Of a DNA stretch of 64,000 nt, positions 1 through 64,000 are shown piece by piece. The notes under the pieces are model-generated. The model was given only the letters and a program-made list of their open reading frames with translations, searched no databases and was not told the DNA's origin. Origin of the DNA: Acidimicrobiales bacterium (GTDB lineage Bacteria > Actinomycetota > Acidimicrobiia > Acidimicrobiales > Aldehydirespiratoraceae). The position numbers and the translations under genes are program-made. How positions within the stretch are numbered: the stretch's first letter is position 1; the number at the start of each line of letters is the position of its first letter. The DNA lies in NCBI GenBank assembly GCA_040219515.1, contig JAVJSI010000004.1:217050-281049 (forward strand). Reading direction: 5' to 3'.

Positions 1-1
1 G

Positions 2-862
2 GAGCCGGGAACGCTGGCCGACGACCTCGCCCGGCGCGACTTCACCGTCAACGCCATGGCCCTGGGCCTCAGCGGCGAGGGGGCCGGCCTCCTGCACGAC
101 CCCCACGGGGGGCGGGTCGACCTCGACGCCCGCCTGGTGCGCACCCTGCGGCCGGGGTCGTTCGCCGAGGACCCCAGCCGCCTGGTGCGCGCCGCGCGCT
201 ACGTCGCACGTCTGGGGCTGACGCTCGAGGCCGGCACCGCGGCCGAGGCGGCCCTGGCGGCGCCGGCGCTGGACCTCGGGTCGGCCCGGGTGGCCGACGA
301 ACTCGGTCGCCTGTTGTGCGAGGCGGTGGCCGGTGGTGCGCTGTCGGTGCTGCACCGGCTGGGCGTGCCCTGGGTGCTACCGGACGCGCCGGCGCGGCTG
401 GAGGCGGTCGACCGGGCGCTGGCCGCCAGGGGCGCGCCCGACCTCGCGGCCTGGGCGGCCCGGCTGGGCGCCGGGGTGCGGGCGGAGGCGGTGGGATCGT
501 CCGCGCTGCCCGGATGGGCGCGCGAGGCCGCGCTGGCCGTCGACGCGGGCTGGTCGGCGGCTCCGGGCCTCGCGCCCATCGGGCGCCTGTCGGAGGTGGA
601 CGCCGCCCTGGGCCGTACCCCGGCGGCCTTCGGCGTGGGGGCCCTCGCCGGCGGCGCGGCGGGGGTGGCGCGCTGGTGGACCGACGCGCGCGACCGGCGG
701 GCGGCCATCGACGGCGACGACCTGCGCGCGGCCGGCATCGCGCCCGGGCCCGCCATCGGCCGAGGGCTGCTGGCCGCGCGCGCGGCGATGCTCGACGGGG
801 CCACGCCGGATGCCGCCGGGCAACTGGCCGTGGCGCTGGCGGCGGCGCGGGGTGAGCGGTGA
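2..862 (+). CDS. cca: CCA tRNA nucleotidyltransferase, 5' end outside window
   Basis: This is the C-terminal part of a class II CCA-adding enzyme or poly(A) polymerase-like nucleotidyltransferase, which adds or repairs the 3' CCA of tRNAs. The open frame runs into the window edge. Its first residues (PGTLADDLARRDFTVNAMAL) are the end of the head domain; the catalytic DxD lies outside the window. The RNA-binding stretch follows (LLHDPHGG, then FAEDPSRLVRAARY at about 35-50 residues after the internal Met). The rest is Ala-rich helix typical of the family's C-terminal body. It overlaps pgeF by 4 bases (GTGA), suggesting co-translation. Family assignment is firm; CCA-adding versus other specificity is inferred. 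Confidence 0.85.
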   Translation, partial: EPGTLADDLARRDFTVNAMALGLSGEGAGLLHDPHGGRVDLDARLVRTLRPGSFAEDPSRLVRAARYVARLGLTLEAGTAAEAALAAPALDLGSARVADELGRLLCEAVAGGALSVLHRLGVPWVLPDAPARLEAVDRALAARGAPDLAAWAARLGAGVRAEAVGSSALPGWAREAALAVDAGWSAAPGLAPIGRLSEVDAALGRTPAAFGVGALAGGAAGVARWWTDARDRRAAIDGDDLRAAGIAPGPAIGRGLLAARAAMLDGATPDAAGQLAVALAAARGER

Positions 863-1593
863 GCGAACACGCATCGTCTCCGGACGAGGTGATCGAGGTG
901 GACACCGGCTGCGCCGCCCGGGCGCTGTTCACCACGCGCGCCGGCGGGGTCAGCGCGGGCCCGTACGCCTCGCTGAACCTGTCGCCGGACGTCGGCGACC
1001 GGCCCCAGGACGTGGCGGCCAACCGCGCGCGCCTGGCGGCCCGCGCCGGGCTGGATCCCGCGCGCGTCGTCTCCCTGCGCCAGGTCCACGGGGCCGAGGT
1101 CGTCCCCGTTGCCGAGGCCCCGCCCGAGCGCCCCTGCGGGGATGCCGCGGTCACGGGGGCCGAAGGTCTCGGCCTGATGGTGCTGGCCGCCGACTGCGTA
1201 CCGGTGCTGGTGTGGCGGATGGACGGGACCCGGGTGGGCGCCGCCCACGCCGGCCGGCGTGGCCTGGTGGGTGGGGTGATCGAGGCGGTGGTGCGGGAAC
1301 TTGCCGGCGGGGAGGGGGTCGGCGCCGCCGTCGGCCCGGCCATCGGGCCCTGCTGTTACGAGGTCTCCGAGGATGTGCGGGAGCCGTTCATCGCGCGCTT
1401 CGGCCCGTCGGTGGGGCGCGGCTCACACCTGGACCTGCCGGGCGCCGCGGTCGCGGCACTGCTCGATGCCGGGGTGGATGCCGGCGCGATCACCGTGGTC
1501 GACCGCTGCACCCGCTGCAACCCGGACGCGCTGTTCTCGTACCGCGGTGCGGACGGCGTGTGCGGGCGCCAGTGCGGCATGGTGTGGCGATGA
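859..1593 (+). CDS. pgeF: Multicopper polyphenol oxidase / purine nucleoside phosphorylase PgeF (YfiH/YlmD family)
   Basis: This 244-aa laccase-domain protein belongs to the YfiH family, whose members act on purine nucleosides and in E. coli help keep cell-wall precursors correct. Family signatures are clear: FTTRAGGVS near residue 24, QVHGAEVV near 75, AADCVPVLV near 112, AHAGRRG near 130, and the C-terminal DRCTRCNPDALFSYR. The Cys and His residues of the metal site are retained. The GTG start lies in a GTGA overlap with the preceding stop. It sits directly before yggS and sepF, the ylmD-ylmE-ylmF order known from Gram-positive division clusters. Its substrate here is not shown by sequence. 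Confidence 0.9.
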   Translation: MSEHASSPDEVIEVDTGCAARALFTTRAGGVSAGPYASLNLSPDVGDRPQDVAANRARLAARAGLDPARVVSLRQVHGAEVVPVAEAPPERPCGDAAVTGAEGLGLMVLAADCVPVLVWRMDGTRVGAAHAGRRGLVGGVIEAVVRELAGGEGVGAAVGPAIGPCCYEVSEDVREPFIARFGPSVGRGSHLDLPGAAVAALLDAGVDAGAITVVDRCTRCNPDALFSYRGADGVCGRQCGMVWR

Positions 1594-2321
1594 CCGAGCG
1601 CCCCGACCGCCCGCTGGACACCGCCTCGCTGGAGGCCGCCGTGGGGCGGGTGCGCGAGGAGCTGGACGCCGCCGCCCGGGTGTCGGGCCGCGGCGCCGGC
1701 GCCGTGGAGCTGGTGCTGGCGGGCAAGTACATCCCGGCCGAGGACACGCCCGCGCTGATCGCGGCGGGCGTCGGCGTGGTGGGGGAGAACCGCCTCCAGG
1801 ACCTCACGGCCAGGGCGCAGGTGGCCGCCGGCGCCCTCACCTTCGACTTCATCGGCCACATCCAGCGCAAGAAGGTGCGCGACATCCTCCCGGCCGTCCG
1901 GCTGATCCACTCCCTCGACTCGGAGAGGCTCGCCGCCGAGATCGCCCGGCGCGCGGAAGGTGAGGTGCGGGTCCTTGTCGAACTCAACATCGCCGAGGAG
2001 TCGACCAAGGGTGGTATCTTGCCGCAGAGCGTGCGGGCATTCGTGGAGGACGTGTCGGTCCATGCCGACCTCGTGATCGGTGGCCTCATGGCCATGCCCC
2101 CCAAGCAGGACGTCGCCGAGAACAGCCGTCCGTTCTTCGACCGGACCCGCCGTCTGGCCGAGGACCTGCGCACCGAGTGGGCCGGCCGTCACGACTTCCG
2201 CGACCTCTCCATGGGCACGAGCCAGGACTATGTCGTGGCCGCCGAGGAGGGTGCCACCATGGTGCGCGTCGGGCGCGGGCTCCTCGCGGACAGCGGAACC
2301 ACCGGCACGGGGATCTTGTAG
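1590..2321 (+). CDS. yggS: YggS family pyridoxal phosphate homeostasis protein
   Basis: This 243-aa protein has an alanine racemase-like N-terminal barrel. It binds PLP and buffers the free PLP pool without known catalysis of its own. The PLP lysine is in LAGKYI near residue 45. Family motifs GENRLQDL, FIGHIQRKK, HSLDS, LMAMPP and SMGTSQDYVVAAEEG follow in order. The ATG start overlaps the pgeF stop as ATGA, which rejects a much longer upstream reading of the same frame. The stop TAG is immediately followed by the sepF ATG, so these genes form one transcript. Confidence 0.93.
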   Translation: MTERPDRPLDTASLEAAVGRVREELDAAARVSGRGAGAVELVLAGKYIPAEDTPALIAAGVGVVGENRLQDLTARAQVAAGALTFDFIGHIQRKKVRDILPAVRLIHSLDSERLAAEIARRAEGEVRVLVELNIAEESTKGGILPQSVRAFVEDVSVHADLVIGGLMAMPPKQDVAENSRPFFDRTRRLAEDLRTEWAGRHDFRDLSMGTSQDYVVAAEEGATMVRVGRGLLADSGTTGTGIL

Positions 2322-2912
2322 ATGGCCGTCAGCGACCTCTGGCACCGCACTCTCGTCTACTTCGGCATGGCCGATGAGCCGGACGACTACGACGACGAAC
2401 TCGACGACGAGGACCGCCGCTACGACGAACGCGGCGAGCGCGAGCGCGACCGGGGGCGCGACCGGGACCGGCGCAGCAGCGCCCATGAGGACCTCGAGCG
2501 CAGCTACCGCGAGCGGCCGAACGTGCGCCGGCTGGGGCCGCGCCGGCGCGACAACGACTTCGACGACATCTTCGCCGACGAGGCGCCGCGGGGCCGGGCC
2601 CCGGTCATGCGCGCGGTCGAGAACCGCGCTCACCCGTCCGAGGTCCACCTGGTCGTGCCCAAGAGCTTCAACGACGCCCAGCAGATCGCGGACCGGTTCA
2701 AGGCCGGCGTGCCGGTGATCCTGAATCTCCAGAGCGCCGAGACCGATCTGGCCAAGCGCCTGATCGACTTCTCCAGCGGCCTCACCTACGCCCTCGACGG
2801 CGGGATGCAGCGCGTGGCCGACAAGGTCTTCATGCTGACCCCGCGCAACGTCGAGGTGTCGGCCGAGGAGCGCGCGCGCCTGCTGGAGAAGGGCTTCTTC
2901 AACCAGTATTGA
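2322..2912 (+). CDS. sepF: Cell division protein SepF
   Basis: SepF is a membrane-binding partner of FtsZ that ties the Z-ring to the septal membrane. This 196-aa protein has the expected three parts: a short N-terminal amphipathic start (SDLWHRTLVYFGM), a charged Asp/Arg-rich linker of about 80 residues, and a C-terminal SepF domain from about residue 95. That domain contains VHLVVPKSFNDAQQIADR, VILNLQ, KRLIDFSSGLTYALDG and VFMLTPRNVEV. The start follows the yggS stop with no gap. The neighbourhood matches the conserved actinobacterial arrangement beside the dcw cluster. Confidence 0.95.
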   Translation: MAVSDLWHRTLVYFGMADEPDDYDDELDDEDRRYDERGERERDRGRDRDRRSSAHEDLERSYRERPNVRRLGPRRRDNDFDDIFADEAPRGRAPVMRAVENRAHPSEVHLVVPKSFNDAQQIADRFKAGVPVILNLQSAETDLAKRLIDFSSGLTYALDGGMQRVADKVFMLTPRNVEVSAEERARLLEKGFFNQY

Positions 2913-3706
2913 GCGACTCGGGCGCACCCACCCTCGGGCTGATCGGCGCTGGCGCCATGGGCCGGGCCCTGGTGGCCGGCATCGTGCGCGGGACGCCCGC
3001 CGCGGCCGCCGGCCTGCGGGTGGCCGACGCATCCCCGGCCGCCGCCGAGGGCGCCGTGGCCGAGTCGGGCGGGACTGTGACGGACGCGGCGACCGCGGCC
3101 GGGGCCGACCTGGTGTGCGTGGCGGTCAAGCCGGCGGACCTCGGCGCCGTGCTGGAGGCCGTCCGGCCGTCGCTGCTCCCGGGGGCCGTGGTGTTGTCGG
3201 TGGCCGCCGGCTGGGACCTGGACCGGCTGTCCGGAGCCCTGCCCGGGGTGGCGCTGGTGCGCACCATGCCCAACCTCGCTGTGCGCCACGGCGCGGGCGT
3301 GGTGGCGGTGGCCCACCGCGGCGTGGATGGTGCGGGCCGGAGGATGCTCGACGGCCTGCTGGCGCCCCTGGGCGCCGTGGTGGAGCTGCCCGAGGCCCTC
3401 TTCCCGGTGGCGACCGCCCTCGCCGGCTCGGGGCCGGGGCTGGTGGCGGTGGTGGCGGAGGCCCTGGAGGAGGGGGCCGTCGCCGCCGGCCTCTCGCGCG
3501 CACAGGCGCGGCCGATGGTGGCCGGGGTGATCGCGGGCACCGCGGCCCTGCTGGCGGGGGGCGACGATCCCGCCACCCTGCGCCAGAGCGTCTCCTCGCC
3601 GGCCGGGACCACGATCGAGGGCATCGCGGTGCTGGAACGGGGCGCGGTGCGCGCCCACGTGGCCGACGCCGTGCGCGCCGCGGCCCGGCGTGCCGCCGAG
3701 CTGTGA
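2909..3706 (+). CDS. proC: Pyrroline-5-carboxylate reductase
   Basis: ProC catalyses the last step of proline synthesis, NAD(P)H reduction of pyrroline-5-carboxylate. The 265-aa protein begins with the Rossmann motif GLIGAGAMGRALVAG. It has AVKPADL in the NAD(P) domain, RTMPN near residue 113, and the C-terminal dimer and substrate segment LAGSGPG...LRQSVSSPAGTTIEGI. The start is a TTG in a TTGA overlap with the sepF stop; no better ATG or GTG lies nearby. The gene's place between sepF and yggT is common in Gram-positive division clusters. Confidence 0.93.
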   Translation: MSDSGAPTLGLIGAGAMGRALVAGIVRGTPAAAAGLRVADASPAAAEGAVAESGGTVTDAATAAGADLVCVAVKPADLGAVLEAVRPSLLPGAVVLSVAAGWDLDRLSGALPGVALVRTMPNLAVRHGAGVVAVAHRGVDGAGRRMLDGLLAPLGAVVELPEALFPVATALAGSGPGLVAVVAEALEEGAVAAGLSRAQARPMVAGVIAGTAALLAGGDDPATLRQSVSSPAGTTIEGIAVLERGAVRAHVADAVRAAARRAAEL

Positions 3707-3742
3707 TGATGGCTCGATGAAGCCGAAGCGGACGGGCGGGTG

Positions 3743-4006
3743 ATGGATCAGGTCGAGCTCTATGTGAGCGCGCTGTTCACGGTGTTCCTGATCGTGATCT
3801 TCATGCGGATCATCCTGTCGTTCGTGCCGCGGCCGCCGGTGGACGGGCCGCTGCGCGCCGTGTGGAACTTCGTCCACCAGAGCACCGATTGGTACCTCAA
3901 CATCTTCCGCCGCTTCATCCCGCCCATCGGGATGTTCGACCTCTCGCCGATCCTGGCGATCCTGGTGCTCTACATCCTGCGCGGCCTGGTCCTGTCGTTC
4001 TTCTAG
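3743..4006 (+). CDS. YggT family integral membrane protein
   Basis: This protein of about 87 aa has two membrane spans: residues 8-30 (ALFTVFLIVIFMRIILSFVP) and 62-86 (LSPILAILVLYILRGLVL). A short loop between them carries DWYLNIFRRFIPPIG, the YggT family signature. Members are linked to osmotic tolerance or division, but no biochemical role is established. GTG at 3740 and ATG at 3743 are both possible starts; the ATG is preferred. It follows proC and precedes the YggU-like frame, as in many bacteria. Confidence 0.85.
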   Translation: MDQVELYVSALFTVFLIVIFMRIILSFVPRPPVDGPLRAVWNFVHQSTDWYLNIFRRFIPPIGMFDLSPILAILVLYILRGLVLSFF

Positions 4007-4050
4007 TCCGAGGACCCGCGACCGTACCCGCCGCACGCGCACAGGACCCC

Positions 4051-4362
4051 GAGTGGCTCACCCGCACCGCCACGGGCGCGGTCATCGCGGTCAAGGCGGT
4101 CCCGCGGTCCCGTGCGACCCGCGCGGTGGGGGTACAGGCGGGGGCGTTGCGCGTCCAGATCGCAGCCCCGCCCCACCAGGGGCGCTCGAACGCCGCCCTT
4201 TGCGCCTACCTGGCCGACTGCGCGGGCGTGCGCGCCCCGGCGGTGCGCCTGCGCAAGGGGTCCGGGGGGGCGCGTAAGCTCATCGAGGTGGACGGGGATC
4301 CGGCAGACATCGCGCGAGCCGTGGCCGAGTCGCTGGCCGAGTTCACCGGGGGCACCCCATGA
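4051..4362 (+). CDS. YggU / DUF167 family protein, start codon unresolved
   Basis: The frame encodes a complete DUF167 domain: VKAVPRSRATRAVGV, then LRVQIAAPPHQGRSNAAL, then VRLRKGSGGARKLIEV. The coordinate given is where family-like sequence becomes recognisable, not a proven start. In this frame the nearest upstream start codons are TTG 3889 and ATG 3862, both deep inside yggT. The next one downstream, GTG 4126, would remove the conserved first strand. The gene ends in an ATGA overlap with lspA. The function of DUF167 proteins is unknown. The domain call is strong; the start is not. Confidence 0.7.
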   Translation, partial: EWLTRTATGAVIAVKAVPRSRATRAVGVQAGALRVQIAAPPHQGRSNAALCAYLADCAGVRAPAVRLRKGSGGARKLIEVDGDPADIARAVAESLAEFTGGTP

Positions 4363-4892
4363 GCTCCACCGGCACGCGGGAGGCCATCGGGCGCGCCATC
4401 GAGCGCCGCCAGCGGCGCCAGGTCCAGTCGCGCTGGCTGTGGGCGGTCGCGCTTGCGGGGCTGGTGTTCGCGGCCGACCAGCTGACCAAGATCCTGGTGC
4501 GCACAGGCCTCGACATGCGCCAGAGCATCGATCTGGTGCCGGGCCTGGACCTCACCCGTGTCAACAACACCGGGATCGCCTTCGGGCTGTTCCCCGGCCG
4601 GGCGACCATCGTCGCGGTGCTGACGGTCGTGGCGTTGTGCGCCATCGCCATCGCCCTGGCCGGCCTGGTGTCGCGCAACCCGCTGGTTGCGGCCGGGGCG
4701 GGCCTCCTGGTGGGCGGCAGCCTGGGCAACCTGGTCGACCGCGTGCGCCACGCGGCGGTCACGGACTTCGTGGACGTCGTCGGCTGGCCGGCGTTCAACG
4801 TGGCCGACGTCGGGATCGTCGTCGGCGCCGGCCTGATCGTGCTGGGGCTGCTGCGCGAAGAGCCCCGTCCCGAGCCCGACCCCGCGGCGTGA
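4359..4892 (+). CDS. lspA: Lipoprotein signal peptidase (signal peptidase II)
   Basis: LspA is the membrane aspartyl protease that removes signal peptides from prolipoproteins after lipidation. The 177-aa protein has four predicted spans and the family boxes AADQLTK, NNTGIAFGLF, GGSLGNLVDR and FNVADV. The catalytic aspartates fall at about residues 127 and 150. The basic N-terminus (RRQRRQVQSR) precedes the first span. It overlaps the DUF167 stop (ATGA) and the rluD start (GTGA). A lipobox-bearing substrate candidate is encoded at 30770-31708. Confidence 0.95.
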   Translation: MSSTGTREAIGRAIERRQRRQVQSRWLWAVALAGLVFAADQLTKILVRTGLDMRQSIDLVPGLDLTRVNNTGIAFGLFPGRATIVAVLTVVALCAIAIALAGLVSRNPLVAAGAGLLVGGSLGNLVDRVRHAAVTDFVDVVGWPAFNVADVGIVVGAGLIVLGLLREEPRPEPDPAA

Positions 4893-5860
4893 GCGACCGC
4901 CCGCCCGCGCCCCTGCGGGTGACGGTGGGGCCCGAGTGGGACGGCCGGCGCCTGGACGCCGCCGTGGGAGGGCTCGATGCCGTGGGGAGCCGCGCCGAGG
5001 CCCAGCGCCTGATCGAGGGGGGCCGGGTGCGGGTGGACGGCACCGTGCGCGCAAAGCGCCACACCCTCGCGGTGGGCGAGATGGTGGAGGTGGAGCCCCA
5101 GCAGGCACCCCTGTCGGCGCTCGTCCCCGAGGCCGGCGTGCCGTTCGGCGTCGTGTTCGAGGATGATCACCTGATCGTGGTGGACAAGCCTGCGGGCGTC
5201 GTGGTCCACCCCTCGGCCGGACACGGCGCCGGCACGCTGGTGCACGGGTTGCTGGCCCACGCGGTGGCCGGCGGCGACGACCCCACCCGCCCCGGGATCG
5301 TGCACCGCCTGGACCGCGACACCTCCGGGCTGCTGGTGGTGGCCAAGTCCGAGCGCGCCCACCGGCGCCTGCAGCGGATGATGAAAAAGCGCGAGATCGA
5401 GCGCCGCTACCTGGTGCTGGTGCACGGGCAGGCCCCCGCGGCGCGCACCGTCGAGCGGCCCATCGGCCGAGACCGGCGCACCCGCACGCGGATGTCCACC
5501 CACGTGCGCGAGGGGGAGGGGCGCGAGGCGCTCACCCACCTGCGGCGCATCGAGGCGCTGGCCGACTTCAGCCTGATGGAGGCCCGCCTGGACACCGGGC
5601 GCACCCATCAGATCCGCGTGCACCTCGAGGCCGAGGGGCTGCCCGTGGTGGGCGATCCGGTCTACTGCCGGCGCCCGAACCCGTTCGGCCTCGGGCGTCA
5701 GTTCCTGCACGCCGCGCATCTGGCGTTCCCGCACCCGGAGACGGGCGAGCCGGTGGACTGTTCGAGCCCATTGCCCGACGATCTGGCCGCGGTGCTGGAT
5801 GCCGCCCGCGTCCGCGCGGCCGCCGCCGCGGAACTGGCGCCCCCGACCCCCTGGGGCTGA
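4889..5860 (+). CDS. rluD: RluA/RluD family 23S rRNA pseudouridine synthase
   Basis: This 323-aa enzyme isomerises uridines in large-subunit rRNA. An S4-like RNA-binding domain occupies residues 12-85 (RRLDAAVGG, RLIEGGRVRVDG). The catalytic domain has VDKPAGVVVHPS and HRLDRDTSGLLVVAK, with the nucleophilic aspartate near residue 142, then LDTGRTHQIRVHLE. The GTG start lies in a GTGA overlap with lspA; the lspA-rluD pairing is widespread. The C-terminus is an Ala-rich tail. The exact rRNA positions modified cannot be read from sequence. Confidence 0.93.
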   Translation: MSDRPPAPLRVTVGPEWDGRRLDAAVGGLDAVGSRAEAQRLIEGGRVRVDGTVRAKRHTLAVGEMVEVEPQQAPLSALVPEAGVPFGVVFEDDHLIVVDKPAGVVVHPSAGHGAGTLVHGLLAHAVAGGDDPTRPGIVHRLDRDTSGLLVVAKSERAHRRLQRMMKKREIERRYLVLVHGQAPAARTVERPIGRDRRTRTRMSTHVREGEGREALTHLRRIEALADFSLMEARLDTGRTHQIRVHLEAEGLPVVGDPVYCRRPNPFGLGRQFLHAAHLAFPHPETGEPVDCSSPLPDDLAAVLDAARVRAAAAAELAPPTPWG

Positions 5861-5938
5861 GCCGCGCGGGGGCGCCGCGTTGATCGACGCGCCGGGCGCT
5901 GAGAGCATGGGCCGCGAGCCACCGACGGGCGGCATCCC

Positions 5939-8101
5939 ATGGCGACGCATCCCGGTAGTCCGACCACCTCCGAATCCCGGCCGCCGGACCACGGCCCTCC
6001 CCGAGTGCGCCTCTTCGGCGAGTTCACGATCGAGGCGGCGGGTCGTGTGGTGGACCTGCCCAGCGGGCGTCCCCGCGCGCTGCTCGCCTGGCTGGCGCTA
6101 CACCCCGGCAGCCATCAGCGGTCCCGCCTGGCGTCGCGCTTCTGGCCCGACATCCTCGATCGGAGCGCCCGCGCCAGTCTGCGGACCGCCCTGTGGCGGC
6201 TGCGGCGCGCACTGGGGGAAGGGGTGGTGTGGGCGGACCGGGAGCGGGCCGGCCTGCACGCCGAGCCCGCCGTATGGGTGGACACCCGGGCCTTCGACGG
6301 CCTCCTGGAGCAGGCGCGGCCCGAGGAGGCACTCGCCCTCGTCCGCGGGGAGTTGCTGGCGGGACTCGACGATGACTGGGTGATCGAGGAGCGGCGGTCC
6401 GTCGCCGACCGGGTGGCGGCGGCCATGGAGCAGATGTCGGCCCGCCGCGCGCGGGAGGGGGATCCCGCCGGCGCCCTCGACTGGGCGCGGCGCCGGGCGG
6501 CGCTCGACCCGCTCGACGAGTCCGCCCAGAGGGCGCTGATGGGCGCGCTGGCCGCCGCCGGCGATCCCGTCGGGGCGACGCGCGCGTACGCGCTCCTGCG
6601 CGAACGGCTGCGCGGAGAGCTGTCGCTGGCCCCGTCCGAGCAGACCCGGGAGCTGGCCCGTGCCATCGGCGCGGGCGGCGAGGCGGCCGCGCCGGGTGGC
6701 GGGCGCCCGGAGGAGTCGCAGCGCGCGGCGGTGCGGCCCGGATCCCGGCGCGGGGCGGGCCCCGGGCGACCCCGGGCGCTGCCGGCGCCGCTGGCCCTCG
6801 CGGGCGAGCGTCCGCTGGTGGGGCGCCGCCAGGAGATCGGCCGGCTGCTGGCGCTGGAGGCCGACACCCGCGCGGGCGGGGCTCGGACCGTCCTGCTCAC
6901 CGGCGAGGCCGGCATCGGCAAGACGCGCGTCCTGGCCGAGGTGGGCGCGGAGCTCGCGGAGGCCGGCAGCGTGATCCTGTTCGGATGCGCGGGTCGGTCG
7001 GCGCGCGCCGCGGGCGCGGTGCTCGATGCGGTCTCGGGCCATCCGGAGCTGGCGGATGGCGGGTCCGGGCCGGGGCAGGGGCCGGCGCTCGACGAGGTGG
7101 CCGACAGGGTGTGCCGGCTGGCAGAGGAGACTGCTGTGGTGCTCATGGTGGACGACGCGCACCATGTGGACGGGGCGGGGGCGGTCCTGCTCTCCCGCAT
7201 GGTGGCGGGCGCCGCCCGGCTGCCGCTGCTGGTGATCTGCGCGGTGCGCCCCGAGGAGATGGCCCCGGCCGGGGACCTGACGCGCCTCCTGACCTCGCTC
7301 GAGCGCCCCGACGACCCGGTGGACGTGGCGCTCGGGCCCCTCGACGAGGCCGCGACCGACGAGCTGTGCCGGCGCGCCGGCGGCGACGGGGTCCTCTCGG
7401 CCACGATCCAGCGCGCCAGCGGCGGCAACCCGCTGCTGGCCCTCGACATGGCCAGATCCGCGGGGGCCCCACCCGCCGGAGGCGGCACCTCCCGATCGGC
7501 GCCGATCGGTGCGCGGGCGCGGGCGTTCGTCGACTGGCGCCTGGCGGCGGTCGGCGAGGGCTCGGCCCGGCTGCTCGCGCTGGCGGCGGTGGCGGGACCG
7601 TCGTTCGAGCTGGCCGTGCTCGAGCGTGCGTGGGACCTCCCGGAGGACGAGCTGGCCGGCGGCGTGGAGGACGGCCTGCGTGCCGGGCTGCTGGTCGAGG
7701 ATCCCGGTTCGCCGGATCGCATCAGCTTCGTCCACGACCTGATCCGTGACGACCTGCTCTCACGGGTCGGCGCCGCCCGGCGCCGGCGGTTGCACGCCCG
7801 GATCGCCGCCGCGCTCGACGCGGACGGCACGGGGGACTCGGCCGATGCCGCCCGCCACTGGTGCGCGGCCGGGCCGGCGGGGGACCCGGATCTCGCGGTC
7901 GAGCGGGCGAGCGCCGCGGCGCAGAGTGCACGGGCGTCGCATCGCTTCGGTGAGGCCATCGAACTGATCAATGGGGCCCTCGCCCTGCTTGGCCGGGACG
8001 ACCCGCGCCGGCGCGCGCTGCTGGCGCGCCGGGCGGTCGACTACCTCAGCCTCGAGCACCTCCTGTGGACCCGCCTGTGCGGGGTCCGGGCCGATGGGTG
8101 A
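5939..8101 (+). CDS. BTAD/AAA-type transcriptional regulator, short at the C-terminus
   Basis: The 720-aa protein starts with a winged-helix domain (RVRLFGEFTIEAAGRVV, residues 20-105). A bacterial transcriptional activation domain with helical repeats follows to about residue 240. Then comes a STAND-type ATPase module: Walker A GEAGIGKTR near residue 322 and Walker B-like VVLMVDDAHHVDG near 400. Only the beginning of a C-terminal TPR region is present (FGEAIELINGALALLG) before the stop, while relatives in this class often continue for several hundred residues. It may be truncated or a naturally short form. Effector and targets are unknown. The next genes converge on it, so no downstream partner is suggested. 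Confidence 0.8.
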   Translation: MATHPGSPTTSESRPPDHGPPRVRLFGEFTIEAAGRVVDLPSGRPRALLAWLALHPGSHQRSRLASRFWPDILDRSARASLRTALWRLRRALGEGVVWADRERAGLHAEPAVWVDTRAFDGLLEQARPEEALALVRGELLAGLDDDWVIEERRSVADRVAAAMEQMSARRAREGDPAGALDWARRRAALDPLDESAQRALMGALAAAGDPVGATRAYALLRERLRGELSLAPSEQTRELARAIGAGGEAAAPGGGRPEESQRAAVRPGSRRGAGPGRPRALPAPLALAGERPLVGRRQEIGRLLALEADTRAGGARTVLLTGEAGIGKTRVLAEVGAELAEAGSVILFGCAGRSARAAGAVLDAVSGHPELADGGSGPGQGPALDEVADRVCRLAEETAVVLMVDDAHHVDGAGAVLLSRMVAGAARLPLLVICAVRPEEMAPAGDLTRLLTSLERPDDPVDVALGPLDEAATDELCRRAGGDGVLSATIQRASGGNPLLALDMARSAGAPPAGGGTSRSAPIGARARAFVDWRLAAVGEGSARLLALAAVAGPSFELAVLERAWDLPEDELAGGVEDGLRAGLLVEDPGSPDRISFVHDLIRDDLLSRVGAARRRRLHARIAAALDADGTGDSADAARHWCAAGPAGDPDLAVERASAAAQSARASHRFGEAIELINGALALLGRDDPRRRALLARRAVDYLSLEHLLWTRLCGVRADG

Positions 8102-8119
8102 TCGCAGGCCAGCCGGACC

Positions 8120-8410
8120 TCAGGGGCCGGCGCCCACGTCGGCCGGCGTCACGTCATCGATGATCTCGAGGATGTCCAGCACGGCGTGGTAGCCGAGCAC
8201 CTCGGCGTGCTCGTGCAGCCGCTCGGCGCTCGGGGCTCGGTAGATGCAGAAGCTCTCGAACTCCCCGTCCCGTCCGATGCACACGTGGCTGTGCTCCCAG
8301 GTGAGGTCGGTGAACCGCTCCACCGGAAGCCGTCCAGCGCGGATGTTCACCTCCTGCATCTCCGCCTCGCTGACGCCGGCGAAGCGCCTGTGCACGACAT
8401 AGCGGGGCAT
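8120..8410 (-). CDS. DUF4242 family protein (nickel-binding-protein-like)
   Basis: This 96-aa single-domain protein starts MPRYVVHRRFAG and contains TWEHSHVCIGRDGEFESFCIY and VLGYHAVLDILEI, typical of DUF4242. Some members resemble the Streptomyces nickel-binding protein SCO4226. The start at 8410 is chosen because a strong AGGAGG site lies 5 bases upstream; a longer reading would run through the neighbouring gene in another frame. The function is unknown. It is the downstream gene of a pair of same-family proteins. Confidence 0.8.
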   Translation of the reverse strand: MPRYVVHRRFAGVSEAEMQEVNIRAGRLPVERFTDLTWEHSHVCIGRDGEFESFCIYRAPSAERLHEHAEVLGYHAVLDILEIIDDVTPADVGAGP

Positions 8411-8442
8411 GCGGACCTCCTCCTGATCGACGCCGGCCGAGC

Positions 8443-8733
8443 CTAGCCGAGACCCGAGGACGGGTCGTCCCGGGCCACGTCGGTGAGGCTCACGCGCTCG
8501 ACCTCGTGGCACGCGAGGCCCGCGGCCGCCGCGTGTTCCTCGATGGTGCCGGCTCCGTCCGCCTCGTAGACGCAGATGCTGCCCAGCCAGCCATCGCCCT
8601 CGTCGAGGATGTAGCTGCGCACCTTGCGCATCCGCGAGGCACGCTCGGCGGCCGCGGCGTTCGATCGTGCGTCGACCGCCTCGATGTCCTCGGCGCGGCA
8701 CAGGTGGCGCCGGCGGATGGTGAAGAGTTCCAT
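8443..8733 (-). CDS. DUF4242 family protein, second copy
   Basis: A second 96-aa DUF4242-like protein lies 32 bases upstream of the first on the same strand. It starts MELFTIRRRHLCRAEDIEAV and contains YILDEGDGWLGSICVYEADG and HAAAAGLACHEVERV, matching the fold of its neighbour at low identity. A GAGAGGGGG site precedes the ATG. Two divergent copies in tandem suggest an old duplication and perhaps a heteromer. Metal binding is possible by analogy to SCO4226 but is not shown here. Confidence 0.75.
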   Translation of the reverse strand: MELFTIRRRHLCRAEDIEAVDARSNAAAAERASRMRKVRSYILDEGDGWLGSICVYEADGAGTIEEHAAAAGLACHEVERVSLTDVARDDPSSGLG

Positions 8734-8881
8734 GATGGCCCCCTCTCGGTTCGACTGATGTCACGATCCTCGCGCGGCGGCGTCACCCGGGGTGTCACCG
8801 ACGGCGTCAAACCCGCGCGGCGAGGACGTCATCGACCCGAGCCGACGTCGATGCGGGCGGATGGACGCCGCCCCGGGCGCC

Positions 8882-8910
8882 GTGACCGCCGCGGCCGATC
8901 CCGGTAGACT
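8882..8910 (+). promoter_or_regulatory. Probable promoter of the rpsB-tsf operon
   Basis: A TAGACT -10 hexamer at 8905-8910 lies 17 bases after GTGACC at 8882-8887, a good vegetative spacing. Transcription from about 8917 would give a leader of roughly 115 nt before the rpsB GTG. The leader is C-rich with short inverted repeats and could carry ribosomal-protein autoregulation, though I recognise no named structure. The 298-base gap 8734-9031 holds no gene that I can see. Confidence 0.55.
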
Positions 8911-9031
8911 CTCCCGTCGGATCATCAACCCTCTCCCCGGCCCGACCACCCGTCGGCGGGTGCCCGCACCGCGCGGGTCCCGACGGAGCGCGCCGGCTCA
9001 TCACCACACCAAACCGCAGCGAGGAGTCACC

Positions 9032-9883
9032 GTGCCTACCGTGACCATGAAGCAGCTGCTGGAGTCCGGGGTTCACTTCGGGCACCAGACGCGGCGCTGG
9101 AACCCGAAGATGAAGCGCTACATCTTCGGCGAGCGCGCCGGGATCTACGTGATCGACCTGCAGCAGACCATCCAGCTCCTGGATGAGGCGTGCGATGTGG
9201 TGCGCGCCATCTCCCAGCGCGGCGGGACGGTCATGTTCGTGGGCACCAAGAAGCAGACCCAGGACGCCGTGGCCGACAACGCCAAGCGGTGCAACATGCC
9301 GTACGTGTCCCACCGCTGGCTGGGTGGCCTGCTGACCAACTGGGGCACCATCTCCCAGCGCATCCGCCGCCTGCACGAGCTGCGCAACCAGAAGAAGGGC
9401 GGCCAGCTGGAGCTGCTGCCCACGCGCGAGCGCCTGGCCCGCGAGGCCGAGCTGACCAAGCTCGAGACCAACCTCGGCGGCGTGGCCGACATGCAGCGCC
9501 TGCCCGACGCGGTCGTGATGGTGGACCTCAAGAAGGAGGCCATCGGTGTGCGCGAGGTCAACCGCCTGGGCATCCCGGTGATCGGCCTGGTGGACACCAA
9601 CGTCGACCCGGACGACGCCACGTACGTCATCCCGGCCAACGACGACGCCATCCGCTCGTGCAACCTGATCCTGGGCGCGCTGGCCGACGCGGTGCTCGAA
9701 GGACGCGGCGCCGTGGCCAACCAGGAGATCGTGGCCTCGGCCGAGGAGATCCCCGCCGAGGAGACCCCCGCGGAGGCCCCGGCTGCCCAGGCGGCCCCCG
9801 AGGCACCGGCAGCCGCCGACCCGGCCCCCGACGCCCCGGCCGCCGAGCCCGCCACCACCCCGACCGAGGAGCCCGCATCGTGA
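9032..9883 (+). CDS. rpsB: 30S ribosomal protein S2
   Basis: S2 is a small-subunit protein. The 283-aa product begins with [20 protein letters not shown] and has the family segments [26 protein letters not shown] and [13 protein letters not shown]. The last 50 residues are an Ala/Glu/Pro extension common in actinobacterial S2. The GTG at 9032 is chosen because GCGAGGAG stands just upstream and the product then starts like other S2 proteins; upstream sequence in frame is non-coding. It overlaps tsf by 4 bases. Confidence 0.96.
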
Positions 9884-10485
9884 GCACAGCCGTCACCGCA
9901 GCCATGGTGAAGGAGCTGCGCGAGCGCACGGGCGCCGGGATGATGGACTGCAAGAACGCCCTCACAGAGGCCGGCGGGGACATCGAGTCCGCCACCGCCG
10001 AGCTGCGCAAGAAGGGCCTCGCGGACGCCGCCAAGCGCGCCGGCCGCGCCGCCAACGAGGGCCTGGTGGACAGCTACATCCACGCCAACGGCCGCGTGGG
10101 CGTGCTGCTGGAGGTCAACTGCGAGACCGACTTCGTGGCCCGCACCGAGCAGTTCCAGGACTTCGTGCACGACCTGGCGCTGCACATCGCCGCCATGAAG
10201 CCGCAGTTCGTCTCCATGGACGAGATCCCGGAGTCGTTGGTCGCCTCCGAGCGCGCGATCTACGAGGAGCAGGCCAAGGACGTCCCCGAGAAGGCCCGCG
10301 AGAAGGCCGTCGAGGGCAAGCTGAACAAGCAGCTCAAGTCGCTCTGCCTGCTCGACCAGGAGTTCGTCAAGGACGGCGCCGAGAAGAAGCCGCGCACCAT
10401 CGAGGACCTCCGGGTCGAGGTGGCCGCCGGCCTGGGCGAGAACGTCACCATCCGCCGCTTCGCCGTGTTCGAGCTTGGCCAGTAG
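9880..10485 (+). CDS. tsf: Elongation factor Ts
   Basis: EF-Ts exchanges GDP for GTP on EF-Tu. This is the short, roughly 200-aa form. The N-terminal UBA-like part reads [19 protein letters not shown], and the core carries [14 protein letters not shown], the EF-Tu contact motif, followed by the dimerisation segment. The GTG start is in a GTGA overlap with rpsB. The rpsB-tsf-pyrH-frr order is the standard bacterial one. Confidence 0.96.
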
Positions 10486-10543
10486 CGGCCCGGCCGACGA
10501 GGTGGACCACCGCCAGGCCCCCGTCTCCGGCGGGGGCGCAGGC

Positions 10544-11266
10544 GTGGCCTTCACGCGGGTCGTCCTGAAGCTCTCGGGCGAGGCCCTGATGGGCTCCGAG
10601 CCCTACGGCATCGACCCCGTGCGCATCACCGAGGTGGCCCGCCAGGTGTCCTCGGCGTGCGACCGCGGCGTGCAGGTGGCGGTCGTCGTGGGGGCGGGCA
10701 ACATCTTCCGCGGCCTGCAGGGCGCCTCCATCGGCATGGACCGGGCCACCGCGGACTACATGGGCATGATCGCCACCGTGCTCAACGCGCTGGCCATCCA
10801 GGACGCCATGGAGAAGCTCGGGCTCGTCACCCGCGTGCAGTCGGCCATCTCGATGCAGGAGGTCGCCGAGCCGTACATCCGCCGGCGCGCCATCCGCCAC
10901 CTCGAGAAGGGCCGGGTGGTCATCTTCGCCGGCGGGACGGGCAACCCGTTCTTCACCACCGACACGACGGCGGCCCTGCGGGCGCTGGAGATCGGCGCCG
11001 AATGCATCCTGATGGCCAAGAACGGGGTGGAGGGCGTCCTGGACGCCGACCCGCGTGTGGTCCCCGAGGCCCGCTTGATCTCGCGCATCAGCCACATGGA
11101 GGCCATCGAGCGCGGCCTCAAGGTGATGGACACCACGGCCCTCACCCTCTGCATGGACAACGGGTTGCCCATCCATGTGTTCAACATGGGCGACGAGCGC
11201 AACATCGGCCGGCTGCTCGAGGGCGAGCGGGTCGGCACGATGGTGGTCACCGATCAGGAGGCGTAG
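10544..11266 (+). CDS. pyrH: UMP kinase
   Basis: PyrH phosphorylates UMP to UDP. From GTG 10544 the product is 240 aa, the usual size, beginning just before the conserved [12 protein letters not shown]. Later motifs are [40 protein letters not shown] and [14 protein letters not shown] at 10475 inside tsf would add 23 residues of poor similarity; the GTG has a GCGGGGGC stretch upstream and is preferred. It ends directly at the frr ATG. Confidence 0.93.
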
Positions 11267-11821
11267 ATGCAGGAGCTACTGAACGAGGCCAAGCGGCGCA
11301 TGGAGGGCGCGGGCAAGGCGCTGGCGAACGAGTTCGCCACGGTGCGCACCGGCCGTGCCTCCACCGCGCTGCTGGACCGCGTCACCGTGGAGGCCTACGG
11401 GGTCCGCACGCCCCTCAACCAGCTGGCGGGGGTCAGCACCCCCGACGCGCGCCTGATCGTCGTGCAGCCCTACGACCAGAGCATCATCGGCTCCATCGAG
11501 AAGGCGCTCATGGAGTCCGACATCGGGCTGAACCCCAGCAACGATGGCAAGCTGATCCGGCTGCCGGTGCCGCCCCTCACCGAGGAGCGACGCAAGGAGA
11601 TGGTCCGCCTGGTGCACAAGATGGCCGAGGAGGCGCGCGTCGCGGTGCGCAACGTCCGTAAGGACACCCTCAAGGATCTGAAGGCCGAGGAGAAGGAGGG
11701 CGGCATCTCCCGCGACGACCTCGGTCGCGCCGAGACGGAGGTCCAGAACCTCACCGACGCCGAGGTCAAGGTCATCGACGACCTGCTGGCCCACAAAGAG
11801 GCGGAGATCCTCGAGGTCTGA
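11267..11821 (+). CDS. frr: Ribosome recycling factor
   Basis: RRF splits post-termination ribosomes together with EF-G. The 184-aa protein has the standard length and signatures: FATVRTGRAS, LDRVTVEAYG, PLNQLAGVSTPDAR, NPSNDGKLIRLPVPPLTEERR, and the C-terminal helix AEVKVIDDLLAHKEAEILEV. The ATG follows the pyrH stop without a gap, so translation is probably coupled. Confidence 0.97.
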   Translation: MQELLNEAKRRMEGAGKALANEFATVRTGRASTALLDRVTVEAYGVRTPLNQLAGVSTPDARLIVVQPYDQSIIGSIEKALMESDIGLNPSNDGKLIRLPVPPLTEERRKEMVRLVHKMAEEARVAVRNVRKDTLKDLKAEEKEGGISRDDLGRAETEVQNLTDAEVKVIDDLLAHKEAEILEV

Positions 11822-11845
11822 CCGGCCGGCCGCGGCGACCCACCC

Positions 11846-12619
11846 ATGGCGCTCTCCTCGCGCTGGCGCGCGGCCCGGTCGGCCATCGGCTTGGCCCGCG
11901 CCCCACGCCCCGCCCCGTCCGCGCCCGGCCCCGCCGTGCCGCGGTCGGTCGCGATCATCATGGACGGCAACGGGCGCTGGGCGCGCGAGCGTCGGCTGCC
12001 GGTCGGCGCCGGCCACCGCGCGGGTGCGCGCGCGCTCAAGCGGGTCGTGCGCGCGGCGGGTGACGCCGGCGTGGAGGACCTGACCATCTACTCGTTCTCC
12101 ACCGAGAACTGGAGCCGGCCGGTCGACGAGGTGGAGGACCTGATGGCCCTCTTCGTCGAGCTGATCGACCGCGAGATGCAGGAACTCCACGCCGAGGGCG
12201 TCCGGATGCGCTTCATCGGCCGCATCGACCGCCTGGACGACTCGTTGCGCGACAAGATCGCCCAGGCCGAGGCGCTGACGGCCGGCAACTCACGCCTGCG
12301 CCTGTTCATCGCCATGAACTACGGGGGCCGCCAGGAGATCGTGGACGCGGCGCGGCGCTTCGTGGCCGCGGAGGCCCCCGAGGCCGGCATCGAGGACTTC
12401 GCCCGGCACCTCTACGCCCCGGACATGCGCGACCCCGAGCTGGTGATCCGCACCAGCGGCGAGCGGCGCCTGTCGAACTTCCTCCTGTGGCAGACGGCCT
12501 ACGCCGAGCTGCACTTCTCCGAGCGGATGTGGCCGGACTTCGACGAGGAGGGCCTGGCCGAGGCGCTGGCCGACTACGCCGGCCGCGAGCGACGCTTCGG
12601 GGGGCGGACGGCATCCTGA
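11846..12619 (+). CDS. uppS: Isoprenyl transferase (undecaprenyl diphosphate synthase)
   Basis: UppS makes the C55 carrier lipid for cell-wall synthesis by cis-prenyl condensation. The 257-aa protein carries the catalytic IIMDGNGRWA near residue 35, then GHRAGARALKRVV, YSFSTENWSRP and the C-terminal ELVIRTSGERRLSNFLLWQ and WPDFDEEGL. It has a somewhat longer basic N-terminus than E. coli UppS. It is followed by cdsA, as in most bacteria. Confidence 0.95.
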   Translation: MALSSRWRAARSAIGLARAPRPAPSAPGPAVPRSVAIIMDGNGRWARERRLPVGAGHRAGARALKRVVRAAGDAGVEDLTIYSFSTENWSRPVDEVEDLMALFVELIDREMQELHAEGVRMRFIGRIDRLDDSLRDKIAQAEALTAGNSRLRLFIAMNYGGRQEIVDAARRFVAAEAPEAGIEDFARHLYAPDMRDPELVIRTSGERRLSNFLLWQTAYAELHFSERMWPDFDEEGLAEALADYAGRERRFGGRTAS

Positions 12620-13404
12620 CCTCGCGCATCCTGGTGGCGGTTCCCGGGATCGCGGTGGCCGTGGCGGCGGTGGCGGTGGGCGGCCCGCTGTTCGTGGCGG
12701 CCGTGCTCCTGATCGCCGGCCTGGCCCTCTACGAGCTCTACAACCTCACGGCGGCGTGGGGGCCCCTGCGCTGGGCCGGCTACCTGGGCGCCGCGGCCTG
12801 CATCGTGGCCGTCTGGCTGCACGACTTCCCCGAGCACGGTCTGCTGATCGGCCTGGGGATCGGGCTGGGGGCGTGCGCGGTGGCCGGCCTCATGCTGCAG
12901 CGACGCGAGGATGTGACCGCGCGGGTGGCCATCACGATGTTCGGCATCTTCTACGTGGGCGTCCCGCTGGCGGTGCTGGTGATGATGCGCGAGCTGCCCG
13001 ACGGCGCCGGCGCGGTGGCCAACGTGCTGGTGGGGGTGTGGGTGTTCGACACGGCCTCCTACTTCGGCGGGCGCCTGTGGGGCACCCGGCCGATCGCGCC
13101 CGTGACCTCGCCCAAGAAGACCGTGGAGGGTGCCGCCATCGGCCTGGTCGTGGCCACCATGGCGGTCTGGGTCGCCGGGCTCTACATGGACTGGATCGAC
13201 GGCTGGCAGTCGCTGCTGCTGGGCTTGGCGATCTGCCCCGCGGCATTCCTGGGCGATCTGTTCGAGTCGCTGCTGAAACGCGACGCGGGCGCCAAGGACT
13301 CGGGCCGGCTGCTGCTGGGACACGGGGGCGTGCTGGACCGCTTCGATGCGATGCTCTTCGGGTCGGTGGCCGCCTACCTGGCCACCATCGCCCTGGTCTA
13401 CTGA
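12616..13404 (+). CDS. cdsA: Phosphatidate cytidylyltransferase, probable CTG start
   Basis: CdsA makes CDP-diacylglycerol for phospholipid synthesis. The product has about seven membrane spans and the family signature near the C-terminus: FGSVAAYLAT preceded by KDSGRLLLGHGGVLDRFDAM. No ATG, GTG or TTG is well placed. GTG 12634 would cut the conserved SRILVAVPG start, and GTG 12529 lies deep in uppS. A CTG at 12616 overlaps the uppS stop as CTGA, the same NTGA junction used by its neighbours, and is taken as the start (262 aa). The identity is firm; the start is inferred. Confidence 0.85.
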   Translation: MTSRILVAVPGIAVAVAAVAVGGPLFVAAVLLIAGLALYELYNLTAAWGPLRWAGYLGAAACIVAVWLHDFPEHGLLIGLGIGLGACAVAGLMLQRREDVTARVAITMFGIFYVGVPLAVLVMMRELPDGAGAVANVLVGVWVFDTASYFGGRLWGTRPIAPVTSPKKTVEGAAIGLVVATMAVWVAGLYMDWIDGWQSLLLGLAICPAAFLGDLFESLLKRDAGAKDSGRLLLGHGGVLDRFDAMLFGSVAAYLATIALVY

Positions 13405-13428
13405 CGGTCAACCGACGGGGATGGACAG

Positions 13429-14463
13429 ATGAACCTGGAGCTCCTTACCGAGCTGTGTGAGACCCCGGGCACCTCGGGGCGCGAGGAGCGCATCAGGGCC
13501 ATCGCCCGCCGCGAGCTCGAGCCGCTGTGCGACTCGGTGGAGGTGGACCCTCTGGGCAACCTCATCGCGCGCCGGGCCGGCGGGGGCGGTCCGCGGGTGA
13601 TGCTCTCGGCGCACCTGGACGAGATCGGCTTCATGGTCACGCACGTCGAGGACGGCGGCTTCCTGCGGTTCCTGCCGCTGGGGGGCTTCGACGCCAAGAC
13701 CCTCTCCGCCCAGCGGGTGATCGTGCACGGGCGCGAGGATCTGCTGGGGGTGATGGGCAGCCGGCCGGTCCACATCATGAGCGACGAGGAGAAGCGCCGG
13801 CCGCCCAAGCTGGAGGACTTCTATGTCGATCTGGGGCTGCCGGCCGAGCGCGTCAAGGAGCTGGTGCGCCCCGGCGATGTCATCACGCGCGAGCGCGCGA
13901 TGGCCCGGCTGGGCGATCTGCTCACGTGCAAGAGCCTGGACAACCGCGCCGGCCTGTACGTGATGATCGAGGCGGTCCGGAGCCTGGCCGAGCACGAGTG
14001 CGAGGTGGTGGCCGTGGCATCGGTGCAGGAGGAGGTGGGCCTGCGCGGGGCACGGGTGGCCACGGCGCGCGTGAAGCCCGACATCGGCCTGGCCATCGAC
14101 ATCACCCTGGCCAACGACGGGCCGGGCGCCAAGGGCCACGAGCGCATCTCCGCGCTGGGGGACGGGGCGGCCATCAAGGTCTTCGACGCCAGCGCCATCG
14201 TCCCCGGCGAGCTGGTGGACCACCTGGTGGCGGTCGCCACCGAGCGCGAGATCCCGCACCAGCTGGAGATCATGACCCGCGGGGGCACCGACACCCGGGA
14301 GCTGCAGCTCTCGGGCGACGGCGCGATGGCCGGCTGCGTCTCGATCCCCACGCGCTACGTGCACCAGGTGGTCGAGACCTGCCACCCCGACGACCTGGAC
14401 GCCTGCGTCGCCCTGGTGGCGGCGTTCTGCGAGACGGCCCACACGTTGGCCCCGGCGCGTTAG
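13429..14463 (+). CDS. M42 family metallopeptidase
   Basis: This 344-aa protein is a dinuclear-metal aminopeptidase of the M42 group (glutamyl aminopeptidase/endoglucanase-M family). Metal ligands are visible in order: AHLDEIGFM, SLDNRAG, the catalytic QEEVGLRG, AIDITLAND and the C-terminal PTRYVHQVVE. The PDZ-like insert typical of the family lies between the first two. An ATG with GGGGATGG upstream starts it 24 bases after cdsA. It would trim oligopeptides in the cytoplasm; substrate preference cannot be read. It interrupts the usual cdsA-dxr adjacency. Confidence 0.88.
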   Translation: MNLELLTELCETPGTSGREERIRAIARRELEPLCDSVEVDPLGNLIARRAGGGGPRVMLSAHLDEIGFMVTHVEDGGFLRFLPLGGFDAKTLSAQRVIVHGREDLLGVMGSRPVHIMSDEEKRRPPKLEDFYVDLGLPAERVKELVRPGDVITRERAMARLGDLLTCKSLDNRAGLYVMIEAVRSLAEHECEVVAVASVQEEVGLRGARVATARVKPDIGLAIDITLANDGPGAKGHERISALGDGAAIKVFDASAIVPGELVDHLVAVATEREIPHQLEIMTRGGTDTRELQLSGDGAMAGCVSIPTRYVHQVVETCHPDDLDACVALVAAFCETAHTLAPAR

Positions 14464-14496
14464 CGCGCCGTTCACGGACGCCCGCCGACCCCCCGC

Positions 14497-14502
14497 TACC
14501 AT
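14497..14502 (+). promoter_or_regulatory. -10 hexamer for leaderless dxr
   Basis: TACCAT ends 7 bases before the dxr GTG at 14510. That places the expected transcription start on the start codon itself. No ribosome binding site is visible between them. Confidence 0.5.
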
Positions 14503-14509
14503 CGATCCT

Positions 14510-15628
14510 GTGACCCGCGTCCTCGTCCTCGGCTGCACCGGCTCCATCGGCGTCCAGGCCCTGGACGTGGTCGCCGGCTCGCCGGATCTCGAACTGTGCG
14601 GCCTGGCCTGCGGCGAGCGCGCCCCGGAGATGGCCGCCCAGGCGGCGGCCCACGGGGTGCGCCACACCGCCTGCGCCGGCGGCGGGGGCACCGTGGCACA
14701 CGACCCCGATCTGGCGGGCCTGATCGAGGCGGCCGAACCCGACATCGTGCTGAACGCCCTCGTGGGCGCGGCCGGCCTGGGTCCCACGCTGGCGGCGGCC
14801 GAGCGCGGGATCGACATCGCGCTCGCCAACAAGGAGAGCCTGGTGGTGGGCGGCGAGTTGGTGCGTGCCGCATGCGCGCGCACCGGCGCCCGGCTGCTGC
14901 CGGTGGACTCCGAGCACGCCGCCCTGTTCCAGTTGATGGAGGGCGTCCCCCGCGGGCGCGTGGTGCGCGCCGTGCTTACCGCCTCCGGTGGTCCCTTCCG
15001 TGGCCGGGCCGCTGCGGACCTGGAGGACGTGGGCGTGGAGGACGCGCTGGCACACCCCACCTGGTCCATGGGCGCGAAGATCACGATCGATTCGGCCACG
15101 CTCATGAACAAGGGCCTCGAGGTGATCGAGGCCCATCACCTGTTCGCCCTCTCGTATGACCAGATCGAGGTCGTGGTGCATCCCCAGTCGGTCGTCCACG
15201 CCATGGTGCGCCTGGAGGACGGCAGCGTGCTCACCCACTGCGGCCCGCCCGACATGCGCATCCCCATCGCCCACGCCCTGCACCATCCGGCGCCGCCCCC
15301 GCGGCGTCCCGCCATGGACCTGGTGGGGGTGCGGATGGACTTCGACGCCCCCGACGAGCAGGCGTTCCCGTGTCTGGCGCTGGCCCGCGAGGCCGGCCGG
15401 GCCGGGGGCACGGCGCCGGCGGTGCTGAATGCCGCCAACGAGGTCGCCGTGGCCGCCTTCCTGGACAGGAGGGTCGGCTTCATGGAGATCCCGCGCACGG
15501 TCGCCGACGCCCTGGAGCGGGTCCCCGCCGGCGCGGCCGATGAGCGCGCCGCGGTGATGGAGGCCGACGCGAGGGCGCGCGCGGCGGCGGCGCGGCGGAT
15601 CGAGGGGGTGGCGGCGTGCTCGGTGTGA
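14510..15628 (+). CDS. dxr: 1-deoxy-D-xylulose 5-phosphate reductoisomerase
   Basis: Dxr converts DXP to MEP, the first committed step of the non-mevalonate isoprenoid route. The 372-aa protein begins with the NADPH motif LGCTGSIGVQALDVV. It carries ANKESLVVGG, the metal-site VDSEHAALFQL, the loop MGAKITIDSATLMNKGLEVIE (broken across the active site), and HPQSVVHAMV. It runs 4-13 bases into rseP, and ispG follows, so two MEP-pathway enzymes flank the protease gene. Confidence 0.95.
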   Translation: MTRVLVLGCTGSIGVQALDVVAGSPDLELCGLACGERAPEMAAQAAAHGVRHTACAGGGGTVAHDPDLAGLIEAAEPDIVLNALVGAAGLGPTLAAAERGIDIALANKESLVVGGELVRAACARTGARLLPVDSEHAALFQLMEGVPRGRVVRAVLTASGGPFRGRAAADLEDVGVEDALAHPTWSMGAKITIDSATLMNKGLEVIEAHHLFALSYDQIEVVVHPQSVVHAMVRLEDGSVLTHCGPPDMRIPIAHALHHPAPPPRRPAMDLVGVRMDFDAPDEQAFPCLALAREAGRAGGTAPAVLNAANEVAVAAFLDRRVGFMEIPRTVADALERVPAGAADERAAVMEADARARAAAARRIEGVAACSV

Positions 15629-16737
15629 ACATCCTCCTGTTCATCGGCATCCTGATGGTGCTCGTGCTGGTGCACGAGGCCGGTCACATGGTGGTGGCCA
15701 AGTGGTGCGGGATGCGCGTGGAGCGCTTCTCGATCTTCTTCGGCAAGCCCATCGCCTCGTTCACGCGCGGCGAGACCGAGTACGCCATCGGCTGGATCCC
15801 CGCCGGCGGCTACGTGAAGATCACCGGGATGACCGCCGCGGAGGAGATCCCTCCTGAGGTGGCCGACCGCGCCTACTGCAACGCGCCGGTGTGGCGCCGC
15901 ATCGCGACCATCGTCGCCGGGCCGGCGGTCAACATCGTGCTGGCGATCCTGATGTTCGCCGCGATCTTCTGGATCGGCGTACCCACGGCGCAACTCAGCA
16001 ACCGCGTGGGGAGCGTCACGCCCGACTCGGCGGCCCTCGCCGCGGGGCTGCAGCCCGGGGACACGCTGCTGGCGGTCAACGGCGTGGCGGCCGGCGAGGA
16101 CCCCGAGGCGGTCCGCACCGAGTTGCGCTCCGGCGAGCCCGGTGACGTGGTGACGCTCAGCATCCGGCGCGACGGCCGCACGCTGGAGGCGCCGGCCACC
16201 CTGGACGTGCTGCGCGATCCGCAGGGGCAGGTGCAGACCGACCCCGAGACCGGCGACCCGATCCCCGGCCTGGGGTTCACGTTCGCGGTCATCGACGGGC
16301 CCACGGTCCGCTATGGGCCCATCGAGGGGCTGGAGGAGGGCTGGGCCTGGTCGTGGTTCGTGATCCAGGCCAACGTGGAGGTGATCGGGGACCTCTTCAC
16401 CAGCCAGGAGGCCCGCGAGCAGATCAACAGCGTGGTGGGCGTCGGCGCGGTCTTCAACGAGGTCTCGGACGACGGCTGGGTGATCCTGATGCGCTTCATC
16501 GCCGTCGTGAGCCTGGCGCTGGGGGTGTTCAACCTGCTCCCGGTGCTGCCGCTGGACGGCGGTCACATCGTGTTCGCGCTGGTGGAGAAGCTCAAGGGCT
16601 CGCCGCTCTCGGCGACGGCCTACGAGCGCTCGGCGATGGTGGGCTTCGTGCTCATCATGCTGGTGTTCGTGTTCGCCCTCCAGAACGACATCGGCCGCAT
16701 CATGGGGGAGGGTTTCCAGATCGAGCAGCAGCCGTAG
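15616..16737 (+). CDS. rseP: M50 site-2 protease RseP/RasP-like
   Basis: This intramembrane zinc metalloprotease (373 aa) cleaves membrane anti-sigma factors or signal peptide remnants. The HExxH site is in [15 protein letters not shown] near residue 20, and the third ligand is in [11 protein letters not shown] near 315. A single PDZ domain with [23 protein letters not shown]-type sequence (split around residue 135) lies between. Membrane spans are at the N-terminus and three more later. GTG 15616 is used; GTG 15625, in a GTGA overlap with the dxr stop, is an equally good start and fits the local pattern. A target anti-sigma factor is not evident here. Confidence 0.9.
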
Positions 16738-16776
16738 TGGTGCGCCCCGGCGACGGCGCCCCGTGGGTGCCTCGGC

Positions 16777-16782
16777 TAGCCT
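16777..16782 (+). promoter_or_regulatory. -10 hexamer for leaderless ispG
   Basis: TAGCCT ends 7 bases before the ispG ATG at 16790. The spacing is the same as at dxr and implies a transcript beginning at or next to the start codon. Confidence 0.5.
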
Positions 16783-16789
16783 GAGCCCC

Positions 16790-18028
16790 ATGAGCACGCT
16801 CGCATCACGCCGGATCAGCCGTGCCGTCCCCGTCGGCGCCGTCACCGTGGGCGGCGGCGCCCCGGTGGTGGTGCAGTCGATGACCAACACCGACACCGCC
16901 GATGCCCCGGGCACGGCGGCGCAGGTGGCCGAGCTGGCGCGCGCCGGCTCGGAGATCGTCCGCATCACCGTGAACAACCGGGCCGCCGCCGCGCGCGTGG
17001 CCGAGATCGCGGAGCGGGTGCGCGACGAGCACGGCCTGGAGGTGCCCCTGGTGGGCGACTTCCACTACAACGGCCACACGCTCCTGCGCGAGTTCCCCGA
17101 CTGCGCCGACGCGCTCGCCAAGTACCGCATCAACCCGGGCAACGTGGGCCGCGGCGCGCGCCACGACGCCAACTTCGCCACCATGATCGCCGTGGCGGTG
17201 GAGCACGACCGGCCGGTGCGGATCGGCGTCAACGGCGGGTCGCTGGACCCCGAGCTCATGGACCGCCTGATGGACGAGAACGGCCGGCGCGCGGAGCCCC
17301 TCGGTGCGGACGAGGTGATGCGCGAGGCCATGATCCAGAGCGCCCTCACCTCGGCCGAGGCGGCCGAGGAACTGGGGCTTCCCGGGGACCGGATCATCCT
17401 TTCGTGCAAGACCAGCCGCCTGCAGGACATGGTGGCCGTCTATTCGGCGCTGGCCGAGCGCTGCGAGTACCCCCTGCACCTGGGGCTCACCGAGGCGGGG
17501 ATGGGATCGAAGGGGATCGTCGCCACCACCGCGGCGCTCGGGATCCTGCTGCAGGCCGGGGTGGGGGACACCATCCGGGCCAGCCTCACCCCCGAGCCCG
17601 GTGGCGACCGGGCGATCGAGGTCCGGGTCTGCCGCGAGCTGCTCCAGGCGCTGGGCCTGCGCGCCTTCCGCCCCGACGTCACGGCCTGCCCGGGCTGTGG
17701 GCGCACCACCAGCACGGTGTTCCAGGAACTCGCGCAGGCCATCGAGGCCCATCTGGAGCGGCGGATGGCCCACTGGCGCACCGAGCGCCCGGCCGTGGCC
17801 GGCCTGAAGGTGGCCGTGATGGGCTGCATCGTCAACGGCCCGGGCGAGAGCCGTGCCGCGGACATCGGGATCAGCCTGCCCGGCACAGGCGAGCAGCCCC
17901 GGGCCCCCGTGTACGTGGACGGCGAGAAGGTGCGCACGCTGGAGGGCCCGACCCTGGCCGACGACTTCATCGCCATGGTCGAGGAGTACGTCGAGAGTCG
18001 CTACCCGCGGGTGGCCTCCCCGGTCTGA
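16790..18028 (+). CDS. ispG: 4-hydroxy-3-methylbut-2-en-1-yl diphosphate synthase
   Basis: IspG reduces MEcPP to HMBPP in the MEP pathway using a [4Fe-4S] cluster. The 412-aa protein has [20 protein letters not shown], the two cluster cysteines in [15 protein letters not shown] near residue 300, and the third in [10 protein letters not shown] near residue 345. The ATG at 16790 is chosen over an upstream in-frame start at 16763 because a -10 hexamer lies between them, implying a leaderless message. Confidence 0.95.
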
Positions 18029-18074
18029 CCCGTGCCCCGGGCCCGCCGGCGCCGGTCTGGCAGAGTTCCCCGCC

Positions 18075-19847
18075 GTGAGCACCTCAGAGAGCACCCCACC
18101 CGCCGGCTGGTCCATGCCCGCCGCCCCGCGCGGCGACTCGTGGCGCATGTCCGGTCGCGTCCTGCCGACCCTGCGCGACGCGCCCACCGACGCCGAGGCC
18201 GCCAGTCACATCCTGATGATCCGCGCCGGCCTCGTGCGCCAGCTGGCGGCCGGCCTCTACACCATCCTGCCGGTCGGGCTGCGGGTCATCCGCCGCATCG
18301 AGGCGATCCTGCGTGAGGAGATGGACCGCATCGGGGCCCAGGAGGTGCTGATGCCGGTCCTGCACCCGGCCGAGGTCTGGCAGCAGACCGGGCGCTGGCC
18401 GCTGGCCGAGCAGTTCCGGCTGAAGGACCGTGCCGGCCGCGACTTCGTGCTCGGCATGACCCACGAGGAGATCGTCACCTGGCACGCCGCGCGCGAGATC
18501 CGCTCGTACCGCGACCTTCCCCAGACCTGGTACCAGCTGCAGACCAAGATGCGCGACGAGCCGCGCGCCAAGGGCGGCCTGCTGCGCGTGCGCGAGTTCA
18601 CCATGAAGGACGGCTACTCGTTCGACGCCGACCGGGCGGGGTTGGACGCCTCCTACCAGGCGCACGCCGAGGCGTACGCACGCATCTTCACCCGCTGCGG
18701 GATCGCCTGGTACCAGGTGGAGAGCGACACCGGGATGATGGGCGGCAGCGAGGCGCACGAGTACATGGCCCCCAGCCCCGCCGGCGAGGACGTGGTGGCC
18801 CTGGCCGAGGACGGGTCGTATGCGGCCAACGTGGAGCTGGCGGTCTCGGTGGCCCGCGAGCCCGACTTCGGCGAGACCCCCGAGGCCCCCGAGCCGTTCC
18901 CCACCCCGGGGGTCGGCACCATCGCCGAGCTGTCGCAGCTCACCGGGCTGGAGCCCGCGCGCCTGTGCAAGAGCGTCGTCGTGGTGCCCGAGGAGGGCCG
19001 GCCGGTGCTGGCGCTGGTGCGCGGCGAGCACGCGGTGCACGAGAAGAAGCTGGCGCGCGTGATCGGCCCCCACCGGGCCGCCCACCCCGAGGAGATCGTG
19101 CAGTGGTTCGGCGCGCAGGCCGGTTCGCTGGGTCCGGTGGGGCTGCCCGAGGGCTCGCCGATCCGCATCGTCGCCGACCCGACCATCGGGACCGGCCACT
19201 ACGTGACCGGCGCCAACCGCGACGGCGAGCACCTCCGCGGGGTCGTGATGGGACGCGACTTCGACGCCGAGAGCGCCGACATCCGCGAGGTGCTCGAGGG
19301 GGAGGGCGCGCCGGTCACCGGCTCGCCGCTGCGCCTGGAGCCGGTGATCGAGATCGGCAACATCTTCAAGCTGGGGACCAGGTACAGCGACGCCCTCGAC
19401 GCCACCTATCTGGACGTGGAGGGGCGCGAGCAGACGATGGTGATGGGCTGCTACGGCATCGGGCCGGCGCGCATCGCCGCCGCCGCCATCGAGCAGTTCC
19501 ACGACGAGGCCGGCATCGCCTGGCCGCGCGCCATCGCCCCCTTCGACGTGCATCTGGTGCTCATCGGCAAGGCGGGCGAGCCCCACGCCGAGTACGCCGA
19601 GCGGCTCTACGAGGACCTGTCGGACCTCGGGTTGTCGGTGCTGTTCGACGACCGCCCGGGCACCAAGCCCGGCGAGAAGTTCGTGGAGGCCGAGTTGCTG
19701 GGCGTGCCGCTGCGGGTGACCGTGGGCAAGCGCACGTTGCCCGACGGGCCACTGGAGGTGCAGGTGCGCCGCGGGCGCGAGCGCACGGACGTCCCGCTCG
19801 ACGGGGCCGCCGCCGCGCTGCGCGACATCTGGTCGTCGCTGCGCTAG
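18075..19847 (+). CDS. proS: Prolyl-tRNA synthetase, bacterial type with insertion domain
   Basis: ProS charges tRNA-Pro. From GTG 18075 it is 590 aa. Class II motif 1 is around GLYTILPVGLRVIRRIE, and motif 2 is RDEPRAKGGLLRVREFTMKD. The YbaK-like editing insert spans about residues 230-390 (PARLCKSVVVVPEEG). Motif 3 is near GIGPARI, and the anticodon-binding domain follows (PFDVHLVLIG). The TAG stop doubles as part of the -10 hexamer for tRNA-Pro, which lies only 15 bases downstream, so enzyme and a substrate tRNA are adjacent. Confidence 0.95.
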   Translation: MSTSESTPPAGWSMPAAPRGDSWRMSGRVLPTLRDAPTDAEAASHILMIRAGLVRQLAAGLYTILPVGLRVIRRIEAILREEMDRIGAQEVLMPVLHPAEVWQQTGRWPLAEQFRLKDRAGRDFVLGMTHEEIVTWHAAREIRSYRDLPQTWYQLQTKMRDEPRAKGGLLRVREFTMKDGYSFDADRAGLDASYQAHAEAYARIFTRCGIAWYQVESDTGMMGGSEAHEYMAPSPAGEDVVALAEDGSYAANVELAVSVAREPDFGETPEAPEPFPTPGVGTIAELSQLTGLEPARLCKSVVVVPEEGRPVLALVRGEHAVHEKKLARVIGPHRAAHPEEIVQWFGAQAGSLGPVGLPEGSPIRIVADPTIGTGHYVTGANRDGEHLRGVVMGRDFDAESADIREVLEGEGAPVTGSPLRLEPVIEIGNIFKLGTRYSDALDATYLDVEGREQTMVMGCYGIGPARIAAAAIEQFHDEAGIAWPRAIAPFDVHLVLIGKAGEPHAEYAERLYEDLSDLGLSVLFDDRPGTKPGEKFVEAELLGVPLRVTVGKRTLPDGPLEVQVRRGRERTDVPLDGAAAALRDIWSSLR

Positions 19848-19850
19848 GAT
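19845..19850 (+). promoter_or_regulatory. -10 hexamer for tRNA-Pro, overlapping the proS stop
   Basis: TAGGAT begins with the proS stop codon TAG and ends 12 bases before the tRNA 5' end, giving a short pre-tRNA leader. No convincing -35 is seen, so read-through from proS may also contribute. Confidence 0.4.
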
Positions 19851-19862
19851 CCCGCTCGATCG

Positions 19863-19936
19863 CGGGGCGTGGCGCAGTCTGGTAGCGCACCCGGCTGGGG
19901 GCCGGGCGGTCGGAGGTTCAAATCCTCTCGCCCCGA
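19863..19936 (+). tRNA. tRNA-Pro (anticodon GGG)
   Basis: A full cloverleaf folds. The acceptor stem is CGGGGCG with CGCCCCG and the D stem is GCGC/GCGC. The anticodon stem is CCCGG/CCGGG around a CTGGGGG loop with anticodon GGG. The T arm is GGAGG with loop TTCAAAT and closes with one G-U pair. The discriminator is A and CCA is not encoded. It reads proline CCC codons. A long terminator hairpin follows at once. Confidence 0.93.
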
Positions 19937-19948
19937 TTCCATGTGAGG

Positions 19949-19982
19949 ACACCAAGGGCCACCCGAGGGTGGCCCTTGGTGT
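19949..19982 (+). terminator. Terminator hairpin after tRNA-Pro
   Basis: A perfect 16-bp stem (ACACCAAGGGCCACCC and its complement) is closed by a 2-base GA gap in the linear sequence and followed by TTGGGGGTT. Its 26-base core (19953-19978) recurs exactly at 23757-23782, beyond the SIR2 gene. Confidence 0.75.
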
Positions 19983-20112
19983 TGGGGGTTCGCGGCTTCG
20001 CCTGCCCGGATGCCGCTTTGGGCGTCCACCCCGCCTTTGGCGCGCGAGGGTGGTCCGCGAGCTCGCGATGTGCGTGGCAGGATCCTCTGCGACCGCGGTG
20101 CGGGGGAGCGCT

Positions 20113-23100
20113 ATGTGGATCACCAGCGATGTGGAACTGCCTGAAGCGCTTGTAGCGGCCCAGGCTGCCGGGGAGCTCGTCCTGTTCGTCGGCGCGGGCG
20201 CGTCCGTCGACGACCCGTCCGGCCTCCCGTCGTTCGTCGATCTCGCACGAGACTTGGCAGAGCGCGCAGCAGTCCCTTGGCCTCAAGAGGACGAGGAGGG
20301 GCGGCATATCCCGATCGACAGTTTCCTCGGTGCGCTGCCTCCGGATTTTGAGACCCACCGGCACGCGGAGGCCCTGATCGATGTGGAGGGCTCCCTGCCG
20401 AACGCAACCCACGCTGCGCTGGTGCGGGTCGCCTCTGCCCCCGGCCCGATGCGGATAGTGACGACGAACTTCGACCGGCATCTCTCGGCGGCCGCCGGAC
20501 ACCGCAGCGTGGAAGTGCCGAACCTGTGGTCGGGCCCGGCCCTTCCGCTCGGAGGCGAGTTCTCGGGAATCGTTCATTTGCATGGAGCGATTCGCCGGAC
20601 GCCAAGGCAGATCGTGCTCACCGACCACGATCTCGGAAGGGCCTATCTCACTGAGGGGTGGGCGACGCGCTTCCTGCTGTCGCTCTTCAACCGCTTCACC
20701 GTGCTTTTTGTCGGCTACTCCCACGACGATCCGATGATGAAGTACCTCGCGCTCGGCCTGCCGTCCGGTGGGTCACGTTTCGCCTTGACCACCGAGCAGG
20801 ACGCCGCACTCGGGAAGTGGAGCCGGCTGGGAATCCAGCCGGTTGCGTACCCCTTGCGTGGCGGAAGCCACACAGCGCTCGTAGTAGCGCTCGATGCTTG
20901 GGCGACTCGGTCGAAGATGGGGAGGACCGACCACCGAGCGAGGATTCACGACATCGTCGCGGGCGGACCTCCGCTTTCGCCCGAGGACCGCGACTACGTC
21001 CTCGAACGACTGCGTGTCGTCGACGGTGCTCGAGACTTCGTGGCAGCCGTCTCCTCACGGGCGACGACAGGGCAACGTGCGTGGCTCCAGTGGTTGGAGA
21101 CCGCTCCGAGCTTCGAAGGGGGCTTTCGCGGGGTGGCCGCAACGGATGACGGCGCCGCAGTGCTCATGCACTGGTTCTGCCAGTCGTTCATCGAGGATTC
21201 GGCGTTGCACGAAGCCGGGCTTAATGCGGTGCTTCATCTGGGCCACGATTTCAGGGACGACCTCTACGACGCGGCGCTCTGGAGTACTCACAAGTTGGCC
21301 GAGACAAACGAGACCAGTGCCGGGCGGTGGAGGATGCTCTTGGCGACCTCCTTGGGGCGGGCGGCACCTCGACGGGCAGGTCACCTGGCGCTGAGGCCCC
21401 GAGGGGCGCCTCCGCCCTGCGCGTCATCCCTCCGGGCAATGCTGAGGCCGTTTCTCCGGCTTCGGGAGGCGTTTCGCCTGGCCCCCAACGAGCCCGATGG
21501 GCTCACGCTTCCAGATGCCGAGGTTGGCTGGTCCGTCGAGGAGTATGCGCTCAGCGAGTCCATCCAGGAAGCAATCGCTGGAGCGAAACCGGGAGATCCC
21601 GCTCTGGGCAACGTCTTGGAGGGGGCACTGCACGCGTCGTACGACCTCCTCGACGCATACTTCGTTGACCGGGGGTGGGACCAGCTCAGCTTGCGAAGGT
21701 CGGCTATCGGAGAAGACGCGCGGGATTCGTACAGGCGCCCCATCGACGCAGTCATCGACGGTCTAAGGACTCACGGAGAGCGGGCGCTGCCCCTCGATCC
21801 GCGCCTCCCAGAGCGCTGGTGGTCGACCGAACGCGATCTCTTCCGCCGGCTTGCGCTGCATCTAGTCGCCATCGACCGACGTCGATCGCCTGATGAGAAA
21901 CTCCAGTGGCTAGTCGAGCGCTCGCTACCGGCGGATCATGGCTTAAAGCACGAGGTCTTTGCGGTCCTTGCCGGCGCCTACGGCTTGGCGTCCCAGTCCT
22001 CCCGCGATCGCCTTCTCGGGCACGTGATGCGCGGGCCCGACGACTACGAGCGCTACAACGTTCTCGTCTGGCTCCGTACGGTGGCGCCCGACTGCTCGGA
22101 GGTGCGCGCAGCTCACGAAGAAGCAGAAACCGCTCACCCCGAGTTCGCGCCGCGAGATCATCCGGACTTCAACTCTTGGGTGGACGTCGGCGTCTGGGGC
22201 GGATCGCGGCCTCTTGCCCCAGAGGACCTGATCGAAGCTCTCGATGATGAGGACTGGCCGATCGTCGCCAAGCTGCTCGACGATCCCTACGACGGCGCCC
22301 ACGGCCTACCGGAGTGGTATGACGCCATCGATGTGGTTCGGGTGACCGCAGAGACGCGGCCCGAGCTGGGGCTGGCACTCATCGAGTTCGTTGACTGGAG
22401 GTCGATGGATGATGGCCGGCGCGGAGAGGTGCGCCGCTGCGTCGTCGAAGGGTGGACTCGGGCGGACACGGGCCCGCGCATCAATGAGGTCCTCGCCCTG
22501 GTCTCAGCGGAGGCCGCCCGCGTTGAGTCTGCTCGCGCGATCACCCGATTCTTGGCTGAGCAGGTTCGGGCTCGGGTAGGTGAGGCCGAGTGCCCGGAAA
22601 CCTCCAGGATGAGGAGCATCGCGCAGAGCGTCTGGCAGGCCCACGGCGATTCATTCGAATCCTCTGGAGACCCGCTGTCGTTTGCCCCGCTCTACCTCAA
22701 CTCTTGGCCCGGAGACCTCGCAGAGTACTGGCTGCTCGAGATAGACCGGCGATGGAGGACGGTGCGGGGGAGCGTGACAGGGCTCGATGATCCCGAGAGA
22801 GAGGCCATCGAATCGCTGCTGAGCGGGCCCGCTGATGCGCTTTCGGCGATCCTCCCAGTCCTGACTGGATCGTTGGCATTTCTTTTCGAGGTCGACGAGG
22901 AGTTCACATCGGCGTCCGTGCTTCCGCACTTCCGGCCTGGCCCCACGGCACCCCTGGCGTGGTTCTCGTTCCTGAATCGTCCTCGGTACACCGACCGAAT
23001 CCTTGAAGCGGGACTGCTTGCCAGCTCCCGAGAGGCGTGGGACTGGATCGGGACTCCCTCTTTCGATCCAGACCGGACACGGCAGTTCTACCGGTTCGTA

Positions 23101-23622
23101 TCGTCGATTCTGTCGTTCGCAGGAGTCTCTCCCGGCCAGCGACGGGACCTACTGGCGAACAGCGTGAAGGGGGCGGACGGAGCTCACGCGACAGCATTCG
23201 CGCAGACGGTCGTGGACTTCCTCCGCTCGGACGATGTTGACGGTGCTGCGGTTTGGGAACTCTGGCTCGGGGACCACATCTCGAGGCGACTCGACGGGCT
23301 ACCCAGGGTTGCGTCGGCCGACGAGCTTGCCGCGTGGGCAGACGCCGTGCCTCTTCTCGGCATCTGCATCGCCGCAGGGGCTGATCTCTTGAAGGGGCAC
23401 GGGATCGGCTTCGGAGAACGGGTCTCCGTGCCGGACATCGAGTTGGTGTTCGACGAGATCGCCGACTTCGTAGCCGAACGCGTGAGCAACTCCTCGCCCG
23501 AGACGTCGCCCCAGATTGGCTTTCACGTTGATCGGCTCCTGCAAAGCGGCCGCACGTCGCTCGGGGACGTTCGAGCTGAGGCCTTGGTCGAGGCGGCTCG
23601 CGATGCGGGGTTCGTGGACTAG
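20113..23622 (+). CDS. Large SIR2-family protein, probable phage-defence NADase
   Basis: The 1169-aa protein has an N-terminal SIR2 domain of about 280 residues. FVGAGASVDD near residue 27 is the NAD-binding GAGxS, VTTNFDRHL near 118 supplies the TTN(F/Y)D motif, and HLHGAI near 156 holds the catalytic-type His. LFVGYSHDDPMMK follows near 197. The remaining roughly 880 residues are helical and resemble the C-terminal region often annotated DUF4020 in SIR2 proteins; I see no P-loop. SIR2 domains in large proteins such as DSR and Thoeris ThsA destroy NAD upon phage infection, so abortive defence is inferred. The ATG at 20113 is preferred; ATG 20068 is possible. Codon use is clearly less GC-rich than its neighbours, which points to transfer. 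Confidence 0.78.
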   Translation: MWITSDVELPEALVAAQAAGELVLFVGAGASVDDPSGLPSFVDLARDLAERAAVPWPQEDEEGRHIPIDSFLGALPPDFETHRHAEALIDVEGSLPNATHAALVRVASAPGPMRIVTTNFDRHLSAAAGHRSVEVPNLWSGPALPLGGEFSGIVHLHGAIRRTPRQIVLTDHDLGRAYLTEGWATRFLLSLFNRFTVLFVGYSHDDPMMKYLALGLPSGGSRFALTTEQDAALGKWSRLGIQPVAYPLRGGSHTALVVALDAWATRSKMGRTDHRARIHDIVAGGPPLSPEDRDYVLERLRVVDGARDFVAAVSSRATTGQRAWLQWLETAPSFEGGFRGVAATDDGAAVLMHWFCQSFIEDSALHEAGLNAVLHLGHDFRDDLYDAALWSTHKLAETNETSAGRWRMLLATSLGRAAPRRAGHLALRPRGAPPPCASSLRAMLRPFLRLREAFRLAPNEPDGLTLPDAEVGWSVEEYALSESIQEAIAGAKPGDPALGNVLEGALHASYDLLDAYFVDRGWDQLSLRRSAIGEDARDSYRRPIDAVIDGLRTHGERALPLDPRLPERWWSTERDLFRRLALHLVAIDRRRSPDEKLQWLVERSLPADHGLKHEVFAVLAGAYGLASQSSRDRLLGHVMRGPDDYERYNVLVWLRTVAPDCSEVRAAHEEAETAHPEFAPRDHPDFNSWVDVGVWGGSRPLAPEDLIEALDDEDWPIVAKLLDDPYDGAHGLPEWYDAIDVVRVTAETRPELGLALIEFVDWRSMDDGRRGEVRRCVVEGWTRADTGPRINEVLALVSAEAARVESARAITRFLAEQVRARVGEAECPETSRMRSIAQSVWQAHGDSFESSGDPLSFAPLYLNSWPGDLAEYWLLEIDRRWRTVRGSVTGLDDPEREAIESLLSGPADALSAILPVLTGSLAFLFEVDEEFTSASVLPHFRPGPTAPLAWFSFLNRPRYTDRILEAGLLASSREAWDWIGTPSFDPDRTRQFYRFVSSILSFAGVSPGQRRDLLANSVKGADGAHATAFAQTVVDFLRSDDVDGAAVWELWLGDHISRRLDGLPRVASADELAAWADAVPLLGICIAAGADLLKGHGIGFGERVSVPDIELVFDEIADFVAERVSNSSPETSPQIGFHVDRLLQSGRTSLGDVRAEALVEAARDAGFVD

Positions 23623-23666
23623 GCCGCTGGGCTCGCCATCCGGTGTCGCGCGCTGGCGAGACTCCG

Positions 23667-23697
23667 AACCGCTGCTTCTGCCAGAGAAGCAGCGGTT
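23667..23697 (+). terminator. Terminator of the SIR2-family gene
   Basis: AACCGCTGCTTCT and its exact complement AGAAGCAGCGGTT form a 13-bp stem with a 5-base loop, 44 bases after the stop codon. It lacks a long T run, as is usual in this GC-rich genome. Confidence 0.65.
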
Positions 23698-23753
23698 GGG
23701 CGGTCCGCAGCCGGCCCGCGCGGCCGGCCCGCGCACCCCGATCGATGCGGGTA

Positions 23754-23785
23754 CATCAAGGGCCACCCGAGGGTGGCCCTTGATG
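23754..23785. terminator. Second copy of the tRNA-Pro terminator hairpin
   Basis: A 15-bp stem with a GA centre repeats the 26-base core of the hairpin at 19949-19982; outer pairs differ in a compensated way (CATC/GATG versus ACACC/GGTGT). It stands between the SIR2-family gene and the convergent ferritin-like gene and could terminate both. The sequence just before it (CACCCCGAT) also resembles the 3' end of tRNA-Pro. Confidence 0.7.
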
Positions 23786-23820
23786 CGTACCGGGGCCCGA
23801 GGGCTCCCGGCGCCGCGGCC

Positions 23821-24618
23821 CTACTGCGGGGCGCGGGTGTTGACGCCGGGCGGGTTCGGGGTGCGGCGCTTGATGGCGTCGAAGTTGTAGAACCGGCCGG
23901 GGGCGCTGGAGCGCTCGCCGAAGCCGAAGCCCGCGGCCTGCAGCAGCGCGGCGGCGCGGAGGATGTCCGTGAAGCCCTGGTCGCCGCGGTTGGGGGCTCC
24001 CGGAGCGGTCTCACGCCCGTTGTACTTCATGTAGGCGCGGTCGTTGCCCAGCTTGCCCAGCGACTGGCGGGCGGCGGCGCGGTGCACGGCCTCGACGCCC
24101 ATGAACTCGGCGGCGATCCGCGCCAGTCGGCCGTCGCCGGCCTGGCCGAAGGCGGTCACGCCGATGAGGTAGGCGTTGACGAAGATCTGGTCGCCCACCT
24201 CGAGGGTGTTCAGGAAGTTGGTCCGGTTGGCGAACACCGCGTCAGGCACCCAGATCTTCTTGGTGAGCGGCCGGGCCCCCAAGCTGGTGAGCGTGTTGTA
24301 GTGGATCAGCTCCTGCCGGGCGGCGGCGGCGATGTTGAAGCGGGTGGTGCGGTCGCCACCCAGGCCGCGGACGTGGCCGACGGTGTTGACGATCGTCGCG
24401 AGCACCTCGGCGGTGGCCGCGACGGTGAGGATGTTCTCCGGGGTGTTGTTGCCCGCGGAGCCACCGCGCTGGGCGGAGGCGATCCCCGGGACCGCCAGGA
24501 GGCTCATGCCACCCACGAGGGCGGTGGTCTTGGTGATCAACTCGCGCCGGGTCTGGGTCGACTCGTGCGCGTTGTCCTCATCGATTGCGCGATGGATCAG
24601 GTCCATGGCGTCCGACAT
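23821..24618 (-). CDS. Tat-exported ferritin-like domain protein
   Basis: This 265-aa protein begins with a cytoplasmic stretch, then a twin-arginine signal (QTRRELITKTTALVGG) and a cleavable hydrophobic segment ending at AVPGIASAQ near residue 50. The mature part is a ferritin-like helical bundle with AARQELIHYNTL and EFMGVEAVHRAAAR, resembling the desiccation-related/DUF4439-type group. Exact metal ligands are not certain. The N-terminal 20 residues before the Tat motif are longer than usual. TatA is encoded at 37345-37611. It converges on the hairpin at 23754. Confidence 0.78.
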   Translation of the reverse strand: MSDAMDLIHRAIDEDNAHESTQTRRELITKTTALVGGMSLLAVPGIASAQRGGSAGNNTPENILTVAATAEVLATIVNTVGHVRGLGGDRTTRFNIAAAARQELIHYNTLTSLGARPLTKKIWVPDAVFANRTNFLNTLEVGDQIFVNAYLIGVTAFGQAGDGRLARIAAEFMGVEAVHRAAARQSLGKLGNDRAYMKYNGRETAPGAPNRGDQGFTDILRAAALLQAAGFGFGERSSAPGRFYNFDAIKRRTPNPPGVNTRAPQ

Positions 24619-24800
24619 GAGCGGGGTCCTTTCGTGGGGCCGTCACTGGAGAGTGGGCGCGTGCGGCGGGCGCAGCGTCGATGGGGTGTTCGCGCGGGAC
24701 GGCGTTCTGGATCAGCACCCGGGGGGTATCGGTGTGGCCGGCCCCTGGCCGCCCGGGCCCCTGCGGCCCCGGGCGGGCGGCGGACTGGCAGGATGCGCCC

Positions 24801-25382
24801 GTGGCAGAGGTCGGGGTGAAACGAGCGCGGATACCGTGGCTGCGCTTGCTCCCGAACGTCCTCACCACCGCTCGTCTGGGAGCCCTCCCGGTGCTCGCGG
24901 TCGTGCTCTGGCAGGCCGACGGGCCCACCTCGCGGCTGGGTGCCCTGATCTTCGGTCTCGTGGCCGCGACGGACCTCCTGGACGGCGTGCTGGCTCGCGC
25001 CCTGCGTGCCGAGTCGCGCTACGGGCGGCTGCTGGACCCCCTCGCCGACCGCCTCCTGGTGGGGGTGGGGCTCGTGGGGGTGATCCTGCTCGACCGCGTG
25101 CACTGGAGCGCGCCGCTGATCCTCATCGCGCGGGATGTCACCCTGGTGGGCGGCTTCCTGGCCATGGCGCGCCGGGGCTTCGAGATGCGCGTCGACCTGG
25201 CCGGCAAGGCCTCGTCCGCCCTGACGATGTTCGCCACGGCCGGGTGCATCCTGCTGGCCGACGGCTGGGTGGAGGTGCTGATGTGGGTGGCGGTGGTCAT
25301 GTCGCTCGTGACGCTGGCCCGCTACTGCCTGGGGGCCTCGCGGGCCCTGCGCAGCCACGAGCGAGGCTCACTCTCCGCCTGA
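24801..25382 (+). CDS. CDP-alcohol phosphatidyltransferase (PgsA-like)
   Basis: The 193-aa membrane enzyme has the CDP-alcohol phosphotransferase motif DLLDGVLARALRAESRYGRL, continuing to DPLAD (Dx2DGx2ARx8Gx3Dx3D), near residues 56-84, with hydrophobic spans on both sides. This fits phosphatidylglycerophosphate synthase or a cardiolipin synthase relative using the CDP-diacylglycerol made by CdsA. GTG 24801 is chosen because upstream in-frame sequence is Gly/Pro-rich and non-conserved. The 182-base gap before it holds no gene. The exact acceptor alcohol is not determined. Confidence 0.85.
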   Translation: MAEVGVKRARIPWLRLLPNVLTTARLGALPVLAVVLWQADGPTSRLGALIFGLVAATDLLDGVLARALRAESRYGRLLDPLADRLLVGVGLVGVILLDRVHWSAPLILIARDVTLVGGFLAMARRGFEMRVDLAGKASSALTMFATAGCILLADGWVEVLMWVAVVMSLVTLARYCLGASRALRSHERGSLSA

Positions 25383-25402
25383 GGGTGGAGGAGCGCGTCG
25401 GC

Positions 25403-25408
25403 TAGACT
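25403..25408 (+). promoter_or_regulatory. -10 hexamer of the rsiG-like/FHA/MerR/apt operon
   Basis: TAGACT here would start transcription near 25415 and give a short leader containing GACGAGGAG just before the ATG at 25438. No good -35 is seen. Confidence 0.4.
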
Positions 25409-25437
25409 CCGTGGCTCTACACCGACGAGGAGTGGCG

Positions 25438-25698
25438 ATGGACGCCCAGCCGGACCTGACGCAGCTGTCGGACGGGGAGCTCAAGGAACTCATCAAGCGC
25501 CTCACCGAGCAGGAGCGTGAGGTCTCCCGCCAGCGCCGGATGCTGCACGGCCGGATCGACATGCTGAAGACCGAGCTGGTGAGCCGCCTCAAGGGGCGCG
25601 ACGACGGGGAGTTGTCGGTGGTGGACGTCGATGCGCTCAGCCGCATCCTCGCCGGCCGCCTCTCGGACATGGACCGACTCACCGGCGACGACGAGTAG
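25438..25698 (+). CDS. RsiG-like small coiled-coil protein, candidate c-di-GMP-responsive anti-sigma factor
   Basis: This 86-aa protein is almost wholly helical, with heptad-like residues 10-55 (LSDGELKELIKRL onward). It carries E26, S30, R33, H37 and D41 in the spacing E-x3-S-x2-R-x3-H-x3-D. That matches the c-di-GMP signature E-x3-S-x2-R-x3-Q-x3-D of RsiG, except for His in place of Gln. RsiG holds the sigma factor WhiG in a c-di-GMP-dependent complex in Streptomyces, and single-motif homodimeric forms are known from deep actinobacteria. No sigma gene is adjacent. A strong GAGGAG site fixes the start. The family match is by motif only. Confidence 0.6.
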   Translation: MDAQPDLTQLSDGELKELIKRLTEQEREVSRQRRMLHGRIDMLKTELVSRLKGRDDGELSVVDVDALSRILAGRLSDMDRLTGDDE

Positions 25699-25709
25699 CC
25701 GGGGGCGCG

Positions 25710-26168
25710 GTGTTCTGCCCCGAGTGCGGCTTCCACCAGAGTGATGCGCACCGCTTCTGCGGCAAGTGCGGTGCACGCCTGATCGCCGAGGGCCAGGGGA
25801 CCAGCGAGATCACCGGCCCGCTCGCGGTCCCCGACGAGGCCGCCGAGTCCGGCGCCTGGTCCGGCCCCTCCATCGACGGGCCGGCGCTGGCGGTGCGTTC
25901 CGGTGGTCCTCCGGGGGCGATGTTCCGGCTCGGCACCGAGCGGGTGCGCCTCGGCCGCGAGCCCGAGTGCGAGGTCTTCCTGGACGACGTGACCGTCTCG
26001 CGCGTGCACGCCGAGGTGGAGCGTCACGGCCGCGCGGTGGTGCTGCGCGACCTGGGCTCGCTGAACGGCACCTACGTGAACCGTCGCCGCATCGAGGGCG
26101 ATGAGGAGCTCGAGAGCGGCGACGAGATCCAGGTCGGCAAGTTCCGCCTGGTGTTCCTGACCGGATGA
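25710..26168 (+). CDS. FHA domain protein with N-terminal zinc ribbon (GarA-like)
   Basis: The 152-aa protein starts with a four-cysteine ribbon (FCPECG and FCGKCG, residues 2-22), then a linker. An FHA domain occupies about residues 72-150, with RLGREPECEV, SRVHAEVERH and LGSLNGTYVN, the phosphothreonine-binding residues. The arrangement and the MerR neighbour recall mycobacterial GarA (Rv1827) beside FtsR (Rv1828), where GarA responds to PknB/PknG phosphorylation and tunes 2-oxoglutarate use. The ribbon differs from GarA's short N-terminus, so function may differ. It overlaps the MerR gene as ATGA. Confidence 0.82.
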   Translation: MFCPECGFHQSDAHRFCGKCGARLIAEGQGTSEITGPLAVPDEAAESGAWSGPSIDGPALAVRSGGPPGAMFRLGTERVRLGREPECEVFLDDVTVSRVHAEVERHGRAVVLRDLGSLNGTYVNRRRIEGDEELESGDEIQVGKFRLVFLTG

Positions 26169-26890
26169 GCGATCCGGCCCCGGAGCCGGCGCCCGCCGCC
26201 GAGCGCGCGGAGGACGAGGAGGCGCTCACCATCGGTGCGGTGCGCGACCTGCTGGCCGCCGACTTCCCATCGGTCTCGATCTCCAAGATCCGCTACCTGG
26301 AGGACCAGGGGCTGATCGCGCCCAAGCGGACCGCCGGCCGGTACCGGCTGTACTCGCCGCTGGAGGTGGAGCGCCTTCGCACCATCCTGCGCCTGCAGCG
26401 CGACGAGTTCCTGCCGCTGCGGGTGATACGCCAGGAACTGGAGTCGTCCACGACGGGCGCGTTCAGCGTGGCCAACCAGGCCAAGCAGCTCAAGCGGGCC
26501 CACCTCGCCGAGCCCGCGCCCACCCGCCGGTACGCCGCCGAGGAGGTCCTGGCCTCCACGGGGGCCCCGGCCACGCTGCTGCGCCAGCTGGAGGAGTACG
26601 GCCTGGTCGATACCCGAGACGGGGGCTACGACGAGACCGACCGCGAGGTGGTGCAGACCGCCGTCGAGCTGGGCGCGTTCGGGGTGGAGCCCCGGCACCT
26701 GCGCATCTTCCGCGTGGCCGCGGAGCGTGAGGCCGGGCTGCTCGAGCAACTGCTGGCGGCCGGCCTGCGCTCGCGCAACCCCGAGCGCCGCCGCGAGGCC
26801 CTCGAGTCGCTCGAGACGCTTGCCGCACTGGCCTCGCACATGCGCCACCTGATGCTGGTGGCCGAGCTGCGGGAGATGGCCGGCACGTGA
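26165..26890 (+). CDS. MerR family regulator, FtsR-like
   Basis: This 241-aa protein has an N-terminal MerR winged-helix domain at residues 20-90 (TIGAVRDLL, ISKIRYLEDQGLIAPKRTAG, YRLYSPLEVERLRTILRLQ). A long C-terminal helical domain follows (SLETLAALASHMRHLMLV) without an obvious metal or drug site. Size and placement after an FHA gene match FtsR, which activates ftsZ in Corynebacterium and Mycobacterium. The ATG is in an ATGA overlap and the stop overlaps apt as GTGA. Confidence 0.82.
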   Translation: MSDPAPEPAPAAERAEDEEALTIGAVRDLLAADFPSVSISKIRYLEDQGLIAPKRTAGRYRLYSPLEVERLRTILRLQRDEFLPLRVIRQELESSTTGAFSVANQAKQLKRAHLAEPAPTRRYAAEEVLASTGAPATLLRQLEEYGLVDTRDGGYDETDREVVQTAVELGAFGVEPRHLRIFRVAAEREAGLLEQLLAAGLRSRNPERRREALESLETLAALASHMRHLMLVAELREMAGT

Positions 26891-27420
26891 GAGCCCGCAT
26901 CGATGCGGCCATCCGGCGGATCCCCAACCACCCCCAGCCGGGGATCCTGTTCTACGACCTGATGCCGCTGTTCCAGGATCCCGCCGGGCTGGAGGCCTGC
27001 GTGGGTGGGCTCGCCGAGTGGGCGCGGCCCCTGTGCCCGGATGTGGTGGTCGGCATCGAGGCCCGGGGGCTGATCCTGGCCGGGGCGCTGGCGCGCGAGC
27101 TGGGCGTGGGCATGGCCGCGGCGCGCAAGCCCGGCAAGCTGCCTGGAGCGCGCGTCAGCGCGGCCTACGAGCTGGAGTACGGCACCGACACGCTCGAGTT
27201 GCACAGCGATGCGGTGTCGGACGGGGCCCGGGTGATCGTGCACGACGACCTCCTGGCCACGGGCGGCACCGCCGAGGCCGTGTGCGGCCTGGTGGAGGGG
27301 CTGGGCGGCACCGTGGTGGGCGTGGGCGTGGTGGTCGAGCTGACCTTCCTGCCCGGCCGCGAGCGGCTGGCGCGCTATGGGGTGCACTCGCTGGTGGACT
27401 ACGACTCCGAGGCGCTCTGA
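26887..27420 (+). CDS. apt: Adenine phosphoribosyltransferase
   Basis: Apt salvages adenine to AMP with PRPP. The 177-aa protein has IEARGLILAGALARELG, FVPARKPGKLP-like (AARKPGKLPGA) and the PRPP motif RVIVHDDLLATGGTAEA near residue 118. YELEYGTDTLELH is the family's substrate loop. Length is standard. The GTG start overlaps the MerR stop, so it is co-transcribed with regulators, an unusual setting. Confidence 0.93.
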   Translation: MRARIDAAIRRIPNHPQPGILFYDLMPLFQDPAGLEACVGGLAEWARPLCPDVVVGIEARGLILAGALARELGVGMAAARKPGKLPGARVSAAYELEYGTDTLELHSDAVSDGARVIVHDDLLATGGTAEAVCGLVEGLGGTVVGVGVVVELTFLPGRERLARYGVHSLVDYDSEAL

Positions 27421-27423
27421 GGC

Positions 27424-28188
27424 GTGGAAGTCGCGCGGGCGATCGGCGTCGACATCGGCGGCAGCGGGATCAAGGCCGCGGTCGTCGACGTACGCACGGG
27501 TGTGCTGGTGGGGGAGCGGGTGCGGGTGCCGACGCCGCAGCCCTCCACGCCGGACGCTGTCCTGGCCGCGGCGGCCGCGCTGGTGGAGCAACTCGGTGCC
27601 GGTCTGCCGGTGGGTGTCGGGGTGCCCGGCGTGGTGCTCGGTGGCGTGGTGATGAGCGCCGCCAACATCGACGCGGAATGGATCGGCTTCGACGTGCGGG
27701 ACGCACTGGCGGGACGCTTCGGGGTCTGTTCGGTGCTGAACGACGCCGACGCAGCCGGCCTGGCGGAGATGCGGTTCGGGGCGGCCGCCGGCCACCCCGG
27801 CGTGGTGCTGATGCTCACCCTCGGGACGGGCATCGGATCGGCCCTGTTCGCGGGCGGGCTCCTGGTGCCCAACACCGAGTTCGGCCACATCGAGATCCGG
27901 GGCAAGGACGGCGAGCGCCGGGCCTCGGCGGGCGCCCGTGAGCGCAGGGGGCTGTCGTACAAGCGCTGGGCGCCCCTGCTCGAGGAGTACCTGCGGCGCA
28001 TCGATGCCCTGGTCTGGCCGGACCTCATCATCCTGGGCGGGGGCGTCTCCAAGCGGGCGGACCGCTTCCTGGGGCTGATCGACGTGCGCCCGCCCGTGAT
28101 GCCCGCGGCCCTGCTCAACGGGGCCGGGATCGTCGGCGCGGCCGTGCGGGCGGCCGAGCAGGACGACGGGAGCCCGGGGGTCACCTGA
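27424..28188 (+). CDS. ppgK: ROK family polyphosphate glucokinase-like protein
   Basis: This 254-aa actin-fold kinase starts with the phosphate motif [15 protein letters not shown]. It has VGVPGVV, the catalytic [17 protein letters not shown] near residue 100, [12 protein letters not shown] and [10 protein letters not shown]. The late segment [16 protein letters not shown] and the small size match actinobacterial polyphosphate/ATP glucokinase rather than larger ROK kinases or repressors. Polyphosphate use is inferred from family. It follows apt by 3 bases on the same transcript. Confidence 0.82.
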
Positions 28189-28206
28189 GGCCGGTGGCCT
28201 GCCGGG

Positions 28207-28950
28207 TCAGGTGCCGGCGCCGGCCCTGGCGCGCATGAGCCCGGCCAGATGCTCGAAGCCCGGCGCGGACCGCGCCACCAGCGCCGGCCCGTGGGCGGTC
28301 GCCCCCCGGCGGAGCAGCGCGGGTGCGCCGGCGCCGAGCGCCGCCCGCGCCTCGGTCTCCATCGCCGGCTCCGCCAGCCAGCGCTCCACCAGGTCGCCGT
28401 CGGCCTCGGCGTGGAACAGGAGGCCCCATGCCGGGTGGTGGCGGAACGCCTGGCAGCCCGTGAGCGCGGAGGAGGCCAGGGCGTGCGCGCCGGGCGGGGT
28501 GGGGAAGACGTCCCCGTGCCAGTGCAGGACGGTCGACCGGGGTCCCAGGGCGCCCACCACCGGGTCGCGGGGCTCGATCACCTCGATGGGGAGCCAGCCG
28601 ATCTCCGGCCGCGGCCCGGCGCTCACCGCGGCGCCCAGCGCCCGGGCGATCAGCTGGGAACCCAGGCACACGCCCAGCATCGGCAGGCCGTCGGCCAGCG
28701 CCCGCTCCACCCAGGCGCGCTCGTCCGCCAGCGCCGGATGGCGCGCGGTGTCGTCGACGTTCATCGGGCCGCCCATGATCACCGCACCCGCCACCTCGGC
28801 CGGTGCGGGCAGTCGTCCGCCATCCAGGGGGGCGCACACCTCCGGGACGAGGCCGGCTCCGCGCAGGGCCTCCGCGATTCGGTGCGGCCCCTCCCACGGC
28901 ACGTGCTGGATCACCAGCACCCGCCCGCGGGCCCCCGCGTCCGCGCTCAC
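28207..28950 (-). CDS. Class I glutamine amidotransferase domain protein
   Basis: This 247-aa stand-alone GATase resembles the GuaA N-terminal domain. The nucleophile elbow is GVCLGSQLIARALG with Cys near residue 95. The oxyanion region VIMGGPMNVDD is near 58, WHGDVF follows, and a late His/Glu pair is suggested in LLFHAEAD. Members hydrolyse gamma-glutamyl amides or glutathione-like conjugates; no synthetase partner is adjacent. The GTG start overlaps the stop of the M32 peptidase gene, so the two are co-transcribed. Confidence 0.82.
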   Translation of the reverse strand: MSADAGARGRVLVIQHVPWEGPHRIAEALRGAGLVPEVCAPLDGGRLPAPAEVAGAVIMGGPMNVDDTARHPALADERAWVERALADGLPMLGVCLGSQLIARALGAAVSAGPRPEIGWLPIEVIEPRDPVVGALGPRSTVLHWHGDVFPTPPGAHALASSALTGCQAFRHHPAWGLLFHAEADGDLVERWLAEPAMETEARAALGAGAPALLRRGATAHGPALVARSAPGFEHLAGLMRARAGAGT

Positions 28951-30440
28951 CCGGTGTGGGTGCGGCCCAGGTGGGCGATCAGCGCGTCGGCCGAGAGCGT
29001 CCGCCCGGTGGCCCGGTGCATCAGCTCCGGAGTGGGCACCGTGGCGCCGTGGCGATGGATGCGGTGGCGCATGACATCGAGGATCTCGCGGAAGCGCCCC
29101 TCCTCGACGGCCTCCTCCAGGCCGTCGAGCACCTGGTCGGCGGCCTCGGCGAGCTGCGCGGAGTAGAGGCTCCCGAGCGTGTAGGTGGGGAAGTAGCCGA
29201 ACAGCCCCTCGGCCCAGTGGATGTCCTGCATGGCGCCCTCGGCGCCGGTGGCCGGGCGCACGCCCAGCAGGCGGTCCATGCCGTCGGAGAAGGCGCCGGG
29301 GAGGTCGGTCACCGCCAGATCGCCGCGGACCATCGCCACCTCGAGTTCCGTCCGCAGGACGATGTGCAGGTGGTAGGTGACCTCGTCGGCCTCGACGCGG
29401 ATCGGCGAGGGGCGCACCACGTTCGCGGCGCGGTGCATCAGATCGGCGTCCACACCCTCCATCGCTTCGGGGAACAGCCGGCGCATGGTGGGCTCGATGC
29501 GGTTCCAGAACGCCCTGGTCCGGCCGACGTGGTTCTCCCAGAAGCGCGACTGGGACTCGTGGGCCGCCAGCGAGGGCGCGTCGTGCAGCGGGGTCCGGTC
29601 GAGGTCCTCCGCGAAACCCTGCTCGTAGAGCGCGTGGCCCACCTCGTGCATCACGGCGCCGATGCTGCTGATGGGCGAGGCGGGGTCCACCCGGGTGGTG
29701 AACCGGACATCGCCGCGGTGGGTGGTGCTGGTGAACGGATGCACCGAGCGCGCGATCACGCCGGCGCGCAGGTCGAAGCCCACCATGTCGGCCAGCTCAT
29801 GCGCCAGGCGCACCTGGGCGTCGGTGTCCCACTCGCGGGCCGGCAGCCGTGCTTCCGGTCGGCGGCCCGCCTCCTCCACCAGCGGGCCCAGGCGCTCGCG
29901 CAGGTCGGCCAGGACGGGCTCGATGCCGGCCACCCGGGTGTCGGGCTCGAAGGCGTCCAGCAGCGCGTCGTAGGGCTCGTCGCCCACCTCGAGCGCGTCC
30001 GCCTCCTGGCGGCGAAGGGCGAGCACCCGCGCCAGCGGGCCGGCCCAGTGGGCGAAGTCGTCCCGCTCGCGCGCCTCGGTCCAGGCGTGGACGCTCTCGG
30101 CGCACGCCTCGCTGGTCTCGCGCACCAGCGACTCGGGCAGCCTCACCGCCCGGTCGCGCATCCGCGTGGCCACGCGGACGAACGCCGCCACGTGCGGGTC
30201 CTCGGCCAGGTCCGGCCTCCCGGAGAGGCGTGCGAGGGCCTCGCCGGCGTCGGCGCGCACCGTCTCCCGGTGATGGAGGGCGGCCAGGGTGCCCTGCTGG
30301 CGCGCGCGCGCCGCCGAGCCGGCGGGCGGCATCAGCGTCTCGCGATCCCAGGCCGACAGGGCGGCCGCCGAGGACAGGTCGCCGACGGTGCCCGCCCACT
30401 CGCTGACCAACGTCCATTCCTGGCTCTCGCGCACGCTCAC
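28947..30440 (-). CDS. M32 family metallocarboxypeptidase (Taq type)
   Basis: This 497-aa zinc carboxypeptidase has the standard M32 length. The HExxH site is in [16 protein letters not shown] near residue 265, followed by the third ligand region [14 protein letters not shown] near 295. Other family segments are [10 protein letters not shown] and the C-terminal [16 protein letters not shown]. The GTG start at 30440 lies 6 bases after a TAGACT hexamer, so the mRNA is probably leaderless. It trims C-terminal residues from peptides in the cytoplasm. Confidence 0.93.
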
Positions 30441-30446
30441 CGGGCC

Positions 30447-30452
30447 AGTCTA
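30447..30452 (-). promoter_or_regulatory. -10 hexamer for the M32 peptidase gene
   Basis: Read on the minus strand this is TAGACT, ending 6 bases before the GTG at 30440. It is 14 bases from the divergent -10 for the opposite gene, so two promoters share this tiny region. Confidence 0.5.
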
Positions 30453-30466
30453 CGCGGGCCCCGGGC

Positions 30467-30472
30467 TATCCT
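30467..30472 (+). promoter_or_regulatory. -10 hexamer for the small membrane protein gene
   Basis: TATCCT ends 6 bases before the ATG at 30479. The arrangement mirrors the divergent peptidase promoter and again implies a leaderless message. Confidence 0.5.
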
Positions 30473-30478
30473 GAGCGC

Positions 30479-30745
30479 ATGAGCAGCCATCCATCCGAGC
30501 GCCCACGACCCGCTTGGCTGACGCGCTGGGAGGACCTCCACATCGTTATCCAGGTGCTCCTGGTCAGCCCGGTGTCGGTCGCCCTGTTGTTCGTCGTGCA
30601 CATCGGCCTGATGAACCAGCCGCTGTGGCGCGGGCTGTCGTACGGGATCTTCTGGGGCGCGCTCGTCACCGCGGCGGTGGTGGGCGCCTCGCGCTCGGAG
30701 CGGGCCCGGCGCGACCAGGGGGGCGTGAACCCCCCCGGTCGGTGA
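30479..30745 (+). CDS. Small two-span membrane protein of unknown function
   Basis: This 88-aa protein has a basic N-terminus (RPRPAWLTRWEDL) and two hydrophobic segments at about residues 22-45 (IVIQVLLVSPVSVALLFVVH) and 54-70 (LSYGIFWGALVTAAVVG). A charged tail follows. No family is recognised. It is transcribed divergently from the M32 peptidase gene, and its start is supported by a -10 hexamer 6 bases upstream. Confidence 0.65.
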   Translation: MSSHPSERPRPAWLTRWEDLHIVIQVLLVSPVSVALLFVVHIGLMNQPLWRGLSYGIFWGALVTAAVVGASRSERARRDQGGVNPPGR

Positions 30746-30769
30746 CCCTCCTCGGGCCGGCGGTCCCTC

Positions 30770-31708
30770 TCAGCCCACGTTGGTGGCGGCCCCGCTGAAG
30801 TCCTGCAGCGCCTGGAGGACGTCGGGCAGCAGCGCCTGGACCGCGTCGTTGTCGCCGCTGGCGGCGGCGTCGACGAAGCGGCGCAGCACATCGCTGACCT
30901 GCGGCCCCTGGGCCACCAGGCCGGCGCGCTGTCGCTCGAGCTGGGCGTCCTCCATCGTGTACCCGTCCATGCGGGCGATGGCGGCGTCGAAGTCGTCCAG
31001 GATCCCGGAGATGTCGTCGGTGCGCGCGGCGAGGTCGTCCGGGCCCGACAGCGACTGCAGGGTGGTGCCGAAGCTCGACAGGGCGCCCGCGGCCGCCTGT
31101 GCGTCCTCGAGGTACTGGTCGATGGTGCCGGTCTCGCCCGACGGGGCGGGGTCGACCGGCGGCTCCTCCGGGTCGTCGAGGGTGGTGACGTCGTCCGAGG
31201 TGGTGGTCGGCTCGGTGGGCTCGGTGGGCTCGTCGTCGCCGTCCTCGGAGCCACAGACGCTCAGGCCCAGCTGCTGGGCCAGGTCGTCCAGCTCGTTGCT
31301 GGCGGACTCGGCCTCGGGGCCGACCTCGTTGAGAACCGCCTCGGGGTCCTCCCCGCCCTCGATGCGCGAGATGGCGCCGTTGATCAGCTCGAGCTGCTGC
31401 TCGTTCAGCGCCACCGCCTGATCCCACAGGTCTGCCAGCTCGTCCGGCGGCTCGAGCTCCTGCAGTCGCTCGAGTCCGTCCTGGTTGGCATCGCGAGTCG
31501 CCTGGAGGAAGCCGAGGAGATCGTCCGGCGAGGTGGGGTCGGCGATGCTCTCGGTGGTCGCGTTCACATCGGTGCAGATGGCGTCGGCCTGGGTGCGCAG
31601 CTCGTCTGCGCTCAAGGCCGAGGACTCGTCGCCACCACAACCGGCGGCGAAGGCGACGGCGCCGGTGGCCACGAGGGCGGCGGCGGTACGGCGGAACCCG
31701 CGCGTCAT
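30770..31708 (-). CDS. Secreted lipoprotein of unknown function
   Basis: The 312-aa protein has a lipoprotein signal: basic MTRGFRRT, a hydrophobic core, and lipobox AFAAGC with the lipidated Cys near residue 24. The mature chain is helical and acidic in two halves with similar DPxxDLL/ PDDLAA segments, separated by a Thr/Pro/Asp-rich linker (residues 180-215). The halves may be duplicated copies of one domain. No catalytic motif is visible. LspA (4359-4892) would process it. A CCTAGGAGAG site supports the start. Confidence 0.75.
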   Translation of the reverse strand: MTRGFRRTAAALVATGAVAFAAGCGGDESSALSADELRTQADAICTDVNATTESIADPTSPDDLLGFLQATRDANQDGLERLQELEPPDELADLWDQAVALNEQQLELINGAISRIEGGEDPEAVLNEVGPEAESASNELDDLAQQLGLSVCGSEDGDDEPTEPTEPTTTSDDVTTLDDPEEPPVDPAPSGETGTIDQYLEDAQAAAGALSSFGTTLQSLSGPDDLAARTDDISGILDDFDAAIARMDGYTMEDAQLERQRAGLVAQGPQVSDVLRRFVDAAASGDNDAVQALLPDVLQALQDFSGAATNVG

Positions 31709-31790
31709 ATGACTCTCCTAGGCGGAAAAGGGGACGGCCGAGCCGCCCGGCGGCGCGGCGTTCCCGCACTCGGAGCGCGGGAGTCTGACA

Positions 31791-31796
31791 AGACTA
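31791..31796 (-). promoter_or_regulatory. -10 hexamer for the lipoprotein gene
   Basis: On the minus strand this reads TAGTCT, giving a leader of about 75 nt with a TAGGAGAG ribosome site before the ATG at 31708. Confidence 0.35.
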
Positions 31797-31845
31797 ACCC
31801 GGCGTCCGGACCGCGGGGAAGGCGTCGGACCGCGGGAATCGGCTC

Positions 31846-31851
31846 TAGAGT
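31846..31851 (+). promoter_or_regulatory. -10 hexamer for the ferritin gene
   Basis: TAGAGT here would start transcription near 31858, leaving a short leader with CGAGGAG before the ATG at 31881. No iron-box-like palindrome is apparent. Confidence 0.4.
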
Positions 31852-31880
31852 GTGGGGCCCACCCCACCCGAGGAGCGACC

Positions 31881-32384
31881 ATGGCCCTGGAGAGCACCGT
31901 CGACGCGGCCCTCAACGCACAGATGGGACGCGAGTTCGAGGCCCACATGCAGTATCTGGCGATCTCGAGCTGGTTCGACGGGGAGGGCCTGCCCGAGCTC
32001 ACCCGGTTCTTCGCCGAGCAGGCCGCGGAGGAGCACGGCCACGCCATGAAGTTCCTCGACTACATCCAGGACGCCGGGGGCACGGTGGCGATCCCGGCCA
32101 TCGCCGCGCCGAGGGGTGGCTTCGAGAGCGCGCAGGACGCTGTGCGGGCCGCGCTGGAGTCCGAGGAGGACGTGACCGCCCGCATCGACGAGTTGGTCGA
32201 TGTCGCGCGGGGGCGGTCGGACCACGCCACGGAGGTCTTCCTGCAGTGGTTCGTCACCGAGCAGGTCGAGGAGGTGGCGACCATGACCGAGTTGCTGCAG
32301 ATCGTGCGCCGCGCCGGCGAGGCCGGCCTGCTGCTGGTGGAGGACTACATCGCACGCAAGGGGCACCCCGAGGCGGCGGGCTAG
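31881..32384 (+). CDS. Ferritin (non-haem iron storage)
   Basis: The 167-aa four-helix ferritin oxidises and stores iron. Ferroxidase-type residues are in REFEAHMQYLAISSWF near residue 18, AAEEHGHAMKF near 50, and the third-helix FVTEQVEEVATM near 127. The size and lack of a central haem Met place it closer to Ftn/BfrB than to haem bacterioferritin. A GAGGAG site supports the start. Its neighbours do not indicate a specific regulator. Confidence 0.92.
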   Translation: MALESTVDAALNAQMGREFEAHMQYLAISSWFDGEGLPELTRFFAEQAAEEHGHAMKFLDYIQDAGGTVAIPAIAAPRGGFESAQDAVRAALESEEDVTARIDELVDVARGRSDHATEVFLQWFVTEQVEEVATMTELLQIVRRAGEAGLLLVEDYIARKGHPEAAG

Positions 32385-32402
32385 GCGGATCGGGGCCCCG
32401 AC

Positions 32403-32894
32403 GTGACCGATCCCGACGCCGGTGGGCGCCTGCGGGCGCCCCGTGAGCTCCGGGCCGGCGACTACGACCGCGCGCGGGCCGTGGTGGACGACTGGTTCGG
32501 GCACCCGGTGGGTCTGGTGATGCACCGGCTCTTCTTCGACCAGCTCGGCCCGTCGGGAGTGTGGATCGAGGATGCGGCCGGCCGGCCCGCCGGCTTCCTG
32601 CTGGGGCTGGTCTCGGAGGCCGAGCCCGACTTGGCGTACGTCCACATGCACGCCGTGGCGCCGGCCTGGCGCGGCCGGGGGGTGGGCGAGGGCCTGTACC
32701 GGGCCTTCGGGGGGCGGTGCGCCGCCCGGGGCTGCGGGCGCATCCGCGCGCTGGTGGGGCCGGGCCGCGAGGCCTCGGCCCGCTTCCACGAGCGCCTGGG
32801 CTTCGTCCCCGCCTGGCGCCCCGGATATCTCGGCCCGGGGGCCGACCGGCACGTCTACGAGCGCGCGCTACCGCTCGACGGGCCGCAGGGCTGA
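32403..32894 (+). CDS. GNAT family N-acetyltransferase
   Basis: This 163-aa acetyl-CoA-dependent transferase has the GNAT core: the beta-bulge sequence YVHMHAVAPAWRGRGVGEGLY near residue 80 with the R/Q-x-x-G-x-G/A acetyl-CoA loop (RGRGVG). It ends with ARFHERLGFVP near 125. The substrate is unknown. It begins 18 bases after the ferritin gene with a GTG, likely in the same transcript. Confidence 0.85.
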   Translation: MTDPDAGGRLRAPRELRAGDYDRARAVVDDWFGHPVGLVMHRLFFDQLGPSGVWIEDAAGRPAGFLLGLVSEAEPDLAYVHMHAVAPAWRGRGVGEGLYRAFGGRCAARGCGRIRALVGPGREASARFHERLGFVPAWRPGYLGPGADRHVYERALPLDGPQG

Positions 32895-32945
32895 GGGCGG
32901 CCGGCGCGAATCAATCTCCCGAGGACCACGATCGAGGGCGGGCAG

Positions 32946-33293
32946 ATGAGCACTGAGGAATCCCAGGACGACCGCCGCGCGCATCCTCGCCGGGATGTCG
33001 AGCTCCCGGTGCGCGTCACCGCCGGCGACGCCGTGGTGGAGGCCGTCAGCGTCAACCTCTCCGAGGGCGGCGCGCTGATGGCCGGCGACGACTTCCCATC
33101 GGCCTCGCAGGTGCGCGTGGAGATCGAGCTGGCCGAGCTGGGCTGGCACGCCATCGACGCCGAGGTCGTGCGCCACGGGACGGACGACGACGGGAGCGAG
33201 TCGCTGGCGGTGCGATTCGCCGAGGCCGCAACCCACGGCGGACGCGAGGCGATCCGGGACTTCTTCCGCGCTCGCCTGGGCGGCGAGAAGTAG
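32946..33293 (+). CDS. PilZ domain protein
   Basis: This 115-aa single PilZ domain has both c-di-GMP motifs: RxxxR at residues 11-15 (RAHPR) and NxSxxG at 37-42 (NLSEGG), followed by beta strands and VVRHG. It is therefore expected to bind c-di-GMP and act as a small receptor. No partner domain or secretion/flagellar gene lies beside it. Together with the RsiG-like protein at 25438 it indicates c-di-GMP signalling in this organism. Confidence 0.88.
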   Translation: MSTEESQDDRRAHPRRDVELPVRVTAGDAVVEAVSVNLSEGGALMAGDDFPSASQVRVEIELAELGWHAIDAEVVRHGTDDDGSESLAVRFAEAATHGGREAIRDFFRARLGGEK

Positions 33294-33325
33294 CAGCCGG
33301 CGCACCGGCGACCCGGTGCGAGCGC

Positions 33326-33604
33326 TCAGGCGCTCAGGTCGATGTGACGCCGCGGCCGGTCGGGCTCGCCCTCGCTCCCGCCCGCGTCGTCGTCGGAGTG
33401 CCCCTCGCGGTGGCGCTCCTCCTCGGCGCGGTCGTCCATGCGCTCGATCCGTTCGGGCGGTGGCACCTTGGCGGAGCGCACCCGGTCGGCGCGCTCGCCG
33501 GCGGAGGCCAGCACGGCCATGTGGGTCTCACGCTGCATGACCATCTGCGCGATGCGGTTGGCCTCGCTGAGGCCGGCCTTCTGGATGGCGGGTACGTGTT
33601 CCAC
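33326..33604 (-). CDS. Small charged hypothetical protein
   Basis: This 92-aa protein has a helical N-terminal half (IQKAGLSEANRIAQMVMQRE, then THMAVLASAGERADRV) and a very charged Asp/Glu/Arg C-terminal half ending RRHIDLSA. The GTG at 33604 is chosen because GGGAG lies 5-6 bases before it and because the upstream continuation of the frame is antisense to another gene. No family is recognised. It lies downstream of the J-domain gene on the same strand. Confidence 0.5.
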   Translation of the reverse strand: MEHVPAIQKAGLSEANRIAQMVMQRETHMAVLASAGERADRVRSAKVPPPERIERMDDRAEEERHREGHSDDDAGGSEGEPDRPRRHIDLSA

Positions 33605-33684
33605 GACGCTCCCGGCGTTCGGGTGGCGCTGTCCGCATCGGCAGGCGGCCCCCCGGGCTTGAGCGGTGCGCACCGGATGGCCCC

Positions 33685-34305
33685 TCAGCGCACCCGCCAG
33701 CCCAGGTCCAGGCCTCCCTCGTCGTGCGCGATGGTGTAGACGGGCCGGCCGCGCGTGGGGTGGAAGACGATCGATACCAGCTCGCCTTCGGACAGCGCCA
33801 GCTCGATGGGGAGCTTGCGAAAGGTCACCGTGTCCAGCGCGCCGCGCGCACTGGCCACCACCATGCGGTGACGAAGCGACATCCAGCGGCGCTCCAGATG
33901 CGCGCGCCCCACCACCCGGGCTCCCACCAGAGCCGAGAAGCCCTGCCCGCAGCCCGGGCAGCGCAGCGACACCACGATGCCGCCCGGGTCGTCGACGGCG
34001 ACACGGCTGGCACAGCCCGGGCACGGGACGCGGCGCACCGGGGGCGCCGGCGGGCCGGGCGGCGGGGCCTGGGGCCCCGAGCGGCGCAGGCGGTCGTAGC
34101 GGGAGCGCTGCACCGGGTCGCCCAGCACCTGCCAGGCCTCGTTCGCGCGCTGGGTGAGCTCCTCGGCCCGCCGGCGCTGGTCCTCGTCGCGGAAGCGGTC
34201 CGGGTGGAAGGCGACCAGCCGCAGGCGCCATGCCGCCCTCACCTCCGCGGCGCTGGCGTCGGGGGCCACATCGAGGGCGGCGTAGTGGTCCGGGCCGGCG
34301 CTCAC
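33685..34305 (-). CDS. J-domain protein with zinc ribbon
   Basis: The 206-aa protein starts with a J domain (DHYAALDVAPDASAAEVRAAW...FHPDRF), including the HPD tripeptide near residue 33 that stimulates Hsp70 ATPase. A Pro-rich linker and a four-cysteine ribbon (CPGCASRV and CPGCGQGF, residues 85-115) follow. The C-terminal domain of about 85 residues has no recognised family. It lacks the DnaJ Gly/Phe and CxxCxGxG repeats, so it is a specialised co-chaperone. The GTG at 34305 precedes VSAGPDHYAAL. Confidence 0.78.
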   Translation of the reverse strand: MSAGPDHYAALDVAPDASAAEVRAAWRLRLVAFHPDRFRDEDQRRRAEELTQRANEAWQVLGDPVQRSRYDRLRRSGPQAPPPGPPAPPVRRVPCPGCASRVAVDDPGGIVVSLRCPGCGQGFSALVGARVVGRAHLERRWMSLRHRMVVASARGALDTVTFRKLPIELALSEGELVSIVFHPTRGRPVYTIAHDEGGLDLGWRVR

Positions 34306-34384
34306 TGCCCCGGAGCATGACCGATCGGCCGCCCGGAGGACGCCGCGGGACGACCGCCGTCCGACGCGACGGCCCCGCGGCCCA

Positions 34385-34390
34385 TAGGCT
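34385..34390 (+). promoter_or_regulatory. -10 hexamer for the leaderless RodZ-like gene
   Basis: TAGGCT ends 7 bases before the GTG at 34398, matching the spacing at dxr and ispG. Confidence 0.5.
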
Positions 34391-34397
34391 GCCTCCG

Positions 34398-34823
34398 GTG
34401 AGCTCACCGACCCTCATCGGCAACACGTTGCGCGAGGCCCGCATGAGTCGCGGCCTCGACATCTCCGAGTGCGCCGAGGCGACCTTCATCCGCGCCCGCT
34501 ACCTGGCCGCGATCGAGGACGGCCGCTTCGACGATCTACCCGACCCCGCCTATGTCGCGGGCTTCGTACGCTCCTACGCCGAGCACCTCGGGGTGGATCT
34601 CGACGGGCTCGCGGAGCCGGACCGCGATCTGCCGGTCCGCCGCGAGCCCGAGCACGCCGGGCGCCCCGTGTACCTCCAGGTGAGTCGCACCCGCACCCGC
34701 GCCCGGGGCGGCGCGGGGGTCGCCTGGGCGAGCTGGGTGGCGCTGCTGGTGCTCGTGACGGTCGCCATCATCGCCCTCGCCCTTTGGCTCGGGGTGTTCG
34801 ACGCCCCGGCCATGACCCCCTAG
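34398..34823 (+). CDS. RodZ-like HTH membrane protein
   Basis: The 141-aa protein has an N-terminal HTH_25/XRE-like domain (IGNTLREARMSRGLDISECAEATFI...YLAAIED, residues 5-75) with YVAGFVRSYAEHLG. A basic linker (TRTRARGG) precedes one membrane span near the C-terminus (WVALLVLVTVAIIALALWLG). RodZ links MreB to the membrane. This form ends right after the span, lacking the usual external domain, so it is a minimal version. The start rests on the -10 spacing. Confidence 0.8.
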   Translation: MSSPTLIGNTLREARMSRGLDISECAEATFIRARYLAAIEDGRFDDLPDPAYVAGFVRSYAEHLGVDLDGLAEPDRDLPVRREPEHAGRPVYLQVSRTRTRARGGAGVAWASWVALLVLVTVAIIALALWLGVFDAPAMTP

Positions 34824-34848
34824 GCCCCGCTCCGGGAGCAGGCGCAGC

Positions 34849-35046
34849 TCAGCCGGGCGCGCGCTCCTGCTCGCGCGCGCTCGCGCTGCCCGCCGCGACC
34901 GCGTCGGCACGGGAGTCCTCGGCCATCGCCACCGCGCGTCGCGTGGTGCGGCCGTCCATGATCGCCCCGTAGACGATCAGGGCCAGCGCGGCGGCCACGA
35001 TCAGCGTCACGACCGCGCCCATGATGAACAGCTCGGGCGTGTTCAC
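34849..35046 (-). CDS. Small single-span membrane protein
   Basis: This 65-aa protein starts VNTPELFIMGAVVTLIVAAA, with one span at residues 8-30 and a charged, Ala-rich cytoplasmic tail. The GTG overlaps the stop of the next gene upstream as GTGA, so the two are translated together. No family is recognised. The pair resembles small accessory subunits of transporters, but no transporter gene is adjacent. Confidence 0.5.
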   Translation of the reverse strand: MNTPELFIMGAVVTLIVAAALALIVYGAIMDGRTTRRAVAMAEDSRADAVAAGSASAREQERAPG

Positions 35047-35282
35047 CGGTCGGCCCTCCGCGGCAGCAGGAACGCCCCGAGGGCGATGATCGAGGGCACC
35101 CAGATGCCCACGAAGACGCCCTCCATCTCGTTGCCGGCGAACCACAGCGAGACGGAGAGGATGAACGAGACGAACGCGGCCAGCAGGATCAGGCCTCGCG
35201 CGATCGTCTCGCGGCGCGCGCGCCCGGCACGACCCTCGGCGCCTGTGGCCGGCGCTGCCGGGCCGGGTGAGATGGTCGGCAC
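35043..35282 (-). CDS. Small two-span membrane protein
   Basis: The 79-aa product has a Pro/Ala/Arg N-terminus, then two spans (LILLAAFVSFILSVSLWFAG and VFVGIWVPSIIALGAFLLP) and a basic end. The GTG at 35282 is chosen because a strong GAGGAGG site stands 5-6 bases upstream; the longer reading to 35486 is antisense to the DUF202 gene. Function unknown. It overlaps the following 65-aa membrane protein gene. Confidence 0.6.
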   Translation of the reverse strand: MPTISPGPAAPATGAEGRAGRARRETIARGLILLAAFVSFILSVSLWFAGNEMEGVFVGIWVPSIIALGAFLLPRRADR

Positions 35283-35445
35283 GGAGTCCTCCTCGACGTG
35301 GGTGTCGGGAGGCGGATGCCCGCCCCCTCGGGTGTGGGTACGGCGGCGGGGCGTGGTGCGGATGGCGGCGCCCGGCTCCGGGTCGGCGCCCGTGCGAGGC
35401 TTGCGGGGACGGCGCGACGCGAGTGGGGGCGACAGGGTGGGGGAG

Positions 35446-35802
35446 ATGGACGACGAGCAGGTGCCGGCGCAGCCCACCGATCCCACGTCCCGCGTGCGCG
35501 ATCACCTGGCGAACGAGCGCACCTTCCTGGCGTGGCTGCGCACCGGGGCCACGGTGATGGTGCTGGGGCTGGCGGTGGCCCAGTTGCTCGAGCCCGGCGA
35601 TCGCTCCGCCACTGTGGCGGGGATGCTGCTGGTGGGCGCCGGCGCGGTGGCCGTCGTCCACGGGGGACTGCGCTTCCGGCGCGTCCACCGCGGACTCGAG
35701 TCCGGCCGCTTCGCCGGGCCCGAGGCCGTCCGCGGCCCGCTGGTGGCGGCCGTCCTCCTGATGGTGGCCGTGGGGGCGGCGCTGATCCTGTTGCTCCTCT
35801 GA
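35446..35802 (+). CDS. DUF202 (YidH-like) membrane protein
   Basis: This 118-aa protein has three spans. The family signature is in VRDHLANERTFLAWLRTGATVMVLGLAVA (residues 16-45, the ANERTFLAWLRT core). Span two is at about 56-76 and span three at 97-118. DUF202 proteins are widespread and of unknown function. A GGGGGAG site precedes the ATG. It is divergent from the two small membrane protein genes on the minus strand. Confidence 0.82.
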   Translation: MDDEQVPAQPTDPTSRVRDHLANERTFLAWLRTGATVMVLGLAVAQLLEPGDRSATVAGMLLVGAGAVAVVHGGLRFRRVHRGLESGRFAGPEAVRGPLVAAVLLMVAVGAALILLLL

Positions 35803-35821
35803 CCGCCGCCGCGGTCGCCCC

Positions 35822-35843
35822 GTGACACCGCGGTGAACTCGCA
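35822..35843 (+). promoter_or_regulatory. Candidate PHO box 1 upstream of phoX
   Basis: Two 11-base units in tandem, GTGACACCGCG and GTGAACTCGCA, match in reverse the GTTCACC-type direct repeats bound by PhoP in Streptomyces. A near copy follows 81 bases downstream. The match is by eye. Confidence 0.4.
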
Positions 35844-35902
35844 CCGCGCGGGCTTACGCCGTTCGCCCGCTCGGCGGCGGCGGATCGGCCGCATCGTCGC
35901 CC

Positions 35903-35924
35903 GTGACAGCGCGGTGAAGACCCC
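35903..35924 (+). promoter_or_regulatory. Candidate PHO box 2 upstream of phoX
   Basis: GTGACAGCGCG followed directly by GTGAAGACCCC repeats the pattern of the first candidate box with the same 11-base period. The phoX ATG is 86 bases further on. The 208-base gap before phoX holds no gene. Confidence 0.4.
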
Positions 35925-36010
35925 TGTAACCGGGTTGGATGGGCCGCACCGGTGGGCGACCGTCCGCGCCACAGGGCCGAGCCGATGCGGCCCCGAGACG
36001 GAGGCATTCG

Positions 36011-37339
36011 ATGGCGACGATCGATCGTTCGACGTTCCTGCGGCGCGGCGCCGCCGCGGCGGCGGGGCTGACGGTGGCGGGCCCCCTGTTCGCGTTCCAG
36101 AGCCGGGTCGCGGCGGGCAAGCCGCTGGCGGGACCCGGCTACGGGCCCCTGATCGACCGCGGCGAGCTCGCCCTGCCGCGCGGTTTCACCTACAAGGTGG
36201 TCTCGCGCGAGGGCGAGATGATGAGCGACGGCAACCCCACCCCCGGCATCTTCGACGGCATGGGCTCCTTCCCCGGGCCCAACAACACCACCATCCTCAT
36301 CCGCAACCACGAGAACCGGCGGCGCTCCGGCGAGTCGGCGGTCGTGGTCCCGGAGGAGTTCCGCTACGACCCGGACCCCGCGTACAACGGCGGCTGCACC
36401 AAGGTCGTGGTGCGCCGCAGCGGCGAGCTCGTCACCAGCTTCGCCATCCTGGGCGGCACCACCACCAACTGCGCGGGCGGCGTCACCCCCTGGGGCACCT
36501 GGATCACCTCGGAGGAGGCCGTCGACGGCGCCGGCGTCCGCCACGGCTACAACTTCGAGATCGACGCCTACGCGGCGGGTCCGGTGGCGGCCGAGCCCAT
36601 CCGGGGCGCGGGGCGCCTGGTGCACGAGGCCGTCGGCTGGCTGGCGGGGGCGCTCTACCAGACCGAGGACCGCGGGACGAACGCGTGCCTGTACCGCTAC
36701 GTGCCGAACGCCACCCCTCGCCGGGCCGGCGACCTGGCCCGTTCCACCGGGGTGCTGCAGGCGCTCGCCATCGAGGGCATGCCCAACCTCGACACCTCCC
36801 AGGGGCTCCCGGTGGGCGAGCCGCTCCCCGTCTCCTGGGTGACCATCGACGAGCCCGAGCCCGCCACCGATACGGTGCGCATCGAGGCGGCATCGAAGGG
36901 CGCGGCCGCGTTCGACCGCCAGGAGGGCTGCTGGGTCGCCAACGGGCGCTTCTACTTCTGCTGCACGCTCGGCGGGCCCCAGAACCTGGGCCAGGTCTTC
37001 GAGTTCGACCCCAGCGCCGGCACCCTGACCCTCATCTACGAGTCGCCGGGCCCCGAGGCGCTCAAGAACCCGGACAACCTGGTGGTGACGCCGGACGGTG
37101 ACCTCCTGCTGTGCGAGGACGCCGACGAGCCGCAGTTCCTGCGGCTGCTGACCACCGACGGGCGCATCTCCGACTTCGCGCGGGCCATCGACGCGCCGGG
37201 CTCGGAGTTCTGCGGCGCCTGCTTCGACCCGTCCGGGAAGACCCTGTTCGTCAACCAGCAGGGCGACCGGGCCAGCGGGCCGGGCAAGGTCCTGGGCCGC
37301 ACCTACGCGATCACGGGCCCCTGGGCCCGGCTGCGGTAG
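36011..37339 (+). CDS. phoX: PhoX family (DUF839) secreted phosphatase
   Basis: The 442-aa protein begins with a Tat-type signal (DRSTFLRRGAAAAAGLTVAG), cut near residue 35. It then has the PhoX beta-propeller with GMGSFPGPNNTTILIRNHE, NCAGGVTPWGTWITSEE and KNPDNLVVTPDGDLLLCED. The NCAGG...TPWGTW segment is the family's best signature. PhoX enzymes are calcium/iron alkaline phosphatases exported folded. The next gene encodes TatA, and two PHO-box-like repeats lie upstream, so a phosphate-starvation role is likely. The ATG at 36011 is chosen over 35939. Confidence 0.85.
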   Translation: MATIDRSTFLRRGAAAAAGLTVAGPLFAFQSRVAAGKPLAGPGYGPLIDRGELALPRGFTYKVVSREGEMMSDGNPTPGIFDGMGSFPGPNNTTILIRNHENRRRSGESAVVVPEEFRYDPDPAYNGGCTKVVVRRSGELVTSFAILGGTTTNCAGGVTPWGTWITSEEAVDGAGVRHGYNFEIDAYAAGPVAAEPIRGAGRLVHEAVGWLAGALYQTEDRGTNACLYRYVPNATPRRAGDLARSTGVLQALAIEGMPNLDTSQGLPVGEPLPVSWVTIDEPEPATDTVRIEAASKGAAAFDRQEGCWVANGRFYFCCTLGGPQNLGQVFEFDPSAGTLTLIYESPGPEALKNPDNLVVTPDGDLLLCEDADEPQFLRLLTTDGRISDFARAIDAPGSEFCGACFDPSGKTLFVNQQGDRASGPGKVLGRTYAITGPWARLR

Positions 37340-37344
37340 GCGCC

Positions 37345-37611
37345 GTGTTCGACATCTCGCCCCTGCAGATCGGGATCGTCCTGCTGCTGGCGCTGCTGGT
37401 GTTCGGCCCCCGGCGGCTGCCCGAGCTGGGGCGGGGGCTGGGGTCGGGGATCCGCGACTTCAAGGAGGGCCTCACGGGACCCTCCGAGAGGGACGCGGCC
37501 GAGCACCCCGCGGCCGCGGCCGTGGATCCGGAGCCGGCCGCCGCGTCGCGGGTCACTCCCGCGGCCGACGCCGCCCCGGAACCGGTCCCGCCCGCGGCAG
37601 GCGGGAGGTAG
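37345..37611 (+). CDS. tatA: Twin-arginine translocase subunit TatA/TatE
   Basis: This 88-aa protein has one N-terminal span followed by an amphipathic helix: SPLQIGIVLLLALLVFGPRR, then LPELGRGLGSGIRDFKEGL. The FGP hinge and LPELGRGLG are diagnostic. An Ala/Pro/Glu tail follows. The GTG at 37345 lies 5 bases after the phoX stop, so a Tat substrate and a Tat pore subunit are co-expressed. No tatC is present in the window. Confidence 0.92.
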   Translation: MFDISPLQIGIVLLLALLVFGPRRLPELGRGLGSGIRDFKEGLTGPSERDAAEHPAAAAVDPEPAAASRVTPAADAAPEPVPPAAGGR

Positions 37612-37751
37612 CGCGGGCGCCCTCTCCCGGCCCGCGGCCTCGCGCGGCGGGCGGGAGGGCGGCCGCCCGGCGTTTGGCCGTGCGCCGGCGGGGTATGCGA
37701 ATCTCAGGGCCATCCATGGCCCCGCCCCTCGGCGACCGGTACCGGAGGATC

Positions 37752-38711
37752 ATGAGCAGCGGCGAGACCCGGCGACCCCCGACGCCCCCGCAGCCCACGG
37801 GCACGGACACCTTCACCACGCCCACGGCGACGGCGCGCCGCACCCTTCTCGAGTTCCGGGACGACGGCATGACCGACTGGGCGGCGGCCCTGACCTACTA
37901 CGGGCTGCTGTCGCTGTTCCCGGCGCTGCTGGCGCTGTCCTCGCTGATCGGCCTGATCGCGGACCCCGAGACCATCACCGACGTCATCCTCGAGCTCGCG
38001 CCGGCCTCGGCGGCCGACACGCTGTCCGGGCCGATCGAGTCGATCACCTCCAACACCGGCGCCGCCGGGCTGGGGCTGGTCTTCGGACTGGCGGGCGCCC
38101 TGTGGGGCGCGTCCGGCTACACGTCGGCCTTCGCCCGGGCCTCGAACGTGATCTACGAGATCCGTGAGGGCCGCTCGTTCTGGCAGCTTCGCCCGATGCA
38201 GGTCCTGATCACCCTGATCAGCATGCTGCTGCTGGTGGCGGCCGTCGCGGCCGTGGTCCTGTCGGGGCCGGTCGTGGAGGCCGTGGCCGATCCGCTGGGG
38301 GTGGGTGACACCGCGGTGACCGTCTGGCGCCTGGCCAAGTGGCCCATCCTCATCGCCGCCGCGGTCGTGCTGCTGATGCTGCTGTACGGCGGCACTCCCA
38401 ACGTGCGCCAGCGGCGCATCTGGGCCGTCATGCCCGGCGCCGCGGTGGCGCTGGTGCTGTGGGTGGTGGCCTCGGCGGGCTTCGCGCTGTACGTCTCCAA
38501 CTTCGGCAGCTACGACCGCACCTACGGCACCCTGGGTGGCGTGGTGGTGCTGCTGGTATGGCTCTGGATCACAAACGTGGCCCTGCTGCTGGGGGCCGAG
38601 TACAACGCCGAGCGCGAGCGCACGTACGAGATCTCCCACGGGGTCAGCGGGTCCATCCGGGAGATCCAGCTCCCCCCGCGCGAGCAGCCCGAGCCACCGC
38701 GTACGAGGTAG
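37752..38711 (+). CDS. YihY/BrkB family inner membrane protein
   Basis: The 319-aa protein has about six membrane spans and the family motifs MTDWAAALTYYGLLSLFPALL, GALWGASGYTSAFA, RIWAVMPGAAVALVLWVVAS and VLLVWLWITNVALLLGAEYNAE. YihY proteins were once called ribonuclease BN in error; their role is unknown, with some linked to virulence or envelope. ACCGGAGGATC precedes the ATG at 37752. The 140-base gap after tatA holds an imperfect GC-rich inverted repeat that may terminate that transcript. Confidence 0.88.
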   Translation: MSSGETRRPPTPPQPTGTDTFTTPTATARRTLLEFRDDGMTDWAAALTYYGLLSLFPALLALSSLIGLIADPETITDVILELAPASAADTLSGPIESITSNTGAAGLGLVFGLAGALWGASGYTSAFARASNVIYEIREGRSFWQLRPMQVLITLISMLLLVAAVAAVVLSGPVVEAVADPLGVGDTAVTVWRLAKWPILIAAAVVLLMLLYGGTPNVRQRRIWAVMPGAAVALVLWVVASAGFALYVSNFGSYDRTYGTLGGVVVLLVWLWITNVALLLGAEYNAERERTYEISHGVSGSIREIQLPPREQPEPPRTR

Positions 38712-38767
38712 GGACGGGCCGGCGCGCGGCGAGCCGCGCCGACGCGCTGCGGGGTCGTCGCGACCGC

Positions 38768-38773
38768 TAGCGT
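38768..38773 (+). promoter_or_regulatory. -10 hexamer for the acyl-CoA dehydrogenase gene
   Basis: TAGCGT here would give a leader of about 33 nt containing CCGGAGAA before the ATG at 38813. Confidence 0.35.
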
Positions 38774-38812
38774 GGCTCGCACACGCCCCCCGTACCCGCG
38801 CCGGAGAACCGC

Positions 38813-39994
38813 ATGCTCACGCCGGATCGGCACGACCTGTACCTCACCGACGCGCTGCTCGACGACCGCGACGCGGCCCTGCGCGAGGCGGTGCGCCGCT
38901 ACTGCGACGAGGAGGTGCGCCCCATCATCAACGGATGCTGGGAGCGGGCCGAGTTCCCCGTCGCGGCGCTGCCGGGGCTGGCGCGCCTCGGCATCGTGGG
39001 GGGCACCATCGCCGGCCACGGGGCGCCCGGGCTGTCGGCGCGCGCGGCCGGGGTGGCGGCGATGGAACTGGCCCGGTGCGACGGCAGCCTGTCCACCTTC
39101 TTCGGCGTGCAGTCGGGGCTGGTCATGCGCGCCATCCATATGCACGGCAGCGAGGAGCAACGCCGGCGCTGGCTACCGGGGCTGGCGCGGCTGGAGCTGA
39201 TCGGCTCCTTCGCGCTCACCGAGCCCCACCACGGCTCGGACGCGGTGGCGCTCGAGACGTCCGCACGGCGCGACGGTGCCGGCTGGCGCCTGAGCGGGCA
39301 CAAGCGCTGGATCGGCAACGCGACCTTCGCCGACCTGCTGGTGGTGTGGGCGCGCGACGAGGCCACGGGCGAGGTGGGCGCGTGGGTGGTGCCAGGCGGC
39401 GCCGAGGGCCTGGAGGCCCGCCCCATCACCGGCAAGATCGGCAAGCGGGCCTCGGTGCAGGCCGACATCGTGCTCGACGGGGTGCCGGTGGCCGACGAGG
39501 ACCGCCTGCGGGGCGCCGACGGGTTCGCCGCCGCGGCCGCGGTGCTTACCAAGGCGCGCTCGGGAGTGGCCTGGGCCGCACTCGGCCACGCCAGGGCCGC
39601 GCTGGAGATCGCGATCGAGCACACCTGCCGGCGCAGCTCCTTCGGCCGGCCGCTGGCGGGTCACCAGATCGTGCAGGCGACCCTGGCGAAGATGACCGCG
39701 ACGGTCACGGGCATGGCGCTGATGTGCCACCGGCTGGCCGAGCTGGAGACCGACGAGCCGGCGGACGCGGCACGGGCCTCGCTGGCCAAGATGCACAACG
39801 CCGGCGCGGCGCGCGAGGTGGTGGGCGCCGCGCGCGAGCTGCTGGGCGGCGATGGGCTGCTGCTGGAGAACGACGTGGCCCGTCACCTCACCGACGTCGA
39901 GGTGACGGTGACGGTGGAGGGCACCGAGGCCATCCAGGCTCTGATCGTGGGCCGCGAGCTGACGGGGCTCTCGGCCTTCGGCGGGGCCGACTGA
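38813..39994 (+). CDS. Acyl-CoA dehydrogenase, glutaryl-CoA dehydrogenase-like
   Basis: This 393-aa flavoenzyme oxidises an acyl-CoA thioester. FAD-binding segments are SFALTEPHHGSDAVAL near residue 138 and KRWIGNATFADLLVVWA near 165. The catalytic base is E369 in VEGTEAIQALIVGRELTG. That position, and the TEAIQALIVGR context, match glutaryl-CoA dehydrogenases more than straight-chain enzymes. The Arg that binds the glutaryl carboxylate cannot be confirmed by eye. No electron-transfer flavoprotein is adjacent. CCGGAGAA supports the start. Confidence 0.85.
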   Translation: MLTPDRHDLYLTDALLDDRDAALREAVRRYCDEEVRPIINGCWERAEFPVAALPGLARLGIVGGTIAGHGAPGLSARAAGVAAMELARCDGSLSTFFGVQSGLVMRAIHMHGSEEQRRRWLPGLARLELIGSFALTEPHHGSDAVALETSARRDGAGWRLSGHKRWIGNATFADLLVVWARDEATGEVGAWVVPGGAEGLEARPITGKIGKRASVQADIVLDGVPVADEDRLRGADGFAAAAAVLTKARSGVAWAALGHARAALEIAIEHTCRRSSFGRPLAGHQIVQATLAKMTATVTGMALMCHRLAELETDEPADAARASLAKMHNAGAAREVVGAARELLGGDGLLLENDVARHLTDVEVTVTVEGTEAIQALIVGRELTGLSAFGGAD

Positions 39995-40073
39995 GGACGG
40001 CCGGTCCCGGTCCCGGGGGTCCATGCACCGTCGGGCCGGCCGCGCGCACCCATTGGCAGAAGGAGAGGGCGGG

Positions 40074-40883
40074 ATGGCAGACGACGAGGAGCACCACCCG
40101 GACACGGGGCAGGGTCGCGGGGAGGCGCGCGCGCCCCACGATGTCCACCTGCTGCAGCGGGAGCACACGCCCGAAGCCGTCCGCCGTCGTCTCGCCCGGC
40201 CGAACGGTGGAAGCCATCTGCGCGACTTCGTGTACGGGGCCATCGACGGGACGGTCACGACGTTCGCCGTCGTCTCCGGCGTGGCGGGTGCGCGGCTCAG
40301 CGCCACGGTGGTCGTGATCCTCGGTGTGGCCAACCTCGTGGCCGACGGCTTCAGCATGGCCGTGAGCAACTTCCTCGGCTCGCGGGCGGAAGAGCAGCAG
40401 CAGGCGCGAGCGCGGCGCGAGGAGCAGCGGCATCTCGACCTCGTCCCCGAGGGCGAGCGCGAGGAGATCCGCCAGATCTTCGCGGCCAAGGGCTTCCGGG
40501 GCGAGCAGCTGGAGAGGACCGTCGAGGTCATCACCGGCGACCGTCGCGTGTGGCTCGACACGATGATGACGGAGGAGCTCGGCTACGCGCAACGGTCGTC
40601 GAACCCTGTGCGCGCCGCGGCGACGACGTTCGTCGCCTTCGTCGCCGTCGGCAGCCTGCCGCTCCTCGTCTTCCTCTACGACCTCGCGTTCACCGTCGAG
40701 GTCGCCCACCCGTTCGCCTGGAGTGCCGGCATGACCGCGGTCGGCTTCTTCGCGGTCGGAGCGCTCAAGTCGCGCTTCGTCGATCAGCGATGGTGGACGG
40801 CCGGGCTCGAGACCCTGGCCGTGGGTGCGGTCGCCGCCGGGCTGGCCTTCGCGCTCGGGGCGGCCCTGCAGGGTGTCGCCTGA
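40074..40883 (+). CDS. VIT1/CCC1 family metal transporter
   Basis: The 269-aa protein has the CCC1/VIT1 layout. An N-terminal part reads LRDFVYGAIDGTVTTFAVVSG, followed by ILGVANLVADGFSMAVSNFLGSR; these are its first two spans with the Asp/Met residues that bind metal. A cytoplasmic Glu-rich helical insert (residues 110-170) carries EExxH-like metal sites, and three C-terminal spans follow. Relatives export or store iron and manganese. An AAGGAGAG site fixes ATG 40074. The long acidic insert resembles that of eukaryotic VIT1. Confidence 0.85.
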   Translation: MADDEEHHPDTGQGRGEARAPHDVHLLQREHTPEAVRRRLARPNGGSHLRDFVYGAIDGTVTTFAVVSGVAGARLSATVVVILGVANLVADGFSMAVSNFLGSRAEEQQQARARREEQRHLDLVPEGEREEIRQIFAAKGFRGEQLERTVEVITGDRRVWLDTMMTEELGYAQRSSNPVRAAATTFVAFVAVGSLPLLVFLYDLAFTVEVAHPFAWSAGMTAVGFFAVGALKSRFVDQRWWTAGLETLAVGAVAAGLAFALGAALQGVA

Positions 40884-40925
40884 TCACCACTCGCTCCGGA
40901 CGCTATGCCGCCCGGGACCCGTCGC

Positions 40926-41423
40926 TCACCAGCCCAGGGTGCCCCGGGCGCCCTTGAACGGCCCCACGATCTCGTCGGTGATCCAGCCCCCGTAGAAGTC
41001 GCCCTCCTGGGCGCGCACCTGCTCGTCCCCGACCAGACACGAGTCCATCTGCCCGGGGTAGAAGGCGACGTGTCCGAGCAGAGCGCCGTAGGCCGGTACC
41101 GGATCGGGGTAGTGCCAGGCGGCGCGCGCCGCGACGAGGCCTCCGCCGACCACGTCCTCGTAGGCCGCGGTGCCCTTCCACTCGCAGAAACTCGCGCCGC
41201 GCGCCGGACGGAGGGCCCCCTCCGCGATGTCGGTCCGCGGCAGGTAGAAGACCGGCGGGTGGCTGGTCTCCAGCATGCGCAGCGCCCGCGTGGTGTCGGC
41301 GATCGTCTCGCCGCCCAGGATCACGCGCACCCGGCGCCCGTCCGTCTCCAGGCGCGGCGGGCGCGGGTAGTCCCAGACGGACTCCTGCCCCGGTCCCGGC
41401 GCGGGGTGATCAGGCCGTCTCAT
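40926..41423 (-). CDS. DUF427 family protein
   Basis: The 165-aa protein has DUF427 motifs: VRVILGGETIADTTRALRM, HPPVFYLPRTDI, CEWKGTAAYEDVV and AWHYPDPVPAYGALLGHVAFYPGQ (split at the GHVAFYP core). Function is unknown. The start at 41423 is chosen because GGAGGAG lies 4-5 bases upstream. It is convergent with the VIT1-like gene. The 287 bases from 41424 to the terminator at 41711 contain no gene that I can see. Confidence 0.82.
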   Translation of the reverse strand: MRRPDHPAPGPGQESVWDYPRPPRLETDGRRVRVILGGETIADTTRALRMLETSHPPVFYLPRTDIAEGALRPARGASFCEWKGTAAYEDVVGGGLVAARAAWHYPDPVPAYGALLGHVAFYPGQMDSCLVGDEQVRAQEGDFYGGWITDEIVGPFKGARGTLGW

Positions 41424-41710
41424 ATCGCTCCTCCGGCCAAGAGAGCCCGGCCCGACGGGAACTCCTGGGCGCATGGCGCCGGCGTCGACACCTCGACCTC
41501 GCTCCTCGTGGGCCTCACCATGCCTCTGACCCTACGCCACGCCGCTGTCCCTGGACCCGTCGTACCGCCGCGGGGGGCGGGCGACTCCCGGTGGTCCGCC
41601 TACGACGTCCCGTCCTGGACCGATCCGCCTCCACCTACCTCCGGCTCATCCAGGTTGCGAGAGCGCGATACGGAGACCGGTCGCGAGTCCGCCGCCATAC
41701 GGCGCAACGA

Positions 41711-41736
41711 CAGAACCCCGCCGGGGCGGGGTTCTG
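41711..41736. terminator. Original tRNA-Glu terminator, now left of the element
   Basis: CAGAACCCCGCC and its exact complement form a 12-bp stem with a 2-base centre. It sits 4 bases beyond the left copy of the 50-bp att repeat, in the place where a terminator of the unoccupied minus-strand tRNA-Glu would be. Confidence 0.6.
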
Positions 41737-41740
41737 TGAG

Positions 41741-41790
41741 AGGTAGCGCATACGGGATTTGAACCCGTGTTACCGCCGTGAGAGGGCGGC
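41741..41790. repeat. Left attachment site, 50-bp copy of the tRNA-Glu 3' half
   Basis: These 50 bases are identical to 50290-50339. They contain the anticodon stem-loop, variable region, T arm and 3' acceptor strand of the minus-strand tRNA-Glu but not its 5' half. It is therefore an integration scar and not a tRNA gene. Confidence 0.9.
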
Positions 41791-41826
41791 TGCATGGTGC
41801 CCATTTGCAGGGAGAACGTGGGAACA

Positions 41827-41859
41827 TGGTCACGCCGTGACCACCACGTGACCATTCAG
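41827..41859. promoter_or_regulatory. Left-end GTGACCA repeats, probable integrase arm-type sites
   Basis: TGGTCAC at 41827 (inverted) and GTGACCA at 41837 and 41848 lie just inside the left att repeat and overlap the integrase stop. The 24 bases 41836-41859 recur exactly at 50165-50188 near the right end. Confidence 0.55.
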
Positions 41860-43064
41860 CCCCCGTGCGAGGCGCGCCAGGTGGCCAGCAGCTCGGCCGC
41901 CCCGGCGGTCTCATCGGGCAGGGCGTGGCGCCCGTACCGGCGGTGGACCATGCCCACGTCGGCCCAGCCCCCGAGCTTCGCCACGGCCTCCGGCCGGACG
42001 CCGGCCCGCAGGGCGAAGACGCACCAGGTGTGCCGCAGGTCGTGGATCCGCGGGGCGGGGGACACCTCGGCCATCGCCACCAGCCGGCGCCAGGTGCGGG
42101 AGGGGTCGCCGGTACCCAGGATCGGGGCGCCGGCCACGCTGAAGACCAGGGCGCCGTCGTCGGGCCTGCCGGTGGCCAGCCGATGGCGGCGCATCATCGC
42201 CACGTCGTCGGTGCCCATGGGCACCTCCCGCACGCCCGCCCGACTCTTGGGCGGCCCCACCTTGATCTCGCGCGTCACGCGGTCGCGCTGGCGGTCGAGC
42301 GACCAGCGCACCCGCACCACTCCGTCATCAAGGTGCAGACCACCGTCATCGCCGTGGTGGGGCGCCCAGCGAAGCGCCAGGGCCTCGCCCAGGCGCAGGC
42401 CGGTCGCCAGGATCAGCCCGAAGAGCGGCACCGCGAGACTCCGGCCGCGGGCGGCATCGTCGCGGGCCGCGGCGTGGAGGATGCGCGACGCCTCGCCCGG
42501 GGTGAGCGGCCGAATGGAGGGCCCGGATCCGGACTGCTGGGGGACCCTGATCCCCTCCACCGGAGACCGCTCGATGAGGTCGTCATCCTCGGCCAGGCGC
42601 ATCACCGCGGCCAGGGCGCCGCGGGCCTTGCGCGCGGTCTCGGGGCCCTTCTCGGCCGCCAGGGCGTCCACCATCCTCTGCACGTGCTTGCGGGTGAGCG
42701 AGACCGCCGGGGTGGCGCCGATGCGCGGGAGGACGTGCAGGCGCATCAGCGACTCGATCCGGCGAGATCCCGATGGCGTGTAGGTCCGGCCGTCGCGGGC
42801 CCGCACGGTCCCGGCGCGGATGCCGGCGCCGAAGGCGCGCGCCAGGTCGGCCACGCTCACCGGCGCGGTGGGCGGCGGGGGAGGGGCCAGGGGCCCGGGA
42901 GGCTCGGCGCCGGCCACCAGGGCGTCGTGGGCGTCGTCGCGCCAGCGCACGGCGGCCCCCAGCGTGGCGAAGGTGCGCGCCACGCGCCGGCCGTCAACGG
43001 CGGCCCGCGCGCGGTAGCGGCCGCTCGGCAGCGCGTCGATCCCCGATGGCAGGTTCTCACCCAT
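41856..43064 (-). CDS. int: Tyrosine site-specific integrase
   Basis: The 402-aa recombinase has an arm-binding N-terminus (PSGRYRARAAVDGRRVARTF), a core-binding SAM-like domain (residues 90-190), and the catalytic domain. Catalytic residues are visible: Arg in ATGLRLGEALALRW near 220, Lys in GPPKSRAGVREVP, HxxR in HDLRHTW near 340, a late Gly-Trp in KLGGWADVG replacing the second His, and the Tyr nucleophile in HRRYGRH near 376. ATG 43064 is preferred to 43118, which would overlap the HTH gene. It lies at the left att site and would recombine the 50-bp repeats. Confidence 0.92.
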   Translation of the reverse strand: MGENLPSGIDALPSGRYRARAAVDGRRVARTFATLGAAVRWRDDAHDALVAGAEPPGPLAPPPPPTAPVSVADLARAFGAGIRAGTVRARDGRTYTPSGSRRIESLMRLHVLPRIGATPAVSLTRKHVQRMVDALAAEKGPETARKARGALAAVMRLAEDDDLIERSPVEGIRVPQQSGSGPSIRPLTPGEASRILHAAARDDAARGRSLAVPLFGLILATGLRLGEALALRWAPHHGDDGGLHLDDGVVRVRWSLDRQRDRVTREIKVGPPKSRAGVREVPMGTDDVAMMRRHRLATGRPDDGALVFSVAGAPILGTGDPSRTWRRLVAMAEVSPAPRIHDLRHTWCVFALRAGVRPEAVAKLGGWADVGMVHRRYGRHALPDETAGAAELLATWRASHGG

Positions 43065-43075
43065 CGGGCCGACTC

Positions 43076-43297
43076 TCACCAGAGCGGCCCGGTCACGTCC
43101 ACACCTGCCACCTGACATACGTCACGCCGCCGGCCGGCGGCCAGGCGCTCCACCTCGGCCAGCGGCACCAGGACACGGCGCCCGATGACCACCTCAGCCA
43201 GCGCCCCGGCGGCCCGCAGACGGTCGATGGTCGGCACGCTCACGCGCAGCGCGCGCGCGGCCTCGGGGCGCGTCAGCAGGTCCGCACCAGTGCCCAT
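43076..43297 (-). CDS. AlpA/excisionase-like HTH protein
   Basis: The 73-aa protein has a MerR-like winged helix (LLTRPEAARALRVSVPTIDR, then LRAAGALAEVVIGRRVLVPLAEVERLA), as in excisionases and the AlpA activator of satellite integrases. ATG 43297 is used; ATG 43327 would add 10 residues coded by the iteron-like repeats. It ends 11 bases before the integrase start, so the two form a recombination module. Confidence 0.75.
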   Translation of the reverse strand: MGTGADLLTRPEAARALRVSVPTIDRLRAAGALAEVVIGRRVLVPLAEVERLAAGRRRDVCQVAGVDVTGPLW

Positions 43298-43420
43298 AGG
43301 CGCCCCATAGATGCCCTCGCGGGTCATCTATGTGAGACCCCGCTCCACAAGAGGGATGTGGGGTGCCCGAACGTCCATAGATGCCCTCTCCCCACGGGTA
43401 TAGGGGGCGAGGGCATCTAC
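43295..43420. repeat. Iteron-like cluster A
   Basis: The motif CATAGATGCCCTC occurs exactly at 43306-43318 and 43376-43388. An inverted copy (GAGGGCATCTAC) is at 43409-43420, a variant CATAGGCGCCCC at 43295 lies exactly 11 bases from the next copy, and a partial inverted copy is at 43325. The cluster separates the HTH gene from the ATPase gene. Its last copy includes the ATPase stop codon. It may be a replication origin or an operator. Confidence 0.65.
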
Positions 43421-44532
43421 GCGGCCTCCACCTCGTCGTCGGGGAGCGTCCAGACCCACGGCGCGCCGGGGCCGAACCCGTCCTTACGGGGGACGATCCC
43501 CAGCCGCTGGCGGGCGGTGCGGAGCGGCTTCTCGGGGATGCCGTTCTCGGCTGCTTCCTTCTGCACCTCGCGCGCCGGCCGCGGGCCGTCGGCCAGGGCC
43601 GTGCGCAGCCATGCGGCCGCATCGTCGGTCGCGGTGCGCTCTTCCTCGTCCACCAGGGGGCCGACCAGGTGGTGGGCGCTGATCCCGGCCACCTCGGCCC
43701 CCAGGACCGGGTGCACCCGCTCGGGGTCGTCCGGGTGCGGCTCCAGTCGGAACGCCAGCGCGTGCGGGTAGCTGCCGATGTTGGACTTCTCCACCAGCAT
43801 GAACCGCTCGGGCGTCTCGCGGGGGTCCTGCCCCGGGGGCGCGCCCACCAAGAGCACCAGGCGCGGGGCGTTGCGCCATGCGGCGCCGCCCATCATGCGC
43901 TGGCCGGAATCGGCGCCGGTCGCCTTGTTCAGATGCGCCAGCACCAGCACCAGGGCGCCGTGGGCGTGCGCGATGCGCTGCAACGGCACCAGGAACCGGC
44001 GGATGTGCTCTTCCCTGTTCGTATTCAGGTCCTCGTCCATCACCGTGCTGGCGGGGTCGATGATGACGAGCCCGATCCCCAGCTCGGCCACGACCCCCTC
44101 GAGCTGGTGCTCGTCGCGGGGCAGGCTCAGGCCGGCGCCATCCGGGTCCAGGTCGTGCACCCGGTTCAGGTCGGCGCCGAGCAGCCGCAGGCGGGGCCGC
44201 ACGACCACGCTCGACTTCTCCTCGGGGCTCACCACCAGCACCCCGCGCGGGCCGTCGATGGTGCCTCCCCTCGGGGCCTCGCCGCGGGTCACCCCGGCGG
44301 CGATCAGCGCGGCCAGGGTGCTCTTACCCACGGCACCGTCGCCGGCCATCACCACCACCTCGCCCCAGGGCAGGCGGCGGGGCCAGTACCAGGACACTCG
44401 CTCTTCGTCGATGTCGGCCAGGCACCGGGTGCGCAGCGCGGGCCCGCCACCCCGCCGGTTGGCCGGCGTGTCTCCCGTGGGAGACAGCGGCACCACCTCG
44501 GCCGCCATCGCATCGAATCGGTCCGGGGTCAT
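43417..44532 (-). CDS. RepA-like AAA ATPase (replicative helicase/regulator)
   Basis: The 371-aa protein has a RecA-type ATPase core resembling plasmid RepA/AAA_25 proteins. Walker A is GDGAVGKSTLAALIAAGV near residues 63-71, VLVVSPEEKSS follows, and Walker B is GLVIIDPAST near 155. LVLVLAHLNKATG near 200 has the sensor His, then RMMGGAAWRNAPR. A C-terminal winged-helix-like segment (PAREVQKEAAENGI) follows. Next to a primase-polymerase, it is expected to unwind DNA for element replication. The start overlaps the upstream stop as ATGA. Confidence 0.85.
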   Translation of the reverse strand: MTPDRFDAMAAEVVPLSPTGDTPANRRGGGPALRTRCLADIDEERVSWYWPRRLPWGEVVVMAGDGAVGKSTLAALIAAGVTRGEAPRGGTIDGPRGVLVVSPEEKSSVVVRPRLRLLGADLNRVHDLDPDGAGLSLPRDEHQLEGVVAELGIGLVIIDPASTVMDEDLNTNREEHIRRFLVPLQRIAHAHGALVLVLAHLNKATGADSGQRMMGGAAWRNAPRLVLLVGAPPGQDPRETPERFMLVEKSNIGSYPHALAFRLEPHPDDPERVHPVLGAEVAGISAHHLVGPLVDEEERTATDDAAAWLRTALADGPRPAREVQKEAAENGIPEKPLRTARQRLGIVPRKDGFGPGAPWVWTLPDDEVEAA

Positions 44533-45428
44533 GCGGCCTCCATTCGGCCCACGAGCGCGCGAGCGCGCGGGCGGTGCTCGTCGGTGCTGCCGCCCCAGGC
44601 GCCGGCCAGGGCGCTCGCGAGCGTGGTGGTGGTCTCGTCGTCATCCAGGCCGGTCTCGATGGCGCAACCGGCCACCGCGGATAGGGCGGAATCGGGGTCG
44701 GGAAGGTGACCATCACGGTGAAGGTCGAGGACCCGACGCGCGGCGGCGTAGGTGCTCCGGTTCCGCTGCCCCCGGGTGCTGCCGGCCAGCTCGCGCAGCA
44801 CGCCGGCCACGGCGGCCCGGCCGTAGGGCGTGCCGTGCACCTCGTCGCGCACCGGGGCCACTCTCACCGGCGGCGCCTCGGCCGGCTTGTCGATCAGGAA
44901 CTCCACCCAGGCCGGCGCGAGCACGGGCACCTCGGCCGGGGGCTGGTTGTCGAGCCAGCGGTACGGGCGCCCCGATGGATGGATGGACGGCGGCCCGACC
45001 ACATAGCTCGCCCCGGCCCGCACATCGAACCCGGGGCGCACCCCGGCCCGCGGGCGCAGCTCCACCCCGGCGGGCGCAGCGAAGTACAGGTGATAACCCC
45101 TCCCGGTCACCACCCCCGCGCCGTCGATCAGCCAGGGCGGCATGGACGGCCCGGGCGGCCCCAGCTCGCGCAGGAGGTAGCCGTACGAGTCGGCGCCGGT
45201 CGTGCCGTCCAGATCGATGATGAGCAGCCCGCTCGCCCCGGCGGCGATGCCGACGTTCGCGGCCGGCCAGCGGCGCCACCAGGCGCGGATGGTGTCCGGG
45301 TCGGCGCTGGCATCGAGCACGCCGCGCCCGGCGCCCGCGGGGACCTTGCCGCGGGCCGCCAGGGGCAGGACGTGCCAGCCGCGCTGGGCATACCCCAGCG
45401 CGGCGGCGCGCATGTCGGGGCTACCCAC
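44529..45428 (-). CDS. Bifunctional DNA primase/polymerase (prim-pol)
   Basis: The 299-aa protein has an N-terminal prim-pol (AEP) domain: ALGYAQRGWHVLPLAARGK, the metal motif LLIIDLDG near residue 70, GRGYHLYF near 110 with the conserved His, and FDVRAGASYVVGPPSIHPSG. The C-terminal 120 residues form a helical domain (STYAAARRVLDLH). Such enzymes prime and extend DNA for plasmids and satellites. GTG 45428 overlaps the upstream small gene; ATG 45413 is possible. It is translationally coupled to the ATPase gene. Confidence 0.88.
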   Translation of the reverse strand: MGSPDMRAAALGYAQRGWHVLPLAARGKVPAGAGRGVLDASADPDTIRAWWRRWPAANVGIAAGASGLLIIDLDGTTGADSYGYLLRELGPPGPSMPPWLIDGAGVVTGRGYHLYFAAPAGVELRPRAGVRPGFDVRAGASYVVGPPSIHPSGRPYRWLDNQPPAEVPVLAPAWVEFLIDKPAEAPPVRVAPVRDEVHGTPYGRAAVAGVLRELAGSTRGQRNRSTYAAARRVLDLHRDGHLPDPDSALSAVAGCAIETGLDDDETTTTLASALAGAWGGSTDEHRPRARALVGRMEAA

Positions 45429-45666
45429 CGGCGCCCCCGGGGTCGTCGTCGAGCGCTCGGCGCAGCTCGTCGGGGTCGACGGCCGCCATCTCGGCGGCCT
45501 TCTGGTGCGCCCAGGCGCCGGCCATCGCGCAGGCCTCGGCCAGCTCGCGGACGGTCGCTTCCATGACGTGGCCGGCCGGGCAGGCGTCGAGGGCCTCCTG
45601 TCCGGCGTCCGCCAGGGCGGACACGGCGACCAGGAAGCGGTAGGCGTCGGTGTCGATGAGGCTCAC
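45421..45666 (-). CDS. Small hypothetical protein of the element
   Basis: This 81-aa, largely helical acidic protein (AYRFLVAVSALADAGQEAL, then MEATVRELAEACAMAGAWA) has no recognised family. It overlaps the genes on both sides by 4-8 bases, so it belongs to the replication operon and may be an accessory subunit. Confidence 0.6.
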   Translation of the reverse strand: MSLIDTDAYRFLVAVSALADAGQEALDACPAGHVMEATVRELAEACAMAGAWAHQKAAEMAAVDPDELRRALDDDPGGAGG

Positions 45667-46061
45667 GACGGCACCTCGCTACCCAGGGCGGCGAGCACCC
45701 GCCGGGCGTTCGCCGCCAGGTCCCGCCAGGCCGCCGCTTCGTCGGCCTCGTAGCTCTCGGGGTAGCGGGCGCATTCCCTACCCTGCTCTTCGGCGACTTC
45801 GAGAGCCTGCTCGGCCGCCCATGTCAGGCCGGCGGCCTCCTCCGCGCTGAAGCGGATGCTCCAGTCGTAGGCCGGCAGGCCGCACCAGCGATGCAGCGCC
45901 GAATCTGCCTTGACGACCCTCTGCAACTGGTCAAGGTGACGCATGTGGTCGGCCAGGGATGCGCACTCGTCACCGATCAGGCGCGCCACCGCTTCCTTCA
46001 TGCCCCAGGTGGCGACGACGGCGGCCGTCCGCACGTCCGGGGCGGTGATGTCAATGCTCAT
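45663..46061 (-). CDS. Hypothetical protein of the element
   Basis: This 132-aa helical protein starts MSIDITAPDVRTAAVVATWG with GAGGAG 8 bases upstream and contains HMRHLDQLQRVVKADSALH. No family is recognised. The frame stays open upstream to an ATG at 46271 that overlaps the stop of the preceding gene as ATGA. A 202-aa product with a Cys-containing N-terminus (RCATHGTEKARRL) is therefore also possible. Confidence 0.55.
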   Translation of the reverse strand: MSIDITAPDVRTAAVVATWGMKEAVARLIGDECASLADHMRHLDQLQRVVKADSALHRWCGLPAYDWSIRFSAEEAAGLTWAAEQALEVAEEQGRECARYPESYEADEAAAWRDLAANARRVLAALGSEVPS

Positions 46062-46267
46062 GATGCGTTCTCCTCGTGTGAGGAGACCGCCAGGGGGGGC
46101 GCTATGCCAGGAGCACGGGCAGGCGGCGCCGGCCGGTAGGCGGCGGGCCTTCTCGGTACCATGCGTCGCGCATCGGACCCTCCAGCGGTCTCGGTGCCAC
46201 GCCCTCGGCCGTTTGCGCGGCGCGGGGGCACTTTCGTTGGTGAGCGTACACCCGCGGGCGGTAGCCG

Positions 46268-46507
46268 TCATCGGTCCACCGTCCGCAGCAGGTCGCGGGC
46301 GGCCTCGGTGCCCACGGGCACCACGCCCGGCCGGCCGTCGGTGACGGTGACGAGGTAGGCGGCCTCGGGGGCCGGCGCATCGCTCGCCCAGACACGGGCG
46401 CGGGCCTCGTCGAGGCGCCGCGCGAACCGGCGGGCGGCGGGGGTGTCAGGACCCGCACCCCGGTCTAGAAACGCCGTGTAGGCGCTCTGAGAGCGTCGGC
46501 GGGTCAC
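46268..46507 (-). CDS. Small hypothetical protein, first gene of the leftward operon
   Basis: This 79-aa protein has VTRRRSQSAYTAFLDRG, then AARRFARRLDEARARVW and AAYLVTVTDGRPGVVPVG. No family is recognised. GTG 46507 is the likely start. Its stop overlaps an ATG at 46271 in the next frame. The 210 bases between it and the divergent HTH gene at 46718 carry operator-like palindromes. Confidence 0.45.
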   Translation of the reverse strand: MTRRRSQSAYTAFLDRGAGPDTPAARRFARRLDEARARVWASDAPAPEAAYLVTVTDGRPGVVPVGTEAARDLLRTVDR

Positions 46508-46638
46508 GGCGCCCACCCCGAGAGGCCGGAACGGGCCGCGGTGCGCGGTCGCAGGCCACCACGGCGTGATGCGCGGCGGCGCCAGCGCGCCCACCAGGAG
46601 CGCCACGACAGGGAGGCGCGGGGCGCGATGCGGTGTGG

Positions 46639-46683
46639 TGTATCCGGGTACATCGTGCACCAGAGTACACGCGGTGCTATGCT
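46639..46683 (+). promoter_or_regulatory. Divergent control region with two palindromes and a -10
   Basis: TGTATCCGGGTACA (46639-46652) is a palindrome with a 6-base non-paired centre. CGTGCACCAGAGTACACG (46654-46671) is a second with one mismatch. TATGCT at 46678-46683 is a fitting -10 for the HTH gene, whose ribosome site AGGAGG is at 46705-46710. The layout suggests repressor operators controlling both operons. Confidence 0.5.
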
Positions 46684-46717
46684 TTCCGCAAGTCAGCGAT
46701 CACCAGGAGGGCGCGCG

Positions 46718-47254
46718 ATGCCCAAGAAGTCGACCACCAGCCGAAAGTGGCTCACCGTGCGCCAGACGGCTCGCCGGCTCGGAGAGACCGAGGAGGCCGT
46801 CCGCCGGATGATCCGCGCGGGTGACCTTCCCGCGCAGAAGGCGACCAGCAGCGCACGCGCGCCGTGGGTTGTTGACGCGCTCGCCCTTGAGGATCAGATC
46901 GCGGAGGACGAGCAGCTCGCCAAGCGGCGCGCGCGGATGGCCGGCGTGGTCGTCGGCTATGGCGAGGACTTCCATCGCCAGGTGGCAGAGGCGCACCCCG
47001 ACACCACCGTCGACGGCTCTACGAAGCTCAGCGAAGAGCTGCGCGCCCGTGACGGTCGGTTCCGAGCCCTTGAGCAGCTCGACGACGTGCTGCGCGTGAG
47101 CGGCGCCTACGAGGCGTTCGAGTCCGCCGCGGACCAGGCGGACGCCGATGAGGCGCGCGCGCGGGCCATCGCTGCCGAGTACGTGCGGCGCGAGCGCATC
47201 CTCCGCCGCGCGCACGAGCTGGTGGACGACGAGCTGGGGCCGGCGGATTCCTGA
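46718..47254 (+). CDS. HTH protein of the element
   Basis: The 178-aa protein has an N-terminal helix-turn-helix of the excisionase/MerR type (KWLTVRQTARRLGETEEAVRR, residues 10-30, then MIRAGDLPAQKA). A long charged helical region follows (residues 60-178) and could oligomerise. It may be the repressor of the element or a terminase-small-subunit-like DNA-binding protein; the position just before the capsid gene allows both. AGGAGG fixes ATG 46718. Confidence 0.65.
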   Translation: MPKKSTTSRKWLTVRQTARRLGETEEAVRRMIRAGDLPAQKATSSARAPWVVDALALEDQIAEDEQLAKRRARMAGVVVGYGEDFHRQVAEAHPDTTVDGSTKLSEELRARDGRFRALEQLDDVLRVSGAYEAFESAADQADADEARARAIAAEYVRRERILRRAHELVDDELGPADS

Positions 47255-47276
47255 ACGGTCCGTCAAGTAAGCGCGC

Positions 47277-47282
47277 TACACT
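47277..47282 (+). promoter_or_regulatory. -10 hexamer before the capsid gene
   Basis: TACACT lies 23 bases after the HTH gene stop and would give the capsid gene its own transcript with a leader of about 160 nt. No clear -35 is seen. The 195-base gap has no other gene. Confidence 0.35.
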
Positions 47283-47449
47283 TCCATCAGCACCTCACCA
47301 CGAGGGCGCCGCTGGCCAAAGGGTCACCGGCGCCGCGGTCTCGTCGGTGACGCCGCTACCCCGCACCACGACGGCGAGCGCGCTGCCCCAGGGGGGCACC
47401 GCCGTCAGCGCCGTCAGCCCATCAGCTGACGACACCAGAGGTAGCACCG

Positions 47450-48856
47450 ATGCGAGAGAACGACCTTCACCGCGAGATCGACGCCCTTCAGCAGGAGCTG
47501 AGCGGCCTCGCCGGCAGGACCGACCAGGGCGCCGTGGAGCGCCGCGAGAACCTGAAGCGGGGCATCGACGCCCGCACGGATGAGCTGCGCACGCTCACCG
47601 GCCAGCGGGCCGCCGTGCGCTCGGCCGCGAGCAACCCGGCCAACATCGAGGCCGGCACCGGCTTCACCGAGGACGACGAGCAGGCGCGCGGCACCCGCTC
47701 GCGCTTCCGCCGCCCCATCGACGAGGCGCGCGACGCGGCCCACCGGGCCATCGAGCGCTCGTGCCGGGGCATGCGCACCGATGCCGGCGACCGGCTCGTG
47801 GAGCTGGTCGAGCGCGACCAGGTGGGCGCGGACGCGCGGTACATCACCGCGGTCAGCGACCCGGCCTACGCGCGGGCGTTCGCGAAGAAGCTCGCGATGC
47901 CCGAGGGCGCCTCCCAGGCGGTCGAGCCCGACGAGGGCGAGGCGATGCTCATGGTGGGCCGCGCGATGGCCGAGCGCTCCATGCTGGCCGGCACCGGCTC
48001 GGCCGGCGGGTTCGCCCTGCCCATCGAGATCGACCCCACGATCAACCTCGACAACGACGGGCAGATCAACCCGCTCCGGCAGATCGCCCGGGTGCGTAGC
48101 ACGACGTCGTACGAGCTGCGGCTCATCACGAGCGCGGGCACCACGGCCAGCTTCGGCGCCGAGGCCTCCCAGGTCGATGACGGCACGCCGACGCTCGCCC
48201 AGCCGGTCGCGACGCCCCAGCGGGCGACGTGTTTCGTCCCGTTCTCATTCGAGGTCGGGATGGACTGGCCGGGCATGGCCGCGGAGCTGGGCCGGATCAT
48301 GGCCGATGCCAAGGACGTGCTGGAGGCTGAGAAATTCCTGCACGGCGCCGGGTCCGGCAGCGACGAGCCCGCGGGTCTGATCGCCACGCTCGACTCCGGG
48401 TCGATCATCGACACCGACCAGGGCGGCAGCACCCCCGGCCTCATCGCCGCGGATGACGTGTACTTGGTGCAGGAGTCCCTGCCGGCCCGATGGTCGGGTC
48501 GGGCGGTGTGGATGAGCGGCCTGCCCATCGCGAACACGATCCACCGCTTCAGCGGCCCCGGCGGTGACGAGCCGCCGCTGTTCGACGAGGCGCGCGGGCG
48601 GCTGCTGGGCAAGCCGTGGTGGGAGGCCTCCAACATGGCCGGCGACCACGAGGACGACGGCCTGCTGCTCTACGGCGACATCGGCGCGGCGTTCCAGATC
48701 GTGGACAGGATCGGGATGTCGATCGAGCTGGTGCCCCATCTGTTCGGTGCGGACCGCCGGCCCACGGGTGAGCGCGGCCTGTTCGCCTGCTGGCGCACCA
48801 CCTCGATCGTGGTGGTGCCCGAGGCGGTCCGGCTGCTGGTGGCCGGCACGAGCTAG
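47450..48856 (+). CDS. HK97-fold phage major capsid protein
   Basis: The 468-aa protein has the HK97 MCP layout. An N-terminal coiled-coil delta/scaffold region occupies residues 1-60 (LHREIDALQQELSGL). A linker of about 100 residues follows, and the capsid domain runs from about 175 (GTGSAGGFALPIEIDPTINL). Further signatures are RVRSTTSYELRL, AEKFLHGAGSGSDEPAGLI, ALPARWSGRAVWMSG-like, GRLLGKPWWEASNM and LLLYGDIGAAFQIVDRIGMS. It should assemble icosahedral shells. No maturation protease, portal or terminase is encoded in the element, which is the key oddity. Confidence 0.9.
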   Translation: MRENDLHREIDALQQELSGLAGRTDQGAVERRENLKRGIDARTDELRTLTGQRAAVRSAASNPANIEAGTGFTEDDEQARGTRSRFRRPIDEARDAAHRAIERSCRGMRTDAGDRLVELVERDQVGADARYITAVSDPAYARAFAKKLAMPEGASQAVEPDEGEAMLMVGRAMAERSMLAGTGSAGGFALPIEIDPTINLDNDGQINPLRQIARVRSTTSYELRLITSAGTTASFGAEASQVDDGTPTLAQPVATPQRATCFVPFSFEVGMDWPGMAAELGRIMADAKDVLEAEKFLHGAGSGSDEPAGLIATLDSGSIIDTDQGGSTPGLIAADDVYLVQESLPARWSGRAVWMSGLPIANTIHRFSGPGGDEPPLFDEARGRLLGKPWWEASNMAGDHEDDGLLLYGDIGAAFQIVDRIGMSIELVPHLFGADRRPTGERGLFACWRTTSIVVVPEAVRLLVAGTS

Positions 48857-48987
48857 CCGAGCGCCATCAAGCTCCCGCACGCGCTTCTCGGGTCGCGCGC
48901 GCGGGATGGTCGGCCGGGTGTCCTCCATGCGCTCGGCCGGCCACCAGGCGTCCGCCGTCCTCTCCGTGCGGCGGGCGCCTGAGTGTC

Positions 48988-49845
48988 TTAGGCCGCGCTG
49001 AAGACGCCGTACACCTTGTGTGCATCCGGCCATCCCAGTGCCTGAGCGGCCACGAGCAGCATGGTGAGATGCACCACGAGGGCTACTCCCCACGGCCCCT
49101 GGTCCTTTGGGTGGAAGTAGGGCCCGCCAATCTCAACCCCCGTCCCACCGGAAGCGAAGCGCGCGTGCTTGAAGGTCGAGGCCAGCCCAGCATGGGTTGC
49201 CATTGAGAAGCTGCTGTAGACGACGTTGTAGTGGAGCGCGAGTGGATGTTCCGCGAGTCCGGGGATCACTGAACGCCACGCGTTGTCGGCTTGGATGCAT
49301 CTCTCCAGCAGCCCGGGCATGGTCGGGCCTCGTGCGAGCCTTCTGGTCTCCTCCCATCTCTCATCGACGATCGCGGGTTCCGGGAACGCTGCGTTGATGG
49401 CCCCTCTATAAGACTCCCGCTTGCGAAGGTCCTCGATCCTGTTCCGGAGTTTCTCCCGTTCCCGGTACTCGCTCGCCTCCCACAACGGTAGGCGCACGTC
49501 TGGCTCCGCTGCGAGCCATGCGAACGTCGCGACCTGCTCGAAGAGTGTTCGCGTCAGGACCTCAGCGGCGGTGAAGCCAGCGGGCGGCGGAAGGCTGTGG
49601 ATGGCTAGAAGCGTGTCTGTCGCCCGGACGACCAAGACCGGCCCAGCAACTCGCCAATCATTGAACTCGCCCGTTGCGTCAGGCACGACGAGGGGCAACC
49701 TTTCCGCGACCAGGGCCGCAGCGTGCTCCGCAACGCGAGGACGGTAGTCCAACTCGATCCCCCGGCCCTTGTCTGTGCTCGACGAGTCGAACCCTACGCC
49801 GCGGGGATCATCAGGAGTCGCTTCGCGGCCGGCGCCGCTAGACAT
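48988..49845 (-). CDS. DUF5677-like cargo protein of the element
   Basis: The 285-aa protein has helical segments LTRTLFEQVATFAWLAAEPD, LLERCIQADNAW and a central HYNVVYSSFSMATHAGL with Ser/His residues typical of DUF5677-like proteins, then a C-terminal hydrophobic helix (VVHLTMLLVAAQALGW). Base composition is lower in GC than the rest of the element, so it may be a later cargo gain. The ATG at 49845 is chosen because upstream in-frame sequence is Pro-rich and enters the iteron cluster. Function unknown; defence or host-fitness cargo is a guess. It converges with the capsid gene across a 131-base gap without genes. Confidence 0.6.
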   Translation of the reverse strand: MSSGAGREATPDDPRGVGFDSSSTDKGRGIELDYRPRVAEHAAALVAERLPLVVPDATGEFNDWRVAGPVLVVRATDTLLAIHSLPPPAGFTAAEVLTRTLFEQVATFAWLAAEPDVRLPLWEASEYREREKLRNRIEDLRKRESYRGAINAAFPEPAIVDERWEETRRLARGPTMPGLLERCIQADNAWRSVIPGLAEHPLALHYNVVYSSFSMATHAGLASTFKHARFASGGTGVEIGGPYFHPKDQGPWGVALVVHLTMLLVAAQALGWPDAHKVYGVFSAA

Positions 49846-49967
49846 GCCGGGACCGACTGCCCGGGGCGGGTAGGGGGGCAGGGGGGCGACGAGAACCACC
49901 AGGCGGCCGCCTATACCAACCCCCCTTTTTCGCAGCATGTACGGGTTGCGGCGGTGCGGGTCCGGCC

Positions 49968-50113
49968 CATAGATGCCCCATAGGTGCCCTGTGTCTCCTG
50001 AGAGGGCATCTATGGAGAGAGAGAACTCTCTCTCCTCTCTCTCCATAAGGGATCTCACATAGATGCCCTCGGCCGATTCGGGAGGGCATCTATGGAGGGC
50101 CAGGGCATCTATG
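49968..50113. repeat. Iteron-like cluster B
   Basis: Six copies of the CATAGATGCCCTC motif occur. Direct copies are at 49968 and 49979 (variants, 11 bases apart) and 50058 (exact). Inverted copies are at 50002 and 50082 (exact) and 50101 (one mismatch). A perfect inverted repeat GAGAGAGAG-AA-CTCTCTCTC lies between copies near 50017-50036. The whole stretch 49846-50292 contains no gene. Confidence 0.65.
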
Positions 50114-50164
50114 GTCGGAAGGGCCGAACGTCCGTTCCGAATGCCGCTTCACATTCTGAAGCCA

Positions 50165-50225
50165 CGTGACCACCACGTGACCATTCAGGGGGTCTCCTGA
50201 GGACTCCTGACGACCCGCGTGACCA
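50165..50225. promoter_or_regulatory. Right-end GTGACCA repeats
   Basis: GTGACCA occurs at 50166, 50177 and 50219. The 24 bases 50165-50188 are identical to 41836-41859 near the left end. This is consistent with integrase or excisionase arm sites at both ends of the element. Confidence 0.5.
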
Positions 50226-50253
50226 CCGCCAGGGCGCCACCAGGGCACAGAAA

Positions 50254-50282
50254 AGCCCGCTTTTCCAGGGAAAAAGCGGGCT
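50254..50282 (-). terminator. Element-borne terminator for tRNA-Glu
   Basis: AGCCCGCTTTT and its complement AAAAGCGGGCT form an 11-bp stem just beyond the 3' end of the minus-strand tRNA-Glu. It stands on the element side of the att core, so the element supplies a new terminator to the tRNA it interrupts. Confidence 0.65.
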
Positions 50283-50289
50283 TCTCAGC

Positions 50290-50339
50290 AGGTAGCGCAT
50301 ACGGGATTTGAACCCGTGTTACCGCCGTGAGAGGGCGGC
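50290..50339. repeat. Right attachment site, 50-bp repeat within tRNA-Glu
   Basis: Identical to 41741-41790. It covers the 3' half of the functional tRNA-Glu, so integration left the tRNA intact. Confidence 0.9.
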
Positions 50340-50365
50340 GTCCTAGGCCCCTAGACGAATGCGCC
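50293..50365 (-). tRNA. tRNA-Glu (anticodon CTC)
   Basis: A complete cloverleaf folds on the minus strand. The acceptor GGCGCAT pairs with ATGCGCT (terminal G-U). The anticodon stem CCGCC/GGCGG encloses CTCTCAC with anticodon CTC, and the T loop is TTTGAAT. CCA is not encoded. It serves as the integration target of the element to its left. Confidence 0.93.
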
Positions 50366-50395
50366 GTGGGTGTTTCGGTCCGCGCGGTGAAGGAA

Positions 50396-50466
50396 CTGGG
50401 GGAGGAGGATTCGAACCCCCGCTACTGGGGCCAGAACCCAGCGTCCTACCGCTAGACGATCCCCCA
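50396..50466 (-). tRNA. tRNA-Gln (anticodon CTG)
   Basis: On the minus strand the acceptor TGGGGGA pairs with TCCCCCA. The D arm contains AGCGGTAGGA, and the anticodon stem CTGGG/CCCAG encloses TTCTGGC with anticodon CTG. The T loop is TTCGAAT. It lies 30 bases upstream of tRNA-Glu on the same strand, so both are probably one transcript. Confidence 0.92.
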
Positions 50467-50510
50467 TCACCGTTCGGACGGCCGGGATCCTAGCAAACCG
50501 TCCGCCGGCC

Positions 50511-52349
50511 TCAAGAGGCGTTGCCGTCGCCGCGCGTCCAGTCCTCGTACAGGCCGGCGTACCGGCCGCCGGCCGCCACCAGTTCCTGGTGGGAGCCCTG
50601 CTCCACCAGGCGCCCGTGCTCCATCACCACGATGCGGTCGGCGGCCCGGATGGTTGACAGGCGGTGGGCGATGACGATGGCCGTGCGGTCGGCCAGCAGG
50701 GTCCGCATGGCGTGCTCGACGGCGGCCTCCGAGCGCAGGTCCAGGGAGGAGGTGGCCTCGTCCAGGATCAGCAGGCGGGCGTCGGTGACGAACATGCGCG
50801 CCAGCGACATCAGCTGGCGCTGGCCGGCCGAGAAGGCCGCCCCGCGCTCGGTGATGTGCGTGTCGAGCCCCGCCGGCAGGGCGTCGATCATGGGGCCGGC
50901 GCCCACGACCTCGACCGCCGCACGGATCTCCTCGCGCGTGGCCTCGGGGCGGCCGAACGAGAGGTTGTCGGCCACCGTGCCCGTGAAGAGCTGGCCCTCC
51001 TGGGGCACGATGCCCACCTGGGTGCGCAGCGAGCGCTGGGTGACCTGGCGCACGTCGTGCCCGTCGATGAGCACCGCGCCCTCGGTGGGGTCGTAGAAGC
51101 GAGCGATCAGCTTGGCCAGCGTGGACTTGCCGGCCCCGGTGGCGCCCACCAGGGCGACGCTCTCGCCGGGTGCGATGTGCAGGTCCAGGCCGCTGATCAC
51201 CTCGGCGCCCGTGGCGTACGAGAACGAGACCCCCCGCAGCTCCACCTCGCCGCGCACATCGCTCAGGTCGTGCGCCCCCGGCACGTCGGCCAGCGCCGGC
51301 TCCACGTCCAGCACGCCGAAGATCTTCTCCAGCGCCGCGATGGCCGACTGCACGGTGTTGAACAGCTGGGAGAGCTGCTGGATGGGGTCGAAGAAGCTGG
51401 ACAGGTAGGCGAGGAAGGCCACCATCACGCCCACGGTCAGATCGGCGTCCAGCACCCGGCCCGACCCGTACCAGAGGATGATCGCGGTGCCGACGCCGGC
51501 CAGCAGCTCCACCCCCGGGAAGTAGGCGCCCGAGAGCCTGATGGTGGCCATGTTGGCCCGGCGGTACTCGTCGTTGACGCCGGCGAAATCGCGCTCGGAG
51601 TCGCTCTGGCGGGCGAAGCCCTGGACCACCCGGATGCCCGAGAGGTTCTCCTGCAGCCGCGCCAGCACGTCGGCCACGCGCTCGCGGGTGCGCCGGTAGG
51701 CGATGGCCGAGTAGTAGCGGAACGCCACGGTGGCGGCGATCAGCGCCGGAAAGATGATGAAGGCGGCCAGCGCCAGCTTCAGGTCGTAGACCATCAGGAT
51801 CACCAGCACCCCGATGAACGTGAGCCCGTTGACCACCAGGTTGGTGATGCCCTCGGTCACCAGCTGGGTGAGGGCCTCCACGTCGCTGGTGAGGCGGCTG
51901 ACCGAGCGCCCGGTGGGGGTGCGCTCGTGATAGCCCAGCTCCAGCCGCATGAGGTGGTGGAACGTGTCGGTGCGCAGGTCCAGCAGCATCCGCTCGCCCA
52001 CCCAGCTGGACATGTAGGTCTGGAAGTAGCCGGCCAGCCAGCCCACGCCGGCGGCGACCACGAACAGGCCCACGGCCAGCGCGAGGACCCCCTTGTCGCC
52101 CTGGTTGATGCCGCTGTCGATGCCGAACTGGGCCAGCGCGGGCGCCGAGAGCGTGGCCCCCGTGACCAGCAGCATCAGCAGCACGGTCACCACGGCCCGG
52201 CCACGGTAGGGGCGCAGGTACGGCAGCAGTCGCCGAAGGGTCTTCGGCGGGCGCGCGTCGTCGGCGCTCAGGCCCCCGCGGCGCGCCTCGGGCCGCATCA
52301 GGGCCCCTCCGGGCCCTCCCGGGGGCCCGCCGGCCGCGTGGGTGCCCAT
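50511..52349 (-). CDS. ABC exporter, membrane-ATPase half 2
   Basis: The 612-aa half-transporter has six membrane spans (residues 45-330) and an ATPase domain. Walker A is GATGAGKST near 402, the Q-loop is in VGIVPQEGQLF, Walker B is RLLILDEATSSLD, and the switch His is in VIAHRLST. The signature is FSAGQ rather than LSGGQ, a change seen in one half of many heterodimeric exporters. Its ATG overlaps the stop of the partner gene (ATGA). Substrate unknown; multidrug or lipid export is typical. Confidence 0.9.
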   Translation of the reverse strand: MGTHAAGGPPGGPGGALMRPEARRGGLSADDARPPKTLRRLLPYLRPYRGRAVVTVLLMLLVTGATLSAPALAQFGIDSGINQGDKGVLALAVGLFVVAAGVGWLAGYFQTYMSSWVGERMLLDLRTDTFHHLMRLELGYHERTPTGRSVSRLTSDVEALTQLVTEGITNLVVNGLTFIGVLVILMVYDLKLALAAFIIFPALIAATVAFRYYSAIAYRRTRERVADVLARLQENLSGIRVVQGFARQSDSERDFAGVNDEYRRANMATIRLSGAYFPGVELLAGVGTAIILWYGSGRVLDADLTVGVMVAFLAYLSSFFDPIQQLSQLFNTVQSAIAALEKIFGVLDVEPALADVPGAHDLSDVRGEVELRGVSFSYATGAEVISGLDLHIAPGESVALVGATGAGKSTLAKLIARFYDPTEGAVLIDGHDVRQVTQRSLRTQVGIVPQEGQLFTGTVADNLSFGRPEATREEIRAAVEVVGAGPMIDALPAGLDTHITERGAAFSAGQRQLMSLARMFVTDARLLILDEATSSLDLRSEAAVEHAMRTLLADRTAIVIAHRLSTIRAADRIVVMEHGRLVEQGSHQELVAAGGRYAGLYEDWTRGDGNAS

Positions 52350-54088
52350 CAGGCCACCGGCGCCGTGGCCACCAGGCCACCGTCGTGGATCTCGCGGTAG
52401 ATCGGGCTGCTGTCGTACAGCTCCGCGTGGGTGCCGCGCGCCACCACCCGGCCGGCGTCCAGCACCACCAGCTCGTCGGCCAGCGCCAGGGTGGAGAGCC
52501 GGTGGGCGATCACGATGGTGGTGCGACCACGGGTGGCCGAGGCCAGCGCGGCCTGGATGGCGGCCTCGGTGGAGGCGTCCACCGAGGCGGTGGCCTCGTC
52601 CAGCACCAGGATGCGGGGGTCGGCCAGCAGGGCCCGGGCGATGGCCACCCGCTGGCGCTGCCCGCCCGAGAGCGTGAATCCGCGCTCGCCCACCATGGTG
52701 TCGTAGCCCTCGGGCAGGCGGTCGATGAACTCCTCGGCCTGGGCGGCCCGCGCGGCCGCGCGCACCTCCTCGTCGGTGGCCCCGGGCTTGCCGAAGGCGA
52801 TGTTCTGGCGCAGGCTGGCCGAGAAGAGGAAGGGGTCCTGGGGGATGATCCCGATGGCCCGCCGCAGCTCGTCCAGGCGCACGTCGCGGATGTCGGCCCC
52901 GTCCACCAGGATCCGCCCGGTGCGCGGGTCGTGGAAGCGCGGCAGCAGCTGGGCCAGGGTGGTCTTGCCCGACCCGGTCGGGCCGATGAGGGCCACGGTG
53001 CGCCCGGCCGGCACGTCCAGATCGATGCCGTCCAGCACGTCGGGGCCCTCGGGGCTGAAGCGGAAGCGGACGTCCTCCAGTCGCACGGCGCCCCCGCCGG
53101 CCGGCAGCGGCCGCGCGTCGGGAGCCTCGGTGACCTGGGGCTCCGAATCGAGCACCTCGAAGATCCGCTGACCGCCGGCCACGGCCTTCTGCGCGTTGCC
53201 CAGCAGCATCCCCATCGAGCGGAAGGGGGCCATCAGCATGGTCAGCCACAGGAAGAAGGCGACGAACTCGCCCAGTTCCATCTCGCCGTCGATGGTCAGC
53301 ACCCCGCCGTACAGCAGCACCACCGCCAGGCCCACGCTGGGCAGGAAGCCCATCAGCGGCTGGTAGAAGGCGCGCAGCCGGGCGGCGTCCATGCTCCGGT
53401 CGAAGGCCCAGCGCGCGCGCCGTCCGAACAGGTCGGCGCTGAGGTCCTCGCGGCCGAAGGCCTTGATCACGCGCACGCCGGCCACGCTCTCCTCGGCCAT
53501 CTCGGTGACCTCGCCCACCCGCTGCTGCACGTCCACCAGCACCGGGTGGGATTGGCGGCTGTAGCGCCAGGCCACCGCCAGCAGGCCGGGGCCCATCAGC
53601 AGCGCGAGGATGGCCAGCTTCCAGTTGGTGATCATCAGCAGCACCGTCAGCAGCGCCAGCGTGAACACGTGCATGAACAGGAAGATCAGCCCGTAGCCCA
53701 GGAAGAAGCGCACGGTCTGGAGATCGGAGGTGGCGCGCGACATCAACTGGCCCACCGGCATGCGGTCGAAGAAGCCCAGCGACATCCGCTGGAGGTGGGC
53801 GAACATGGCCGAGCGCATGTCGAACTCGACCGCCAGCGACACGGTGCCCGAGACCCAGCGGCGCACCACCGCCAGCACCGCCCGCACCAGCGAGACCACC
53901 AGCACCAGGCCCACCAGGGGCGCCAGCGCGTCCCGGTCGCCGGCGGTCAGGACATCGTCGATGATCCGCCCGGTCAGGTATGGCAAGGTGACAGAGCACG
54001 CCATCAGGCCCGCGGCGCTGAGCGCGGTGACCGCCACCTTCCTCAGGTGGGGGCGCAGCAATGCAAGCAGGCGCAAAAGGACGTTCAC
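52349..54088 (-). CDS. ABC exporter, membrane-ATPase half 1
   Basis: The 579-aa half-transporter has six spans and a canonical ATPase: Walker A GPTGSGKTT near residue 370, IGIIPQDPFLFSASLRQNI, signature LSGGQRQRVAIARALL, Walker B RILVLDEATASVD, and IAHRLST. With the downstream gene it forms an ABC heterodimer of the MdlAB/LmrCD type. It is divergent from the formimidoyltransferase-like gene, with 74 bases between starts. Confidence 0.92.
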   Translation of the reverse strand: MNVLLRLLALLRPHLRKVAVTALSAAGLMACSVTLPYLTGRIIDDVLTAGDRDALAPLVGLVLVVSLVRAVLAVVRRWVSGTVSLAVEFDMRSAMFAHLQRMSLGFFDRMPVGQLMSRATSDLQTVRFFLGYGLIFLFMHVFTLALLTVLLMITNWKLAILALLMGPGLLAVAWRYSRQSHPVLVDVQQRVGEVTEMAEESVAGVRVIKAFGREDLSADLFGRRARWAFDRSMDAARLRAFYQPLMGFLPSVGLAVVLLYGGVLTIDGEMELGEFVAFFLWLTMLMAPFRSMGMLLGNAQKAVAGGQRIFEVLDSEPQVTEAPDARPLPAGGGAVRLEDVRFRFSPEGPDVLDGIDLDVPAGRTVALIGPTGSGKTTLAQLLPRFHDPRTGRILVDGADIRDVRLDELRRAIGIIPQDPFLFSASLRQNIAFGKPGATDEEVRAAARAAQAEEFIDRLPEGYDTMVGERGFTLSGGQRQRVAIARALLADPRILVLDEATASVDASTEAAIQAALASATRGRTTIVIAHRLSTLALADELVVLDAGRVVARGTHAELYDSSPIYREIHDGGLVATAPVA

Positions 54089-54162
54089 GGTGAGACCCGG
54101 TGGATGAGGTGAGGGCCCTGAGCGGGCGCGACAGGCAGACGGACGCCGCCTGGCAGGGTGAC

Positions 54163-55101
54163 ATGCCCCCTGCGCTGGCCGCCCCGATCGCCTACGCCGT
54201 GCCGAACGTCAGCGAGGGGCGCGACCCGGCCACGATACGCGCGCTGGTGGACGCCTGCCGGCTGCCGCGCGTTGGGGTGCTCGATGTCCACTCCGACGCC
54301 GACCACGACCGCACCGTCATCACCCTCGCCGGCGAGCCGCTGGCCCTGCAGGACGCCCTGGTGGAGCTCGCGGGGGCCTGCATGGACCGCATCGACCTGC
54401 GGCGCCAGCGCGGGGTCCACCCGCGGGTGGGGGCGCTGGACGTGCTGCCCATCGTGGCCCACCGCGACGACGACCTGGACCTGGCCAAGGAGGTCGCGGT
54501 GGGCCTGGCGGCCCGCATCGGCATGGAACTGGCCCTGCCGGTGTTCCACTACGGCGAGATCGCGGCCAGCCCCGAGCGGGTGCTGCCGCGCGACTTCCGC
54601 CGGGGCGGCCTGGATGCCATCACCGAGGCCGTCGACGAGGGGCTCTGGGTGCCCGACGACGGCCCGGCCCACGTGCACCCCTCCGCCGGGGTGGTGCTGG
54701 TGGGGGTCCGCCGGCCGCTGATCGCGCTGAACGTCTGGTTGCCCGATGCCACGATCGCCGACGCGCGCGCCATCGCCGACCGCGTCCGCGAGGCCGGCGG
54801 AGGGCTGCCCGGGGTGCGCGCCCTCGGCCTCTACCTTCCCGAGGCCGGGATGGTGCAGGTGTCGATGAACATCGAGGACTACGTGGCCAGCCCGGTACCC
54901 GCGGTGATCGCCGCGGTGCGCCGCCAGGCCGAGCGCCTGGGCATCGGCTCGGGCGACGCCGAGCTGGTGGGCCTCATCCCGCGCGCCGCCCTGGGCGGGC
55001 GCACGCCGGCCTCGCTCGGCATCGCGGGCTTCCGGCCCGGCATGATCGTGGAGACCCAGCTCACGGACTCAGGGAGGGTGCCGACGCATGGCACGACGTA
55101 A
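54163..55101 (+). CDS. Glutamate formimidoyltransferase-like protein
   Basis: The 312-aa protein matches the N- and middle domains of formiminotransferase: AVPNVSEGRDPATIRAL near residue 12, VHSDADHDRTVITLAG near 43, QRGVHPRVGALDVLPIV near 85 and a C-terminal VSMNIEDY. The enzyme moves a formimino group from formiminoglutamate to tetrahydrofolate in histidine breakdown. No hut genes are adjacent and the cyclodeaminase domain is absent. ATG 54163 is chosen because the 21 extra residues from GTG 54100 are not conserved. Confidence 0.82.
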   Translation: MPPALAAPIAYAVPNVSEGRDPATIRALVDACRLPRVGVLDVHSDADHDRTVITLAGEPLALQDALVELAGACMDRIDLRRQRGVHPRVGALDVLPIVAHRDDDLDLAKEVAVGLAARIGMELALPVFHYGEIAASPERVLPRDFRRGGLDAITEAVDEGLWVPDDGPAHVHPSAGVVLVGVRRPLIALNVWLPDATIADARAIADRVREAGGGLPGVRALGLYLPEAGMVQVSMNIEDYVASPVPAVIAAVRRQAERLGIGSGDAELVGLIPRAALGGRTPASLGIAGFRPGMIVETQLTDSGRVPTHGTT

Positions 55102-55510
55102 ACCGCGCAAGAACGCCGGCCCCCAGCCGCACCACAACCCCAAGCGGGCCGCGGCAACCTCGGCCTCCTCGTCCGGGGGCGCGAAGGCGGTCAAGCCTCG
55201 CCGGCGCCCCGGCGAGCCCCACCCGCACTCGTTCAAGGGCGTGGCCATCCGCGCGGGCATCGTGTCGGCACTGTTCTACCCGTACCTGATCTACGTCCCC
55301 AAGAACACGCCCGCCGAGGCGCTCATCATCACCGGCATCGCCTTCGCGCTGATGCTGCCGCTGGGGATGGTCATGGACCGCTACCGCTACAAGCGCCAGC
55401 TGGCCCGCTTCCAGGAGCGCACCGGGGGCGGCCGGCCCAAGGCCAAGACCCCGCCGCCGCCCCCCAAGGCCCCCGCGGCCAGTTCCTCCGGCCCGGCCGA
55501 CCCCGAGTGA
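55088..55510 (+). CDS. Two-span membrane protein with basic N-terminus
   Basis: The 140-aa protein has a very basic N-terminal 50 residues (ARRKPRKNAG...KPRRRPGEPHPHS) and two spans (AIRAGIVSALFYPYLIY and EALIITGIAFALMLPLGMVM). A charged tail with a run of prolines follows. No family is recognised. It overlaps the previous gene by 14 bases and hisS by 4, so it is co-translated with a tRNA synthetase. Confidence 0.7.
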   Translation: MARRKPRKNAGPQPHHNPKRAAATSASSSGGAKAVKPRRRPGEPHPHSFKGVAIRAGIVSALFYPYLIYVPKNTPAEALIITGIAFALMLPLGMVMDRYRYKRQLARFQERTGGGRPKAKTPPPPPKAPAASSSGPADPE

Positions 55511-56756
55511 GCGAGACGCGCGCGGCGGCGCCCCGCGGGACGCGGGATGTGCTGCCCGAGGAGGGCCGGCTGCGCCGGCGCATCGTCGAGGTGGCCACCC
55601 GGGCCTTCGAGCGGCACGGGTACGGGCCCATCGTCACCCCGACCTTCGAGGAGACCGAGGTCTTCGTGCGGGGGGTGGGCACCAGCACGGACGTCGTGCG
55701 CAAGGAGATGTACACCTTCGACGACCGCTCCGGGCGCAGCCTCACCCTGCGTCCGGAGGGGACCGCGCCCGTGATGCGCGCCTTCGTGCAGCACGGCATG
55801 CACAAGCTGCCGCTGCCGGTGAAGCTGTGGTACATGGCGCCGATGTTCCGCTACGAGGCGCCCCAGGCGGGGCGCTTCCGCGAGCACTGGCAGCTGGGGG
55901 CCGAGGCCATCGGCTCCGACGATCCGCTGCTGGATGTCGAGGTCATCGCGCTGCTGCACGGCATCTACACCGAGCTGGAGCTGCCCGGGCTGGAGTTGCT
56001 GGTGGGCAACATGGGCGACCCCGACAGCCGCGGGCCGTACCGCGCCCTGCTGACCGAGTACCTCGAGCGCCACGCCGGCGCCCTGGACGCGGACGCCCTG
56101 GACCGCATGCGCGACAACCCTCTGCGCCTGTTCGACACCAAGGACCCGCGCGTGCGCGAGGTGATGGAGGACGCGCCCCGGCTGCTGGACCACCTGTCGC
56201 CGGCGGCCGCCGCGCACCGCGAGGCGGTGCTGGACGGGCTGACGCTGCTGGGGATCCCCTTCACAGAGGACCCCACCCTGGTGCGTGGCTTCGACTACTA
56301 CACCATGACCGTCTTCGAGTTCACCAGCACCCACCTGGGCGCCCAGAGCGCGGTGGGGGGCGGCGGGCGCTACGACGGTCTGGTGGAGCAGTTGGGCGGC
56401 CCGCCCACGCCGGGGATCGGCTTCGGAACCGGCATCGAGCGCATCACGCTCGCCCTGCAGGACGTGGGCGCGGTGGCCGGCCCGGCGCTGGACGTGTACC
56501 TCGCGGTGCCCGACGCCGGCCTGCGGCGCACCATGCTGCCGGTGCTGGCCGGGCTGCGCGCGGCCGGGCTGCGCTGCGAGAGCGACCTGCGCGGGCGCGG
56601 GATGAAGGCGATGATGAAGCACGCGGCCGGCCTCGGGGCCCGGCGCGTGGTGATCGTGGGGCCCCGGGAGTACGAGGAGGGCGTGGCGAGCGTGCGTGAC
56701 ATGGAATCGGGCGAGCAGACCAAGGTGGCGCTGGGCGAGCTGGTGGAGGCGCTGGC

Positions 56757-56760
<4 letters not shown>
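55507..56760 (+). CDS. hisS: Histidyl-tRNA synthetase
   Basis: HisRS charges tRNA-His. The 417-aa class II enzyme starts RGTRDVLPEEGRLRR and has motif 2 around LWYMAPMFRYEAPQAGRFREH. The His-specific LVRGFDYYTMTVFEF is near residue 257, motif 3 is GFGTGIERI, and a C-terminal anticodon domain contains SDLRGRGMKAMMKHA. GTG start in a GTGA overlap. It forms the conserved hisS-aspS pair. Confidence 0.95.
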
Positions 56761-58553
<1,793 letters not shown>

Positions 58554-58580
58554 TGGACGGGACGGCATGGGCTCCGCCCA

Positions 58581-59321
58581 TCACACGTATGCCACCACCG
58601 CGGTGGCGGGCAGGTCGTGGGGCGGCAGGGAGAAGGGCTCCTGGGGCTCCACGCGCGAGAACCCCGCGTAGCGCAGCATGTCGCAGAGCGCGCGGGTGGT
58701 GAACTTCCAGTAGGTGATGTTCTGCCCCGGGTGCTCCTCGGCGTCGAGCACGCCGAACTGCATCACCGGCCGGTCGGGGTGCGCCTCCTCCAGCTCGTGC
58801 TCGCGCACGGTCTCCACGACGGCGAGGCGTCGCGTGACCGAGCGGATGGCAAGCAGTGCACCCATGGGGTTCTGCAGGTGCAGCAGCAGGTCGCCGCAGA
58901 AGGACACGTCGAAGGTGCCCACGCGCTCGGGCGACAGCTCGTAGACGCTCATCTCCAACCGCTCGGCCGCGGACCCGCGGCGCTCCTTGGCCAGGGCGAA
59001 GCGCCGGGCCAGGCCGGTGTCGGCCAGCACGGCGGGGTCCATGCGCTCGCGCGCGCCGGCCAGCACGTCGGCGTGCGCCAGGCTGGGGATGTCCACCGCG
59101 GTCACCGGGCCGGCGCCGCGCCGCTCCATCTCGAAGGCCCAGAACCCCTCGGCCGTGCCCACATCCAGCGCCGACAGGCCGGCCAGCGAGTCCGGCAGGC
59201 CGTAGCGGTCCATCACGCCGCGGTGGTCGAAGTAGCCGCGGCTGGCGAGGCCCTCACCGAGGTCGATGGTCTGGTACCAGGCCGCCAGGAGCGGGTCGTC
59301 GGGGCCCGAGATCGGTGGCAC
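58581..59321 (-). CDS. SAM-dependent methyltransferase (DUF1698/CmoB-like)
   Basis: The 246-aa protein has a class I methyltransferase fold. Motif I is SALDVGTAEGFWAFEMERRG near residue 55, followed by VTAVDIPS. VSFCGDLLLHLQNPMGALLAIR near 145 recalls the tRNA mo5U methyltransferase/CmoB group, whose members often read GVLYHxxxP there. Substrate unknown. GTG 59321 is chosen because AAGGAG lies 6 bases upstream. It converges with aspS across 27 bases holding a short 6-bp hairpin. Confidence 0.75.
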   Translation of the reverse strand: MPPISGPDDPLLAAWYQTIDLGEGLASRGYFDHRGVMDRYGLPDSLAGLSALDVGTAEGFWAFEMERRGAGPVTAVDIPSLAHADVLAGARERMDPAVLADTGLARRFALAKERRGSAAERLEMSVYELSPERVGTFDVSFCGDLLLHLQNPMGALLAIRSVTRRLAVVETVREHELEEAHPDRPVMQFGVLDAEEHPGQNITYWKFTTRALCDMLRYAGFSRVEPQEPFSLPPHDLPATAVVAYV

Positions 59322-59388
59322 GGCGGCTCCTTGCGTGGTGTGGTGGGGCGGCGCCACGCTATCCGGGCGCCGGCGGGCGCTCAACCGC

Positions 59389-59688
59389 TCAGCCGCCGAA
59401 CAGGCGCCGGGCGTCGCGGCGCAGGTCGTCGCCCAGTGTCAGCTCGGCCGCCCCGGCGCCCACGCCCTGGGGCCAGGACACGGCCACGACCCCGCGCGCC
59501 TCGAGGTCGCCCAGCGCGGCCATCAGGGCCAGCAGGCCGGCGCGCCCCTCCTCCAGGTCCAGTTCCTCGCACGTCTCGCGCACATCCAGCGGCACCCGGC
59601 CGTGGTCCGGGCGCCCGTCGTCGAGCCACCGGGCGACGGTGAGCATCTCCAGGCGGCCGGCGACGCTCTCGGGATCGGAGTCGCTCAC
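59389..59688 (-). CDS. Small hypothetical protein
   Basis: This 99-aa acidic protein is predicted helical (SVAGRLEMLTVARWLDDG, then AGLLALMAALGDLEARGVV) and shows no recognised family; the LEARGVV segment resembles part of a winged helix. It starts 9 bases after the LysR gene ends on the same strand, so it may be transcribed with it. Confidence 0.5.
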   Translation of the reverse strand: MSDSDPESVAGRLEMLTVARWLDDGRPDHGRVPLDVRETCEELDLEEGRAGLLALMAALGDLEARGVVAVSWPQGVGAGAAELTLGDDLRRDARRLFGG

Positions 59689-59697
59689 GGCGGCAGG

Positions 59698-60582
59698 CTA
59701 CCCGCCGGCGAAGCGCTCGCGGGCGGTCGCCAGGAACTCCGCCGCCGCGGGCGCCAATGCGCCGCGGGCGCGCCATGCCAGGGCCGAGGTGCGCGTGAGG
59801 GTGGGGGCGAGGGTCGCCACCGCCACCGGGGGCCCCTGTTCGTCCGGGAGTGAGCGCGGCAGCAGCGCCACGCCCAGGCCCCGCGATGCCAGGGCCCGGG
59901 CGGCGGTGAAGCCCATGGCCTCCACCACGATGCGGGGGCGGAAGCCCTCGGTGGCGCACGCCTGCTCCACGATGCCGCGCATGGCCGACCCGGGCGGGAA
60001 CATCACGAACGGCTCGTCGCGCAGGTCGCCCAGGCGCACGCGACGCCGGCGCGCCAGCATCCCGTCCGGCGGGCCGGCCACCACCAGGGGCTCTGTCAGC
60101 ACCGGCTCCACGGTGACCTCGGACAGGTCCAGGACCTCGGCCAGGATCACCACCGCGATGTCCAGATCGCCGGCGCGGACCATGTCGAGCATCTGGGCCG
60201 CGGTGTGCTCGCGCAGGAGGATCTCCACGCCCGGGTGGCGCCGGGCGAACTCGCGGACCACGCCGGGCACGTCTGGGGCCGAGGAGTGCCAGGCGCCCAC
60301 GCGCACCGTGCCGCTCAACGCGCCGGCGTGGGCCTGCATGTCCAGGCGCACGGCCTCGGCCTCGGCCAGCATCCGCTCGGCCCGCGCCAGCAGCGCCCGG
60401 CCGGCCGGCGTGGGGGTGATGCCGCCCCGCCCGCGCTCCACCAGGGTCACCCCGAGTTCGGTTTCCAGCCGGCGCACCTGGTGGGAGATGGCCGGCTGGG
60501 AGACGTGCAGCACCGCGGCGGCACGGCGGAACCCGCCCTGTCGCACGACCTCCACCAGGTATCGCAACTGACGCAGGTCCAT
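59698..60582 (-). CDS. LysR family transcriptional regulator
   Basis: The 294-aa regulator has the winged-helix domain MDLRQLRYLVEVVRQGGFRR, then AAAVLHVSQPAISHQVRRLE, and the periplasmic-binding-like effector domain from about residue 90 (GTVRVGAWHS). ATG 60582 is used. It is divergent from the CoA ligase/aldehyde dehydrogenase genes, and a palindrome sits directly beyond its start, so it likely controls both itself and that operon. Effector unknown, perhaps an acyl-CoA or acid substrate of the operon. Confidence 0.92.
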   Translation of the reverse strand: MDLRQLRYLVEVVRQGGFRRAAAVLHVSQPAISHQVRRLETELGVTLVERGRGGITPTPAGRALLARAERMLAEAEAVRLDMQAHAGALSGTVRVGAWHSSAPDVPGVVREFARRHPGVEILLREHTAAQMLDMVRAGDLDIAVVILAEVLDLSEVTVEPVLTEPLVVAGPPDGMLARRRRVRLGDLRDEPFVMFPPGSAMRGIVEQACATEGFRPRIVVEAMGFTAARALASRGLGVALLPRSLPDEQGPPVAVATLAPTLTRTSALAWRARGALAPAAAEFLATARERFAGG

Positions 60583-60587
60583 GATCA

Positions 60588-60610
60588 CGGATCACTATCA
60601 CCTCGATCCG
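60588..60610. promoter_or_regulatory. Candidate LysR-type binding site
   Basis: CGGATC, 11 bases, then GATCCG form an inverted repeat between the LysR gene and the CoA ligase gene. The spacing fits a LysR recognition box. It begins 6 bases upstream of the regulator's start codon, suggesting autoregulation. Confidence 0.5.
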
Positions 60611-60688
60611 CAATGCGTCTTTGACACGATCACCAGGCCCGGGGAGACTCCTCGCGTCCCGCAGCATCCCGAGAGGATCCGCCACGTG

Positions 60689-62329
60689 GTGAGCACCGCC
60701 CCCGTCCGCGCCGAGTGGTCCGACTGGTACGCCAGGGAAGACCCCACGACGTGGGTGCTGCCGCGCATCCTGCGCGCCCGCGCCGAGGAGCACCCGGACC
60801 GCGACTACCTGCGCTTCGCCGACGGGGAGTGGCTGAGCTACGGCGAGGTGAACGCCCGCGCCAACCGGATCGCCAACGCCCTGCTGGCCCGAGGCCTGCG
60901 GAAGGGCGAGGCCGTCTCGTGCCTGATGCCCAACAGCGTCGACAACGTGGTCGTCTGGTTCGGCATCCAGAAGGCCGGCGGCGTGCAGTGCCCGGTGAAC
61001 CTGGCCTACAAGGGCGACTTCCTGTCGTGGGTGCTCAACCTGCCCCGCTCACGGTTTCTGGTGGTCAGCGACACCCACCTGGCCGAGCTGGCCCATGTGC
61101 AGGACGAGTTGCCCCATCTGGAGCGGGTGATCGTGCGCCAGACCGGTTCCCCGAACGGACCCGAGCCGAAGGTCACCTGGGAGCCGCTGTCGCTGCTGCT
61201 GGAGGAGGGCTCCGAGGGCGAGCCCGGGGTGGAGGTCACCTGGACCGACGATGCGCGCATCATGTTCACCTCGGGGACCACGGGGCGCTCGAAGGGCGCC
61301 ATCAAGCAGCAGGCCTCGGACTACTTCTCGGGGCGCAGCTACATCAACGTGTGCCAGGTCACCGCCGAGGACACGGTGTTCTCGTGCCTGCCGCTGTTCC
61401 ACAGCAACGCGCAGGTGCTGGCGACCTACCCGGCGCTGATCGCCGGCGCGCGCATCTGCTTCGCCGAGCGCTACTCGTCGGGCCGGTTCTGGGAGCAGGT
61501 GGTCGATGCGGAGGCGACCGTCCTCAACACGGTCAGCGCCATCAACTACTTCATCTGGAACACGCCCCCCGGCGAGCTGGACCGGGCGCACCGGGTGCGG
61601 CGGATCATGGCGATGCCGGCGCCCAAGGACATCTACCACGAGTTCCAGGAGCGCTTCGGCATCCGGTTCATCGAGGGCTACGGCCTCACCGAGACGGGGA
61701 TGGTCACCTACCATCCGCCGGGGGCGCCGCCGCGCCCGGGCTCGTGCGGCATCGCCACGCCCGGCTTCGAGGTGAGCGTGGTGCAGCCCGGCACCGACCT
61801 CCCGCTGGCGCCGGGCACCCCGGGCGAGATCGTGGTGGACATGAAGCTCCCCAACATCGTCATGCGCTCCTACGCCGGGATGCCCGAGAAGACCGCCGAG
61901 GACTTCCGCAACCTCAAGCTCCACACCGGCGATCTGGGCCGCCTGGACGACGAGGGCTACCTCTACTTCCTGGACCGCGTGAAGGACTACATCCGCCGGC
62001 GCGGCGAGAACGTCTCGTCGATGGAGGTGGAGCAGACCCTCACCAAGCACCCCGACGTGCTGGAGGCCGCCGCCATCGGCGTGCCGGCCGGCGAGGGCGC
62101 ATCGGCCGAGGACGAGATCATGGTCTGCCTGGTGCCCCGCGAGGGGTGCACGATCGACCGCGCCGCGCTGCTCGACTGGTGCGAGGAGCGCATGCCCTAC
62201 TTCGCGATACCGCGTTTCGCCCGTGTGGTGGAGCACCTGCCGAAGACGCCGACCGAGCGGGTGCGCAAGGTGGAGTTGCGCGAGGCCGGCATCACCGCCG
62301 ACACCTTCGACCGGGAGGCCCCCCGATGA
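60689..62329 (+). CDS. AMP-forming acyl-CoA ligase, CaiC-like
   Basis: The 546-aa ANL-superfamily enzyme activates a carboxylic acid through an acyl-adenylate to its CoA thioester. The P-loop is IMFTSGTTGRSKGAIK near residue 192, the A5 motif is EGYGLTETGM near 330, the A7 motif is LHTGDLGRLDDEGYLYF, and the A8 hinge is DRVKDYIRRRGENVSSMEVE. The catalytic A10 lysine is in PTERVRKVELR near 535. Closest resemblance is to crotonobetaine/carnitine-CoA ligase. GAGAGGATCC supports the GTG start. It overlaps the dehydrogenase gene by 4 bases. Confidence 0.88.
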   Translation: MSTAPVRAEWSDWYAREDPTTWVLPRILRARAEEHPDRDYLRFADGEWLSYGEVNARANRIANALLARGLRKGEAVSCLMPNSVDNVVVWFGIQKAGGVQCPVNLAYKGDFLSWVLNLPRSRFLVVSDTHLAELAHVQDELPHLERVIVRQTGSPNGPEPKVTWEPLSLLLEEGSEGEPGVEVTWTDDARIMFTSGTTGRSKGAIKQQASDYFSGRSYINVCQVTAEDTVFSCLPLFHSNAQVLATYPALIAGARICFAERYSSGRFWEQVVDAEATVLNTVSAINYFIWNTPPGELDRAHRVRRIMAMPAPKDIYHEFQERFGIRFIEGYGLTETGMVTYHPPGAPPRPGSCGIATPGFEVSVVQPGTDLPLAPGTPGEIVVDMKLPNIVMRSYAGMPEKTAEDFRNLKLHTGDLGRLDDEGYLYFLDRVKDYIRRRGENVSSMEVEQTLTKHPDVLEAAAIGVPAGEGASAEDEIMVCLVPREGCTIDRAALLDWCEERMPYFAIPRFARVVEHLPKTPTERVRKVELREAGITADTFDREAPR

Positions 62330-63717
62330 GCGACGCCCCGCGCCACGCCCTGCTGATCGGCGACTCCCGGGTGGAGGGGGACGGGTGGATGCCCGTCGTG
62401 TCGCCCCTGGACGGGGCCACCATCGCCGAGGTGGCCGCCGCCGGCCCGGGCCACGTGGACGCCGCGGTGGAGGCCGCGCGCGCGGCGCTGCCCGGCTGGG
62501 CCGCCACGCCGCCGCTGGAGCGCGGCCGGCACCTGGCCGCCTACGCCCGGGCCATGGACGCCGCCGCCCAGGACATCGCCGAGCTGATGCACCGCGAGAT
62601 GGGCAAGCCCATGGGTGAGGCCCGCGCCGAGGTCGACCGCGCGTGCGAGGTGGTGCACCACTTCGCCGCCGAGGCCGAGCGCGTGTGGGTGCAGCAGCTC
62701 CCGGGGTCCTCGCTGACCACCGGCAGCACCATCCGGCCCGACCCAATCGGGGTGGTGGCCGCGATCACCCCGTGGAACTTCCCGGTGGCCCTGGTGATCT
62801 GGAAGCTGGCGCCGGCGCTGGCGGCGGGGTGCTGCGTGGTGGTGAAGCCCGCCCAGGAGGCCCCGCTGGCCGCCCGGCGCGTCTGCGAGCTGGCCATCGA
62901 GGCCGGCATCCCGCCCGGGGTGGTGGGGTGCATCACCGGCGACGGCCCGCCGCTGGGCGAGGCGCTGTCCACCCATCCGGGCGTGGACAAGGTGGCCTTC
63001 ACCGGGTCGCGCCGGGTGGCCGAAATCATCGCCGGCTGGGCGGCCCCCCGCCTGAAGGCCCTGTCGCTGGAGCTGGGCGGCCACGGACCGCTGGTGGTCC
63101 TGCCCGACGCAGACCTGGACGTGGTGGCCGAGGTGGCCACCGTGCAGGGTTACGCCAACGCCGGCCAGGCCTGCTATTCGGTGAACCGGGTCATCGTGCC
63201 GCGCGAGCTGGCGGGCGAGGTGACCGAGCGCATCCGTGCCCGTCTGGGACCCATCACCCTGGGCCCCATGGCCACCGAGCGCGGCCTCGAGCGCCACCGG
63301 ATGCTGATGGACGACGCGCGCGCCCACGGCGCCACCATCGAAGGCGGCGACGAACTGGGCGGTGGCCGGCTGGCGCCGGCGCTCTTCACCGGCGTCGGCC
63401 CCGGCGTGCGCGCCGTGGACGAGGAGCCCTTCACGCCGATCGTCAGCATCGTGCCGGTCGACGACGTGGCCGGCGCCGTGGCCGAGGCCAACCGGCCCGA
63501 CTACGGCCTGGTGGGCTACGTGTGCGGCCGGGACTACCGGCGCACGCTGGAGGTGGCCCAGGCCGTCCAGTGCGGCACCGTCGTGGTCAACGGGTGGCGC
63601 GTCGTCGTGCCGTATGCCCCCTACGCCGGCTGGCGCGGCTCGGGCGTGGGGGCCGAGCTGGGCCGCCCGGGCATGGAGGCCTTCATCCGCTGGCAGCACC
63701 TGCGCGTGCTGGCCTGA
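62326..63717 (+). CDS. Aldehyde dehydrogenase (succinate-semialdehyde dehydrogenase-like)
   Basis: The 463-aa NAD(P)-dependent enzyme has ITPWNFPVALVIWKLAPALA near residue 146, the catalytic Glu in LSLELGGHGPLVV near 249 and the catalytic Cys in NAGQACYSVNRV near 283. The C-terminal substrate loop reads PFTPIVSIVPVDD, then GVGAELGRPGMEAF. The size and GQACYSVNRV context fit the succinate-semialdehyde type. Coupled by ATGA overlap to the CoA ligase, it suggests oxidation of an aldehyde to an acid that the ligase then activates, under LysR control. Confidence 0.87.
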   Translation: MSDAPRHALLIGDSRVEGDGWMPVVSPLDGATIAEVAAAGPGHVDAAVEAARAALPGWAATPPLERGRHLAAYARAMDAAAQDIAELMHREMGKPMGEARAEVDRACEVVHHFAAEAERVWVQQLPGSSLTTGSTIRPDPIGVVAAITPWNFPVALVIWKLAPALAAGCCVVVKPAQEAPLAARRVCELAIEAGIPPGVVGCITGDGPPLGEALSTHPGVDKVAFTGSRRVAEIIAGWAAPRLKALSLELGGHGPLVVLPDADLDVVAEVATVQGYANAGQACYSVNRVIVPRELAGEVTERIRARLGPITLGPMATERGLERHRMLMDDARAHGATIEGGDELGGGRLAPALFTGVGPGVRAVDEEPFTPIVSIVPVDDVAGAVAEANRPDYGLVGYVCGRDYRRTLEVAQAVQCGTVVVNGWRVVVPYAPYAGWRGSGVGAELGRPGMEAFIRWQHLRVLA

Positions 63718-63733
63718 CGGCGAGGAGACAAGG

Positions 63734-63848
63734 CAGTACGCCGGCAAAGCCGGCGCGAACCAAAGAAGCAGTACGCCGGCCCGAAAGGGCCGGCGCGAAG
63801 TAAAGAAGTAGTACGCCGGCCCGAAAGGGCCGGCGCGAACTGAAGAAG
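63734..63848. repeat. Three tandem hairpin repeats with GAAA loops
   Basis: Units at 63734-63768 (35 nt), 63769-63808 (40 nt) and 63809-63848 (40 nt) share the frame AGTACGCCGGC...GCCGGCGCGAA...GAAG. Units 2 and 3 contain GCCGGCCC-GAAA-GGGCCGGC, an 8-bp stem with a GNRA tetraloop. Unit 1 has a shorter GCCGGC-AAA-GCCGGC hairpin. They start 17 bases after the aldehyde dehydrogenase stop. More inverted repeats follow to the window end (63849-64000), with no gene visible. Confidence 0.75.
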
Positions 63849-64000
63849 GAAACGACCCCCGCGCGCCACGCACCCGGCACCCACCGGATGATCGGCCGAA
63901 GGCCGACTCTCATCCGGTCGACCGGCAGAGGTCGACTCAGCCGGCCCGCCCCGCCGACCGCAAGGGAGGCGGTGCCGGCGACCGCATCGGGCCCCGGCCA

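Follow-up and report, generated by a model that had tools for sequence, protein, structure and literature searches.

A SIR2 protein encoded beside tRNA-Pro in an Acidimicrobiales bacterium, with a C-terminal region like that of DSR1, is a probable single-gene phage defence system

DSR1 is the described system that the protein analysed here resembles most closely, and the primary paper on its anti-phage activity is reportedly that of Garb et al. 2022. In the review and follow-up literature this activity is attributed to the SIR2 NADase of DSR1 (PMC10952713, PMC10973363). In Thoeris, the SIR2 protein ThsA is the one to which the SLOG domain belongs (PMC11204291). A stretch of 64,000 nucleotides from an Acidimicrobiales bacterium, here called the window, contains a gene for a large SIR2 protein that can be compared with these systems (Table 1).

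Table 1. Features of the gene, its protein and its flanks (positions in the window)
Feature	Position	Strand	Remark
DSR1-like SIR2 protein gene	20113..23622	+	1169 codons plus stop
SIR2_2 NADase-type domain, residues 1-270	20113..20922	+	Pfam, alignment, predicted model; Z 22-24 to DSR2, ThsA, KomC
SIR2 catalytic positions			GAGAS 27-31, TTNFD 117-121, H157-G158, D173, G201/D206
C-terminal region, residues 300-1169	21010..23619	+	predicted nearly all-alpha; by profile comparison homologous to DSR1 C-terminal region, weakly at 300-460
Segment equivalent to Pfam DUF4020 of relatives, residues about 1009-1138	23137..23526	+	mapped through relatives
GGGGGAG, Shine-Dalgarno-like	20102..20108	+	4 nt before ATG; read directly
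Second strong hairpin, unlike flanking repeat	23660..23705	+	begins 38 nt past stop codon
tRNA-Pro(GGG)	19863..19936	+	between proS and gene
Hairpin-bearing repeat copy 1	19938..19981		directly behind tRNA-Pro
Hairpin-bearing repeat copy 2	23742..23785		behind gene

The original prediction of a 1169-residue SIR2 reading frame was confirmed: the frame is intact, translation gives zero internal stops, and the Pfam SIR2_2 match (E 4.3e-16) lies beyond chance. The same frame stays open upstream of the ATG, from 19969; the ATG at 20113 is favoured as the start because GGGGGAG precedes it and because the start of the closest relative matches (MWVTG-DVDIPEALIDAH in the window protein, MWITS-DVELPEALVAAQ in the relative). 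A search for a consensus terminator behind the gene found none, and the second hairpin is possibly a terminator, though it is without a T-run. A Rhodococcus ruber plasmid protein, with 35% identity across 95% of the protein (E 1e-143), likewise speaks against a chance frame.

The SIR2 motifs FVGAGAS, TTNFD and HG are intact, as had been claimed. GAGxS, TTNxD and H157 are invariant in 12/12 family rows of one alignment and 11/11 rows of a second, the two overlapping by three rows, and the catalytic residues N119 and H157 are present in every aligned row of both. The predicted SIR2 domain matches DSR2 (Z 23.7, rmsd 3.2, 250 residues), ThsA (Z 23.4, rmsd 2.8, 244 residues), KomC (Z 22.0, rmsd 2.8, 243 residues) and Avs5 (Z 17.0-18.1), and, with lower scores, the Sir2-Af1-type structure 1ici (Z 13.4, rmsd 3.6, 209 residues) and CobB (Z 13.2, rmsd 3.4, 191 residues). 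Z-scores part NADases from deacetylases uncleanly, because two Sir2-HerA chains reach just 12.9 and 15.8; in the predicted model, the fold is nearest to those of the NADases DSR2, ThsA and KomC. Neither mark of the classical deacetylase sirtuins was found in the window protein, which has no zinc-binding CxxC pairs and no Pfam match to the SIR2 domain PF02146 at E<=1 (two relatives reach E 0.07-0.09, under the cut-off). The zinc insertion is also absent from DSR2 (PMC10981675). The proposal of a NADase-type SIR2 effector is supported by the Pfam SIR2_2 match, the catalytic residues and the predicted fold.

The C-terminal region had been described as uncharacterised, a label that does not survive profile comparison. 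An hhalign comparison of nine family members from residue 300 onwards with eight Dsr1 proteins and near relatives gave E 1.2e-31 over 736 columns, tying the roughly 870-residue remainder to the C-terminal region of DSR1, and a comparison with the four strict Dsr1 proteins only gave E 4.7e-23 over 638 columns; nine decoys (one reversed, eight column-shuffled) gave E 0.39-0.87. The segments 461-700, 701-930 and 931-1169 match the Dsr1 side collinearly with E 1.2e-9 to 5.3e-11 each, and the match of residues 300-460 is weak (E 0.004, probability 8%). A family C-terminal HMM found 16/18 non-family rows with default HMMER filters and 18/18 with the filters off (E 2e-46 to 2e-13), the two rows missed by default being L024 and L025 (E 7e-15 and 2e-13 with filters off); the best of 20 shuffled rows gave E 0.21. 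The C-terminal region of the window protein alone has no significant match outside the family (best BLAST E 0.47). By these profile methods, most of the region is homologous to its DSR1 counterpart, and therefore the architecture, which the original prediction regarded as not worked out, is that of DSR1, whose anti-phage activity is published.

In the predicted model, a HEAT-like solenoid comes after the SIR2 domain; modelled at full length, the protein reaches only low confidence (pLDDT 68, pTM 0.40), and the inter-domain geometry is unusable. A structure search with the C-terminal region alone returned generic HEAT/ARM repeat matches and no DSR2 among the best 50 matches listed, which is no evidence for a differing fold. 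The viral structure library contained no match to the model at E<=0.001. A P-loop is absent from the window protein, as claimed: neither of the Walker A patterns G....GK[ST] and [AG]....GK[ST] is present, and a Pfam scan revealed no NTPase family at E<=1.

PADLOC Dsr1 matches the window protein with E 1.3e-32, and all three PADLOC Dsr1 models are matched by 12/12 family rows at E<=1e-5. The score against NCBIfam Dsr1 (NF041818) is 162.3 bits (141.9 bits in the genome search), far below the equivalog cut-off of 1400 bits. In a tree, an SH-aLRT of 100 supports the split between the window protein with 11 relatives, which include proteins from Actinomycetota, Acidobacteriota and one viral contig, and the remaining 18 sequences, which are Dsr1 and further SIR2 proteins. 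Both sequence characters of the DSR1 superfamily in the broad sense were found, namely SIR2_2 with catalytic Asn and His and a Dsr1-homologous C-terminal region, and on sequence grounds the window protein is a member of this superfamily, in a clade apart from the database-named Dsr1 proteins.

The suggested resemblance to DUF4020 (PF13212) holds for the relatives and fails for the window protein itself, which gives no Pfam match at E<=1; its closest relative, L016, gives none at E<=0.1. The domain was seen at E<=0.1 near the C-terminal end in six of the nine aligned family members, five of which (L002, L008, L009, L010 and L011) exceed the Pfam gathering threshold of 22.7 bits and one of which (L027) is below it; L043, L074 and L075 were left out of the scan, and L012 is without that part. 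On the Dsr1 side it was seen in 0/8 proteins. The word DUF4020 had no occurrence in the literature searched.

The protein is probably a single-gene anti-phage defence system of the DSR1 superfamily, in which a phage product is sensed and the SIR2 NADase depletes NAD+; the original idea of a large single-gene SIR2 phage sensor is accordingly retained as likely. In the resting protein, the N-terminal NAD+ hydrolase would be held inactive, and the C-terminal alpha-solenoid, the presumed sensor, would recognize a phage product, which might be a virion protein, by analogy with the sensing of the tail tube by DSR2. Binding would release the SIR2 domain, and the ensuing NAD+ depletion would halt phage growth. 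Such a protein would be expected to act as a NADase, to be activated by a phage product, to oligomerize and to protect the cell.

A strict DSR2 mechanism, that is, a tetramer activated by the phage tail tube protein, overlaps with this explanation and differs only in trigger and assembly. It appears unlikely. Foldseek ranks 1-33 of the full-length model are all DSR2 structures (E 1.9e-8 and up), and the C-terminal region of DSR2 is described as likewise mainly alpha-helical (PMC10973363); however, these full-length matches have rmsd values of 28-39 with a TM of about 0.2, it is on the SIR2 domain that the good alignments fall, and the C-terminal region alone leads to HEAT/ARM proteins. Moreover, among nine family members NCBIfam Dsr1 matches 9/9 and Dsr2 1/9 (E 0.0036).

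The tRNA reported beside the gene is indeed present. The gene is bracketed by the two copies of one perfect hairpin, the only two in the genome; the repeat copies are 86% identical, and the stem has a compensating base-pair change. GC3 is even along the gene (0.73-0.79 in nine blocks) and 0.94-0.97 in four named housekeeping genes; the median GC3 of the comparison ORFs is inflated, their caller itself preferring high GC3. The gene looks horizontally acquired because of its low GC3, its absence from six other searched genomes of the genus (0/6 at E<=1e-10, three of the six being 66-82% complete) and the bracketing hairpin pair. In L011 and L016, GC3 of the family gene is no lower than that of its neighbours. 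No comparable gene-free site was available: identity to the sister ProS proteins is no more than about 43-48%, the four sister loci scanned yielded no tRNA, and the right-hand ferritin-like gene had no match at E<=1e-20 in the 50 other genomes of the taxonomic family that were searched. The insertion is accordingly a putative one. A conserved link to a tRNA or repeat was considered and is unsupported: within the reach of their contigs, the loci of 12 relatives showed no tRNA adjoining the gene in an ARAGORN scan (the L002 sequence starts 121 bases ahead of the gene, and that of L012 breaks off inside it), the single tRNA being a tRNA-Thr in L010, ~2 kb off and within a predicted ORF, and none of five loci tested has a comparable flanking repeat. 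Adjacency to a tRNA seems to be particular to the genome studied here.

Searches of 50,697 phage records, of viral contigs with the single protein and of a plasmid collection at the nucleotide level gave no matches; an alignment scan of the viral contigs gave 31 loci, one of them a full-length member (L043).

The window neighbourhood is not a defence island, the neighbours being housekeeping in character (dxr, rseP, ispG, proS, the ferritin-like gene and a CDP-alcohol transferase). This setting would suit a regulatory SIR2 enzyme, acting on a host protein by ADP-ribosylation or deacylation and having no part in phage defence, and sirtuin motifs are common to NADases and protein-modifying SIR2 enzymes. 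Such a host regulator is nevertheless very improbable in view of the NADase-like predicted fold, the lack of CxxC and of a PF02146 match, the sporadic distribution within the genus and the C-terminal homology to DSR1. It is hardly credible that the gene is a decayed or inactive immigrant that no longer works, as a damaged copy with an in-frame TAG and split frames in genome G319 of the same family might suggest, given 1169 open codons, intact catalytic residues and gene-wide even GC3.

Among the relatives, the L011 gene is flanked by HmaB on one side and HmaC on the other, a type IIG enzyme following farther out, and the L075 and L074 genes adjoin a helicase and a IIG/DrmMI-like methylase. Defence neighbours, counted without a random-locus baseline, thus occur in 3/11 of the scanned loci; the case is strong for L011, and the other two, which are close relatives of each other, show partial model matches. 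The scan comprised 20 hand-chosen larger ORFs, nearly all from a home-made caller, in L002, L008, L009, L010, L011, L016, L027, L028, L043, L074 and L075, with L012 left out. The remaining neighbour proteins of L008, L009, L010, L027, L028 and L043 matched no PADLOC family at E<=0.001. Two further matches, of an L002 neighbour (which we take to be an ABC-transporter-like protein) to PADLOC mad3/mad8 and of an L016 WD40 neighbour to HEAT-ARM_XIII, were set aside, as they look like general family resemblance. On the Dsr1 side, plasmid records annotate Shedu, retron and TIR genes in the vicinity of relatives.

Tentatively, and with somewhat more doubt than confidence, the clade may join DSR1 and DSR2 as a third type of defence-associated sirtuin, marked by a DUF4020 end, responding to its own phage trigger and spreading as a one-gene cassette, whose footprint in this genome would be the duplicated tRNA-Pro hairpin. 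One superfamily would join DSR1, the SIR2-DUF4020 proteins and an orphan-looking C-terminal region, which are separate in the databases searched. Proteins labelled only 'SIR2 family protein', such as that of the Rhodococcus ruber plasmid, are predicted to be single-gene phage sensors. A profile search of solved-structure sequences listed no DSR1 structure, so a member of the clade could yield the first view of a DSR1-type sensor.

Compared with known systems, the window protein shares the SIR2 effector domain with Avs5 (SIR2-STAND) but is without the Walker A motif of the STAND proteins. It shares the SIR2 fold with Thoeris ThsA, whose chains have about 480 residues, but has a helical solenoid instead of SLOG (no SLOG family at E<=1 in Pfam); no adjacent ThsB was found, the six Pfam-scanned neighbours containing no TIR family. 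With DSR2 it has in common the SIR2 fold followed by a helical C-terminal region, the lengths being 1005 residues for DSR2 and 1169 for the window protein. The SIR2-DUF4020 proteins are represented within its own family, although the window protein and L016 do not score for the domain. From DSR1 (NF041818, PADLOC Dsr1) it differs in being about 100 residues shorter, in reaching 162 of 1400 bits and in lying on the other side of a fully supported branch, the DUF4020-scoring side; yet it is DSR1 that it resembles in the N-terminal SIR2 domain, the same catalytic residues, the collinear homologous C-terminal region and the organization as a single gene.

The gene under study is largely explained as encoding a real, intact and divergent putative SIR2 defence protein of the DSR1 type that belongs to a separate clade. 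As stated in the original prediction, the 1169-residue frame translates throughout and contains a SIR2 domain (SIR2_2, residues 115-213, E 4.3e-16, the sole Pfam family on the protein); the motifs GAGAS, TTNFD and HG are all present, and a motif scan found no Walker A motif, which agrees with the predicted lack of a P-loop, and no CxxC. The reading frame is also open upstream of the chosen ATG, which has a Shine-Dalgarno-like GGGGGAG before it and matches the point where the nearest relative begins. The PADLOC Dsr1 model covers residues 2-276, and the NCBIfam Dsr1 score is 162.3 bits versus a cut-off of 1400.

The long C-terminal region, originally described as uncharacterised, appears so because single-sequence BLAST against the Dsr1-side proteins tried (DSR1 and its near relatives) finds no significant match (best E 0.47). 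Profile comparison revised this view. The family, that is, the protein and its relatives (nine sequences in the profile), aligned by hhalign with eight Dsr1 proteins and near relatives at E 4e-79 over 1084 columns, and after removal of the SIR2 domain still at E 1.2e-31 over 736 columns; restricted to the four strict Dsr1 proteins, the C-terminal comparison gave E 4.7e-23 over 638 columns, and restricted to the four near relatives it gave E 7.9e-22 over 742 columns, and one reversed and eight column-shuffled decoy profiles gave E 0.39-0.87. When four segments were aligned separately, residues 461-700, 701-930 and 931-1169 each matched independently and in the correct order (E 1.2e-9, 5.3e-11 and 1.9e-10), and residues 300-460 matched weakly (E 0.004, probability 8%). 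An HMM built from the region recovered 16 of the 18 non-family C-terminal regions at default filter settings and every one of them once the filters were switched off (E 2e-46 to 2e-13; best E for 20 shuffled rows, 0.21), and two SIR2 proteins of a more distant group, from Burkholderia and Rhizobium, also matched the C-terminal profile (E 3.4e-14). By these comparisons, the C-terminal region is of the DSR1 type.

The original prediction also noted a resemblance to DUF4020, which holds for the family (Pfam matches at E<=0.1 in six of nine members, five of them above the gathering threshold, corresponding to residues of about 1009-1138 here) and is not measurable on the protein itself, which, like its closest relative, has no Pfam hit to DUF4020. 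The domain was found in none of the eight Dsr1-side proteins, and the term in no paper of the literature library searched.

A 30-protein tree sets the 12 members of the family apart from the other 18 (SH-aLRT 100) and pairs the protein with a Rhodococcus protein (support 99). Within the 18, eight Dsr1 proteins (three annotated as dsr1 in their own records and five close to those) lie on one side of a branch (support 100), and ten other SIR2 proteins on one side of another (support 96). Nine rows, among them the query, deviate in letter make-up from the alignment, and the tree is rooted arbitrarily, so it does not order these groups by nearness.

The protein is matched most closely by a plasmid protein of Rhodococcus ruber (35% identity over 95%). 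When genome contigs were scanned with the single protein, one full-length relative was found, in Silvibacterium (Acidobacteriota; 29% identity). With the own genome counted, matches occurred in 6 of 296 genomes of the class (E<=1e-20), 3 of 51 of the taxonomic family (E<=1e-10) and, by profile, 3 of 396 of the phylum (E<=1e-40); none of six other genomes of the genus, three of them only 66-82% complete, matched at E<=1e-10. One of the taxonomic family's copies is damaged (L028, 5212-7885, with an in-frame TAG and pieces in different frames). Phage records gave no match to the protein, and a family-alignment scan of viral contigs gave 31 loci, which include Dsr1-like proteins, other SIR2 proteins and one full-length family member. 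The latter (L043, 5983-9504, on a 52.8-kb contig) has a GC3 of 0.31 versus a median of 0.58 for nine other ORFs there, and is followed by a 298-residue ORF for which neither Pfam nor PADLOC gave a match at E<=0.001.

Features of the window around the gene
Feature	Position	Strand	Remark
44-base repeat, copy 1, directly behind tRNA-Pro	19938-19981		hairpin z -5.8
ORF of DSR1-like SIR2 protein, uninterrupted	20113-23622	+	translation
Additional strong hairpin between stop codon and copy 2	23660-23705		z -6.6, no T-run
44-base repeat, copy 2	23742-23785		hairpin z -5.2
tRNA-Glu(CTC) call	41742-41809	-	only 68 nt
tRNA-Glu(CTC) call	50291-50365	-

At 0.76, the GC3 of the gene is below the median of the window's 49 other predicted ORFs, which is 0.94 (two of them are lower than the gene), a comparison in which the ORF caller favours high GC3. 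The two flanking repeat copies are 86% identical, and both form a perfect hairpin. Across the 4.02-Mb assembly, the perfect 24-base core of the hairpin has exactly two occurrences, one on either side of the gene. As copy 1 directly follows tRNA-Pro, the natural reading would be a duplicated tRNA terminator at both ends of a one-gene insertion. Neither hairpin has a T-run and no consensus terminator was found there; some other cause for the copying of the hairpin is conceivable. Direct reading shows a compensating base-pair change between the stems, and this suggests a duplication that is not recent.

The neighbours in the window (dxr-rseP-ispG-proS-tRNA-Pro on the left; on the right, a ferritin-like gene of the opposite strand, with Ferritin_2 slightly under the Pfam cut-off, followed by a CDP-alcohol transferase gene), named from Pfam families, are all housekeeping in character. 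The neighbourhoods of relatives are more telling: in a scan of hand-picked neighbours, without a random-locus control, 3 of 11 loci had defence-type neighbours. In L011 (50-12350), HmaB and HmaC frames flank the family gene, which is on the strand opposite to theirs, and a type IIG enzyme is found further out; all of these neighbours are strong matches. The gene looks as if it had been inserted into an operon of Hma, which the authors of PADLOC named as a candidate defence system (PMC8565338, in excerpt). In L074 and L075, which are closely related to one another, the gene adjoins a helicase and a methylase of the type IIG/DrmMI-like kind, both partial model matches.

The full-length AlphaFold2 model (11 sequences; pLDDT 68, pTM 0.40) begins with a SIR2 domain that spans about residues 1-270; nearly all of the rest is helical, and some stretches of it have low confidence. 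DSR2 entries occupy Foldseek ranks 1-33, with no true superposition of the whole protein, as the rmsd is 28-39. For the SIR2 domain, VIA-align scored DSR2 highest (Z 23.7, 250 residues, rmsd 3.2), followed by ThsA (23.4, 244, 2.8) and KomC (22.0, 243, 2.8), while Avs5 scored 17.0-18.1, SPARSA 14.8-19.6, Sir2-HerA 12.9-15.8 and deacetylase-type Sir2 near 13. This order supports a predicted NADase-type domain; Z alone is no proof, because the Sir2-HerA values are low. In a separate model (pLDDT 76, pTM 0.60), the last 630 residues form a HEAT/ARM-like solenoid, for which Foldseek gave no match at E<=0.001 and the top matches were PP2A-A and importins (Z 12-16, a level that the tool's warning calls common for helical repeats). 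Mean column identity among 11 family members is 0.24 in the C-terminal region versus 0.40 in the SIR2 domain, which would be as expected for a sensor and is weak evidence for one.

According to excerpts of two papers on DSR2 (PMC10973363, PMC10981675), binding of the phage tail tube protein by its C-terminal part opens the SIR2 catalytic pocket, N133 and H171 are the catalytic residues of NAD+ hydrolysis, and the protein lacks the zinc insertion and has a blocked acyl-lysine channel; for DSR1, a passage of a review describes phage inhibition without cell killing (PMC10952713). By motif, N119 and H157 would be the counterparts of DSR2 N133 and H171. The simplest reading would be a two-part device of the same kind, in which a solenoid sensor is joined to a SIR2 NADase.
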